Shown here: piece by piece, positions 1 through 43,293 of the stretch
How positions within the stretch are numbered: position 1 is the first letter of the stretch
Layout of the letters: the number at the start of each line of letters is the position of its first letter
From: Lachnospiraceae bacterium
GTDB taxonomy: Bacteria > Bacillota > Clostridia > Lachnospirales > Lachnospiraceae
Assembly: GCA_017538995.1 (NCBI GenBank)
Contig: JAFYHV010000011.1
Span: 1-43,293, forward strand
Length of the DNA stretch: 43,293 nt
Reading direction: 5' to 3'
Made by a program: the position numbers and the translations under genes
The notes under the pieces: generated by a model
Database searches by the model: none
What the model was told of the DNA's origin: nothing
The model's input: only the letters and a program-made list of their open reading frames with translations

Positions 1-384
1 CTTGTGATTGAATTTATCCACGTTAAAAAGATCGAGTATAGAGCCTGCACAGCCTGCTTTGTCGTTCTTGCAGCCTATTACCACCAGGGGAATTCTCGCC
101 TGTACAATAGCACCCGCACACATCTGACAGGGTTCAAGCGTAACATACAAAACGCAGTCCTCAAGCCGCCAGTCGCCTGTTTTCTTGCAGGCTTTATTTA
201 TGGCTGTTAGCTCGGCATGGGACAAAGTGTTCTTGTCTTTTTTACGCTTGTTGTAGCCGCGCGCAATAATCTCACCATCCTTCACAATAACGCATCCGAT
301 GGGAACTTCGCCTATCGATGCAGCTTTTTTAGCCTGAAGCATGGCCTTCTTCATGAACTTTTCGTGGTCGTAATCAAATCTCAT
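1..384 (-). CDS. tadA: tRNA-specific adenosine deaminase (3' part missing)
   Basis: The reading frame starts at ATG 384 (Met-Arg-Phe-Asp-Tyr-Asp-His) and stays open for 128 codons to the left edge, so the C-terminus lies outside the window. It carries the zinc-deaminase signature: a His-Ala-Glu triplet around residue 61 (zinc ligand and catalytic Glu) and Pro-Cys-Gln-Met-Cys around residue 87 (two Cys ligands). The later segment Gly-Ser-Ile-Leu-Asp-Leu-Phe matches the TadA branch rather than dCMP or cytidine deaminases. TadA converts A34 of tRNA-Arg(ACG) to inosine in the cytoplasm. No good Shine-Dalgarno precedes the start, so translation may be coupled to upstream RNA. Another nucleoside deaminase of the same fold is the only serious alternative. 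Confidence 0.88.
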   Translation of the reverse strand, partial: MRFDYDHEKFMKKAMLQAKKAASIGEVPIGCVIVKDGEIIARGYNKRKKDKNTLSHAELTAINKACKKTGDWRLEDCVLYVTLEPCQMCAGAIVQARIPLVVIGCKNDKAGCAGSILDLFNVDKFNHK

Positions 385-425
385 TAATCGCAAAACGACA
401 AGGACTGCACTGCAGCCCCTGTCTC

Positions 426-1004
426 CTACTGTACTAAATCTTTTCTGAACACAAGAATAATCTTGGTACCTTTAGGTTCGGGAAAAATCTTGTGGATTTC
501 ATATCCCTTACGTGCATATCTGTTAAGCGTTTCTTCGAAGGATTCAAATTCTTCTTCACCTAAACGGCCTTTTCTCGGTCTGTCTTTTTCAAGCTTGATT
601 GAATCAACGCATTCAACCTTGTAATCATAAAGATTGTCTGCGAGTCTTTTAAGATTGGTATGAATCTCAGAAGTCGTGTTGACGAGACATACTTCAAGAG
701 CATCTCTTAACTCTGCAACAGATGCTTTTTCGAAAATATCCATCTCGACAACTTTGTTTTTCTTAACAATCAGGGTGTCATAACCTTCGGATAACTCAAG
801 AATTTTCTTCTTGGTGATATCCACGTTTTCGGCTATTCTTCTGTATCCCTTTTCGTCAAGATACGCAAGCGCAACCGCATTGAGGTTATCCTCGTTTTTG
901 TCTAACCCCGTGTCAATCAGTTCTTCCGTCTCATCAATGTAAGACGACTGGATGTGAGTATTCTTTCTGATCTCATCCAGCATAAGTTTTTTTAAGTCTG
1001 CCAT
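426..1004 (-). CDS. uncharacterised 192-residue cytoplasmic protein
   Basis: I do not recognise a characterised family. The protein is soluble and highly charged, with no signal peptide or membrane segment. The N-terminal 130 residues look mostly helical. The last 50 residues (Tyr-Lys-Val-Glu-Cys-Val-Asp, then Leu-Asn-Arg-Tyr-Ala-Arg-Lys-Gly-Tyr-Glu-Ile, then a hydrophobic strand) loosely resemble the small DUF4177-type fold, in which a strand, a helix ending in a Gly-Trp/Tyr-Glu turn and a final strand recur; this is only an inference. The start is supported by an AGGGGAACGGGAA stretch just upstream. It precedes tadA on the same strand with 41 bases between, so the two may share a transcript, and it is divergent from the radical SAM gene. 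Confidence 0.75.
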   Translation of the reverse strand: MADLKKLMLDEIRKNTHIQSSYIDETEELIDTGLDKNEDNLNAVALAYLDEKGYRRIAENVDITKKKILELSEGYDTLIVKKNKVVEMDIFEKASVAELRDALEVCLVNTTSEIHTNLKRLADNLYDYKVECVDSIKLEKDRPRKGRLGEEEFESFEETLNRYARKGYEIHKIFPEPKGTKIILVFRKDLVQ

Positions 1005-1040
1005 TTCCCGTTCCCCTTTTATATAATTTTTTATTTTTCT

Positions 1041-1060
1041 GTGCTATAATGTCTCCGGAG
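1041..1060 (+). promoter_or_regulatory. extended -10 promoter and RBS of the radical SAM gene
   Basis: TATAAT at 1045-1050 is preceded by TGC, giving an extended -10 (TGnTATAAT). No good -35 lies 17 bases upstream. The strong ribosome binding site CCGGAGG follows at 1054-1060, seven bases before ATG 1068, so the transcript would have a very short leader. Confidence 0.5.
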
Positions 1061-1067
1061 GTTTTTT

Positions 1068-1799
1068 ATGAAAATTCACGGATTAAGCAAAACTACACTT
1101 CTTGATTTCCCGGGCCATCTTGCATGTACCGTATTTACCGGTCACTGCAATTTCAGATGTCCTTTCTGTCACAACGGAGAGCTGGTTCTATTTCCCGATT
1201 CCGAACCCGGAATCCCCGAAGAAGATTTCTTTGCTTTTCTTGAAACTCGTAAAAACCGTCTCGAAGGTGTCGCAATTACCGGCGGTGAGCCTACCGTAAA
1301 CGCGGATCTCGTTGATTTTATTAAGAAAATCAAGGAGCGCGATTTACTCGTAAAACTTGATTCAAACGGCACCAGACCGGATATTCTTAAAACTCTTATC
1401 GACAATTCCCTTGTTGACTACATCGCCATGGATATCAAGTCTTCCAAAGAAGGCTATCCTTTAGCATGCGGTCTTAAATCAATGGATCTTTCCGTAATCG
1501 AGGAATCCGTAAATCTTCTGATGAATTCGGGTATCGATTACGAATTCAGAACCACCGTCTCAAGAGAACTTCATTCCGAAAAAGAATTTCGCGCTATCGC
1601 TGAATGGATAAAAGGCTGTTCTGCTTATTATCTTCAGTCTTATCGTCCTTCCGAAACACTGCTTGCGCATATGATGGATGACGATTTTAAGGCTTCGTTC
1701 CCTACAGTTTTTACGCCTTACACTAACGAAGAACTTAAGAGCATTCGCGATATGCTTATTTCTCTCGGAGTAAATACGTCTCTCAGAGGTATCGCTTAA
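1068..1799 (+). CDS. NrdG2-type anaerobic ribonucleotide reductase activating protein (radical SAM)
   Basis: This 243-residue radical SAM enzyme has its cluster motif at residues 27-34 (Cys-Asn-Phe-Arg-Cys-Pro-Phe-Cys), with the CxxxCxxC cysteines that bind a [4Fe-4S] cluster and SAM. The preceding Asp-Phe-Pro-Gly-His and the later Gly-Gly-Glu-Pro SAM-binding segment are typical of activases for glycyl-radical enzymes. The length and the N-terminal Lys-Thr-Thr-Leu-Leu-Asp-Phe-Pro-Gly segment fit the NrdG2 branch, usually annotated as activating the class III (anaerobic) ribonucleotide reductase, more than PflA. No glycyl-radical partner is in the window, so the substrate protein is an inference. 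Its 3' end overlaps the convergent regulator gene by four bases and no terminator is visible between them. Confidence 0.88.
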   Translation: MKIHGLSKTTLLDFPGHLACTVFTGHCNFRCPFCHNGELVLFPDSEPGIPEEDFFAFLETRKNRLEGVAITGGEPTVNADLVDFIKKIKERDLLVKLDSNGTRPDILKTLIDNSLVDYIAMDIKSSKEGYPLACGLKSMDLSVIEESVNLLMNSGIDYEFRTTVSRELHSEKEFRAIAEWIKGCSAYYLQSYRPSETLLAHMMDDDFKASFPTVFTPYTNEELKSIRDMLISLGVNTSLRGIA

Positions 1800-2881
1800 A
1801 TCTTTTGATTTTCCTCTACAAACTTAACGTAATTAACGACCATCAGAGCAATTCTGAAGGTTAATGCGTCGTTAAATTCCCTTACATCAAGTCCCGTGGA
1901 CTGTTTTAATTTTTCTATTCTGTATCCTAAAGTATTTCTGTGGATATATAACTTTCTTGCGGTTTCCGATACATTGAAGTTGTTATCAAGGAACGCATTT
2001 ACCGTACTGATAACTTCCTCATCAACCTCTTCAGGCAGTTCGTCGCCGAATACTTCATCCACAAATATCTTGCAGAGATTAACCGGAAGCTGATAAATGA
2101 GTCTTCCTATGCCGAGTGAATTGTAAGCCATGATGGTCTTTTCGGAATAGAAGATTGCTCCGACATCGAGTGCCATTTTTGCTTCTTTGTATGACTGTGA
2201 TAAAAGACGTAAATCTTCAACCACTGCTCCGTAAGCCACTCTGGTCTTTATCATGACCTCGGTATTTAAAATCTCTTCCACGCACTTCGCCATATCTTCG
2301 ATATTGTCGAGGTCTTCATCCTCACCGAGTGTGTGGATAAGAATGATGTTTTTATCATCCACGCTGACCGTAAAATCGCCTTCCTCGGCAAATGCACTCT
2401 TTAAAGCCTGCATTGCTTCGGGTGATTTTTCTCTGGAAACTTCAACCACATATACGATTCTTTTAGCATTGTGCGAGATACCGAGTTTCCTTGCGCGGTT
2501 GTAAATATCAACTGATAAAAGATTGTCCAATAAAAGATTCTGGAAATAAATCGTGGTGTCAAACTGTTCTCTGTAAGCAACCAGAAGATGTGTCAGTTCG
2601 TTGGTACAGATTTTTCCGTAAACATAGGTGTCCGCTGGATTGCCCTTTGCGGCGAGTACGAAAACCGGTTCTTCCTCGTCCTTAATCTTGAACAAAGTTA
2701 CATCACCGATTATCTGGCTGTCTGCCTTTGATGAGAAAAACTCAACCATAGCCTCGGTGTTGGGAATCTCTTTGCTGGTCGCTGCCATTAAAAGACCCTG
2801 TCCGTCAACTACGAAAAAATCGGTCTTGGAAACTTCTTTTAATTCATCAATACTGGTTTTGATAACCTGTTTTGTAATCAT
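1796..2881 (-). CDS. PucR/CdaR-family transcriptional regulator
   Basis: This 361-residue protein ends in a Fis-like helix-turn-helix of the PucR C-terminal type (about residues 300-345: Asn-Val-Ser-Glu-Thr-Ala-Arg-Lys-Leu-Tyr-Ile-His-Arg-Asn-Thr-Leu). The middle has the GGDEF-related fold common in CdaR proteins, and the N-terminus looks like a small-molecule sensing domain. Members regulate sugar-acid, purine or amino-acid use; the effector cannot be read here. It starts 15 bases after the amylase stop with an AGGAG box (TAGGAGTAAGAATG), so it is very probably co-transcribed with that gene and may control alpha-glucan use. It overlaps the convergent radical SAM gene end by four bases. Confidence 0.85.
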   Translation of the reverse strand: MITKQVIKTSIDELKEVSKTDFFVVDGQGLLMAATSKEIPNTEAMVEFFSSKADSQIIGDVTLFKIKDEEEPVFVLAAKGNPADTYVYGKICTNELTHLLVAYREQFDTTIYFQNLLLDNLLSVDIYNRARKLGISHNAKRIVYVVEVSREKSPEAMQALKSAFAEEGDFTVSVDDKNIILIHTLGEDEDLDNIEDMAKCVEEILNTEVMIKTRVAYGAVVEDLRLLSQSYKEAKMALDVGAIFYSEKTIMAYNSLGIGRLIYQLPVNLCKIFVDEVFGDELPEEVDEEVISTVNAFLDNNFNVSETARKLYIHRNTLGYRIEKLKQSTGLDVREFNDALTFRIALMVVNYVKFVEENQKI

Positions 2882-2896
2882 TCTTACTCCTAAATA

Positions 2897-5809
2897 CTAC
2901 TTGAAGAACGGGAACCAGCTCTTCTTGTTGTCCTCGGGTTTGCCTAAAACTTCCTCGGCAACTTCCCATGCGGATTTCTTGGGTTGCTTTTCTTCCGGCT
3001 CTGCCTTTGCGGCTTTTTCTTTATTCTCGGAAGCTTTTTCTTTCTTTGCGTCAGGCTCTGCTTTTACAGCATCCTTGGCTGCAGCCTTATCCTTTGAATC
3101 ATCGGATTTCTTTTCGGCTTTGTCTTTGGCAGCATCCTTGGCATCTTTCTTGTCGGAATCGGCTTTGCCTTCTGCTTTAGCGCTGTCCTTGGCATCAGCT
3201 TTGCCCTCAGATTTTGCTTCTGCTTTGGCATTATCCTGCTTGGCATCTGCCTTGCCTTCGGATTTTGCTTCAGCCTTGCTCTCTGACTTGGAGGCTTCTG
3301 CTTTAGCATTGTCGCCTTTTGCTCCGTCAGCTTTTGAACTGTCGGATTTGGCTTCAGCTTTTACGCCATCTTTAGCGCTGTCAGATTTGCTATCGGCTTT
3401 TGCTCCGTCTTTTGCACTGTCTGCCTTAGCAGCATCCTTTGCAGCCTCAGCTTTAGCACCTTCTTTAGATCCTTCCGCTTTGCCGTTATCCTTCTTTACG
3501 CCTTCAGCTTTTGCATCTTCAGCCTTTTCAGCGCTCTTCTTTTCAGGCTTTTCTTCTTTTACGGGCTCAGCTGCATCGGCTTTCTTAGCCTTGCTTTCAG
3601 CTTTATCTTCAACTTTACCCTTAGCAGTATCGGCTTCTTTAACAGTCTCCGGATATACCTTGTCAACCATGTTTTCATCGCTGACAGGTGTTCTCTTTAA
3701 GCCGTTCTCGGTAAAGATTGCTTTGAATACGCACGCAGATTCTGCAGGAAGTTTAACTTTAATCTTTCCGTCTTCCGCTTTGATGGTTACCGTGTTAAAC
3801 GAAAATCCGTTTTGGTCGGTGAAGGCAATTCTCTGCATTGAAGCATTTTTCGGAACGCCGATTCGCCATGTCTGAACTTCTTTTTCGATTTCGTGGTCAT
3901 TGTTGTTAACGACAACGACTATCTGCTCTTCTTTGTCGAATCTTCCGTAAGCAACATAGTTATAGTCTTCGCCGAGGTTCATGAGCGAACCTGTTAAAAG
4001 AACCGTGTTGAGCTTATGGACTCTTATCATCTGCTTGTGGAACTCGATGAGCTCTCTGTCTTCGTGTCCCCACGGATATGTTCTTCTGTTGTCGGGATCG
4101 GTGAATCCGCAGACTCCTGCTTCGTCTCCGTAGTAAATCGTCGGAGCACCGGGCCAAGTCATCTGCATCACAACGGCTTCTCTGAATACTGCTTTGTTGA
4201 CACCTTCTTCAGCTGCTTTCGAGCCGAGCGTGTGAAGTCTTCCGACCTTTTTATTTGTTCTGGTTAAAAATCTTGAATGGTCGTGGTTACTAAGTTCATT
4301 CATGGAAACCTGGAGAGATGAGTTCGTAAAATTGGTGCCGTGATGTGTCATTGCACCCCAGAAACTCTCAGCATTTCCGAGCAAATCTTCTCTGTAGTCG
4401 TCGGAATGTTTCTGCATACCGGTTAAGAACCAGGTAACGGGCTCCATAAATGCATCATAGTTCATGACGCTGTCCCATTCGTCGCCCTGCAGCCATTCTC
4501 TCGAATATCCGTAATGCTCTGCGATAATAACGGCATTGGGATTTGCAAGCTTAACCGATTTTCTGAACTCTTTCCAGAATCTGTGGTTAAACTCGGGCGA
4601 GTGTCCTAAGTCTGCTGCCACGTCCAGTCTCCATCCGTCAGCATTGTACGGAGCGGAAACCCATTTACGGCCGACCTTCATGATATAATCGGTCAGTTCT
4701 CTGCTGCCTTCATAATTTAACTTAGGCAGTGTATCGTGTCCCCACCATCCGTCATAGCTCGGATTGTAAGGCCAGCAGTCGTCTTTGTGGAATCTGAAAT
4801 AATCCTTGTAAGGGCTCTTTTCGGAAATAAATGCGCCCTTTTCATAGCCTTCCTGCTCTTCGTAGATTCTTTCTCTGTCGAGCCATTTGTTGAATGAACC
4901 GCAGTGATTGAATACACCGTCAAGAATGACTTTCATACCTCTCTTATGCGCTTCTTTTACGACCTTTGCAAAAAGCTCGTTGCTCGCTTCGAGGTTCTTT
5001 TTATTTGTAACACGGTTGATATATCTGGTTGCGAAACGGTTTTCTTTCTGACCGTCTTTTAAGAGCTCACCTTCGTCATCCACGATTTTGCCGATATGGG
5101 GATCGATATAATCGTAGTCCTGAATGTCGTACTTGTGGTTTGAGGGTGATACGAAAAGAGGATTGAAGTAAATAACGTCGATACCGAGATCCTCGAGATA
5201 GTCCATTTTGTCGAGTACGCCCTGTAAGTCACCACCATAAAATTCACGAACGCCCATCTGCGCGGGATATTTATCCCAGTCTGTAACCTGCTCGCTATAG
5301 CCGTCGAGATATGTATACTCGTTGGTAAGAACGTCGTTTGATTTGTCGCCGTTATAAAATCTGTCCACGTAAATCTGGTACATAACGGCGCCTTTAGCCC
5401 ATGTGGGTGTTCTGAAGCCGGCGATAAGACGGAAATTGTAGTATTCCTGGATGTCCTTTGAGATACCGCGGGAATTGTAATAACACATAACCTTTCCGGC
5501 TATAATCTGAAAGCAGTATCCGATGATTCTTTCATCCATGGTAATGACGCATGAATAGTAATCAAAAAGCGCATCAACCTCGGTTTTATTCATTTCAACC
5601 GACTTGCTGCCTGAAATAAGAAATACTGCATCAACATTATTTTTCGCAGTCCTGAATCTGACTGTAACTTTTTCTTTAAAGCGGGGCTCCGCAGGAGTGA
5701 CATAGTCCTGCGTAGTATCCGAGAACAGAGCCTGTTTGTTAAGCACAGGTCTCATATTGAGAATGTATTGAAATCTATCCTGAATTTTGTTTCTGTCGTC
5801 TATGTTCAT
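2897..5809 (-). CDS. GH13 alpha-amylase/neopullulanase with long Lys/Ala-rich C-terminal tail
   Basis: This is a cytoplasmic glycoside hydrolase of family 13, with no signal peptide, so it likely acts on glycogen or imported maltodextrins. Numbering from ATG 5809, a beta-sandwich N-domain (1-135) precedes the TIM barrel. The conserved blocks are Asp-Gly-Val-Phe-Asn-His near 297, nucleophile Asp396 in Gly-Trp-Arg-Leu-Asp, acid/base Glu431 in Ile-Ile-Ala-Glu-His and Asp510 in Asn-His-Asp. A C-terminal beta-domain ends near 705. The remaining roughly 265 residues are a low-complexity Lys/Ala/Glu/Asp/Ser tail closed by a Trp- and Phe-containing peptide (Ser-Ala-Trp-Glu-Val-Ala to Trp-Phe-Pro-Phe-Phe-Lys). 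An in-frame ATG lies nine codons upstream at 5836, but the promoter puts the transcript start at about 5835, and GGGGTG precedes 5809. The neopullulanase-like subtype is inferred. Confidence 0.9.
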   Translation of the reverse strand: MNIDDRNKIQDRFQYILNMRPVLNKQALFSDTTQDYVTPAEPRFKEKVTVRFRTAKNNVDAVFLISGSKSVEMNKTEVDALFDYYSCVITMDERIIGYCFQIIAGKVMCYYNSRGISKDIQEYYNFRLIAGFRTPTWAKGAVMYQIYVDRFYNGDKSNDVLTNEYTYLDGYSEQVTDWDKYPAQMGVREFYGGDLQGVLDKMDYLEDLGIDVIYFNPLFVSPSNHKYDIQDYDYIDPHIGKIVDDEGELLKDGQKENRFATRYINRVTNKKNLEASNELFAKVVKEAHKRGMKVILDGVFNHCGSFNKWLDRERIYEEQEGYEKGAFISEKSPYKDYFRFHKDDCWPYNPSYDGWWGHDTLPKLNYEGSRELTDYIMKVGRKWVSAPYNADGWRLDVAADLGHSPEFNHRFWKEFRKSVKLANPNAVIIAEHYGYSREWLQGDEWDSVMNYDAFMEPVTWFLTGMQKHSDDYREDLLGNAESFWGAMTHHGTNFTNSSLQVSMNELSNHDHSRFLTRTNKKVGRLHTLGSKAAEEGVNKAVFREAVVMQMTWPGAPTIYYGDEAGVCGFTDPDNRRTYPWGHEDRELIEFHKQMIRVHKLNTVLLTGSLMNLGEDYNYVAYGRFDKEEQIVVVVNNNDHEIEKEVQTWRIGVPKNASMQRIAFTDQNGFSFNTVTIKAEDGKIKVKLPAESACVFKAIFTENGLKRTPVSDENMVDKVYPETVKEADTAKGKVEDKAESKAKKADAAEPVKEEKPEKKSAEKAEDAKAEGVKKDNGKAEGSKEGAKAEAAKDAAKADSAKDGAKADSKSDSAKDGVKAEAKSDSSKADGAKGDNAKAEASKSESKAEAKSEGKADAKQDNAKAEAKSEGKADAKDSAKAEGKADSDKKDAKDAAKDKAEKKSDDSKDKAAAKDAVKAEPDAKKEKASENKEKAAKAEPEEKQPKKSAWEVAEEVLGKPEDNKKSWFPFFK

Positions 5810-5841
5810 ACTGCACCCCATAGCAAATACATACATAGATT

Positions 5842-5870
5842 ATTTTACCGCTTTTGTGCCTTTTTTTCAA
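5842..5870 (-). promoter_or_regulatory. sigma-A-like promoter of the GH13 gene
   Basis: On the minus strand TTGAAA (5870-5865) and TAAAAT (5847-5842) are separated by 17 bases. Transcription should begin near 5835, which rules out the upstream in-frame ATG at 5836 and supports ATG 5809. Confidence 0.65.
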
Positions 5871-5871
5871 T

Positions 5872-5896
5872 AAAAAAAGGTGCTCTGGGCACCCAA
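5872..5896 (-). terminator. second of two tandem terminators after nagB
   Basis: On the minus strand GGTGC and GCACC pair around a five-base loop (5879-5893) and are followed by seven U residues (5878-5872). It lies 3' of a stronger hairpin at 5906-5933 and just upstream of the GH13 promoter, so it insulates that gene from nagB readthrough. Confidence 0.65.
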
Positions 5897-5905
5897 AAAA
5901 TGAAA

Positions 5906-5933
5906 TAAAAAAGGCAGCCGAAACTGCCTTTTT
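5906..5933 (-). terminator. intrinsic terminator of nagB
   Basis: On the minus strand AAAAAGGCAG and CTGCCTTTTTT form a perfect stem with a six-base loop (5911-5930), followed by a U run. It sits about 36 bases after the nagB stop codon. Confidence 0.85.
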
Positions 5934-5968
5934 ATCCTTAACTTTTTTCAAGTTGAATTTGCTTTAAA

Positions 5969-6760
5969 TTACAGACGTTCTTTCTTCTCGATATCGAGGA
6001 AATACTTGTATGTATCAACGGTAAGTTCGCCGCAAGCTTCTTCGTCACACGCGATGATAGCACCATTGTGCATCTGAAGTGCTGAGCAGGTCCATTTCTG
6101 GCTTACGCTGCCTTCAACTGTTGCTGCAAGTGCTCTTGCTTTGTTGTGACCAGAGATAAGTACGAGAACTTCTTTTGAATCGGTAACGGTTCCGATACCA
6201 ACTGAAAGTGCCTGTGCGGGTACTTTTTCGGGATCGTTTCCGAAGAATCTGGAGTTAACGATACGTGTATCTGTTGTAAGATCTCTTACACCGGTACGTG
6301 ATGCGAGTGATGTGTAGGGCTCGTTAAATGCAAGATGTCCGTCTACACCGATTCCACCCATGAAAAGATCGATTCCGCCGTATGATGCGATCTTCTTTTC
6401 ATAATTTGCGCACTCTTCTTCGGGATTGTCTGTCATACCGTTAAGAATGTTGATGTTTTCAGGCTTCATGTCAACAAGGTGATTGAAAAGATTGTCGTGC
6501 ATGAAATACCAGTAGCTCTGGTCATGATCCTTGGGAAGGCCGAGATACTCGTCCATATTGAATGTAACAACATTGGCAAAAGATACTTCGCCTGCCTTGT
6601 TCATTCTTACAAGTTCTTTGTAAACACCGATGGGTGAAGAACCTGTGGGAAGGCCGAGAACAAAAGGTCTGTCTTCCTTGTGTGCATTGATTTTGGCTTT
6701 GATATACTCTGCAGCCCACTTGCACATCTTATCATAATTATCCTGAATTACTACTCTCAT
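5969..6760 (-). CDS. nagB: glucosamine-6-phosphate deaminase
   Basis: NagB interconverts glucosamine 6-phosphate and fructose 6-phosphate plus ammonia in the cytoplasm. The 263-residue length is normal. Visible signatures are Leu-Pro-Thr-Gly-Ser-Ser-Pro (phosphate loop, near 40), Asn-Met-Asp-Glu-Tyr (general base Asp, near 70) and Gly-Val-Asp-Gly-His-Leu-Ala-Phe-Asn-Glu-Pro (catalytic Asp/His/Glu relay, near 140). The start is supported by AAGGAG seven bases upstream. Its leader contains a glmS ribozyme, so GlcN6P should cleave this mRNA. That is an odd wiring for a catabolic deaminase and suggests either net synthesis of GlcN6P or a non-standard consequence of cleavage. Tandem terminators follow the gene. 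It could share a transcript with the sortase-LCP pair upstream, because no terminator is obvious between them. Confidence 0.95.
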   Translation of the reverse strand: MRVVIQDNYDKMCKWAAEYIKAKINAHKEDRPFVLGLPTGSSPIGVYKELVRMNKAGEVSFANVVTFNMDEYLGLPKDHDQSYWYFMHDNLFNHLVDMKPENINILNGMTDNPEEECANYEKKIASYGGIDLFMGGIGVDGHLAFNEPYTSLASRTGVRDLTTDTRIVNSRFFGNDPEKVPAQALSVGIGTVTDSKEVLVLISGHNKARALAATVEGSVSQKWTCSALQMHNGAIIACDEEACGELTVDTYKYFLDIEKKERL

Positions 6761-6805
6761 ATAAAAATCTCCTTATCTGCTGAATATTTGGAATTTATTA
6801 CAGTG

Positions 6806-6960
6806 ATAAGAGAACCTCTGTTACGGTGTTAATTCCGCTTTTTCTTTTCTCTCTGACGACGCACTAATTCATGTAAATGAATACGCCGTGACAGCATCCG
6901 CCGAGTCTTTCGATAACTGCCAACCCTCGTCACCCTTTCGGGCCTGGCGCTAACATCCTG
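6806..6960 (-). ncRNA. glmS ribozyme (GlcN6P-activated self-cleaving RNA) upstream of nagB
   Basis: The minus strand carries the conserved core in order: AGCGCC at the cleavage site (A at 6951, G at 6950), then a P1 hairpin GCCC-GAAA-GGGU, then GACGAGG, GUUAUCGA and UCGGCGGAUGC. GGCAG pairs with CUGUC as P2.1. A P3 hairpin (ACGGCG with CGUCGU, capped by AUUCAU/AUGAAU) follows, and a plausible P4 is closed by AGAGA/UCUCU, ending near 6806. Self-cleavage between 6951 and 6950 needs GlcN6P as cofactor. The class normally precedes glmS; here the only downstream gene is nagB, whose ATG is about 46 bases 3' of the element. Core identity is near certain; the exact P4 boundary is less so. Confidence 0.93.
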
Positions 6961-7017
6961 TCTGGTACCTCTGCCCAAACTTTAGGAAGTTTTACTATCA
7001 TAAAAGATTAAATAATC

Positions 7018-8088
7018 CTACTCGATTTTTTCATAAAACAGGTCAAAAATCAAGTCTTTTAACGATTCTTCATCGACATAGAATTCCTCATAACCCTCTT
7101 CGTTCTCCACAGTTTCGCCGGAAAGCGTATAGATGTTTTCCGTATCAAACTCATAGTTTACGCAGGTGGTTGCAAGGTATGAAATTCTTGATGAATCCAG
7201 ATTTGTTACCGTATATTCGCTTAATACATCCAGAAGTTTTATGGGGAATGTGGCATCTTCTTTGGTCTTCTCCAGAATCTTTGCAAACATGGCGCTGATA
7301 TACTGCTTCTGTCTGGCCATTCTGGATTCAACGGAATTGAAACTCTTAACATCCCTGTACTGGACATATATTCTTGCATCATCGCCCTTAAGCGTAATTG
7401 TTTTTCCCTGGCTGTTTTTAAGTTCATTCGAACCTTTCGGAATGTTTTCCAAAACTTCGACTTCAACTCCGCCCATAAAATCATTAAGTTCGGCTACGCC
7501 GTTAAGCTCGAGCGAATAATAACCGTTTATCTGCAGGAAATTGAAAAGCTGGGAAACCGCTTCGACCTGTCTTTCGCAGCTGTCTTCATGACCGGTTCCG
7601 TAGCCGTGTGCAAGGCAGATCTGTTTAACCTCAGTGTCGATGAGCTCTCCGTCTTTGTTGTAAACTTCCATTTCCGCCATGGAGTTTCTGTTTACGTTTA
7701 TCAGGTTGACCTTTTTTGTTTTATGATTGACAACCATCAAAATCAGGGCATCCGCCTGTCCGCCCTTCTGATAATCCGTCACTTCATCCTCATCCACAAG
7801 GTCATCCCTGTGGTCGATTCCCATAAAAAGAAATGTCATTACGTCGGGATTGAAAACGTATTTTCCACCCTTGTAATTAATCGATCCGTCATCCTCTATG
7901 TCTTCCTCGGGAATAATTTCATTAATCTTTATTTCTCTTTTGTTTTCAGCGTAAAGCTCTTTCTTTCCGTGCCCTCTGAAAACGAAAAAAGAAATAATTA
8001 AGCCGCCCGCTATTACGGCAAGTAACAGCAGAACGGCAATTACGATTCTTTTTATATTCGGTTTTCTTTTCTTTTTATCTGCACTCAT
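7018..8088 (-). CDS. LytR-CpsA-Psr (LCP) family glycopolymer transferase
   Basis: This 356-residue membrane-anchored protein has a Lys/Arg-rich start and one transmembrane helix (about 14-37), then an extracytoplasmic LCP domain from about residue 80 (Thr-Phe-Leu-Phe-Met-Gly-Ile-Asp) through Gln-Ala-Asp-Ala-Leu-Ile-Leu-Met to the core motif Asn-Val-Asn-Arg-Asn-Ser-Met. Most family members have Pro-Arg-Asp-Thr at that motif: the catalytic Arg is kept while Asp is replaced by Asn. LCP proteins move undecaprenyl-linked polymers such as teichoic acids or capsule onto peptidoglycan. The gene overlaps the upstream sortase gene by 14 bases, so the two are translationally linked. The nagB ribozyme leader follows at about 60 bases. 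Confidence 0.88.
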   Translation of the reverse strand: MSADKKKRKPNIKRIVIAVLLLLAVIAGGLIISFFVFRGHGKKELYAENKREIKINEIIPEEDIEDDGSINYKGGKYVFNPDVMTFLFMGIDHRDDLVDEDEVTDYQKGGQADALILMVVNHKTKKVNLINVNRNSMAEMEVYNKDGELIDTEVKQICLAHGYGTGHEDSCERQVEAVSQLFNFLQINGYYSLELNGVAELNDFMGGVEVEVLENIPKGSNELKNSQGKTITLKGDDARIYVQYRDVKSFNSVESRMARQKQYISAMFAKILEKTKEDATFPIKLLDVLSEYTVTNLDSSRISYLATTCVNYEFDTENIYTLSGETVENEEGYEEFYVDEESLKDLIFDLFYEKIE

Positions 8089-8992
8089 CCAGTAAAACTC
8101 CCTGAACCAGATATCTGTTTGAAGGAACGTTTTTTATGCAAGTCGATAAAGTAAGCATTTTTGTTTCGGGAGTAAATTCGCATTCCCTCGTATTGTCTCT
8201 GGGTCCGTCAAAAGCGATAACGCCGTTTAAATAATCAACCCAGGTCTCGTCATCCCAGATATGTGTTGCAAGAATATGAAGGTTGCTGCCTTCGTAAGCC
8301 GCAACAATTTTATATACCAGGATATCGTCCGGCATATAAATGAACATGTACTGAACTTCCTCAAAAACAGCCGGATCCTCGAGTCTGTGAAGTGACGAAA
8401 ATCTCTTGTCGTCTCTCATGTTGTGACCGTAAACAACGGTCATTCTGTCCATAAAATCAGTATTGTTGTAAGTCGGTTCGGTATAAATACCGCCGGGATA
8501 ACCTGCCGTTCCGTCAAGATTGTGGTTAAGATAATACGCATCATCGTCAGGGTGCTGTACTATCGGATCGTCCACGTCAAGATTGGGAATGTAAATCCAC
8601 GCATAAATATCTTTGTTGACGGTTTCTTTTAGTTCGTCAAAGTCAAGAGTTTTGTCAGGCACTATGATTCCATAGGTCTGAAGGTATCTTTCCTTTTTTT
8701 CTTCCATGGTACATTCGGACCATTCTTTTACGGGCTCTTCCGTCTCTTCGACCTCTTCTCCGCCTTCCTCCTTCGGAGTGATGACGCTTATCTGTGAAGT
8801 ATCTACAATTACGGGATTCGAGGTGTCCGCACCGTCATTTACCATATCTCTGAGTTCCTGATTTCTCTTGTTGGCAGTTACTCTGCTGACATAACGAAGC
8901 ACAAGAAAGCTTGCACTTAAAATTGCAACAATAATCAGAAATATACTGAATCCCAGCCATATTTTATTTTTGTCGTTTTTCCCTTTTTCCAT
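8075..8992 (-). CDS. class B sortase
   Basis: This 305-residue protein has an N-terminal transmembrane anchor (about 12-32), an acidic Thr/Glu-rich linker and a sortase B domain. The segment Trp-Ile-Tyr-Ile-Pro-Asn-Leu-Asp, the catalytic His in Tyr-Gly-His-Asn-Met and the catalytic Cys in Leu-Ser-Thr-Cys, with the Arg ten residues or so later, are all present. It cuts a C-terminal sorting motif and transfers the substrate to the wall or to a pilus subunit. No protein in the window has an obvious LPxTG/NPxTx-type signal, so the substrate is elsewhere. It has its own promoter at 9056-9084 and is followed by an overlapping LCP gene. GGAGAAA precedes the ATG. Confidence 0.92.
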   Translation of the reverse strand: MEKGKNDKNKIWLGFSIFLIIVAILSASFLVLRYVSRVTANKRNQELRDMVNDGADTSNPVIVDTSQISVITPKEEGGEEVEETEEPVKEWSECTMEEKKERYLQTYGIIVPDKTLDFDELKETVNKDIYAWIYIPNLDVDDPIVQHPDDDAYYLNHNLDGTAGYPGGIYTEPTYNNTDFMDRMTVVYGHNMRDDKRFSSLHRLEDPAVFEEVQYMFIYMPDDILVYKIVAAYEGSNLHILATHIWDDETWVDYLNGVIAFDGPRDNTRECEFTPETKMLTLSTCIKNVPSNRYLVQGVLLDECR

Positions 8993-9055
8993 AAATTTCT
9001 CCTGTGGCGAAAACTCGCAGAATCATTATTTCGGTGAGAAAAGTCGCACCTTAAT

Positions 9056-9084
9056 ATTATACAACTCGTATTCTTGTATGTAAA
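9056..9084 (-). promoter_or_regulatory. promoter of the sortase-LCP operon
   Basis: On the minus strand TTTACA (9084-9079) and TATAAT (9061-9056) have a 17-base spacer. The leader that follows (about 57 bases) holds two small hairpins, GGTG...CACC and GCGA...TCGC, before the GGAG ribosome binding site. Confidence 0.7.
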
Positions 9085-9116
9085 GAAATTTTAAAACCCA
9101 AAAAGCTCTAAAAACT

Positions 9117-9145
9117 TTGATTTTTCCGCATCTTTCGTATAAAAT
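9117..9145 (+). promoter_or_regulatory. promoter of the zinc-ribbon membrane protein gene
   Basis: TTGATT (9117-9122) and TAAAAT (9140-9145) are 17 bases apart and point to the gene starting at 9197. AAGGAAAAT lies 5' of that ATG. It is divergent from the sortase promoter. Confidence 0.5.
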
Positions 9146-9196
9146 AGACTACGGTGTGTTTGTAATAAAATAATACTTGAATAAGGAAAATATACT

Positions 9197-10510
9197 ATGG
9201 AAATTAAAACAGGCCATATCAAATGCAGCTCTTGCGGCGCACCGTTAAGCCTCCCGGAAGAGCCCTCAAAAAACAGGATAAAATGTCCTTTTTGCAGCGT
9301 TGAAAACTTTATTGTAAGTGAAGACGTTACTTTGGGAGGAATCAATTTCGAATTATCGGAAGCGTCTATCCACAGACGAATAATCGAAGTCTTTTCAAAT
9401 GCAGATTTTGCTCCTTTTGATATTTTTACCGAAACCAGCGTAAAGAAAATCAATAAAATTATAGTTCCCGCATATTTATATGTAAGCTGTACAGGCGTCG
9501 GATTGCTTTCTTATGAAAAAGGTGTTAAGCGCGAAGTAACCTATTCGCTTGACGACAGAGAGCAGACTAATACTTTTATAGACTGGCATCCAATGAGTCT
9601 GACCATAAACGATATCCGTGACTATCTGGTTGCCGGAAACAAAAATTATACCGAGATTTTTAAAACAATGTTCGGCGATAACCGTGCACCTGAAATCGTA
9701 AAAGCAGAAAATCTCAATTTCCCTAACGGCGCCACAGAAATAAACTATGATCTGACCGAAGGCGATGTATACGGCAAAGTTCTGCAGGAACTCGTAAATA
9801 AATCGGTTACGGAAAAAGGAAATTCCTCGGTTGAAGGAGACTCTGTAAGAAATATACATGTAGACGGAATCACCATTCAGAAGGGTGAAGTCAGAAAAGT
9901 TTCTGTTGCTGTATACGAAGTAATTCTCGAATACAAAGGAAAAGAATTTAAAATCTTTTTGTCGAATGACGAAAAAGCATCGGCTAGCGAAAATCTTCCG
10001 GTTGATACAGAGAACAAAACTCTGGTGGAAGGCAGTAACGAAGCCTATAATGCGACCGAAACAAAAACAAAGAACGGTATGCTGACCGCAATCATTGTTC
10101 TGATAATTGTCGGCGTCTTAACTCTATTTGCTTTTATCGGTTTTATGCTTCTTATTGTTGCAGGTATTCTTATTATCATCTATATTCCGATGGCAAAAGA
10201 AAGCAACGCAAAATTTAAAGAATATATGAAAGCCAAGGACGATTATGTGTACAGCTTTAGTGAAGCAAAATTAAATTATTTAAACAGTAAGGTTGCATTA
10301 AAAGGTATATTAAGCAATCTGTCCGGTAATCCCGATGCTTTCCCGGCTATCGATCCCGAAGAGGTAAAGAAGCTCGAGGATAAAAAAGCAAAAGACGCCG
10401 CAGAAGCTGCCAAGGCTGCAGAAAAAGCTGCAAAAGCCGAAGCCGCTGCTAAAGCAAAAGAAGCTAAAGCTGCTGCAACTGCAAAAGCTGAAGATAAAAA
10501 AGATAATTAA
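9197..10510 (+). CDS. uncharacterised zinc-ribbon, transmembrane protein with Ala/Lys-rich tail
   Basis: Function unknown. The 437-residue protein begins with a CxxC-16-CxxC zinc ribbon (Cys10, Cys13, Cys30, Cys33), followed by a soluble alpha/beta region of about 250 residues without a motif I recognise. A Ser/Thr/Glu-rich linker comes next, then one or two hydrophobic helices (about 292-330). The C-terminal part is helical and cytoplasmic by the positive-inside rule. The last 45 residues are nearly all Ala, Lys, Glu and Asp and probably form a long charged helix. Zinc ribbons of this kind are common in Clostridia next to membrane helices. The gene stands alone between a divergent promoter and a bidirectional terminator. 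Confidence 0.8.
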   Translation: MEIKTGHIKCSSCGAPLSLPEEPSKNRIKCPFCSVENFIVSEDVTLGGINFELSEASIHRRIIEVFSNADFAPFDIFTETSVKKINKIIVPAYLYVSCTGVGLLSYEKGVKREVTYSLDDREQTNTFIDWHPMSLTINDIRDYLVAGNKNYTEIFKTMFGDNRAPEIVKAENLNFPNGATEINYDLTEGDVYGKVLQELVNKSVTEKGNSSVEGDSVRNIHVDGITIQKGEVRKVSVAVYEVILEYKGKEFKIFLSNDEKASASENLPVDTENKTLVEGSNEAYNATETKTKNGMLTAIIVLIIVGVLTLFAFIGFMLLIVAGILIIIYIPMAKESNAKFKEYMKAKDDYVYSFSEAKLNYLNSKVALKGILSNLSGNPDAFPAIDPEEVKKLEDKKAKDAAEAAKAAEKAAKAEAAAKAKEAKAAATAKAEDKKDN

Positions 10511-10516
10511 TCCAGA

Positions 10517-10588
10517 CGAATCCCTCCTTGGGCGAACAAAAAAGACACCTGATGGTGTCTTTTTTATTCGCGCAGACGGAGGGATTCG
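10517..10588. repeat. extended inverted repeat whose right arm is the tRNA-Ser T-arm
   Basis: Outside the terminator stem, GCGAA (10532-10536) pairs with TTCGC (10567-10571). CGAATCCCTCC (10517-10527) is the exact complement of GGAGGGATTCG (10578-10588), the T-loop/T-stem part of the tRNA. The left arm lies just after the stop codon of the zinc-ribbon gene. Confidence 0.7.
10538..10565. terminator. bidirectional terminator between the zinc-ribbon gene and tRNA-Ser
   Basis: AAAAAAGACACC, a TGAT loop and GGTGTCTTTTTT form a 12-bp stem with A and T runs at its ends, so it can stop transcripts from both the + strand gene and the minus-strand tRNA. It is the inner part of a longer inverted repeat (10517-10588). 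Confidence 0.88.
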
Positions 10589-10656
10589 AACCCTCGTGAC
10601 CCGGAGGTCAAACGCATTTCGAGTGCGCCCCGTTATGACCGCTTCGATACGTCTGC
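10572..10656 (-). tRNA. tRNA-Ser, anticodon CGA
   Basis: An 85-base class II tRNA. The acceptor arms GCAGACG and CGTCTGC pair perfectly. The anticodon stem GCGCA/TGCGT encloses the loop CTCGAAA, giving anticodon CGA. A long variable arm (TGACC-TCC-GGGTCA) and the T-arm GAGGGTTCGAATCCCTC are present. CCA is not encoded. It decodes UCG serine codons. It lies about 60 bases downstream of ackA on the same strand, after a strong hairpin; a TATATAT run just upstream is too close to act as its -10, so it may be processed from an ackA transcript. Confidence 0.95.
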
Positions 10657-10663
10657 ATATATA

Positions 10664-10690
10664 GTGCCGGGCCCGCATAGAGCCCGGTAC
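10664..10690. other. strong GC-rich hairpin between ackA and tRNA-Ser
   Basis: GTGCCGGGC (10664-10672) pairs with GCCCGGTAC (10682-10690), one mismatch. The T-rich tail (TTTTCTTTT) is on the + strand side, so as an ackA terminator on the minus strand it is weak. A processing or stabilising element is equally possible. Confidence 0.5.
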
Positions 10691-10717
10691 TTTTCTTTTA
10701 TGGTCGTGACGACTTTC

Positions 10718-11911
10718 CTATTTTACCAAACTTGCTGTCTGTCTTGCAATAGCCAATTCTTCGTTTGTAGGAACTACCATAACGGTTACTCTGTCGCCTT
10801 CGTTGGAGATGATTGCTTCGTCACCGTGAACGTTGTTCTTGGACTCATCAATGCTTGCTCCGAGGTATCCGAGGTACTTGCCTGTCATGGAACGAACTCT
10901 GCCGTCGTTCTCGCCGATACCTGCTGTAAATGCGATAACGTCAACGCCGTTCATTGCTGCTGCATAAGCACCGATGTACTTAGCAACTCTGTATGTGTAT
11001 GTTTCAAGAGCCATCTTTGCAAGTGCATTGCCCTGATCCATAGCTGCGGAAAGATCTCTGAAGTCTGAAGATACCTTTGACATTCCTTCAACACCTGACT
11101 TCTTGTTCATGATAGTGTTGATTTCGGAGATTGAAAGGTTTTCTTTCTTTGCGATGAACTCGATGATAGCGGGATCGATATCGCCGCATCTTGTACCCAT
11201 GATAAGACCTTCAAGAGGAGTAAGACCCATGGATGTATCCACGCACTTACCGTGGTCAACTGCAGAAATACTTGCACCGTTTCCTAAGTGGCAAACGATA
11301 ATCTTTAAATCTTCTCTCTTCTTGCCAAGGATTTCAGCTGCTCTTGCGGATACGAAATCATGGCTGGTTCCGTGGAATCCGTAACGACGAACTTTGTATT
11401 TCTCATAATATTCATAAGGAAGTCCGTACATATATGCTTTCTCGGGCATTGTCTGATGGAAAGCTGTATCGAATACTGCTACCATGGGAACGCCGGGCAT
11501 AATCTTTTTACATGCGTTGATACCGATAAGGTTTGCAGGGTTGTGAAGAGGAGCAAGATCGTTGCACTCAGCAATTGCATCCAAAACTTCATCTGTAATA
11601 ACAACAGACTTCGCAAACTTCTCACCGCCGTGCACAATACGATGACCTACTGCATCGATTTCACTAAGTGATTTAACAACGCCGTGTTCTGCATCTGTCA
11701 AAGCATCAATAACTGCCTGAATAGCATAAGTATGGTCGGGCATCGGAGTTTCTTTTGTTACTTTATCCTTTCCCGAAGGAGTATGCTTGATACAGGAGCC
11801 TTCCATTCCGATTCTTTCGCAAAGTCCTTTTGCAAGTACTGCTTCACTCTCAGAATTGATGAGCTGATACTTAAGTGATGAACTTCCGCAGTTAATTACC
11901 AAAATATTCAT
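10718..11911 (-). CDS. ackA: acetate kinase
   Basis: AckA makes ATP and acetate from acetyl phosphate, the last step of acetate fermentation, in the cytoplasm. The 397-residue length is standard. Family signatures are Asn-Cys-Gly-Ser-Ser-Ser-Leu-Lys at residues 7-14, His-Arg-Ile-Val-His-Gly-Gly near 120 and the Phe-His-Gly-Thr-Ser-His segment near 180, with the nucleotide-binding Phe-Thr-Ala-Gly-Ile-Gly-Glu-Asn near 330. The start has AGGAGG upstream and a strong promoter at 11982-12010. The usual partner pta is not in the window. The gene is divergent from the tetR efflux operon. Confidence 0.97.
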
Positions 11912-11981
11912 AAAATACCTCCTAAAATATTGAAACGCCGCGTCTTTTTTACGCAGGCGAAATCTTTCACGAACATATAGA

Positions 11982-12010
11982 ATTGTAGGCTTTTTTTATG
12001 GTTTTGTCAA
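11982..12010 (-). promoter_or_regulatory. ackA promoter
   Basis: Minus-strand TTGACA (12010-12005) and TACAAT (11987-11982) with a 17-base spacer. The leader of about 60 bases contains a hairpin (GCC-GCGT with ACGC-GGC) before the AGGAGG box. Confidence 0.75.
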
Positions 12011-12039
12011 TTCATAGAAAGGCGGTCAAAAACAAAAAC

Positions 12040-12052
12040 CGACTTTTAGTCG
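12040..12052. promoter_or_regulatory. upstream TetR operator
   Basis: Perfect palindromic arms CGACT-TTT-AGTCG, ten bases upstream of the -35 of the tetR promoter. A matching site at 12097-12109 makes both very likely binding sites of the adjacent TetR protein. Confidence 0.6.
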
Positions 12053-12061
12053 AAAAAGTGC

Positions 12062-12091
12062 TTGACAAATTTAAATCGTGCTTGTTATACT
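12062..12091 (+). promoter_or_regulatory. promoter of the tetR-MFS-CPBP operon
   Basis: Consensus TTGACA (12062-12067), 18-base spacer, TATACT (12086-12091). Start of transcription near 12098 falls inside the downstream operator, which fits autorepression. Confidence 0.8.
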
Positions 12092-12096
12092 AAAAC

Positions 12097-12109
12097 CGAC
12101 CGATAGTCG
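12097..12109. promoter_or_regulatory. downstream TetR operator over the transcription start
   Basis: CGACC-GAT-AGTCG matches the upstream site in arms and in its flanks (both sit in ACCGAC...AGTCGAAAA). It lies between the -10 and the AGGAG ribosome binding site (12112-12116) of tetR. Confidence 0.6.
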
Positions 12110-12124
12110 AAAAGGAGAAAAACA

Positions 12125-12727
12125 ATGAAAAAGGGCGAAAAAAGAAAACTTGAACTCGTACAGATAGCATACCGTATGTTTCTGACAAAAGGATATGAGA
12201 ATACGAGCGTGGATGAAATCATCGAAGAGGCAGGAATTGCCAAAGGCACTTTCTACTACTATTTCGAAAGCAAAGAGCTTCTTCTGGAAGAAGTAATCTG
12301 CATGATGATTAACAAGGAAGCCGAGGCTGCAACGGCAGTTTTAAAGTCCGACCTTCCCATCCCCGTTAAAATCACCGGAATAATCATGTCCCTTCAGCCT
12401 GAAAAAGAAGAGTTCACCATCGAAGAGGCACTTTTAAATCCTGAAAACGCCCTTATGCATAAAAGAACCAAACAGAAACTGTATAACGTTGCGACACCCA
12501 TCCTTTCAGAGGTTGTTGAAGAAGGCATAAAAGAAGGAATATTCGACTGCACAAATATTCCCGAGAGAGTAAAAATGATGCTGCTTGTCAGCAGCGAAAC
12601 TTTTGACGAAGGACAGTTTACCGAAAAAGATATCGAAGTATTCATCGATCTTACGGAAAAACTTTTAGGCGCCAAGAAAGGAACCATGGAATTTGTTCGC
12701 GACATGATTGCACGCGGAGAAAGATAA
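12125..12727 (+). CDS. TetR-family transcriptional repressor
   Basis: This 200-residue protein has the TetR N-terminal DNA-binding domain (about 8-55): Ala-Tyr-Arg-Met-Phe-Leu-Thr-Lys-Gly-Tyr, then Thr-Ser-Val-Asp-Glu-Ile, then Gly-Thr-Phe-Tyr-Tyr-Tyr-Phe, with a divergent ligand-binding C-terminal domain. It very likely represses its own operon by binding the two palindromes at 12040 and 12097 and is released by a substrate of the adjacent efflux pump. AGGAG precedes the ATG. Its stop codon overlaps the next gene's start (TAATG), so translation is coupled. The inducer cannot be read from the sequence. Confidence 0.92.
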   Translation: MKKGEKRKLELVQIAYRMFLTKGYENTSVDEIIEEAGIAKGTFYYYFESKELLLEEVICMMINKEAEAATAVLKSDLPIPVKITGIIMSLQPEKEEFTIEEALLNPENALMHKRTKQKLYNVATPILSEVVEEGIKEGIFDCTNIPERVKMMLLVSSETFDEGQFTEKDIEVFIDLTEKLLGAKKGTMEFVRDMIARGER

Positions 12728-13977
12728 TGAAACAAAAAAGCAATTTCAATAAATTCCTACTTCTCTGGTTCGGAGAACTGGTTTCCTCCATAGGAAGCGG
12801 TCTGACGGCTTTCGGACTCGGAGTTTACATTTTTAAAGTGACGGGAAGTGCAGCAAGCATGGCGCTTGTAACTCTTTTAGGATTTCTTCCATCACTCCTT
12901 TTAAGCGTACCTGCAGGCATCTTGGCCGACAGATATGACAGACGACTTTTAATGATGATCGGAGACGGCTTCTCTGCTCTCGGAGTATTATTCATCCTGA
13001 TCTGCATGATTCGCGGTGAAGCCACTCTTTTCCAAATATGTATAGGTGTCTCGATCAGTGCGATTTTTTCAGCACTCCTTGAACCGTCCTACCGCGCAAC
13101 CATTACGGATCTTTTGACAGCGGAAGAATTCTCCAGAGCCAACGGACTCGTTTCGCTCGCAGGAAGCTCGAGATACCTGTTTTCACCCCTGATTGCCGGA
13201 TTTCTTCTTACAATAAGCGACGTAAAATTATTGCTAATCATTGATATTGCAACCTTCCTTTTAACCGTGACCGGCGCCGCTGTTGTAAGAAAAGGAATCG
13301 GCGTAAAAGAAACTGAAGAAAAAGAAGCATTCTTAGACAGTATTAAATCAGGCTGGAAAATTTTACGCGAAACAAAGGGACTCCTCGCCCTTGTCACTTT
13401 GTCTTCCGTAATCACACTTTTCATGGGAATGTTTCAGACACTTGTAAAACCTCTCATTCTTTCTTTTCAGGATGAGAAAACGCTTGGAATCGCGGAAACG
13501 ATTTGCGCCTGCGGAATGCTTGTAAGCGGAGTAATACTCGGAATCAAAGGAATTAAGAAAAACTATGTGACATACCTCGCCCTTTCACTGTCACTGTCCG
13601 GATTATGCATGTTCGGCTTCGGTCTTTTTGAAAATATAATTCCCGTATGCATATTCGGTTTTCTCTTCTTCTTAGTACTTCCGGTTGCAAGCAACTGCAT
13701 GGACTATCTTGCAAGAACCAACATACCTGCCGACAAGCAGGGAAGAGTCTGGGGCTTAATCGGTTTTATATCCCAGCTCGGATACGTGGTGGCTTACGCT
13801 GTATCGGGAGTAATGGCTGATGCTCTCGGCAAAATCGGAAACCGCGGAGTCGGAAGAGGTTCGGCACTTTTAATCATAATCTCCGGACTTTGCCTCACGG
13901 TATTTTCACTGGGCATTTTCTTCCGCAAAAATATCAAATCACTCGAACACAAGGAGGTAATATATGAAATCGGATAA
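12727..13977 (+). CDS. MFS efflux transporter (MefA/MFS_3-like)
   Basis: This 416-residue protein has about 12 hydrophobic helices and an MFS signature loop between helices 2 and 3 (Gly-Ile-Leu-Ala-Asp-Arg-Tyr-Asp-Arg-Arg). The overall pattern, with Pro-Ser-Tyr-Arg-Ala after helix 4 and Pro-Ala-Asp-Lys-Gln-Gly-Arg-Val-Trp-Gly in the C-half, is that of the macrolide-efflux MFS_3 group. It presumably exports a toxic compound from the cytoplasm by proton antiport; the substrate is not known and resistance should not be assumed. It starts inside the tetR stop (TAATG) and overlaps the CPBP gene by 14 bases, so all three are one operon. Confidence 0.88.
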   Translation: MKQKSNFNKFLLLWFGELVSSIGSGLTAFGLGVYIFKVTGSAASMALVTLLGFLPSLLLSVPAGILADRYDRRLLMMIGDGFSALGVLFILICMIRGEATLFQICIGVSISAIFSALLEPSYRATITDLLTAEEFSRANGLVSLAGSSRYLFSPLIAGFLLTISDVKLLLIIDIATFLLTVTGAAVVRKGIGVKETEEKEAFLDSIKSGWKILRETKGLLALVTLSSVITLFMGMFQTLVKPLILSFQDEKTLGIAETICACGMLVSGVILGIKGIKKNYVTYLALSLSLSGLCMFGFGLFENIIPVCIFGFLFFLVLPVASNCMDYLARTNIPADKQGRVWGLIGFISQLGYVVAYAVSGVMADALGKIGNRGVGRGSALLIIISGLCLTVFSLGIFFRKNIKSLEHKEVIYEIG

Positions 13978-14857
13978 TAAAGATTATAAATACAGACCCG
14001 TTCTCTTTTTCGCACTTGCATATCTTTTTACATGGATTTTCTGGATTCCCGCAATCTTCGTCAGTGAAAATTTCGGTGCAGTACTAATGTTAATTGGACT
14101 TCTTGCTCCCGCAGTAGTATCCACAATATTTGTGCTCGCATCGGGATCGCCCGCTCTTAAAAGAGACTTAAAGCTTAAATTAATCGGCTTTTATAAGGTT
14201 AAATGGCTAAATGTCCTCTTTGCAATTTTTGTTTTCGCAGGAATCGTTGCTGCCTCGATCTTACTTTCACTTTTATTCGGACAGTCCTTAAACCAGTTTT
14301 CTTTTACGAGTGACTTCTCTTTTACGGGCGTCGGAATCGCCGGAGCTTTCGTTTCGGTAACTGTTGCAGCCATCATCGAAGAAGTCGGCTGGAAAGGATA
14401 CTGCGAAGATTCAATCGGACAGTACATGAACTGGTTTTGGGAATCGATGATTTTCGGATTACTCTGGGGCATGTGGCACCTTCCGCTTATTTTCATCAAA
14501 GGAACCTATCAGGCAACACTCATGGTCAATCCTTTGTTCGTAATAAACTTCTTTGTCAGCGCAATCCCGATGGGCTTTATCATCACATGGGTTTATCTGA
14601 CAAGCGGCCGTTCAATCCTAGCCTGCATGATTTATCACCTGGTAATTAATTTCCTGCAGGAAAAAATCGCAATGACACCCGAGACTAAATGCGTGGAAAC
14701 CATCGTGGTAACAATTGTTGCAATCATTATCGTAATCGCAAACAAAGATATGTTCTTTGAAAAGAGACATGTCGGTAGACTCCTGAACGACATCGATGAA
14801 AGAAATAAAAAGAGCCAGGCACGCTATGCGAGCCAGGCACCGGAATGTGCTGAATAA
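13964..14857 (+). CDS. CPBP-family (Abi/CAAX-like) intramembrane protease
   Basis: This 297-residue protein has about eight membrane helices and the three CPBP motifs: Glu-Glu-Val-Gly-Trp-Lys-Gly-Tyr (motif 1, near residue 142, Lys in place of the usual Arg), Trp-Gly-Met-Trp-His-Leu-Pro (motif 2) and an Ile-Tyr-His-Leu-Val-Ile-Asn segment (motif 3). The paired Glu and the two His residues would form the glutamate-type active site. CPBP proteins process peptides or give immunity to bacteriocins; next to a TetR-controlled pump a self-protection role is plausible but unproven. AAGGAGGT lies just before ATG 13964. A strong terminator follows. Confidence 0.88.
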   Translation: MKSDNKDYKYRPVLFFALAYLFTWIFWIPAIFVSENFGAVLMLIGLLAPAVVSTIFVLASGSPALKRDLKLKLIGFYKVKWLNVLFAIFVFAGIVAASILLSLLFGQSLNQFSFTSDFSFTGVGIAGAFVSVTVAAIIEEVGWKGYCEDSIGQYMNWFWESMIFGLLWGMWHLPLIFIKGTYQATLMVNPLFVINFFVSAIPMGFIITWVYLTSGRSILACMIYHLVINFLQEKIAMTPETKCVETIVVTIVAIIIVIANKDMFFEKRHVGRLLNDIDERNKKSQARYASQAPECAE

Positions 14858-14870
14858 ATTGTATAGCTCA

Positions 14871-14904
14871 TAAAAGAGGGGCGCCGGGAAACCGGCCCCC
14901 CTTT
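14871..14904. terminator. terminator between the CPBP gene and addA (both directions)
   Basis: GGGGCGCCGG (14878-14887) pairs with CCGGCCCCCC (14892-14901) around a short GAAA-type loop. TTT follows on the + side and TCTTTTAT on the minus side, so it can serve both converging operons. Confidence 0.75.
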
Positions 14905-14909
14905 CATTT

Positions 14910-14946
14910 ATCAGTACCCGACTCCCGAAGGGTGTCCGGCTCTGAT
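14910..14946. repeat. hairpin element after addA, related to one at 35444-35501
   Basis: Outer arms ATCAG/CTGAT and inner CCCGAC-CCC with GGG-GTCCGG form an imperfect stem. On the minus strand it follows the addA stop. Together with TCTGATATTAAA (14941-14952) it matches the hairpin and flanking 12-mer downstream of the small lipoprotein gene. Confidence 0.55.
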
Positions 14947-14947
14947 A

Positions 14948-17900
14948 TTAAACTGTAATAACTTCTCCGAGCGCAAACGAATAAATCATAATCTCTGCGA
15001 CGGGTTTCTTTTCAAGTCTCGAAAGTGCTTCGCTGTAATAATCAAGCTGTGTCTTATATCTCTTAACAAGCTCTTGTGCATTATCCACTCTGTCGGTTTT
15101 GTAATCCATCAGAATAAGCTTGCCTTCCTCTTCGAAATAGACGTCGATTACACCCTGAACCAGTACCTTTTCGTTCTCGGGGAATGCTTCGTTTACTTCA
15201 TTCGCATGAACCGATAAAACAAACGGCTGCTCGAGATAAAGCTCGTCTCTTTTAGAAGCCTCGCTCATACGTTTCGAAAGATCTGTTTCTAGGAATTTTA
15301 AAATCTTATCCTCGTTTACAAGCGCATCGTCTTCTTCATAGATGAAAAGATTATCCGTCATTTTCTTTCTGTGCGCTCTTAAGTTTGCAACAATATCACC
15401 CTCATAAATATGCTCAAAGTCCATAAGCTCCATTACTCTGTGATATGCGCTACCGCGCGCAGCACCGCCGTTTTCCTGTTCGGTTTCGGCAATAATCTTC
15501 GGAACCCTTACTTCCTCTTCGTGATAAAGAGTATTCTCTCCGTCTTCGTTTTCAAGATATGCGGCCTTCTTAAGTTCGGAAACCGTGGTCTTGACGAAAA
15601 GATTGTCAAGAGATTCGTGAGGATAAACAAATTCTTTGAAGCCTGCTTTTGCGGGAATACTTTCGAGAGCCTTTATTTTTGATATTCTCTCAGCTTCCTC
15701 AAACACTTCTTCGATGTCTGCATCCTCGGGACTGACTTTATTTATCTTAAACAATTCGGGTTTCTCACAGATAATCGGGAAAAGCAGTTTCATAAAAGAT
15801 CCCGAATCCATTATGTTTGCAAATGAAAGCGTGTCTTTAGCTTCAGGTTCTTCGTCAAACATTCCGGTTAAGATGAGTTTTTCTCTTGCTCTGGTCATCG
15901 CAACATATAAAACTCTGATTTCTTCGCCGAGGCTGTTAATCTTTTCCTTGGAATAAAGCGCATCTCTGACGGGAGAAGTTCCTTTTATTCTCTTTTCGAG
16001 ATTATATGTATCTCCGCCGATTCCAAGTGCATCGTCCATAAGAATCGTGTCCTTGGAATACCTGAATTCGGTATGAAGTCCCGACACAAAGCAAATCGGA
16101 TATTCGAGGCCTTTGGATTTATGCACAGTTAAAATCTGTACGACATCGGCATTCTCATCGAGCATATTTGCTTCGCCCATATCCTGCTTTGCTTTAAGTT
16201 TTTCCGTGTATTTTACGAAGTCATGAATACAGAAAATGCCCTGCTCTTCGTATTCGTCCGCAGTCTCCACCAAAAGATTCACGTTTGCGAGTCTCTGCTC
16301 TCCGCCCGGAAGTGAGGAAACCATTACGCCATATTCGTACTTTTCAAAAATCATACGAATCATGTCCGATGCGGATGTATACATAGCCTGTTTTCTTAAA
16401 TCTTCAAGCTCTGTCGTAAAGTGCAAAACCTTTTCCTTCAGACCTGCATCGCTTCCGACAAGAATATACTGATAAAGGCTGTCGATAAGTCTTTTCTTTT
16501 TTTCAACGATTCGAATCTTCGCAATCTCTTCTTCGCTAAAACCACCCATAAAAGAATGAAGCACTGATAAAAGAGGCAGATCCTGTCTCGGATTATCGAT
16601 AACAGAAAGGAAGTTAAGAATTAACTGCACTTCCCACGCATTGTAATATCCGGACTTGGAAATAACGTATCCCTGAATGCCCTCATTCTTTAAGGCTTTC
16701 TGGAAAACCACGTCGCGTGAATTGGTCATCGAACGAAGAAGAATTGCCACGTCCGAATATCTCATTTCCCTCATGGAATTGGTCTTTGTATCAAAAACTA
16801 AAGTTCCGGCTTCCTTTAATGCCTTGATTTTGCCTGCAACTATGGCAGCTTCTATCTCATCTTTAGTGAAGTCTTTGTAGCGCTCATCCTCATCAAATTC
16901 TTTTTTGCTAAAATAAACAAGCTCTGCTTTATTGTCCGTGTTGCTTTCGGGATAATCCGTCTTTCCTAAATTAAGCCTTTCGTCCTCTCCGTATTCTATA
17001 CCGCCGATTTTTTCAATCATGCAGCGTTCAAATACAAAGTTTACTGCATCGATTACTTCCTTGCGGCTTCTGAAATTGTATGAAAGAATAATCCTCTCGT
17101 CCCTGTCGCCTTCCTTGGAATACTCGAGGCATTTTTCCTTAAAAATCTCAGGCTTTGCAAGACGAAATCTGTATATGCTCTGCTTGATATCGCCCACCAT
17201 AAATCTGTTGCCGGTAAGCTTTTCGTCCTTTGAAACCGCAGCAAGTATGGTTTCCTGAACATCGTTTGAGTCCTGATATTCGTCTATCATTACTTCGTTG
17301 AAATATTCTTGGTATCGAATCGCAGTCGGTGTGGGAACAATCTTTCCGTCTTCCTTTTTTACGAGGATTTCAAGCGCCATATGCTCCATATCGGAGAAGC
17401 TGATAATGCCCTTGTCACGCTTTTTATCTTCAAAAATATGCATGTACGACATTACAAATCGTAAAAGAGAATTCGTGACCGCATAGCCTTCCTTAACCGA
17501 TTCTTCAAAATCGGCTTCGGTCAGATTTTTGTATTTTTCTTTACATTTGTCTATAATCTTGCGGGCTTTATCATTAACCGAATTCGCATATTGTTTGAGT
17601 GCCTCTTTTTCATCCGGTAAGTTTCTTCCGTAATTAAGAGTAATTCTTTTGAGTTCGGGATATTTGACGATTCTTTCACGAATATCGGAGGATATAATGT
17701 CATCAATAAACGGTATTGTTAAGTCAGCCTCTTCAACATGCTTTGTGAGGAATGTGCCTTCCGCAATACTCTTTACCTCTCTGTATATATCCTGCGCTTC
17801 TTTTAGGTATTCGTTTTCGAACTCAAGACTAAACTTAACAAAAGGAAGCTCCCAGACGTTTCCGATATCTTCCACGATATAGTTTTCAAGCGTCTCATAA

Positions 17901-18454
17901 GGATATGCAGAGCTGTCGGCCTTAGTTGCAATGTCTTTTACCAGCTCATAAAACTTCTTGAATTTACCCTTCGGCGCATACATTTCAACGAGGTTTAAGA
18001 ATTCTTCATTTCCTTCCTTAAAAGCCTCTTCCAAAGCCTCGTCAAAGGCTTCATCGGAAATCTGGGTTATCTCTCCTTCACTGCCGATTGCAAATGACGG
18101 ATCAACACCGATTTCTTCGAAATGATTTTTTAAAATATAAAGGCAAAAACTGTCTATCGTCGTAATCTGTGCGGTATGAAGAATCGCAATCTGCTTTCTT
18201 AAATGCTTATCTTCGGGATTTTTGGCAAGTTCTTCGCGAAGCTTTTTGCCAATACGTTCCTTCATTTCCCTTGCGGCCGAATTGGTAAAGGTAACAATGA
18301 GCATTCTGTCCACGGAAAGATCTTCGTCTTCACAGATTTTTTTGACGATTCTTTCGGTCAGAACGGCTGTTTTTCCGCTACCTGCAGCGGCAGACACTAT
18401 GAGATTTTGATTTCTTGAATCTATTACTTTTTTCTGTTCAGGAGTAAAATCCAT
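14948..18454 (-). CDS. addA: ATP-dependent helicase/nuclease subunit A
   Basis: This 1168-residue AddA is the 3'-5' helicase-nuclease subunit of the AddAB complex, which resects double-strand breaks and loads recombination protein at Chi sites. A Walker A motif (Ala-Gly-Ser-Gly-Lys-Thr) lies near residue 25 and UvrD-type motifs follow (Asp-Glu-Tyr-Gln-Asp near 395, Leu-Thr-Val-His-Lys-Ser-Lys-Gly-Leu-Glu near 780). The C-terminal nuclease domain shows Leu-Met-Asp-Tyr-Lys-Thr-Asp near 1120. The length is typical for Clostridia. It starts two bases after the addB stop codon and is therefore co-translated with it. Confidence 0.96.
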   Translation of the reverse strand: MDFTPEQKKVIDSRNQNLIVSAAAGSGKTAVLTERIVKKICEDEDLSVDRMLIVTFTNSAAREMKERIGKKLREELAKNPEDKHLRKQIAILHTAQITTIDSFCLYILKNHFEEIGVDPSFAIGSEGEITQISDEAFDEALEEAFKEGNEEFLNLVEMYAPKGKFKKFYELVKDIATKADSSAYPYETLENYIVEDIGNVWELPFVKFSLEFENEYLKEAQDIYREVKSIAEGTFLTKHVEEADLTIPFIDDIISSDIRERIVKYPELKRITLNYGRNLPDEKEALKQYANSVNDKARKIIDKCKEKYKNLTEADFEESVKEGYAVTNSLLRFVMSYMHIFEDKKRDKGIISFSDMEHMALEILVKKEDGKIVPTPTAIRYQEYFNEVMIDEYQDSNDVQETILAAVSKDEKLTGNRFMVGDIKQSIYRFRLAKPEIFKEKCLEYSKEGDRDERIILSYNFRSRKEVIDAVNFVFERCMIEKIGGIEYGEDERLNLGKTDYPESNTDNKAELVYFSKKEFDEDERYKDFTKDEIEAAIVAGKIKALKEAGTLVFDTKTNSMREMRYSDVAILLRSMTNSRDVVFQKALKNEGIQGYVISKSGYYNAWEVQLILNFLSVIDNPRQDLPLLSVLHSFMGGFSEEEIAKIRIVEKKKRLIDSLYQYILVGSDAGLKEKVLHFTTELEDLRKQAMYTSASDMIRMIFEKYEYGVMVSSLPGGEQRLANVNLLVETADEYEEQGIFCIHDFVKYTEKLKAKQDMGEANMLDENADVVQILTVHKSKGLEYPICFVSGLHTEFRYSKDTILMDDALGIGGDTYNLEKRIKGTSPVRDALYSKEKINSLGEEIRVLYVAMTRAREKLILTGMFDEEPEAKDTLSFANIMDSGSFMKLLFPIICEKPELFKINKVSPEDADIEEVFEEAERISKIKALESIPAKAGFKEFVYPHESLDNLFVKTTVSELKKAAYLENEDGENTLYHEEEVRVPKIIAETEQENGGAARGSAYHRVMELMDFEHIYEGDIVANLRAHRKKMTDNLFIYEEDDALVNEDKILKFLETDLSKRMSEASKRDELYLEQPFVLSVHANEVNEAFPENEKVLVQGVIDVYFEEEGKLILMDYKTDRVDNAQELVKRYKTQLDYYSEALSRLEKKPVAEIMIYSFALGEVITV

Positions 18455-18456
18455 AA

Positions 18457-21400
18457 TTATTCCTCTTCCTCTTCAGGTACTTCTTCCCCGAGTTTCCTGT
18501 ATTCGTAGCCCTTTATCTTCGGGTCAAATCCGCAGATTCCTTTAAGAGCACAGTACTGACACGCATAATCTTCCTTTTTCTCATAATAAGGATTAACGTC
18601 AATGCTTCCTGCCAAAATATCCGAAGCAAGTTCTTTTGCCTTATCCTCTGCTTTATCTAACATTGAATCAAACTCTTCCTTCGAGCAGACATTGGAGCCC
18701 TTGCTGACGGAATTATCCTTGTTCCTTGATACTTTAACCACCTCGGATTTTGCGCCGGGTGAACCAAGAGATTCGTCCAGACTCTCAAGTACTTTGTCAT
18801 CGTTTACAATAGCTCCGACAGGAATTAATTGCTTGCGTATTTCTGCCTCATAATCTTCTCTCTTTTCCGAGAAAGGATCGTCTATCGCATAATAAAGCAT
18901 TGCTGCGGGAAGAACTTCTTTTTGGGGATGTCTTTCTTTTATGAGTTCAATTGCGTTTTTCATATAAATCGCAAGCTGAAGCGAAAGACCTTCCTCGAGC
19001 TTCTTTGCATCGATTTTATGCGAGGAAGATTTGTAGTCAATAATCTTCACATATTCCTTGTCCTCATCATCATATACGTCCGCTCTGTCGATTCTTCCTC
19101 TGAGAAGAACCTTCTTATCGCTGTCGTCAGACAGATCGTACATTTTCTTAAAACTCGTTTCATACATCTCAGGTTTATATTTGCCCTTTGAGAGCTGGAA
19201 GCCGAGCGTCTTGACGGTGCGCTTCATGATTCTTTGAAGCTGACGTGCATAATATTTGGTCTTCTCGTCGGATACTAAAAGATCGCCGCCATATTCACCG
19301 CTTAAATGCTCTATCGCCATGTCGATTTCCTTTGACATCATTTCTTCATCCGCGGTTGAAAAATCAAGGTTTTCAGATTTTAATTTCTGACCTACAGTCT
19401 CTAATACATCATGGGAAAGATTACCCATATCCACGCTCTCGAGTCCGTATTCTTCCCTGTCCTTAAGACCCAATCCATAAGCCACAAAATGCGCATATCT
19501 GCAGGCTGCATACTGTTCAAGCATTGATACGGATACGTTCAAAAGTTCATCGTAAAGCTTCTTCGCGGTTTCTTCATTAAGCGATTCGGCTTCGTATTTT
19601 CTGAATGCGTTTGAAATGATTTTTTGGCACCATTCTTCTCCGCCTTCGCTGCCTTTTATGATGCTTATATTGTCAAAAAGTTTCTCTTCCTGATCTTTGC
19701 TGGCAATGCCCGTTACATAGAGTCCTAAAAGTTTTCCGGTCTCTTCTTTTATGTCCTGTAAAAAGATCTCCGGCGTTTTGTCCAAACAGTCTGCAACTTC
19801 AAGACCTTCAAACATGTTCTTTAGTATTTCGATTAAGTATGAAGGTATCAGGCTGTCGCCCTTTCCGCCCACGCTCGCGTATGAAAGATAGAGTCTGTCC
19901 GTGGGTTTGGTGAGGTTAAGGTAAATGTAAAGCTGCTCTATGAATGCTAATTCCACACTCGTTGGTGCAAGGTGGCATTCGGCCTTTTTTAACTCTTCCT
20001 TGTCAGGCACCGATAAAAGGCCACTGTCTGATGCGCCTTTGGGAATATTGCCGTCGTTAACGCCGAGGATGAAAAGTTCTTTTGTTTCTTTTAGTCTGGT
20101 TCTCTGCATATCTCCGACTAAAAGAGAATCAACTTTTTGCGGAAGCACACCCACACGTATCTCCGAAAAGCCGACCTTAAGAATATCCGATAATTCTTTA
20201 ACCGAATAATCCTCATCACCCATCAGGTCTGAGAGTGCATCGAAGAGTTCAATGACCTTGTTATAAACGCCTTCGTATTCCATGGCTTCTCCGACTAGGC
20301 CTTGTTCCTTCAGCTCAGCAGCCATTTCGCTCATTTTTTCATATATCTTTCCGCTCTCAAGGATGGCGTAAATCTGCTTAATCCATTTGGAGAGTTTTCT
20401 TTTTCCTGTGCCCTCTTCGGTAATGTCTTTAAAAATCTCAAAAAATTCTGAACGAACGGAATTTATTTTATCCAAAGATTCTTTGTTTAATTTCTGTTCC
20501 TCGCTTGGATAAACAAAATTCTCTCTCCACTTTGCGATTCCTTTGATGCCGCGCGCATAGATGTAGTTTTCAAGTTCGTCAATCTCATCCTCTTCTAATG
20601 GAGAAATGCCGGTACGAAGGAACTTAAGAACGTCTTCCTGTCTGAAATTGTTTCGTAAAATCTCCGTGATTGAGAGAATGTATTTGACCAACGGATTGCT
20701 CGCAATGCTTCTGTTGGCGTCCATGTAATAAGGGATCTGATATCTGTCCAGATATTTTGCCAGAGGCTTCTGATACCTGGTCATATCCGCGCAGATAACA
20801 GCCACATCGCGGAATCTAAGGTTCTTTTCGCGGATTTCTTTTAAGAGCTCTTCGCATAAAATATGGCACTCGCTGTCGATGTCTGCACATCTTGAAATCT
20901 TAATTGCGCCAGTTGCCTTTATCTTTTCGTTTTCTTTTCTGAAAAGGTTCTTTTCAAGGAACGCAAGTTCCGCGTTGTTTTCGTGTCTGTAATCTTTTGT
21001 AAGTCGGATATCCTCACGGATATTGACTCCGGTAGGATCGTATTCCTTTGAAATATCTGCCATGTTTCTCTTGGTCAGATTGAATAATGTATCCTCATTC
21101 TCTGTGATTTTATGAGGGTTAACGCTTAAGTCGTTATCAAACGGAAACGTAATATAAACGTCCTTCGCCTTGTTTAAAACAGCGACAATCGCCTTTATCT
21201 GAATCGGAGTAAAGCCCGTAAAACCGTCGAAAATAACGACGCTCTTTTCCATCTTCTTGGATAAGGGCAGTCTTTCTATGAACATATCGAGGAGCTCTTC
21301 TCTCGTGATGTATTTGTCTTCGCATTCTTTTAGGAAAACTTCGTAAAGAAGTTTTAAATCCGATAACTTATTCTTTAATGCTTCGGAGGTACACTTTTCT

Positions 21401-21828
21401 TTTATGATCTCGAGGTCTTCGGGGCTCACGTTATACTGCATGAATTCGGACAAAACAGACTTTACCTCTCCGGCCCAGCCGGCATTTTCCATGCCTCTTG
21501 AAAGCACGCGAAGGTCGTCCTTGATTTTAGAAGCGCCCCTCTTTATAAGCAGGCACTTACCCGTATCGTCAAGAAGCATTCTTTTAGGCTGTCCTACTTC
21601 TTCGAAAACCTTTCTCGGAAGACGCGAAAAACTTAAGACATCAATGTTAATGATGCCTCCGTCCGGATGTGAATTGGCCATCTGCCACTGCGTCTGCATA
21701 GTGAACTGATCGGGAACAATCATAAGAACATTGTTCCTTCGGTCTTCTGTCGCAAGTTTAATCGCCAGATTCTTTACATATTCACTTTTGCCGCTTCCCG
21801 AGCCGCCTAAAACAAACTGAAGAGCCAT
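18457..21828 (-). CDS. addB: ATP-dependent helicase/deoxyribonuclease subunit B
   Basis: This 1123-residue AddB partners AddA. It has a Walker A motif at residues 8-16 (Gly-Gly-Ser-Gly-Ser-Gly-Lys-Ser), an inactive-helicase core, and a C-terminal nuclease (Ile-Ile-Asp-Tyr-Lys-Ser near 945). Four cysteines would hold the structural [4Fe-4S] cluster: one in Ala-Ala-Cys-Arg-Tyr near 800 and three in Cys-x2-Cys-x5-Cys near 1090. The start has GAGG upstream. The promoter region contains an inverted repeat shared with the divergent GNAT gene. It is first gene of an addB-addA operon. Confidence 0.95.
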   Translation of the reverse strand: MALQFVLGGSGSGKSEYVKNLAIKLATEDRRNNVLMIVPDQFTMQTQWQMANSHPDGGIINIDVLSFSRLPRKVFEEVGQPKRMLLDDTGKCLLIKRGASKIKDDLRVLSRGMENAGWAGEVKSVLSEFMQYNVSPEDLEIIKEKCTSEALKNKLSDLKLLYEVFLKECEDKYITREELLDMFIERLPLSKKMEKSVVIFDGFTGFTPIQIKAIVAVLNKAKDVYITFPFDNDLSVNPHKITENEDTLFNLTKRNMADISKEYDPTGVNIREDIRLTKDYRHENNAELAFLEKNLFRKENEKIKATGAIKISRCADIDSECHILCEELLKEIREKNLRFRDVAVICADMTRYQKPLAKYLDRYQIPYYMDANRSIASNPLVKYILSITEILRNNFRQEDVLKFLRTGISPLEEDEIDELENYIYARGIKGIAKWRENFVYPSEEQKLNKESLDKINSVRSEFFEIFKDITEEGTGKRKLSKWIKQIYAILESGKIYEKMSEMAAELKEQGLVGEAMEYEGVYNKVIELFDALSDLMGDEDYSVKELSDILKVGFSEIRVGVLPQKVDSLLVGDMQRTRLKETKELFILGVNDGNIPKGASDSGLLSVPDKEELKKAECHLAPTSVELAFIEQLYIYLNLTKPTDRLYLSYASVGGKGDSLIPSYLIEILKNMFEGLEVADCLDKTPEIFLQDIKEETGKLLGLYVTGIASKDQEEKLFDNISIIKGSEGGEEWCQKIISNAFRKYEAESLNEETAKKLYDELLNVSVSMLEQYAACRYAHFVAYGLGLKDREEYGLESVDMGNLSHDVLETVGQKLKSENLDFSTADEEMMSKEIDMAIEHLSGEYGGDLLVSDEKTKYYARQLQRIMKRTVKTLGFQLSKGKYKPEMYETSFKKMYDLSDDSDKKVLLRGRIDRADVYDDEDKEYVKIIDYKSSSHKIDAKKLEEGLSLQLAIYMKNAIELIKERHPQKEVLPAAMLYYAIDDPFSEKREDYEAEIRKQLIPVGAIVNDDKVLESLDESLGSPGAKSEVVKVSRNKDNSVSKGSNVCSKEEFDSMLDKAEDKAKELASDILAGSIDVNPYYEKKEDYACQYCALKGICGFDPKIKGYEYRKLGEEVPEEEEE

Positions 21829-21878
21829 AAATAAAACCTCGTTTGTAGTCTAACCTTTTACTTTGTGATATCATTTCT

Positions 21879-21906
21879 ATTATACAATATTTTGCAGTTG
21901 TATAAT
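21879..21906. promoter_or_regulatory. inverted repeat with divergent -10-like elements (addB / GNAT)
   Basis: ATTATACAA (21879-21887) is the exact reverse complement of TTGTATAAT (21898-21906), with a ten-base spacer. Each arm contains TATAAT reading outward: the left toward addB, the right toward the acetyltransferase. Good -35 elements are not visible for either. Confidence 0.4.
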
Positions 21907-21942
21907 TTGATTTTCTGTATTCTTAAAAAATTATTTGACGTT

Positions 21943-22662
21943 ATGAACATAAAACATATAACCATCAACAGCATAGATGAATACAGGCCTATCGGCGAGC
22001 CTGTTTTATACATAACCTCTGACAGGAATGTAGCTGACTGCCTGACCTCAAAAGGCGAAGCAGTTTGCATATATGTGTGTAATGAGGAGCAACTGTCCGC
22101 CTTTGAAGGTTATAAATATTTTATCACGGAAGGTGTCCAATATTCAGGACACCTGGACATGGTTTACTGTCATATCAAAAATATTCCCTATGTAATTGCT
22201 GAAAATGATGACTTTTTCATTCGTGAAGAACGCCTCGAAGATCTTCCTAAAATATACGAAATGTACGAAGACGAAGCTTGTAAAAGATTCCTCGAGCCCC
22301 TTCCCGAACTCTCTGACGGCCTCACCCCCGAGTCACGCTTCGAATCTGTCAAGAACGGCTATATGCTCTTCGAGTACGGAATGTGGATAATCGAGCTAAA
22401 AGAGACAGGAGAAGTCATTGGCCGAGTCGGCTTTGAGTACTACGATGAAAAAACTGTATCCTTAGGTTTTATGATTCGAAAGGACCATAGAAAAAAGGGC
22501 TATGCTTTCAAAGCCTGTCTTGACTGCATCAATTATTTGAAGGCTAATAACCCTGAACTTAAGATTGTTGCCAAAGTCAGCGGGAATAATAAAGACTCTC
22601 TCAGTCTTTTAAACAGGCTTTCCGCTGCTCTTAAGGATTATATAGAAATTATCATTGAATAA
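21943..22662 (+). CDS. GNAT-family N-acetyltransferase with an extra N-terminal domain
   Basis: The GNAT domain lies in the C-terminal two thirds (about 90-235): Phe-Phe-Ile-Arg-Glu-Glu, then Gly-Arg-Val-Gly-Phe-Glu-Tyr-Tyr on strands 2-4, and the acetyl-CoA loop in the Lys-Lys-Gly-Tyr-Ala segment after Arg-Lys-Asp-His. The first 85 residues are an alpha/beta piece (Val-Leu-Tyr-Ile-Thr-Ser-Asp) of unknown role. The acceptor substrate is unknown. A GTG at 21865 would extend the frame by 26 hydrophobic residues, but it overlaps the promoter-like inverted repeat; ATG 21943 gives a better N-terminus although its ribosome binding site is poor. The next gene starts 27 bases on. Confidence 0.82.
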   Translation: MNIKHITINSIDEYRPIGEPVLYITSDRNVADCLTSKGEAVCIYVCNEEQLSAFEGYKYFITEGVQYSGHLDMVYCHIKNIPYVIAENDDFFIREERLEDLPKIYEMYEDEACKRFLEPLPELSDGLTPESRFESVKNGYMLFEYGMWIIELKETGEVIGRVGFEYYDEKTVSLGFMIRKDHRKKGYAFKACLDCINYLKANNPELKIVAKVSGNNKDSLSLLNRLSAALKDYIEIIIE

Positions 22663-22689
22663 TGAACCATTAAATGTAAAAATCATATT

Positions 22690-24276
22690 ATGAGTACAAG
22701 CAAATATAAGAAAAAAAATACAAAAAAATCACAGGACACCCTGGGCTTAATTAAGGCCTGGGCGGTCGGTATATATTGTTTTCTTATGCTTTGTGTGTTT
22801 GTTTTATATGCTCCGAAAAAGTATGTTTATATTGGCAATAACAAGATTTCTTTCTTTGAAAAAGTAACCGGAGTTTTTCTGATCGTTGCCTTAATTCTTT
22901 TTATTGTTTCCCTGATTAAATCAATCCTCCTAAAAGAAAAAATAAAATTTTCTCTGACTTTTCCCGAAGTTATTTTGCTCATATACGGAGCATGGAATTT
23001 AATTTCTTTCGCCTTCTCTGATTACAAAAGAACCGCATTATTCGGTTATGACGGATGGCACACGGGACTTTTTCTGCAAATTGCAATAATTGCGGTCTAT
23101 TTTACGATTGGAAGATGGAAAAACAAATACGAATGGTTAATCAGGGCTTCTGCTATTGTTCTTATCATTGAATGCCTGATGGTAGTTTTGCAGAGATTTG
23201 GTTTCGATCCTTTTGGCTTTTATTCCCAAATGGGCTTTATGGACTGGAATCGAAGAAACCTTCTCGGCACAATGGGAAATACCAACTGGCTGATGGGATA
23301 TGAAATTATCATTATTCCTATTTTACTTTGGCTGTATTTCGAAGCTAATGAACTTTGGGAAAGAATTCTGTGGGGAATCGGTAATTTCCTTATGATTTCC
23401 GCTATCTTTTTGCAGGGTTCTGCAAGCGGTATCGTTTCTTTGGGAGTAATTCTTTTATTCCTGATCTTTATATACGTAAAAGACGGAAATAAACTCGCAA
23501 GGATTCTTGAAATTATAAATATGATTTTCCTTTTCTGGTCATTATTAAGTATCTTTCGTATTCCCTTAATCGAACCCGAAGAAAAAGATACGACAAGATT
23601 TTATACTTTGCTCTGGATTATTCCCGCCGTTTTACTTGGGTTAATAATCGCCATGCTGTATTTATATATCAAAAAGAAAGGAACGACCTTACCAAAGAGC
23701 TTCGCCTATACAATAAGAATTATCATGATTTCAGGTATTGTACTCGGATTTATGCTCCTGTTTGCAATACAGTTTTCTGACAAACTCTGGCAGGTATTCG
23801 GTTCTCTCGGGGCTCTTCGAATAACGGATAATTCTGGAAGTTTCAGAATTCTTCTTTGGAAACAGTGCCTGAAACATTTTCTTTTAGACAGCAGCATAAA
23901 AGAATTTCTATTCGGTGTAGGTCCCGACTCATTCGGATGCTGGTATAAAACTAAAAACATTGTAATTCCGCAGGTTGGCGGCCCTTTCATTGATGCCGTA
24001 TATACCAATGCGCATAACGACCTTTTAACAGCAACCGTAAATTTGGGAATACCCGGGGTGATTATTTATACAGGCTTCTTTATTTCTATGGCAGTAACAG
24101 CCATTAAATCATTTTCCATAAAAGACAAAACGCTTTGGACGATGCCCGTACTTTTAATAATCATTGGCTATATCTTAAATAATATGTTCAGTTTCCAGAC
24201 CGTATGTTCAACGCCTGTATTTTTTATAATAACTGCTCTTTTATTAACATCAAAAAAGACATCCGAAAAGCCTTAG
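22690..24276 (+). CDS. O-antigen ligase/polymerase-like (Wzy_C) membrane protein
   Basis: This 528-residue protein has a Lys-rich N-terminus and 11-12 transmembrane helices, with a large loop late in the sequence ending in Ala-His-Asn-Asp-Leu-Leu-Thr-Ala-Thr-Val-Asn-Leu-Gly-Ile-Pro-Gly. That His-Asn/Leu-Gly-x-Pro-Gly segment is the hallmark of the O-antigen ligase (Wzy_C/WaaL) superfamily, which joins or polymerises lipid-linked glycans outside the membrane. In a Gram-positive cell the product would be a wall glycan or exopolysaccharide, or a glycoprotein glycan. No other glycan genes lie beside it, so the substrate is open. Its last codons form one arm of the minus-strand terminator of the convergent gene. 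Confidence 0.82.
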   Translation: MSTSKYKKKNTKKSQDTLGLIKAWAVGIYCFLMLCVFVLYAPKKYVYIGNNKISFFEKVTGVFLIVALILFIVSLIKSILLKEKIKFSLTFPEVILLIYGAWNLISFAFSDYKRTALFGYDGWHTGLFLQIAIIAVYFTIGRWKNKYEWLIRASAIVLIIECLMVVLQRFGFDPFGFYSQMGFMDWNRRNLLGTMGNTNWLMGYEIIIIPILLWLYFEANELWERILWGIGNFLMISAIFLQGSASGIVSLGVILLFLIFIYVKDGNKLARILEIINMIFLFWSLLSIFRIPLIEPEEKDTTRFYTLLWIIPAVLLGLIIAMLYLYIKKKGTTLPKSFAYTIRIIMISGIVLGFMLLFAIQFSDKLWQVFGSLGALRITDNSGSFRILLWKQCLKHFLLDSSIKEFLFGVGPDSFGCWYKTKNIVIPQVGGPFIDAVYTNAHNDLLTATVNLGIPGVIIYTGFFISMAVTAIKSFSIKDKTLWTMPVLLIIIGYILNNMFSFQTVCSTPVFFIITALLLTSKKTSEKP

Positions 24277-24296
24277 TTAACAACTTTTCGGATGTC
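24252..24296 (-). terminator. terminator of the DUF4214 protein gene
   Basis: GACATCCGAAAAG (24258-24270) and CTTTTCGGATGTC (24284-24296) pair over 13 bp. On the minus strand six U residues follow (24257-24252). The stem overlaps the last codons of the convergent Wzy-like gene. Confidence 0.85.
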
Positions 24297-24343
24297 CATA
24301 ATCTCTCTGTTTTGGTGCTATTATTCAGTTCCTAATCAAATCT

Positions 24344-26401
24344 TTAAAATTCTATGTACATTGCGGGGCGTACTCCAAATGGTTTTATATTACCGGAAGG
24401 CCCATCATTCCAAGGCTGGCCATGTATATACGAATAACAACCACTTTCCCAAACAATACAAGCGCCTTTTTGGTCTGTCTGAGGTGTTCTAAGAAACCAC
24501 ATCGTTCCAATTTTTCCTACGTTTTCTTGTTCATAAAAAGGGTCAGGACAAAAACTCGTTTCCAGAAGAATCGATTCAGCCCCACGGCTCACTGCATAAG
24601 GTGTCGGTTGTACTATTGCTTTGTTACTAAAATAATTGCTATAGTAATCCACTTCATAGCCGAAATAGTTATAAACTTCATCCAGGCTCAAAATAAATAC
24701 TTGGTCCTCTGTGTCATTTCCACCGGAAATACCACTATTACCATTCTTTTCATTTTGTAATGTTACCTTAGGAATATGTGTTTTTTCATTTTCATTAAAT
24801 GCCTTATCCAAGAAATATATTCTTAACCATTTTCTAACATTACTTGTTTCCCATGTGACAGTAGAGTCTTCATCGGTATCATTCTTATAGTTTACGGCAT
24901 CAAGAACATATTTACTTACTACCAATACTCTGTTTTCCTCCTTTGAAAGGATAATCCAATCAATAGGTTCCTGTCCGTTAGTTTTATCATTATCCTGTTC
25001 CCATGTACCAAACTGAATTTCATCACCAACTTTTGCTTTACTTAATCCGCAGGGAAGAACTTCAGTTTTAACATTACCGCATCCGTTTAAACATGACCAC
25101 TTTGCAAACCCATCTTCGGTTAACGTAGGCATTTTTTGGAAGTTGGCAACATCATCATATCTATGTGCATTAGGATCAGGTTTTCCATATTTATATGTTC
25201 TCGTATAATCTATCTCGCCGCAAGCATAACAAGCGTAATAATATGTTGCCGCCTCCTTACATGTTGCCGGACTCTTCAAATATTTATCATTATCAGTAAA
25301 CAAATTTTTCTGGAAATCATGTCCTAAAGGCTCGCCACGTGTAAATGTTTCTTCACCTTTGGCACCGCATTTACACGAATAATAGTATGTTGCGGGGGTT
25401 GTACATGTAGCCAAACTCTTTAGATATTCCGGACTGGTATTTTCAATACCATATACATGTGTATGCTCTCCAAGAGTATTGTTTCCGCTGGCGGTGTTAT
25501 CATCACCACCATTTTTAGGTTTATAGGTTCCTTTATCCTTGGCAGTATAACTGCCTCTGTTTATTCCGTATGCCTTACAGATATTGTCAAACTCAATAGA
25601 GTTCGCAAAGCCGGCAAATACTTCGTCTCTGGTCATACCGTTCTTAAGGGCGAATAACCAATTATACTTTCCGTCGGCATCAGAAGGACGTCCAAACATA
25701 GCAAGGTAAAGATTTTCAACAAAATCCTCGTCGCTCAGTCCTTTGTTGATGTATTCCTTACTGAAAATAAAGGATCTGGCACATTCGGAGCCTGATATCT
25801 GCTTTGTAATTAGTTTTTCTACCCAGTTCTTCTGGCCATCTTTATCACCGATTCTTCCAAGGCAAATCTTGTACATTCTTTCAACGTAAAGATTAACATT
25901 GTTAATGGTTTTTCTGTCATATCCCATTACATATCTGCCTGCGGTAATTCCATAACTATCGCAGATATTGTAAAACTCAGTTGAATTTGCAAAGCCTGCG
26001 AATACTTCAAGCCTTGAAACACCGCTATTCAACTTGTTCATCCAGTCATTATAACCACTTTCATCAGGTTCTCTGCCCATAAAAAGCATATAAAGATCTT
26101 TCAGATAAGCATCATTATCTTTATTCTTTGCCACATATTCCCGGCTGAATAAAAAACCGTATGCTATTTCAATTCCGACAGCTTTACCATTTAAAAGCTG
26201 GTCTTTCCAATCAGCAAATCCGGGCGGATCTGATGGTCTGTCAAGTGTTACTGTATAGCAACGTTCAACGAAATCGTCCAGTGTTCCGGCTGAACCGTCT
26301 GCGTTTGCATTAAGTGTCGGAAAAGAAATCACTGATATTACCATCAGCAATGACAATACAACACTTATCACACTAAATAATTTTCTCCTTGTCTGAGTCA
26401 T
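24344..26401 (-). CDS. secreted protein with four DUF4214 repeats and a C-terminal DUF6273 domain
   Basis: The start is ATG 26401 (Met-Thr-Gln-Thr-Arg-Arg-Lys), with CAGGAGGG seven bases upstream; a signal peptide ends near Asn-Ala-Asn-Ala-Asp (about residue 36). Four DUF4214 units of about 55 residues follow (roughly 40-300) in an A-B-A-B order: A units end in Phe-x-Phe-Ser-x-Glu-Tyr, B units in Gly-Phe-Ala-Asn-Ser-x-Glu-Phe. After a linker come Cys-containing repeats (two clear copies of Thr-Cys-x-x-x-Ala-Thr-Tyr-Tyr-Tyr-x-Cys, one degenerate). The last 220 residues form a DUF6273-type domain ending in Gly-Val-Arg-Pro-Ala-Met-Tyr. The role is unknown, probably surface or matrix associated. 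No clear promoter lies next to it; transcription may enter through a hairpin at 26454-26489. Confidence 0.85.
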   Translation of the reverse strand: MTQTRRKLFSVISVVLSLLMVISVISFPTLNANADGSAGTLDDFVERCYTVTLDRPSDPPGFADWKDQLLNGKAVGIEIAYGFLFSREYVAKNKDNDAYLKDLYMLFMGREPDESGYNDWMNKLNSGVSRLEVFAGFANSTEFYNICDSYGITAGRYVMGYDRKTINNVNLYVERMYKICLGRIGDKDGQKNWVEKLITKQISGSECARSFIFSKEYINKGLSDEDFVENLYLAMFGRPSDADGKYNWLFALKNGMTRDEVFAGFANSIEFDNICKAYGINRGSYTAKDKGTYKPKNGGDDNTASGNNTLGEHTHVYGIENTSPEYLKSLATCTTPATYYYSCKCGAKGEETFTRGEPLGHDFQKNLFTDNDKYLKSPATCKEAATYYYACYACGEIDYTRTYKYGKPDPNAHRYDDVANFQKMPTLTEDGFAKWSCLNGCGNVKTEVLPCGLSKAKVGDEIQFGTWEQDNDKTNGQEPIDWIILSKEENRVLVVSKYVLDAVNYKNDTDEDSTVTWETSNVRKWLRIYFLDKAFNENEKTHIPKVTLQNEKNGNSGISGGNDTEDQVFILSLDEVYNYFGYEVDYYSNYFSNKAIVQPTPYAVSRGAESILLETSFCPDPFYEQENVGKIGTMWFLRTPQTDQKGACIVWESGCYSYIHGQPWNDGPSGNIKPFGVRPAMYIEF

Positions 26402-26446
26402 AAATCCCTCCTGTAATAATCCCACATTTGTCCTAACACTTGTGTA

Positions 26447-26489
26447 CAAAAAAACCTCATAAAGCATGATTGCTCATACTTTATGAGGT
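26447..26489 (-). terminator. terminator or attenuator hairpin upstream of the DUF4214 gene
   Basis: CCTCATAAAG and CTTTATGAGG (10 bp, 11 with the flanking A-T) enclose a 14-base loop; seven U residues follow on the minus strand. It lies after a 31-codon ORF and 46 bases before the start codon of the secreted protein. Confidence 0.75.
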
Positions 26490-26495
26490 AATATT

Positions 26496-26591
26496 CTAAA
26501 ATAATAATTTCTTACTTTTCGAATTCAGGGCATAATACGAGCGTATGAATATACTAATACACATACTAATCCCTTTTACAAACCCCGACAT
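26496..26591 (-). CDS. candidate 31-residue small protein or leader peptide
   Basis: ATG 26591 to TAG 26496 on the minus strand encodes 31 residues: a hydrophobic, Cys-containing first part (Met-Ser-Gly-Phe-Val-Lys-Gly-Ile-Ser-Met-Cys-Ile) and a basic end (Ser-Lys-Ser-Lys-Lys-Leu-Leu-Phe). GAGGGG lies nine bases before the ATG, a TTTACA-17-TAAAAT promoter lies just upstream, and a terminator hairpin follows within seven bases. This is a complete small transcription unit on sequence grounds. It could be a short membrane peptide, a signal peptide precursor or an attenuation leader for the secreted DUF4214 protein. I cannot match it to a known family. Confidence 0.45.
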   Translation of the reverse strand: MSGFVKGISMCISIFIRSYYALNSKSKKLLF

Positions 26592-26622
26592 ATAAATTTA
26601 CCCCTCTTATAAACACACTTTT

Positions 26623-26651
26623 ATTTTACAGTTTAAAGAGGAATCTGTAAA
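26623..26651 (-). promoter_or_regulatory. promoter of the small ORF, inside a TTTACAG/CTGTAAA inverted repeat
   Basis: Minus-strand TTTACA (26651-26646), 17 bases, TAAAAT (26628-26623). The arms TTTACAG and CTGTAAA form a 7-bp inverted repeat that spans the promoter and could also be an operator. It begins eight bases after the kinase-DegV stop codon. Confidence 0.55.
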
Positions 26652-26658
26652 TAGATTT

Positions 26659-29331
26659 TTATTTTTCTTTAAAGAGTAATCCGAAGGTTCCGGGACCGCA
26701 GTTTACTGCGATGGAAGCGCAGGCCTGTTTGAAAATAATCTGATCGAAGCTCATCTTCTTTTCGATGTATTCCTTTATCCAGTCCATTTCTTTTTTGTTT
26801 AATCCGACATATGTAACGAACAAAACCCTGTTGTCGATTTTTGAACCTGCGGAAAGGCAGGCGTTGATATAGTTTTTCCATGCACTTTTAGGCGAGCCGA
26901 AGTAAATCTTTCCGAGTTTCATTCTGCCTCGTTTTAAAACAAGTACGGGGCGGCCCATCAGTGATTTTACGAGGTTTGCCATCCTTGTGCTGACCTGTTT
27001 TGATCTGGCCAGGTAATCCAGATTGTCTACGATAAAGCTCGTGTGTATCTTGCCTTTGATATTTTCGAGTTCCTCAATAATATGCTTCGGACTCATTCCT
27101 CTTTCTGCCATACGGCAGGCCTCAAGTACCATGAGACCCTGTGCGCTGGATAAATGTCCCGAATCGACTACAAAAACATTGTCGAATGCTTTTGCGGCAT
27201 CCAAAGCGCTCGGACATCCGGAGTTTTCAATCTTCGATGAAATCGAAATATGAATTACATTGTTTGCATATGAAAGCTGTTTTGCAAAGAACGCTTCATG
27301 CTCCTTGGCATCGGGTGCCATCGGAAGAACCGTATTGGATGTATCTTCCATGTATTTAATAACGCCCGCGGTATCTATTTCATAGCCGTCCTTAAACAAA
27401 CCTTCCTCGGTTCGTACTCTGTGAGGAATAATTGCAATACCGTAGTTTTCAATGAATCCCTTGGGAAGATCGGCAACACTTTCCGTTGAAATTGCAACCA
27501 TCTTTCTCTTCTGACTGCCGTGCATCCAGGAGATTGTCTCTTCAAGGATTTCATCGTCGCCGCCCATAACTTTTACCATGTCTTTGGGCAGATGGCGTAA
27601 CAGTTCACTTTCAAGCTCACTGCCGCTGACGGGTTTTACGAGATAACCGTCAAAGGCTTCCTTCGCATAAAGGTCTCTGTTTTCCTCACCTGCATTTGCG
27701 GTAAGGATAACGATTTTACTGTCTCGGCTGCTGCCGCCTGTCTGGTTGCGGATGCGTTTCTTGCATTCGATACCGTCCATTTCAGGCATCAGATGATCCA
27801 TAAAGATTACGTTGTATTCGATATTCTGAGTCAGCTTAAGTGCAGCTTCGCCGCTTCTTACCGTATCGATTACAACCTTTGTATCACGAAGAAGTTTCGA
27901 AACAACCATGAGGTTTGCTTCGTTGTCATCAACCACGAGAATTCTTGCATCGGGTGCTTCGAATTTCTGTCTGTATTCACTCTTTTTGCCGTAGCCGTGA
28001 TTCTTTTCGAAATCGTATTCGCCGATTTCCTTGTCGTTAACAAGCTTCTGGGGAATCTCGACGATGAAGGTCGAACCCTTGGTATAAACACTGTTTACGG
28101 CAATTTTACCGCCCATCAAATCAAGGAACTGTTTTACGATGGAAAGACCCAAACCCGTACCTTCGATATGTGTCGTGGCATCCTCGTCCACTCTTTTATA
28201 AGCGGAGAAAAGGAAAGGAATGTCTTCTTTTTTGATTCCTATACCGGTGTCGGAAACTGTGTAAATGATATTGCAGGTTTCGTTGTCGAGTTTCTCGCAC
28301 TGAACGGTTAATGAAACAGAACCTTCCTTGGTATATTTTATGGCATTGTTAAGAATGTTAATCAGTATCTGCTTGATTCTGACTTCGTCTCCGACCAATT
28401 CTGCGGGAACGTCGGGCGAAACATTAATTCTGAACTGCAGATTCTTTTCTCTTGCCCTGATCCAGAGCATTCCGACGAGATCGGAAAGCATATTTCCGGT
28501 ATTGTACGGTGCAATCAGAAGATGCATTTTACCGGATTTGAATTTGGACATATCCAGAATATCGTTAATCAGGTTTAAAAGAAGTTTGCCTGCCGAACGG
28601 ATATTTACCGCATCCTCAACTACCTCATCGTTGATGTTTTCACGAAGAATCATTTCGTTAAGACCGATGATGGTATTGATTGGAGTACGGATTTCATGAC
28701 TCATGCTCGAGAAGAACTGATTTTGAGCGGCATTGAGCATTTCGATTTCCTTTTTCTGCTCTTCCGCTCTCTTTTTCTCTTTCGTAAAAAGCTTAACTTC
28801 GAGTCCGACTAAAACGCTGATGGCAAGGCTTATCAGTATCAGTGAAACATATGAGAAAATATTTCCCATGATTCTCGATGACTCAACCACGATTTCCGGA
28901 TGCATAATGTTGATATAATAGCAGCCGGTTGCAACCAGAAGTTCCATAATATAGAAAACTATTCTGGTCTTTCCGTCTAAAAGAATGCTGATTACCAGTA
29001 TCGTGTAAATAAACCAGATCGGAGCGTCTCCGTTTATTCCGCCGCCGTAAATAAACGTCATCGGGAAGAAAATAAATCCGAGCATTAAACAGATCATACT
29101 TGCGCCGAATTTAATCTTTTTCTTTTTTACGGAGAAAATGGCAATGAAAAACACAAAGACTATGGCCACTCCGATAAGAATTCTGTCTAAAAGTTTGTCA
29201 TCCGTCAAAAAGATTTCAATCAGAGACACAACCAATAGAATCTCCGTAATCAGAGCATTTAAAACAAAGAGTCGCTGTCTGATATCTGTGTCGTTGTTAT
29301 ACAGTTTATCCTTAAATCCTTCGTGCTTCAT
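26659..29331 (-). CDS. membrane hybrid histidine kinase with receiver and C-terminal DegV domain
   Basis: This 890-residue protein has five or six N-terminal membrane helices (about 20-180) with no large extracellular domain, then a HisKA domain (His212 in Ser-His-Glu-Ile-Arg-Thr-Pro) and a HATPase (N box near 325, Asp-Thr-Gly-Ile-Gly at 361, Gly-Thr-Gly-Leu-Gly-Leu at 391). A receiver spans 462-582 (acidic pair near 468, Asp512, Lys566). Residues 610-890 form a full-length DegV domain: Ile-Ser-Thr-Glu-Ser-Val-Ala-Asp-Leu-Pro, Ile-Ser-Ile-Ser-Ser near 695, Val-Asp-Ser-Gly near 722 and Asn-Cys-Gly-Pro-Gly-Thr-Phe near 878. DegV proteins bind fatty acids (FakB is one), so the kinase probably senses or handles an acyl lipid. 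The start overlaps the previous stop (ATGA). Confidence 0.93.
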   Translation of the reverse strand: MKHEGFKDKLYNNDTDIRQRLFVLNALITEILLVVSLIEIFLTDDKLLDRILIGVAIVFVFFIAIFSVKKKKIKFGASMICLMLGFIFFPMTFIYGGGINGDAPIWFIYTILVISILLDGKTRIVFYIMELLVATGCYYINIMHPEIVVESSRIMGNIFSYVSLILISLAISVLVGLEVKLFTKEKKRAEEQKKEIEMLNAAQNQFFSSMSHEIRTPINTIIGLNEMILRENINDEVVEDAVNIRSAGKLLLNLINDILDMSKFKSGKMHLLIAPYNTGNMLSDLVGMLWIRAREKNLQFRINVSPDVPAELVGDEVRIKQILINILNNAIKYTKEGSVSLTVQCEKLDNETCNIIYTVSDTGIGIKKEDIPFLFSAYKRVDEDATTHIEGTGLGLSIVKQFLDLMGGKIAVNSVYTKGSTFIVEIPQKLVNDKEIGEYDFEKNHGYGKKSEYRQKFEAPDARILVVDDNEANLMVVSKLLRDTKVVIDTVRSGEAALKLTQNIEYNVIFMDHLMPEMDGIECKKRIRNQTGGSSRDSKIVILTANAGEENRDLYAKEAFDGYLVKPVSGSELESELLRHLPKDMVKVMGGDDEILEETISWMHGSQKRKMVAISTESVADLPKGFIENYGIAIIPHRVRTEEGLFKDGYEIDTAGVIKYMEDTSNTVLPMAPDAKEHEAFFAKQLSYANNVIHISISSKIENSGCPSALDAAKAFDNVFVVDSGHLSSAQGLMVLEACRMAERGMSPKHIIEELENIKGKIHTSFIVDNLDYLARSKQVSTRMANLVKSLMGRPVLVLKRGRMKLGKIYFGSPKSAWKNYINACLSAGSKIDNRVLFVTYVGLNKKEMDWIKEYIEKKMSFDQIIFKQACASIAVNCGPGTFGLLFKEK

Positions 29332-31940
29332 TCTTCCTCCATGGGTTCAAACTCAAAAACATCATCGGATGGCTTCTCTTCTTTACTGCCCTCAGGCCTA
29401 AATTCGAGGACTTCGTTTTCTTCACCGGCACCGGAATCATCGCCGATTGCATGATTTATTCTTTCTTTTAGGACCTCATAAACACTCATCACGTGATCAT
29501 GATTGTCAAAAATATAATTCTCTTTCTTTTCCTTGGCTGCCTTTTCGAGCTTCAATGCTTCCTCGGACAAATCCATTGCGCCGATCATTTTCGCCGTGCT
29601 CTTTAAAGCATGAACGATGATTTCGTAATTGCCCCAGTCTTTCTGCTCATAAAAGTTCATCAGCGCGGGTATCTTTTCAGAGGCCTCATTCGCGAACTGA
29701 ATAAGGAGGGTATTGTAAAATTCCTCATCTCCGAGACAGTATTTTAAGCCTGCTTCGACATCTATATTGCTGCCCTCAAGCTTTTCGGCAAGCGTCTTTT
29801 CGCTCTCTTTTTCGGGAACTTCTTTTATGATGGTTTCTTCTTCCTCATCATCGACTTCTGCAAAATATGAGTTTCCGTCTTCATCTTCATACTCGAAGCT
29901 TAAGAGAGATTTCGGAAGTACCTGCTTAAGCACACGCTCAAGTTCTTCAATTTCAATAGGCTTTGAAACAAATCCGTCGAAACCTTCGGATAAGAACATC
30001 TGCTTTGCGGAGCTCATGGCATTAGCGGTAAGCGCAACAATAGGAACATTGTTGTCAAGGCCTAAAACATCGCCACGGATTTTCTTCATGGCTTCGACAC
30101 CGTCCATTCCGCCCATCATATGGTCCATAAAGATGATGTCAAACTGCTTTTCCCTGCAGATATCGATGGATTCGGGACCGCTCGTTGCGGTTGAAACAAC
30201 CATACCGTATCTCTTGAAAATACTCTTTCCTACAACAAGGTTCATCGGTTCGTCATCGACAACTAACGCTCTTACGCCGTTAAGGCGAAGCTTTCCGCCC
30301 TCTTTTACGCGGGTATTAATGTCGGTATTAAGAACAGCGGTAACGGGGAAGCAGTAGAAAGGCTTCTCCATGATTCTTGCGTTGGACTTTGCGGGAAGTG
30401 TAAAATCTCCGTTTGCAACAACGACAACAATCATTTCTTTTGCAAGTTTTTCCATCAGTTCGATATCCGAACAGTATTCTTCTTCTCCGACGAAAAGATG
30501 TGTCATGTGAAGAGATTCTTTTAATCTCTTTAAGTTATCTGTATTGTCAACTCTGTGCATCTGAATACCGAGGCCGTTAACAATGTTAAGAACCATTGAA
30601 TTGTAGTATTCACGCACAGCGGGGTTTTCGTATTTTTCGAAATGAAGGAATGCGCCTAAGCAAAGCTTGTCCGGATTTTTTACGGACATGCAGCTTGATG
30701 CATCCACAACTGTCTGCGGAAGGCTGACATGAACCGTTGTTCCGACATCGGGTTTACTTTTTATAATCATAAAACCGCCAAGAAGCGATACAAATCCCTG
30801 TACGATTGAAAGACCGAGGCCCAAGCCACCGCCGAGTCTGGCTCTGCCGGAATCAGCCTGATAAAATCTCTCGTATACTCTCTCGAGTTCTTCCTCGCTC
30901 ATACCGATACCGGTATCCGTTACTTCTATGGAAAGGTTAACTCCGTATTCCTGCTCTTCACATGAAATACGAACATATACACCGCCTTCGTGGGTGTATT
31001 TCAAACCGTTTGAAATCAGTGCACGTAAAATCTTCTTTATCTTTGCCGCATCGGAATTCATTACCGAAGGAATTGCGGGATCGACGTCGATGATAAGCTC
31101 GACATCTTTTGATTTGTATTCGCGGATTTCCGTTACAAGGTCGTTTAAAATGGATGAAAGCATGTAGTCTTCATTGTTAACGACGATGTTTTTACGATCA
31201 ATTTCAGAATAATCCAGAATATCGCCTATCTGCTCTGCCACTTTGCGGCCTGCGTTTCTGACCGAAATCATGTCGCGACGGATATCTTCCTTTTCTTCCT
31301 TGTCGATACAGATTCCGGAAAGACCGATGACGGCATTTACGGGAGTACGAAGTTCGTGCGAAACGTTTGCAAGGAAGTCGTTAAGTCTGTTCGTTGCATC
31401 GGTCAGCATGATAATTTCGTCGTTGGATTTTTCGAGTACCTGCGTCCATTTGTCGATGATTGCTTTTGAAAACCATCCGACCAAAAAGATAATAAGACAG
31501 TGCATTACGGTTCTGCTTATAATAAGCGAGTCAAATTCTTTGCCCGCAAGCGCCATCGTGGTTATCTCATATGCCATCGTCATGTAATATGTGATTACTG
31601 CAAAAGTAATAAGTTTCTTTTTACCGGTCAGCGTATACAGAACCATGATTCCGGCCATTACAACGGCCAGGTCGAATGTACTGGTCTCGTGGATACCATA
31701 AAAGAAAAACGAGAACATCATCAAAATGGCATAAAACCAGAGTCTCGCATTGGTCGACAAAAGCTGGCGGATATGGAATATCCAGCTGAAAATCATTCCG
31801 ATGGTAATAGGAATAAGTGCCCATTTCTCCCATCCCATCAGAAAAGACTCCACAATAAGAATGACCGCAAGTATCGAATAACCGATAAGCAGCATTAAAT
31901 GTGATGCCTGAAAATTGTCGTTTCTATCATCATTCTTCAT
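29328..31940 (-). CDS. membrane hybrid histidine kinase with pseudo-receiver, receiver and HPt domain
   Basis: This 870-residue protein has six N-terminal membrane helices (about 12-162), then HisKA (His195 in Val-Ser-His-Glu-Leu-Arg-Thr-Pro) and HATPase (Asp-Thr-Gly-Ile-Gly at 342, Gly-Leu-Gly-Leu-Gly-Leu near 372). A receiver-like stretch at about 425-545 lacks the phosphoacceptor pattern, and a true receiver follows (555-675; Asp606 in Phe-Met-Asp-His-Met). The HPt domain has its His778 in Ile-Val-His-Ala-Leu-Lys-Ser-Thr-Ala-Lys. The last 40 residues are acidic. The layout gives a complete His-Asp-His relay inside one protein, so it can pass phosphate to the receivers of its operon partners. 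It overlaps the upstream gene by 11 bases and the next gene by four. Confidence 0.94.
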   Translation of the reverse strand: MKNDDRNDNFQASHLMLLIGYSILAVILIVESFLMGWEKWALIPITIGMIFSWIFHIRQLLSTNARLWFYAILMMFSFFFYGIHETSTFDLAVVMAGIMVLYTLTGKKKLITFAVITYYMTMAYEITTMALAGKEFDSLIISRTVMHCLIIFLVGWFSKAIIDKWTQVLEKSNDEIIMLTDATNRLNDFLANVSHELRTPVNAVIGLSGICIDKEEKEDIRRDMISVRNAGRKVAEQIGDILDYSEIDRKNIVVNNEDYMLSSILNDLVTEIREYKSKDVELIIDVDPAIPSVMNSDAAKIKKILRALISNGLKYTHEGGVYVRISCEEQEYGVNLSIEVTDTGIGMSEEELERVYERFYQADSGRARLGGGLGLGLSIVQGFVSLLGGFMIIKSKPDVGTTVHVSLPQTVVDASSCMSVKNPDKLCLGAFLHFEKYENPAVREYYNSMVLNIVNGLGIQMHRVDNTDNLKRLKESLHMTHLFVGEEEYCSDIELMEKLAKEMIVVVVANGDFTLPAKSNARIMEKPFYCFPVTAVLNTDINTRVKEGGKLRLNGVRALVVDDEPMNLVVGKSIFKRYGMVVSTATSGPESIDICREKQFDIIFMDHMMGGMDGVEAMKKIRGDVLGLDNNVPIVALTANAMSSAKQMFLSEGFDGFVSKPIEIEELERVLKQVLPKSLLSFEYEDEDGNSYFAEVDDEEEETIIKEVPEKESEKTLAEKLEGSNIDVEAGLKYCLGDEEFYNTLLIQFANEASEKIPALMNFYEQKDWGNYEIIVHALKSTAKMIGAMDLSEEALKLEKAAKEKKENYIFDNHDHVMSVYEVLKERINHAIGDDSGAGEENEVLEFRPEGSKEEKPSDDVFEFEPMEEE

Positions 31941-34311
31941 TCTTCTTTTCCCTCAGATTGTAGTCTGTGTCTTCGTGAATAATGGAAAGCATAATATCCG
32001 CATACTTCGGATCAAACTGCGTTCCTTTTCCGTTTTCGATTTCCTGAAGTATTACATTCTGGTCAAGAACATCTCTGTAACTTCTGTAACTTGACATTGC
32101 ATCATAAGCATCGGCAACGGCGATAATCTTCGCAAACTCTCCGATATCGTCTCCTGCAAGGCCTTCGGGATAACCCTTTCCGTCAAAGCGTTCGTGGTGG
32201 CATTTTGCACCGAGCGCAAGGTTCGGATCTTCTTTTATGTTGTCAAGTATCTTGGCACCCATCGCAGGATGCTGTTTGATAATTTCGTATTCATCGTCGT
32301 TTAATTTGTCGGGCTTGTTGATTACGGCATCGGGAATACCGATTTTTCCTATATCATGTAAAAGACCCATGATATAAATCTCTTCCTGATCCTTTTCCGA
32401 AAATCTTGCTCTCTTGGCAATTTCTCTGGAATAATCAGCAACTCTCTGCGAATGACCGTTGGTGTAATTGTCTTTTGTATCGATAGCAACAGCCAGCGAT
32501 TCCACGAGATGAAGGAAGAGATTTCTGTTCTCTCTGGTCTTTTCTTCAACTTCTTTGGAAAGCTGTTTCTGAAGTGTCAAAAGTTCGAGAATATGGCTTA
32601 CTCTTAAGCGGAGGATTTCAGGCACAAAAGGCTTTTTGATAAAATCCATCGCACCCATCGAAAGTCCCTTGCTTTCTGCCTCGCTGGTTTCGTCTGCGGT
32701 AAGGAAAAGTACGGGAACATTGGATGCCTCGCAGTCTTTTTTCCTTAATTTCGAAAGGGTTTCAAATCCGTCCATTTCAGGCATTTTTATGTCTAAAAGA
32801 ATTAAGTCGGCGTTGGTTCCCGGAGTGTCAAAATAATCAAGCAATGCCTGTCCGGACTTAAGCGCAATTACATGTATTCCGCTCATGCTCAAGGCTTTGC
32901 CCGCCACCTGTAAATTGAGAACGTCATCGTCAACAATGATTACTTTTTTCTCTTTTTTGACGGTGGATATAAAATTGTTGTCCCCTACAAATTCGGTTTC
33001 GTAGGATACGGCTAAGTCGTTCTCATAATTTTCGTGCCATCTGGTAATGATGTGCTCAAGCACGGTACCTGTTGAGTCTTCCCTTACATCGGTAAGGAAT
33101 ACAAAATACTGATTGTATCTGTTACGCATGAGAATGTCGGATTTACGAAGCGATTTTCTGACATGATTGCCGAATTCATCGCACGCATCCTTAAATACAA
33201 CATCACTCATATCGCCTTTTTTACTAAGGGTAAAAAGAATCTTGCAGGCACCTAAATGATGGCGGAGTATGTATCTTATAACATATCTGTAAACATGTGC
33301 AAAAGCTTCGGCATCCAGCTGAAGAGCCACATTGGGAATCGTTCTTTCTCCGAGTATTTCCGAAATCGTTTTGATATCGGGCTCGGGAGAATTCATTTCG
33401 TCTTCGGAGAATAATTCCGAATTGAACAGATTATACCCGTGTTTACCGTTTTTCTTAACTTTGTAAAGGGATTTGTCGGCAAGTTTTAAAAGTGAATTGT
33501 AATCATTGCCGTGTCTGGGAACAAAGACAGCTCCCACGGAAGCTCCCAGAGGAATGCTCATATCCGCACCCATCAGGCTTTTTGCAGATTTTATGAGCTT
33601 TTCATTCAGATTTTTGGTAATCGAAGCCACACCTTCTTCTGTTTCGACGCCGTTGCAGAATGCAACAAATTCATCACCGCCGATACGGCCGCATTTGCTG
33701 CCTGCGGGGATTGAATCGCGGATGATCTGGGCAAAGGAGATTAAGACCTCGTCACCCATATCATGTCCGTAAATATCATTTACGAGTTTGAACGAATCAA
33801 GGTCAATCATCATAAGAGCACCGACTGATCCTACACAGAGTGAAGGCATCTGCGCATTGGTTGCGGCTTTGTTTAAAAAGCCTGTAAGCTTGTCGGTAGT
33901 AGCCTCGGTTTTTAAGTTGTTCATTTCCTTCTGAACGGAAACTACATTATCGATTCTTTTAAGAAGGACTTCGGGATTGAAGGGTTTTCTGATGTAATCG
34001 GATACACCCATTTCAAAGCCCTTGGTCTCTGTATTTGTATCTTCGTCAGCGGTTAAGAAAATAACGGGAATTTCTCTGATTCCTTTTTCCTTTTCCATCT
34101 CACGAAGGCATTTCAGAGTTTCAAAACCGTCCATTTCAGGCATCTTGATATCAAGCAGAATAAGATCGGGAATGCCTTTGTCTTTAATATAATCAAGCAG
34201 AAGAGCTCCGGATCTTAACGCGGTAACTCTCATGTTGTTTTTGCTTAAGATATGTCCCGCCATCTGAAGATTGGCAGTATCGTCGTCAACTACAATAATC
34301 CATCTGGTCAT
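31930..34311 (-). CDS. REC-GGDEF-degenerate GGDEF-REC-HD-GYP cyclic-di-GMP protein
   Basis: The frame opens at TTG 34329, but ATG 34311 preceded by GAGAGGG is the likely start. In 34329 numbering, receiver 1 (8-130, Asp60) leads to a GGDEF domain with intact motif at 217-221; the I-site position upstream reads Ala-Gly-Ser-Lys, so product inhibition there is unlikely. A second GGDEF-like fold (about 335-445) has Arg-Tyr-Asn-Gln-Tyr (404-408) instead of GGDEF but keeps Arg395-x-x-Asp398 at I-site spacing. Receiver 2 (460-585, Asp513) and an intact HD-GYP phosphodiesterase (His-Asp 658-659, His-His-Glu-Arg-Phe-Asp-Gly-Lys-Gly-Tyr-Pro 711-721) complete it. It can potentially both make and break c-di-GMP under control of two phosphorylation inputs. 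No membrane segment is present. Confidence 0.93.
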   Translation of the reverse strand: MTRWIIVVDDDTANLQMAGHILSKNNMRVTALRSGALLLDYIKDKGIPDLILLDIKMPEMDGFETLKCLREMEKEKGIREIPVIFLTADEDTNTETKGFEMGVSDYIRKPFNPEVLLKRIDNVVSVQKEMNNLKTEATTDKLTGFLNKAATNAQMPSLCVGSVGALMMIDLDSFKLVNDIYGHDMGDEVLISFAQIIRDSIPAGSKCGRIGGDEFVAFCNGVETEEGVASITKNLNEKLIKSAKSLMGADMSIPLGASVGAVFVPRHGNDYNSLLKLADKSLYKVKKNGKHGYNLFNSELFSEDEMNSPEPDIKTISEILGERTIPNVALQLDAEAFAHVYRYVIRYILRHHLGACKILFTLSKKGDMSDVVFKDACDEFGNHVRKSLRKSDILMRNRYNQYFVFLTDVREDSTGTVLEHIITRWHENYENDLAVSYETEFVGDNNFISTVKKEKKVIIVDDDVLNLQVAGKALSMSGIHVIALKSGQALLDYFDTPGTNADLILLDIKMPEMDGFETLSKLRKKDCEASNVPVLFLTADETSEAESKGLSMGAMDFIKKPFVPEILRLRVSHILELLTLQKQLSKEVEEKTRENRNLFLHLVESLAVAIDTKDNYTNGHSQRVADYSREIAKRARFSEKDQEEIYIMGLLHDIGKIGIPDAVINKPDKLNDDEYEIIKQHPAMGAKILDNIKEDPNLALGAKCHHERFDGKGYPEGLAGDDIGEFAKIIAVADAYDAMSSYRSYRDVLDQNVILQEIENGKGTQFDPKYADIMLSIIHEDTDYNLREKKNEE

Positions 34312-34325
34312 AAAATAGTACCCTC

Positions 34326-35303
34326 TCAATAAAGTGTTACTTTAACTATTCCCCTCTCAAACGCAGGTTTTGCGGTTACCTGCACCGCGTTTTCGTTTAT
34401 TTTGTCTCTGTGATAAAAATGTATGTGTCCGGCTAAAAGAAGTTTTACCGGCCCGTCGTCTTCCGAAGCAAATGATATAAGGTGGTTTGTGGCACCCTTC
34501 GGGTAAACCGCTCCGTCTCCCATTAAGACTCTGGACTGTCCGTATTCATCGCCACCCCAGATTTCGTTGGTTCTCTCAACAATGTCCGTCTCTTCGTAAA
34601 GAGGTAAAATCGGGACATGCTCGGCTATGATTACTTCTTTGCCTTTTTCTTTTAATGTTTGAATTGCATCTACGGTCTCGTCGCAGACCTGGTTGTTGTA
34701 ATCGTCTAAAAGAAGTATGGCAAAATCGTCATATTCTTTTATCTGACAGCCTTCTTTTACTTCATTTAACGAATCGTATCTTGTGAAGTAATCCTCATAG
34801 GCTTTCTCGCTGAAATACTCGCTTCCGTATGCAAAATCATGGTTTCCCATGATGAAAAGATACGGGCATTCAAGTTTTCCGATTTCTTTTTCTATATATT
34901 CAATCGAGGCATAGGTGGCTTCATCCGCCATGTCTCCGCCGAATATCACAAGGTCGGGGTTTTCTTTTTTCACATAATCCATGACTATGGAAAAGTTCTT
35001 TTCCGAACCCTTTGAATCGCGCTCGAATTCCTTATACCTGCTATCGCAGATGTCTTTTACGTCCGCATCTCTCTTGTCACAGAGGCATATGTGGGCGTCG
35101 GCTATAAAAACAATCGTAAAAGGTTCTTCGAGCCCCTCGATATCTATTTTTTCTTCATAAACGGTAACTTCTTTGTTCGAAAGAGCCTTGATTTTGTTAA
35201 CGGCTCTTTTAGGAATGTCAAAATGCACCAGTAGCACGCAAATCATGATAAGCAGGGCAATTACCGGCAGAATCACCGTTATTATTTTTCTTTTACCAGT
35301 CAT
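34326..35303 (-). CDS. membrane-anchored calcineurin-like metallophosphoesterase
   Basis: This 325-residue protein has one N-terminal membrane helix (about 8-28) and then a phosphoesterase domain. The metal-binding motifs appear in order: Asp69-x-His71, Gly-Gly-Asp-Met-Ala-Asp, Gly-Asn-His-Asp-Phe, a His in Ala-Glu-His-Val-Pro, and Gly-His-Ile-His-Phe-Tyr-His. The domain should lie outside the membrane. The substrate is unknown: related proteins hydrolyse lipid-linked or nucleotide phosphates (UDP-diacylglucosamine hydrolases and cyclic nucleotide diesterases share this fold). It is the first gene of the signalling operon, from the promoter at 35360-35389, and ends 14 bases before the next start. 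Confidence 0.88.
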   Translation of the reverse strand: MTGKRKIITVILPVIALLIMICVLLVHFDIPKRAVNKIKALSNKEVTVYEEKIDIEGLEEPFTIVFIADAHICLCDKRDADVKDICDSRYKEFERDSKGSEKNFSIVMDYVKKENPDLVIFGGDMADEATYASIEYIEKEIGKLECPYLFIMGNHDFAYGSEYFSEKAYEDYFTRYDSLNEVKEGCQIKEYDDFAILLLDDYNNQVCDETVDAIQTLKEKGKEVIIAEHVPILPLYEETDIVERTNEIWGGDEYGQSRVLMGDGAVYPKGATNHLISFASEDDGPVKLLLAGHIHFYHRDKINENAVQVTAKPAFERGIVKVTLY

Positions 35304-35359
35304 AATTTATAAGCGTTTTTCTCTGTTTTTTCTGCCAACCGTAAAAAAGGTTACCCTTT

Positions 35360-35389
35360 ATGATAACAAATTTGTCCATTGAATGTCAA
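35360..35389 (-). promoter_or_regulatory. promoter of the four-gene signalling operon
   Basis: Minus-strand TTGACA (35389-35384), 18-base spacer, TATCAT (35365-35360). The start of transcription would be near 35353, giving a leader of about 50 bases before ATG 35303, whose ribosome binding site is weak. Confidence 0.65.
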
Positions 35390-35443
35390 TTGTAGGACTA
35401 ACCATAAAAAAGGGCCTAAAGATGTGAAAAATAACGGCTAAAA

Positions 35444-35480
35444 TAAAAAAGTATCCGGCTCCCTCGCGGGTGTCGGACAC
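35444..35480 (-). terminator. terminator of the glgP-lipoprotein unit
   Basis: On the minus strand GTGTCCG and CACCC pair with GGG and CCGGATAC around a short loop (35451-35480), followed by six U residues (35450-35445). The hairpin sequence resembles the one at 14910-14946. Confidence 0.78.
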
Positions 35481-35507
35481 TTTGAAATATCTGATATTAA
35501 ATTTACC

Positions 35508-35714
35508 TTAGGTTGCACTTTCCTCTGCATCGGCAACTGACAGAATTACATCTGCTTCAGGTGCTTCTTCATTAGATTCAGCCACAGTTTGTGATTCCCT
35601 GAGACTGTCCAAAAATGATTCGGACTGCGGAGGTCCGTAAACACAGCCGTTAAGGTTGAGTGCTGCGGAGAAGATTGCTGTGGCTACTACTGCTTTTTTA
35701 ACTTCTTTCTTCAT
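35508..35714 (-). CDS. small lipoprotein with Cys-Val-Tyr-Gly-Pro-Pro N-terminus
   Basis: The start is ATG 35714 (Met-Lys-Lys-Glu-Val-Lys-Lys), with AAGGAGGG seven bases upstream, giving 68 residues. A short signal peptide ends in a lipobox (Leu-Asn-Gly-Cys), so the mature protein would be a lipid-anchored peptide of about 46 residues that starts Cys-Val-Tyr-Gly-Pro-Pro and continues as an acidic, Ser/Glu/Ala-rich chain. Tiny lipoproteins with a Tyr-Gly-Pro-Pro stretch recur in Lachnospiraceae, but I know of no function. It follows glgP by about 30 bases with no terminator between, so it is probably co-transcribed, although no metabolic link is evident. Confidence 0.78.
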   Translation of the reverse strand: MKKEVKKAVVATAIFSAALNLNGCVYGPPQSESFLDSLRESQTVAESNEEAPEADVILSVADAEESAT

Positions 35715-35743
35715 AATAACCCTCCTTTTCCCCACTATACTCC

Positions 35744-38488
35744 TTACAGTGTTACGTGGTCAAGATGCCAGATTTCGTCAACATACTGCTTGATGGTACG
35801 GTCTGATGTGAACTTGCCTGAACAAGCAACGTTCATCATTGCCATATATGCCCATCTCTTCTTATCCATGTAAGCTTCTTCAACTCTCTTCTGAGCTGCA
35901 GCGTAGGACTTGAAGTCTTTTAAGATGAAGTATGTATCAGCCTTGCTGGTGCTAAGTGTATTAAGAAGTGAGTTGTAAAGCGGTCTGAAGAGCTCTGTAT
36001 CTTCGGAATATGTTCCATTGATAAGCTGCATGAGAACCTTTCTTACATCGGGATCGTTGTTGAAGATTTCCATGGGATCGTATCCGCCGTAGTTCTCGAA
36101 ACGGATAACTTCGTCCGATGAAAGACCGAAGATAAATGCATTGTCTTCGCCTACTTCTTCAACGATTTCAACGTTTGCACCGTCCATTGTACCGATTGTT
36201 ACAGCGCCGTTTAACATGAACTTCATGTTACCGGTTCCCGAAGCTTCCTTGGATGCAGTGGAAATCTGCTCGGAAACGTCTGCTGCCGCAAAGATAATCT
36301 CTGCGTTTGATACTCTGTAGTTCTCTATAAATACAACCTTAATCTTTCCGTCAATGGACTTGTCGTTGTTGACAACGTCTGCTACGGAATTGATAAGTTT
36401 GATTGTAAGTTTGGCATTTCTGTATCCTGCCGCAGCTTTTGCACCGAAGATGAATGTTCTGGGATAGAATTCCATCTCGGGATGTTCTTTGATTTCATTG
36501 TAAAGATACATGATGTGAAGAATGTTAAGTAACTGTCTCTTGTACTCATGAAGTCTCTTTACCTGAACGTCAAAGATTGATCTGGGATCTACGTCGATTC
36601 CGTTATGCTCTTTTATGTACTTAGCAAGTCTTACCTTGTTCTTGTACTTAATGTTCATGAACTCGGCCTGAGCTTTTTTGTCGGTAGCATAAACCTTTAA
36701 GCCCTTAATCTTGGGAAGGTCTGTAATCCATTCGTCTCCGACATGCTCTGTTACCCAGTCTGCAAGAAGAGGATTTCCGTGAAGAAGGAATCTTCTCTGG
36801 GTAATACCGTTGGTCTTGTTGTTGAACTTGTTCGGGAACATTTCATAGAAATCCTTAAGTTCCTGGTTTTTAAGAATTTCTGTATGAAGTCTTGCAACAC
36901 CGTTTACGGAGTAACCTGCAACGATTGCAAGATGTGCCATTTTAACCTGTCCGTCGTAAACGATTGCCATCTTTGCGATTTTATCCTTGTTGCCGGGATA
37001 TTTTGCTTCGATTTCGGCAATGAATCTTCTGTTGATTTCTTCCACGATCTGATAGATTCTGGGAAGTAATCTTGAGAAGAGTTCGATGGGCCATTTTTCA
37101 AGGGCTTCAGCCATGATTGTATGGTTGGTGTAAGCACAGGTTCTGGTTGTTACTTTCCAAGCCTCATCCCATGTAAGATAATACTCGTCCATAAGTATTC
37201 TCATAAGTTCTGCGATAGCAACTGTGGGATGTGTATCGTTTAACTGGAAGGTAACCTTCTCATAAAACTTCTTTATGTCTTTATGATTTCTCATATATTT
37301 CGCAACAGCTTCCTGAACCGATGCGGAAATAAAGAAATACTGCTGTTTAAGTCTTAATTCCTTGCCTGCATAATGGTTGTCGTTGGGGTATAAAACTTCA
37401 ACGATGTTTCTTGCAAGGTTTTCCTGCTCAACGGCTTTCTGATAATCACCCTTGTCAAAAGAATCAAGTCTGAAGCAGTCAACGGGTTCTGCATCCCAGA
37501 TACGAAGTGTATTTACGATGCCGTTGCCGTAACCTACGATTGGATGATCGTAAGGAACTGCCTTTACTGCCTGATAGCCTTCCTGATAGTAGTGATTTCT
37601 GCCCTTTTCGTCTGTTCTGACAGATACATATCCGCCAAAACGAACTTCCTTGGTATATTCGGGACGACGAAGTTCGAAAGGATTTCCGTTATCAAGCCAG
37701 TTGTCGGGAACTTCTACCTGGAAACCGTCGCGGATTTCCTGCTTGAACATACCGTATCTGTATCTGATACCGCAGCCGTAAGCTGAATATCCGAGAGTTG
37801 CAAGTGAATCAAGGAAGCATGCTGCAAGACGTCCAAGGCCACCGTTACCGAGAGCTGCGTCGGGCTCCTGGTCTTCGATGACATTAATGTCAACACCGAG
37901 TTCCTCGAGTGCATCTTTTGCATCCTTGTAAGCCATTAAGTTAATCATGTTGTTGCCGAGTGCTCTTCCCATAAGGAATTCCATTGAGAGATAGTAAACC
38001 GTCTTGGGATCTGTCTCTTCGTACGCTTCCTGGGTCTTCATCCAGTAATCGACAATCTGATCTTTGATAGCATAGGAAACGGCCTGGAATACCTGCTGAG
38101 GTGTGGCCTCTTCCATGTTCTTTCTGTAAAGTGTTCTTACATTGTAAAGGACACTTCTTTTAAATAATTCTTTATCAAATGTAATTGTAGGCTTTTTAGC
38201 CTTGGGAATCTTAACTTTCTTAGGCTCTGCCTTAACTGCCTTGGTAGCGGTCTTCTTTGCAGGTGCCTTTGCTGTTGTCTTTGCTGCAGTCTTTTTAGCG
38301 GGAGCTTTTGCAGTTGTCTTTGCTGCAGGTTTTGCTGCTGCCTTGGTTGTTTTAGCTGCGGGCTTTACTGCTGTTTTCTTAGCCGGAGCCTTAGCTGTTG
38401 TTTTTGTTGTAGTTTTAGTTGTAGTCTTCTTGTCGGTAGTGGTCTTCTTAGCAGTTGACTTTGCAGTTGTCTTTTTTGTTGCTGCCAT
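35744..38488 (-). CDS. glgP: glycogen/maltodextrin phosphorylase with Lys/Ala/Thr-rich N-terminal tail
   Basis: GlgP releases glucose 1-phosphate from glycogen or maltodextrin ends, using pyridoxal phosphate. The phosphorylase core begins near residue 105 and shows Asp-Ala-Ala-Leu-Gly-Asn-Gly-Gly-Leu-Gly-Arg-Leu-Ala-Ala-Cys-Phe, Asn-Asp-Thr-His-Pro and the PLP-lysine segment Gly-Thr-Gly-Asn-Met-Lys-Phe-Met. The first 100 residues are made almost only of Lys, Ala, Thr and Pro in imperfect repeats (Lys-Thr-Thr-Ala-Lys-Ala-Pro-Ala-Lys-Lys), like histone H1 tails; the usual enzyme lacks this. ATG 38488 is chosen because GGAGG lies 11 bases before it, while the in-frame TTG 38497 is only two bases from the same GGAGG. 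No terminator separates it from the lipoprotein gene downstream. Confidence 0.95.
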   Translation of the reverse strand: MAATKKTTAKSTAKKTTTDKKTTTKTTTKTTAKAPAKKTAVKPAAKTTKAAAKPAAKTTAKAPAKKTAAKTTAKAPAKKTATKAVKAEPKKVKIPKAKKPTITFDKELFKRSVLYNVRTLYRKNMEEATPQQVFQAVSYAIKDQIVDYWMKTQEAYEETDPKTVYYLSMEFLMGRALGNNMINLMAYKDAKDALEELGVDINVIEDQEPDAALGNGGLGRLAACFLDSLATLGYSAYGCGIRYRYGMFKQEIRDGFQVEVPDNWLDNGNPFELRRPEYTKEVRFGGYVSVRTDEKGRNHYYQEGYQAVKAVPYDHPIVGYGNGIVNTLRIWDAEPVDCFRLDSFDKGDYQKAVEQENLARNIVEVLYPNDNHYAGKELRLKQQYFFISASVQEAVAKYMRNHKDIKKFYEKVTFQLNDTHPTVAIAELMRILMDEYYLTWDEAWKVTTRTCAYTNHTIMAEALEKWPIELFSRLLPRIYQIVEEINRRFIAEIEAKYPGNKDKIAKMAIVYDGQVKMAHLAIVAGYSVNGVARLHTEILKNQELKDFYEMFPNKFNNKTNGITQRRFLLHGNPLLADWVTEHVGDEWITDLPKIKGLKVYATDKKAQAEFMNIKYKNKVRLAKYIKEHNGIDVDPRSIFDVQVKRLHEYKRQLLNILHIMYLYNEIKEHPEMEFYPRTFIFGAKAAAGYRNAKLTIKLINSVADVVNNDKSIDGKIKVVFIENYRVSNAEIIFAAADVSEQISTASKEASGTGNMKFMLNGAVTIGTMDGANVEIVEEVGEDNAFIFGLSSDEVIRFENYGGYDPMEIFNNDPDVRKVLMQLINGTYSEDTELFRPLYNSLLNTLSTSKADTYFILKDFKSYAAAQKRVEEAYMDKKRWAYMAMMNVACSGKFTSDRTIKQYVDEIWHLDHVTL

Positions 38489-38515
38489 GTTTTCCAAATC
38501 CTCCGTTTTATATTG

Positions 38516-38547
38516 TCGGACATTTATCCCAAATACATATCGTCCGA
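38516..38547. promoter_or_regulatory. inverted repeat in the glgP leader region
   Basis: TCGGAC (38516-38521) and GTCCGA (38542-38547) flank a 20-base A/T-rich spacer upstream of the glgP ribosome binding site. It could be an operator, but no clean -35/-10 pair is visible here. Confidence 0.25.
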
Positions 38548-38570
38548 TTTTAGCAATTATTTAACATGTT

Positions 38571-38777
38571 AAGGGACGGTTCTTTAAAGGCTTTCTTCGG
38601 GAGCCGACCGTATGATGCACAAGCGGGTAATATAAATGCGTCGGTACTTAGTGAGACAAGCACAAAGTGCGAAGTCGAACTTAGTATCCGCTACGTATTT
38701 ATCTTAGCGAGAGCGTGCCCGCGGTGTATCGTGCGGTCGGCTCCCGAAAGTACCCCCTAAAGGAACCGTCCCCCCTT
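38571..38777. repeat. about 207-bp imperfect palindrome with GGGACGGTTC ends (MITE/REP-like)
   Basis: The left end GGGACGGTTCTTTAAAGG is mirrored by CCTAAAGGAACCGTCCC on the right. Further in, CTTCGGGAGCCGACCG pairs with CGGTCGGCTCCCGAAAG, AAGCGGG with CCCGC, and ATAAATGCGT with ACGTATTTAT; the centre holds GCACAAAGTGC. The whole stretch can fold as one long hairpin. It contains no convincing gene and no transposase. The start and end motif resembles palindromic repeats that are scattered in clostridial genomes; mobilisation in trans is inferred. It separates ileS from glgP and may terminate ileS transcripts. Confidence 0.75.
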
Positions 38778-38786
38778 ATACAATTT

Positions 38787-41700
38787 TTAAATCTTTTCTA
38801 CGCCGAGGAATACTTTCTCGCCGTTGATGTTCCATTCTTTTGCGGCATCATTCTTTGTGCCGTAAAGAACTTCGTTTGCAAGAACCTTGCCAGCGATTGC
38901 TGCTTCGTTCTTCTTAACGATTTCAGCAAGCTTGTCGTTTCCGTCGATGTAAAGCTTGATGCGATCCATTACTTCGAAGCCGGAATCCTTACGCATTGTC
39001 TGAAGCTTGGAAATGATTTCGTTTACGCAACCTTCTTCGAGAAGTTCTTCTGTAAGGTTGGTATCAAGAACTACAGTTACGTAGTTATCCGCCTCTGTTA
39101 CATAGCCTTCTTTCTGAGTCATTTCGATGAGGAGGTCTTCCTCTGCGAGTGAAATTTCAACTCCGCCTACTTCAAACTTGATTGCGCCGTCAGCCTTTAA
39201 CTCTGCCATTGCTTTGTTGCCGTCGACATTTGCAAGGTATTCCTTGATTCCGCCGAGCTGCTTGCCGTATTTAGGTCCGACAGTCTTAAGCTGTGGCTTG
39301 AAGTTGTATGTTGTAAGTTCGCTTACATCGTCTGTGAAGGTTACTTCTTTTACGTTTAATTCGTCCTCGATGATTTCTTTGTAGAATTCATCAAGAGTGA
39401 AATCTGCTTTTACGAACATATTTGCAATGGGCTGTCTGTTCTTGATTGCGGATGCATTTCTGCAGGCACGACCCATAACTACTGTCTTAAGTACAGCGTC
39501 CATGTTCTTTTCAAGCTCTGTATCGATCATCTTTTCGTTAACTTCAGGGAAGTCACAAAGATGAACGGAAATAGGAGCGTTCTTGTCGATTGAACATACA
39601 AGGTTTCTGTAGATCTGCTCGCTCATAAAAGGAATCATAGGCGCTGCAGTCTTTGCAATCGTAACAAGTGCTGTGTAAAGAGTCATGTAAGCGTTGATCT
39701 TATCCTGCTCCATGCCTTTAGCCCAGAAACGCTCTCTGCCACGACGAACATACCAGTTACTCATTTCATCCACGAAATCGTCAAGCGCTCTGCCTGCTTC
39801 GGGGATTCTGTAATTTTCAAGGTTGTTGTCTACTTCGCGGATTGTTGTATTAAGTCTTGATAAGAGCCACTTATCCATTACGGGAAGCTTGTCATAATCA
39901 AGTGTGTACTTTGTGGCATCGAACTCGTCGATGTTGGCGTAAAGTACGAAGAATGCATATGTGTTCCAGAGTGTTCCCATGAACTTTCTCTGGCCTTCAA
40001 CTACTGTTGCGTCAGAGAACTTGTTGGGAAGCCAGGGAGCTGAGTTGGTGTAGAAGTACCATCTGATGGCATCTGCGCCGTGCTTCTTAAGTGCCTCGAA
40101 AGGATCTACAGCATTGCCCTTGGACTTACTCATCTTCTGTCCGTTCTCATCAAGCACGAGACCTAAAACGATAACGTTTTCATAAGGACTCTTGTTGAAA
40201 AGAAGTGTGGACTCAGCCATAAGTGAGTGGAACCATCCTCTTGTCTGATCGACAGCTTCTGAAATGAACTGTGCGGGGAACTGTGATTCAAAAAGTTCCT
40301 TGTTTTCAAAAGGATAGTGATGCTGTGCGAAAGGCATTGCACCTGAGTCAAACCAGCAGTCGATAACTTCGGGAACTCTGTGCATTTCCTTGCCGCAGTC
40401 CGGACACTTAATGGTTACTGTATCGATGTACGGACGGTGAAGCTCGATGTTTTCTGCTTCAGCCCTTCCGCTCTTTTCTTTTAATTCTGCTCTGCTTCCG
40501 ATACATTCGAACTTACCGCATTCGCACTCCCAGATGTTAAGAGGAGTACCCCAGTAACGGTTACGTGAGATAGCCCAGTCCTGAATGTTCTCAAGCCAGT
40601 TGCCGAAACGTCCTTTACCGATGGATTCGGGAATCCAGTTAACGGTATTGTTGTTTCTGATAAGGTCGTCTCTTACTGCTGTTTCTTTTATGTACCATGA
40701 TTCTCTTGCATAGTAGATAAGCGGAGTATCGCATCTCCAGCAGTGAGGATATTCATGCTCGAACTTCGGAGCATCGTATAAAAGCTTTCTGGAAGAAAGT
40801 TCTTTGATAACTTCGGGGTCTGCGCTTACTGCGCCTCTTTCCATTTCTGCAGCGGTGGGCTTACATCTCATGCCGCCGAAAGGAGTTTCGGGAAGCATAA
40901 CGCCCTTGTCGTCAACCATCTGTACAAAAGGAAGGTCGTAATTTCTGCCGACATTCGCATCGTCTTCACCGAAAGCGGGAGCGATGTGAACAATACCGGT
41001 ACCGTCGGACATTGTAACGTAGTTGTCACATGTTACGAAGAAACCTTTTTTGTTCTGCTTGTCAGCTACTGCTTTTGCACATTCGTATAAGGGTTCGTAT
41101 TCTTTGTATTCAAGATCCTTTCCGACATATTCTTCAAGGATTTCGTATGCAGCTTCTCCTTCTTTTGCAAGAGGTGAAAGAACGCTGTCCAAAAGTGCTT
41201 TTGCCATGTAATATGTGTTGCCGTCGGCTGCTTTTACCTTGCAGTATGTGTCAGAAGGGTTAACGCAGAGAGCAACGTTTGAAGGAAGTGTCCAGGGTGT
41301 GGTCGTCCAAGCAAGGAAGAAAGCGTCTTCGTCTTTTACCTTGAAACGAACGATGGCTGAACGCTCTTTTAAGGTCTTATAGCCCTGTGAAACCTCTGCA
41401 GTCGAAAGAGGGGTTCCGCAACGGGGACAGTAAGGCACGATCTTAAAGCCCTTGTAAAGAAGGCCCTTATTCCAGATTTCCTTAAGTGCCCACCACTCAG
41501 ACTCAATATAATCGTCATGATATGTAACATAAGGGTCGTCCATGTCTGCCCAGAAACCAACTGTTCCGGAGAAGTCTTCCCACATGCCTTTGTATTTCCA
41601 TACGGATTCCTTACACTTGTCGATGAAGGGCTCCATACCATATTCTTCAATCTGTTCCTTGCCGTTTAAACCGAGAAGCTTTTCAACTTCAAGCTCTACG

Positions 41701-41972
41701 GGAAGTCCGTGGGTATCCCAGCCGGCCTTTCTCGGAACCATATAACCCTTCATGGTACGGTATCTGGGAATCATATCTTTTATGACTCTGGTAAGTACGT
41801 GACCGATGTGGGGTTTTCCGTTGGCAGTAGGCGGTCCGTCATAAAATGTATATGTCGGTCCTTCCTTTCTGTTTTCCATACTTTTTCTGAAAATGTCATT
41901 TTCTTTCCAGAAATTTTCGACTTCTTTTTCTCTCTGGACAAAATTTAAGTCTGTTTCGACTTTGTTGTACAT
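38787..41972 (-). CDS. ileS: isoleucyl-tRNA synthetase, IleS2 type
   Basis: IleS charges tRNA-Ile. The class I motifs are His-Ile-Gly-His in Thr-Ala-Asn-Gly-Lys-Pro-His-Ile-Gly-His (near residue 55) and Lys-Met-Ser-Lys-Ser in Gln-Lys-Met-Ser-Lys-Ser-Lys (near 600). The editing domain and a long C-terminal domain follow. The Pro-Thr-Ala-Asn-Gly and Val-Leu-Thr-Arg-Val-Ile-Lys-Asp segments and the length of 1061 residues fit the IleS2 (eukaryote-like) branch, whose members are generally less sensitive to mupirocin. ATG 41972 is chosen because AAGGAG lies just upstream; the frame remains open for eight more codons. No T-box lies between promoter and start. Confidence 0.96.
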   Translation of the reverse strand: MYNKVETDLNFVQREKEVENFWKENDIFRKSMENRKEGPTYTFYDGPPTANGKPHIGHVLTRVIKDMIPRYRTMKGYMVPRKAGWDTHGLPVELEVEKLLGLNGKEQIEEYGMEPFIDKCKESVWKYKGMWEDFSGTVGFWADMDDPYVTYHDDYIESEWWALKEIWNKGLLYKGFKIVPYCPRCGTPLSTAEVSQGYKTLKERSAIVRFKVKDEDAFFLAWTTTPWTLPSNVALCVNPSDTYCKVKAADGNTYYMAKALLDSVLSPLAKEGEAAYEILEEYVGKDLEYKEYEPLYECAKAVADKQNKKGFFVTCDNYVTMSDGTGIVHIAPAFGEDDANVGRNYDLPFVQMVDDKGVMLPETPFGGMRCKPTAAEMERGAVSADPEVIKELSSRKLLYDAPKFEHEYPHCWRCDTPLIYYARESWYIKETAVRDDLIRNNNTVNWIPESIGKGRFGNWLENIQDWAISRNRYWGTPLNIWECECGKFECIGSRAELKEKSGRAEAENIELHRPYIDTVTIKCPDCGKEMHRVPEVIDCWFDSGAMPFAQHHYPFENKELFESQFPAQFISEAVDQTRGWFHSLMAESTLLFNKSPYENVIVLGLVLDENGQKMSKSKGNAVDPFEALKKHGADAIRWYFYTNSAPWLPNKFSDATVVEGQRKFMGTLWNTYAFFVLYANIDEFDATKYTLDYDKLPVMDKWLLSRLNTTIREVDNNLENYRIPEAGRALDDFVDEMSNWYVRRGRERFWAKGMEQDKINAYMTLYTALVTIAKTAAPMIPFMSEQIYRNLVCSIDKNAPISVHLCDFPEVNEKMIDTELEKNMDAVLKTVVMGRACRNASAIKNRQPIANMFVKADFTLDEFYKEIIEDELNVKEVTFTDDVSELTTYNFKPQLKTVGPKYGKQLGGIKEYLANVDGNKAMAELKADGAIKFEVGGVEISLAEEDLLIEMTQKEGYVTEADNYVTVVLDTNLTEELLEEGCVNEIISKLQTMRKDSGFEVMDRIKLYIDGNDKLAEIVKKNEAAIAGKVLANEVLYGTKNDAAKEWNINGEKVFLGVEKI

Positions 41973-42009
41973 GGCAAACTCCTTTATTTTATGCAAAAAT
42001 CAACTATTT

Positions 42010-42038
42010 ATTATATCATTCAAGGTATTACATGTAAA
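42010..42038 (-). promoter_or_regulatory. ileS promoter
   Basis: Minus-strand TTTACA (42038-42033), 17 bases, TATAAT (42015-42010). The predicted leader is only about 31 bases, too short for a T-box riboswitch. Confidence 0.8.
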
Positions 42039-42091
42039 GATTCACAGTTTATTGCAAAACGCACTTTTTTTATGGGGTTTTTACCGAATTA

Positions 42092-42113
42092 CTGTGATTT
42101 ATGCACATCACAG
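42092..42113. promoter_or_regulatory. inverted repeat between the ileS and ferredoxin promoters
   Basis: CTGTGAT (42092-42098) and ATCACAG (42107-42113) are exact reverse complements with an eight-base spacer. It is a possible operator for either divergent gene. The spacing does not fit a CRP/FNR site. Confidence 0.35.
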
Positions 42114-42133
42114 GGTTATGTTTGTCTAACACC

Positions 42134-42162
42134 TTGATATTTTAAACATTTTATACTACACT
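42134..42162 (+). promoter_or_regulatory. possible ferredoxin promoter
   Basis: TTGATA (42134-42139), 17 bases, TACACT (42157-42162). An overlapping TATACT at 42152 has the wrong spacing. The -10 is not close to consensus, so this is tentative. Confidence 0.35.
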
Positions 42163-42218
42163 AATCATAGTATGTATGGCTAACATATGTTTTATACAAT
42201 GGTAAGGAGGAAAAAATA

Positions 42219-42389
42219 ATGGCTTACGTTATTGGTGATTCTTGTGTAATGTGTGGCGCATGTGCAGCTCAGTGTCCCGCAGGTGCTATCTCTGAAGGAG
42301 AAGGCAAGTACGAAATCAATCCCGATGCTTGCATCGATTGTGGCGGTTGTGCTGACGGATGTCCCGCAGAAGCTATTACACAGGCATAA
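42219..42389 (+). CDS. 2[4Fe-4S] ferredoxin
   Basis: This 56-residue protein is a clostridial-type low-potential electron carrier. Two CxxCxxCxxxC-P motifs are visible: Cys9, 12, 15, 19 and Cys38, 41, 44, 48, each ending in Cys-Pro, with the usual pseudo-twofold layout (Asp-Ser-Cys ... Asn-Pro-Asp-Ala-Cys). The ribosome binding site GTAAGGAGG lies eight bases before ATG 42219. It is monocistronic, divergent from ileS, and ends before a bidirectional terminator. Likely partners are pyruvate:ferredoxin oxidoreductase and hydrogenase or Rnf, none of which is in the window. Confidence 0.95.
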   Translation: MAYVIGDSCVMCGACAAQCPAGAISEGEGKYEINPDACIDCGGCADGCPAEAITQA

Positions 42390-42415
42390 TTAATTATACG
42401 AATTAGTATAAAACG

Positions 42416-42446
42416 AAGGCAGCTCGTTAAACGAACTGCCTTTTTT
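42416..42446. terminator. bidirectional terminator between ferredoxin and dnaB
   Basis: AAGGCAG (42416-42422) pairs with CTGCCTT (42436-42442), with a CGTT/ACGA inner stem. Six T residues (42441-42446) follow on the + side; the A-run on the minus side is short (AAAA with a C). Confidence 0.85.
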
Positions 42447-42453
42447 ATTATCT

Positions 42454-43293
42454 TTATTCTGTTTCTTCTTTGACAAGCGATCTGTCCATATCCTTGAACT
42501 GCGTGTACTTGGGCAGCCACATAAGATTGACGTCGCCGATGGGGCCGTTTCTCTGTTTTGCGATAATTACGGTCGCTTTGTTGGCCTCTTCATTTTCGCT
42601 TCTCTCTCTGTCGATAAACATTACAACATCGGCATCCTGCTCGATGGCACCCGATTCACGAAGGTCTGAAAGCTGAGGTCTGTGATCGGATCTTTCTTCT
42701 GCCTTTCTGTTTAACTGAGAAAGTGCGAGGATGGGTACCGAAAGCTCTCTTGCAATTGCCTTTAAGGATCTTGAAATCTCCGATACTTCGTTCTGACGGG
42801 ACTCTGCTTTTTTGGAGCCCGACATTAACTGCAGGTAGTCGATGATAATCATATCAAGGCCCTGCTCCATCTGAAGCTTGCGGCATTTAGATCTTAATTC
42901 TGAAACGGTAATACCGGGCGTATCGTCAATTGCAAGTAAAGATTTTCCGACTGTTTCCGCACCTTCGATAAGTGCGGCCCACTCGCTGTCTGCCAAGTTA
43001 CCGGTACGAAGTTTCTGTGAGTCAACGTGTGATTCCTGGGATAAAAGACGTTTTACGAGCTGTTCCTTGCTCATTTCCAGCGAGAAAATCGCAACATGCT
43101 TTCTCTCGACTGCTGCCACGTGAATGGCGATGTTTAAAGCAAGTGCTGTCTTACCCATTGAAGGACGTGCTGCTAAAAGAATCAGATCCGAAGGCTGGAA
43201 ACCTGTGGTCTTGTAATCTAGATCCGTAAATCCAGAAGCAATACCGGTTACGGTTCCGTCGGTATTGTGAGCTTTTTCGATATTCTTTAAGGA
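42454..43293 (-). CDS. dnaB: replicative DNA helicase (5' part missing)
   Basis: The open frame runs from the stop at 42454 to the right edge, so only the C-terminal 279 residues are seen; an internal Met at 43158 is not the start. It contains the RecA-like DnaB core: Arg-Pro-Ser-Met-Gly-Lys-Thr-Ala (Walker A), Phe-Ser-Leu-Glu-Met, Ile-Ile-Asp-Tyr-Leu-Gln-Leu-Met (Walker B) and Leu-Ser-Gln-Leu-Asn-Arg followed by Arg-Glu-Ser-Gly. The N-terminal primase-interacting domain is outside the window. DnaB unwinds DNA at the fork as a hexamer. Confidence 0.95.
   Translation of the reverse strand, partial: SLKNIEKAHNTDGTVTGIASGFTDLDYKTTGFQPSDLILLAARPSMGKTALALNIAIHVAAVERKHVAIFSLEMSKEQLVKRLLSQESHVDSQKLRTGNLADSEWAALIEGAETVGKSLLAIDDTPGITVSELRSKCRKLQMEQGLDMIIIDYLQLMSGSKKAESRQNEVSEISRSLKAIARELSVPILALSQLNRKAEERSDHRPQLSDLRESGAIEQDADVVMFIDRERSENEEANKATVIIAKQRNGPIGDVNLMWLPKYTQFKDMDRSLVKEETE

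Follow-up and report, generated by a model that had tools for sequence, protein, structure and literature searches.

A DegV domain carried by one of two paired hybrid histidine kinases in gut and rumen clostridia

A 43,293-nt stretch of DNA from a Lachnospiraceae bacterium (contig JAFYHV010000011.1 of assembly GCA_017538995.1, positions 1 to 43,293; hereafter the window) encodes part of what is apparently a conserved, undescribed signalling unit of gut and rumen clostridia, in which two membrane kinases are paired and one of them incorporates a DegV domain. From the sequences, the DegV kinase may be one half of a two-kinase phosphorelay, with the DegV domain acting as a regulatory, probably ligand-sensing module and with an output that would often be c-di-GMP, a reading to which we give an even chance of being right.

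The DegV kinase and its occurrence

The features of the window that bear on this unit are:

26454..26489, minus strand: terminator-like hairpin of 16 pairs with a T run after it, downstream of the DegV kinase gene (consensus match only)
26659..29331, minus strand: DegV kinase, 890 aa, with membrane segments, HisKA (H212), HATPase_c, receiver (D512), linker and DegV
26662..27522, minus strand: DegV domain of the kinase-linked type, C-terminal part of the protein (residues 604-890; Pfam stretch 612-888)
27502..27591, minus strand: conserved linker between receiver and DegV (about residues 581-610, with EETISWM)
29328..31940, minus strand: partner hybrid kinase, 870 aa, with membrane segments, HisKA, HATPase_c, receiver and Hpt; 4-nt overlap with the DegV kinase gene
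31930..34329, minus strand: response regulator REC-GGDEF-REC-HD-GYP, 799 aa, candidate c-di-GMP output; 11-nt overlap with the partner gene
34326..35303, minus strand: calcineurin-like phosphoesterase, 325 aa, first gene of the overlapping set
35360..35389, minus strand: promoter-like sequence TTGACA-18-TATCAT, its second hexamer preceded by TG, lying upstream of the gene set (match to the consensus only, no excess over shuffles)

The 890-aa frame of the DegV kinase (26659..29331) contains no internal stop. Pfam profiles place HisKA at residues 202-267 (E = 5e-16), HATPase_c at 314-429 (E = 1e-26), Response_reg at 464-575 (E = 1e-21) and DegV (PF02645) at 612-888, the last covering model positions 2-278 of 280 (E = 2e-40; 139 bits against a cut-off of 27), and the NCBIfam DegV model TIGR00762 matches at 147 bits against a cut-off of 99.7. 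About six hydrophobic segments lie N-terminal of residue 180 in the hydropathy profile, and both H212 and D512 are invariant in an alignment of 32 rows. That is, the protein has the phospho-accepting histidine, the HATPase_c domain and the receiver aspartate of a hybrid histidine kinase, and its full-length match above the curated cut-offs makes it a member of the DegV family. A preliminary description, made from the sequence alone, had read all of these parts in one frame, and Pfam, NCBIfam, hydropathy and alignment bear it out. The best NCBIfam kinase scores, to BarA, TorS and LuxQ, fall far under the cut-offs (298 bits versus 890 for BarA). The system thus shares with unorthodox and hybrid kinases of the HisKA-HATPase-REC(-Hpt) type the common kinase core, receiver, Hpt and intact phosphoacceptors, but differs from BarA, TorS and LuxQ in the presence of DegV and in an Hpt domain common to an adjacent pair of kinases.

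The intact gene of the partner hybrid kinase stands directly upstream of the DegV kinase gene, and the REC-GGDEF-REC-HD-GYP gene overlaps the phosphoesterase gene by 4 nt; among the loci compared, the phosphoesterase gene was seen only in close relatives. No known RNA element was found at the gene set, the window holding only glmS and one tRNA at Rfam gathering scores.

The fusion of kinase, receiver and DegV is genuine and conserved, recurring in many Lachnospiraceae and in other Clostridia. In this the preliminary description was right; it had missed the upstream partner kinase, the rule of a single Hpt per pair, the c-di-GMP gene and the unfused DegV genes that stand beside kinases. A search with the DegV part matched 16 of 30 genus-mates in frames of 760 aa or longer. 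At E ≤ 1e-38 a match was present in 76 of 397 genomes of the family, the window's genome counted, and 92 of the 109 family-level matches, the window's own counted, lay in frames of at least 700 aa. At E ≤ 1e-45, matches in frames of at least 700 aa were confined to two families, the window's and f66, in a class-level sample of 391 genomes, and to the window's alone in a phylum-level sample of 398 genomes, leaving out a 580-aa frame (G483); in the family, class and phylum searches up to six candidates were scored per genome, and members may be missed. A scan of genome contigs gave at least 557 relatives among 594 stretches. The best 80 of these come from records titled Lachnospiraceae, Ruminococcaceae, Oscillospiraceae, Clostridiales, Saccharofermentans, Ruminococcus and others, many of them from rumen or gut, and since these 80 named loci are the closest ones, counts based on them lean toward the window's subclade. 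Plasmid spread gained no support, in that the best 5000 records included no plasmid record covering 80% of the protein.

A few broken cases (L102, L163, L167, L203 and L207) could suggest a sequencing or assembly artefact, or a DegV domain that is a decaying passenger. Such an explanation is contradicted by the recurrence of the fusion in many species, including three loci (L105, L127 and L133, among the best 80 of the at least 557 relatives) whose records are titled neither MAG nor uncultured, and a genome that consists of one contig (L101). It is also contradicted by substitution rates in comparisons with four close relatives, in which dN/dS of the DegV domain is about 0.04-0.05 (three of the four comparisons having a dS close to or exceeding 1) and the receiver-DegV linker is at least as constrained as DegV itself; on these estimates the DegV domain is under strong purifying selection. 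Recurrence across species and purifying selection together led us to reject the artefact and passenger explanations, which we regard as hardly credible.

In the open-licence PMC literature naming both DegV and histidine kinase, no title pointed to a kinase-DegV fusion. In the portions available, PMC9912610, PMC12688256, PMC3146951 and PMC9385722 deal with DegV as separate proteins or gene neighbours, and PMC12594616 and PMC10138225 with ordinary FakB proteins. Judged from this literature, the fusion is provisionally new in print.

The kinase pair, its single Hpt and c-di-GMP genes

The kinase pair is the conserved core of the operon. We compared 129 distinct DegV kinases (the window's own, 41 from loci L064-L103, 72 from L104-L183 and 15 from L188-L207), excluding frames with an open 5′ end, DegV kinases no longer than 800 aa and rows whose first 200 residues were identical. 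The domain order was HK-REC-DegV in 109, HK-REC-DegV-Hpt in 18 and an N-terminal DegV in two (L083 and L103). An upstream partner kinase of more than 500 aa was present for 118 of the 129, including two partners open at the locus edge (L153 and L170) that are absent from the residue check on 116 partners. Of the other 11, L069, L090 and L198 start at a contig end, L081, L093 and L173 have partial frames beside one, L095 has only pieces before one, and L102 and L163 have split frames; L084_5750 comes after another DegV kinase. The sole clear case with room but without a partner kinase is L161. The gap to the upstream kinase was 0 nt or less in 81 of 106 cases, and exactly -4 nt in 63 of these 106. 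Catalytic residues are nearly invariant in both proteins. The H-box histidine, the N-box asparagine and the receiver aspartate are each kept in 128 of the 129 DegV kinases; the partners keep the histidine in 115 of 116 (one gap), the receiver aspartate in 116 of 116 and the Hpt histidine in 96 of the 97 with letters there.

The Hpt domain obeys a simple rule. Among the 118 pairs, 98 have it solely on the partner, 19 have it solely on the DegV kinase and none has it on both; the one pair with Hpt on neither kinase (L078) is followed by a separate 325-aa Hpt ORF. Kinase, receiver and Hpt are therefore all present within the system, the Hpt lying on one kinase in 117 of the 118 pairs and on an adjoining ORF in the remaining one. 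Partner lengths agree, at 676-695 aa in the 19 Hpt-less cases against a median of 866.5 aa in 96 complete Hpt partners. Domain calls in the neighbourhoods came from single-sequence searches with the window's own domains, with a Pfam check on subsets: Pfam found Hpt in none of 20 Hpt-less partners and in 5 of 32 sampled DegV kinases, equal to the number of long-form rows included. The 19 cases of a DegV kinase with its own Hpt fall mostly in one clade (14 of 15 mid-Hpt representatives in the larger tree), suggesting few independent events. The two kinases with N-terminal DegV (L083 and L103) also have one Hpt per pair, and the rule extends to L206, a 414-aa DegV-Hpt protein that has no kinase part and is preceded by a kinase lacking Hpt. 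The membrane regions of the two kinases are weakly alike (hhalign probability 52%), which leaves a kinase heterodimer as a candidate only.

In 87 of the 118 pairs a neighbouring gene encodes GGDEF and/or HD-GYP, and the GGDEF motif is intact in 73 of 73. For 20 of the 118 the sequence extends far enough past the partner but lacks a receiver gene immediately upstream of it, and 8 run into the edge of a contig or locus; the 20 without an adjoining receiver gene indicate that c-di-GMP is not a universal output. The putative split phosphorelay may often feed c-di-GMP.

Departure of the kinase-linked DegV domains from FakB

The DegV profile aligns to S. aureus FakB1 residues 2-278 with short gaps only, and by this alignment the window's domain would preserve the fold in full, with the tunnel-building segments of FakB among the aligned parts. 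The same alignment corrects the preliminary description, which had placed the Thr-Ser-x-Pro motif on TVLPM (667-671): Thr62-Ser63-x-Pro65 of FakB1 falls on P670-M671-A672-P673, three residues further C-terminal. The window equivalents of FakB Thr62, Ser95, Ser171, His270, Arg173 and Arg205 are P670, E702, S777, N877, Q779 and F811, respectively.

In the part of the source available, Arg173 and Arg205 are described as completely conserved and essential in FakB, and Arg205 of FakB1 as required for binding to phosphatidylglycerol membranes and for fatty acid exchange there (PMC8892158). We compared these positions in 129 kinase-fused DegV domains and 39 standalones; the window's own genome also encodes a standalone DegV (L002). 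Arg173 is kept in 16 of 129 fused domains (replaced in 113) versus 39 of 39 standalones, and a basic residue at Arg205 in 1 of 129 (Lys/Arg) versus 35 of 39 (Arg in 34, Lys in one); both occur together in 0 of 129 and 35 of 39. The Arg205 column is fixed by Gly812, which is invariant in both sets. Likewise, Thr62, Ser95 and His270 are found together in none of the fused domains and in 27 of 39 standalones, the other 12 having Tyr at 270. Singly they survive in 33, 29 and 2 of the 129 fused rows, respectively, and Asn occupies the His270 position in 121 of 129 fused domains and in no standalone. Ser171 is not a general criterion, as its position is Gly in 38 of 39 standalones.

These replacements bear on a reading in which the domain is a working FakB tethered to the kinase, presenting fatty acids to FakA and reporting on their supply. 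Membership of the DegV fold family, the retention of Arg173 in 16 of 129 and the occurrence of Dak2 (FakA-type) proteins in 25 of 30 genus-mates are in keeping with it. Nevertheless, none of the 129 has both arginines required for FakA binding and catalysis, and no Dak2 match was found in the window's own 96%-complete genome, perhaps owing to an assembly gap. We consider a tethered FakB very improbable, and on the residues tested we reject FakB-like function (no fused domain with both arginines, none with the Thr62, Ser95 and His270 set). Neither fatty-acid binding nor a FakA link, both of which the preliminary description had named, is supported as a default: the two essential arginines and most of the residues that contact the carboxylate have been exchanged, in the window as well as across most of the kinase-linked clade. 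Its suggestion that the ligand may differ gains support from the same replacements, and the altered pocket in the window's subclade makes it unlikely that an ordinary free fatty acid is held as in FakB.

Phylogeny agrees with the residues. The kinase-linked DegV domains form a clade with SH-aLRT 100 in the larger tree, and in a second tree a 100/100 branch splits 41 kinase-linked rows, fused or unfused, from 26 standalones (one of five phylum-level standalone loci offered entered this tree, and about every second C-terminal and mid-Hpt row was kept). By sequence, kinase-linked DegV is a separate clade that has departed from FakB. The first branches under a midpoint root are all unfused, namely L240, L205 (weakly placed, 90/62) and a group of L026, L204 and L242, with L206 and L203 branching further in. 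Unfused members in hybrid-kinase operons are L204, L205, L206, L237, L240 and L242; L237, the same gene as L026, lies 24 nt after a REC-GGDEF gene that itself follows an HK-REC-Hpt gene. The short-frame set comprised 12 of the 13 family-level matches of 430 aa or less (G404:C184 and four frames of 490-562 aa were left out). Six of the 12 have Asn at the diagnostic position and stand directly behind a kinase frame (L203, which resembles a frame-split fusion, L204, L205, L206, L240 and L242), one (L243) is a REC-DegV piece near a contig end, and five have His at that position and no kinase within three genes. One of the His type, L245, has a divergent GGDEF gene adjoining. Of 46 standalone DegV loci taken as a control (L026 excluded), 7 have two-component domains within 1.5 kb, so that neighbourhood alone is no proof and the tree is the stronger evidence.

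The early branches, being separate DegV genes in hybrid-kinase operons, suggest that the partnership probably preceded the fusion. The preliminary description had named separate genes in close relatives as a sign of artefact; such genes were found but do not point to an artefact, as they are members of the same clade, occur within operons of hybrid kinases and mostly branch early. Five aligned unfused members (L026 and L203-L206) have no basic residue at Arg205 (0 of 5) and Asn at the diagnostic position in 5 of 5, and in the same alignment keep Ser95, Ser/Thr62 and Arg/Lys173 (5 of 5 each), from which we infer that FakA docking was lost first and the pocket changed later.

Possible roles of the DegV domain

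We propose that the two membrane hybrid kinases act together, and that phosphate from one or both would travel by way of the receivers to the common Hpt and from there to a partner regulator; if a gene for a c-di-GMP enzyme adjoins, the regulator would probably be that protein, with a change in c-di-GMP as the result. Less certain than this relay step, DegV may be a cytoplasmic ligand-sensing module, on which a small hydrophobic or lipid-like ligand would shift the balance between kinase and phosphatase activity. The whole fold by alignment, the strong constraint and the conserved linker to the receiver point to a sensing module, and that DegV senses such a ligand stands at about even odds. 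The pocket changes could also mean that no ligand is bound. Sensor domains usually lie N-terminal of the kinase, and the position of DegV after the receiver in 127 of 129 speaks against a sensor.

That position would suit an output domain, in which receiver phosphorylation controls lipid capture or transfer by DegV in the manner of a response regulator. Such an arrangement does not fit the N-terminal fusions (L083 and L103), the receiver-less DegV-Hpt protein (L206) or the free DegV genes, nor the loss of Arg205, the membrane-binding and exchange residue of FakB1 in the available part of PMC8892158, and we consider it improbable.

The main rival of ligand sensing is a docking role, in which DegV would hold the partner kinase, the shared Hpt or the downstream regulator by protein-protein contact and the kinases would sense through their membrane segments. 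FakA_C, a FakB-related fold inside a larger enzyme as DegV is in the kinase, is described in the part of PMC9136124 available as two FakB-related subdomains that lack the tunnel and work by protein binding. Moreover, the basic K-x-R pair of the standalones (Lys203 and Arg205 in FakB1) has become mostly hydrophobic in the kinase-linked clade (I809 and F811 in the window), as would suit a buried contact, and the position of DegV varies between before the kinase, after the receiver, before Hpt and free in the operon. On the other hand, the tunnel segments that FakA_C lacks (PMC9136124, same part) are present by alignment in the window's DegV, and the five unfused members retain Ser95 and Ser/Thr62 as if a polar ligand contact had outlasted the FakA-docking arginine. 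In our estimate a docking role is unlikely.

If instead DegV senses a ligand, a new class of lipid or metabolite receptor may have arisen, in which a DegV protein encoded beside a hybrid kinase lost its contact with FakA and was captured into one of two kinases that have a single Hpt between them, so that the state of an intracellular hydrophobic ligand, other than a free fatty acid held as in FakB, would be passed into c-di-GMP signalling in gut and rumen Clostridia. We put this fuller scheme forward tentatively, as somewhat more apt to be wrong than right. With FakB/DegV proteins (PF02645, TIGR00762) the domain shares the full-length family profile and aligned tunnel-building segments, but it differs in being fused to or in an operon with hybrid kinases, in the replacement of Arg205 and most carboxylate contacts, and in forming a separate clade. 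In DSF/Rpf signalling, a sensor kinase and an HD-GYP regulator respond to a fatty-acid signal. In outline this resembles the proposed relay (lipid-type signal, hybrid kinase and HD-GYP output), but DegV and a pair of kinases are found here instead, and no Rpf-type synthase or sensor domain was detected in the 20 window proteins scanned.

To our knowledge, few intracellular lipid sensors that feed two-component systems have been described. In this system a fold known as a supplier of fatty acids to a metabolic kinase would have become, in a clade of its own, a component of a signalling relay, and probable intermediates survive as a free gene in a kinase operon and as fusions at either end. The presence of one Hpt per kinase pair is a natural experiment on how a relay can be divided between two hybrid kinases, and the DegV clade and the one-Hpt rule together make direct tests possible. 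The finding bears on how gut clostridia may couple the state of their membranes and lipids to c-di-GMP.

Other features in the window

Two features lie together, and a third just downstream of the gene for the DegV kinase (the hybrid histidine kinase with a receiver and a DegV domain):

6798-6962, minus strand: glmS ribozyme (Rfam match, RF00234)
5969-6760: glucosamine-6-phosphate isomerase-family gene, 263 aa, with the glmS ribozyme in front
24344-26467, minus strand: gene for a 707-aa protein with four DUF4214 stretches and DUF6273

The gene behind the ribozyme is of the isomerase family and not a glmS synthase. The N-terminal part of the 707-aa protein suggests that it is secreted. The listed start of its gene overlaps the terminator-like hairpin that follows the DegV kinase gene, and the true start may therefore be further in.

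Kinases and DegV domains in other arrangements

At one locus (L084:5750-11139, minus strand), two DegV kinases stand in tandem behind a single kinase bearing the Hpt. A third hybrid kinase, HK-REC-Hpt, is found ahead of the c-di-GMP (GGDEF and/or HD-GYP) gene in ten loci (L112, L113, L116, L118, L119, L121, L124, L126, L131 and L151). A 1578-aa protein (L083:3808-8544, minus strand) has DegV at its N terminus; dCache sensor stretches come next, ahead of HisKA, HATPase, a receiver and Hpt.

Further DegV domains

In a different family of the same order, a single 597-aa frame (L246:4100-5893, minus strand) holds Dak2 and a FakA-like middle domain together with DegV; this protein is a FakA carrying an attached DegV domain. 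A genome from a different family of the class has a DegV match inside a 580-aa frame (G483:C44:64828-65655). In four genus-mates (L216, L218, L220 and L224), kinase and receiver domains lie within 1.5 kb of standalone His-type degV genes (His at the FakB His270 position). These neighbourhoods possibly represent a second link of DegV to two-component genes, unrelated to the DegV kinases.
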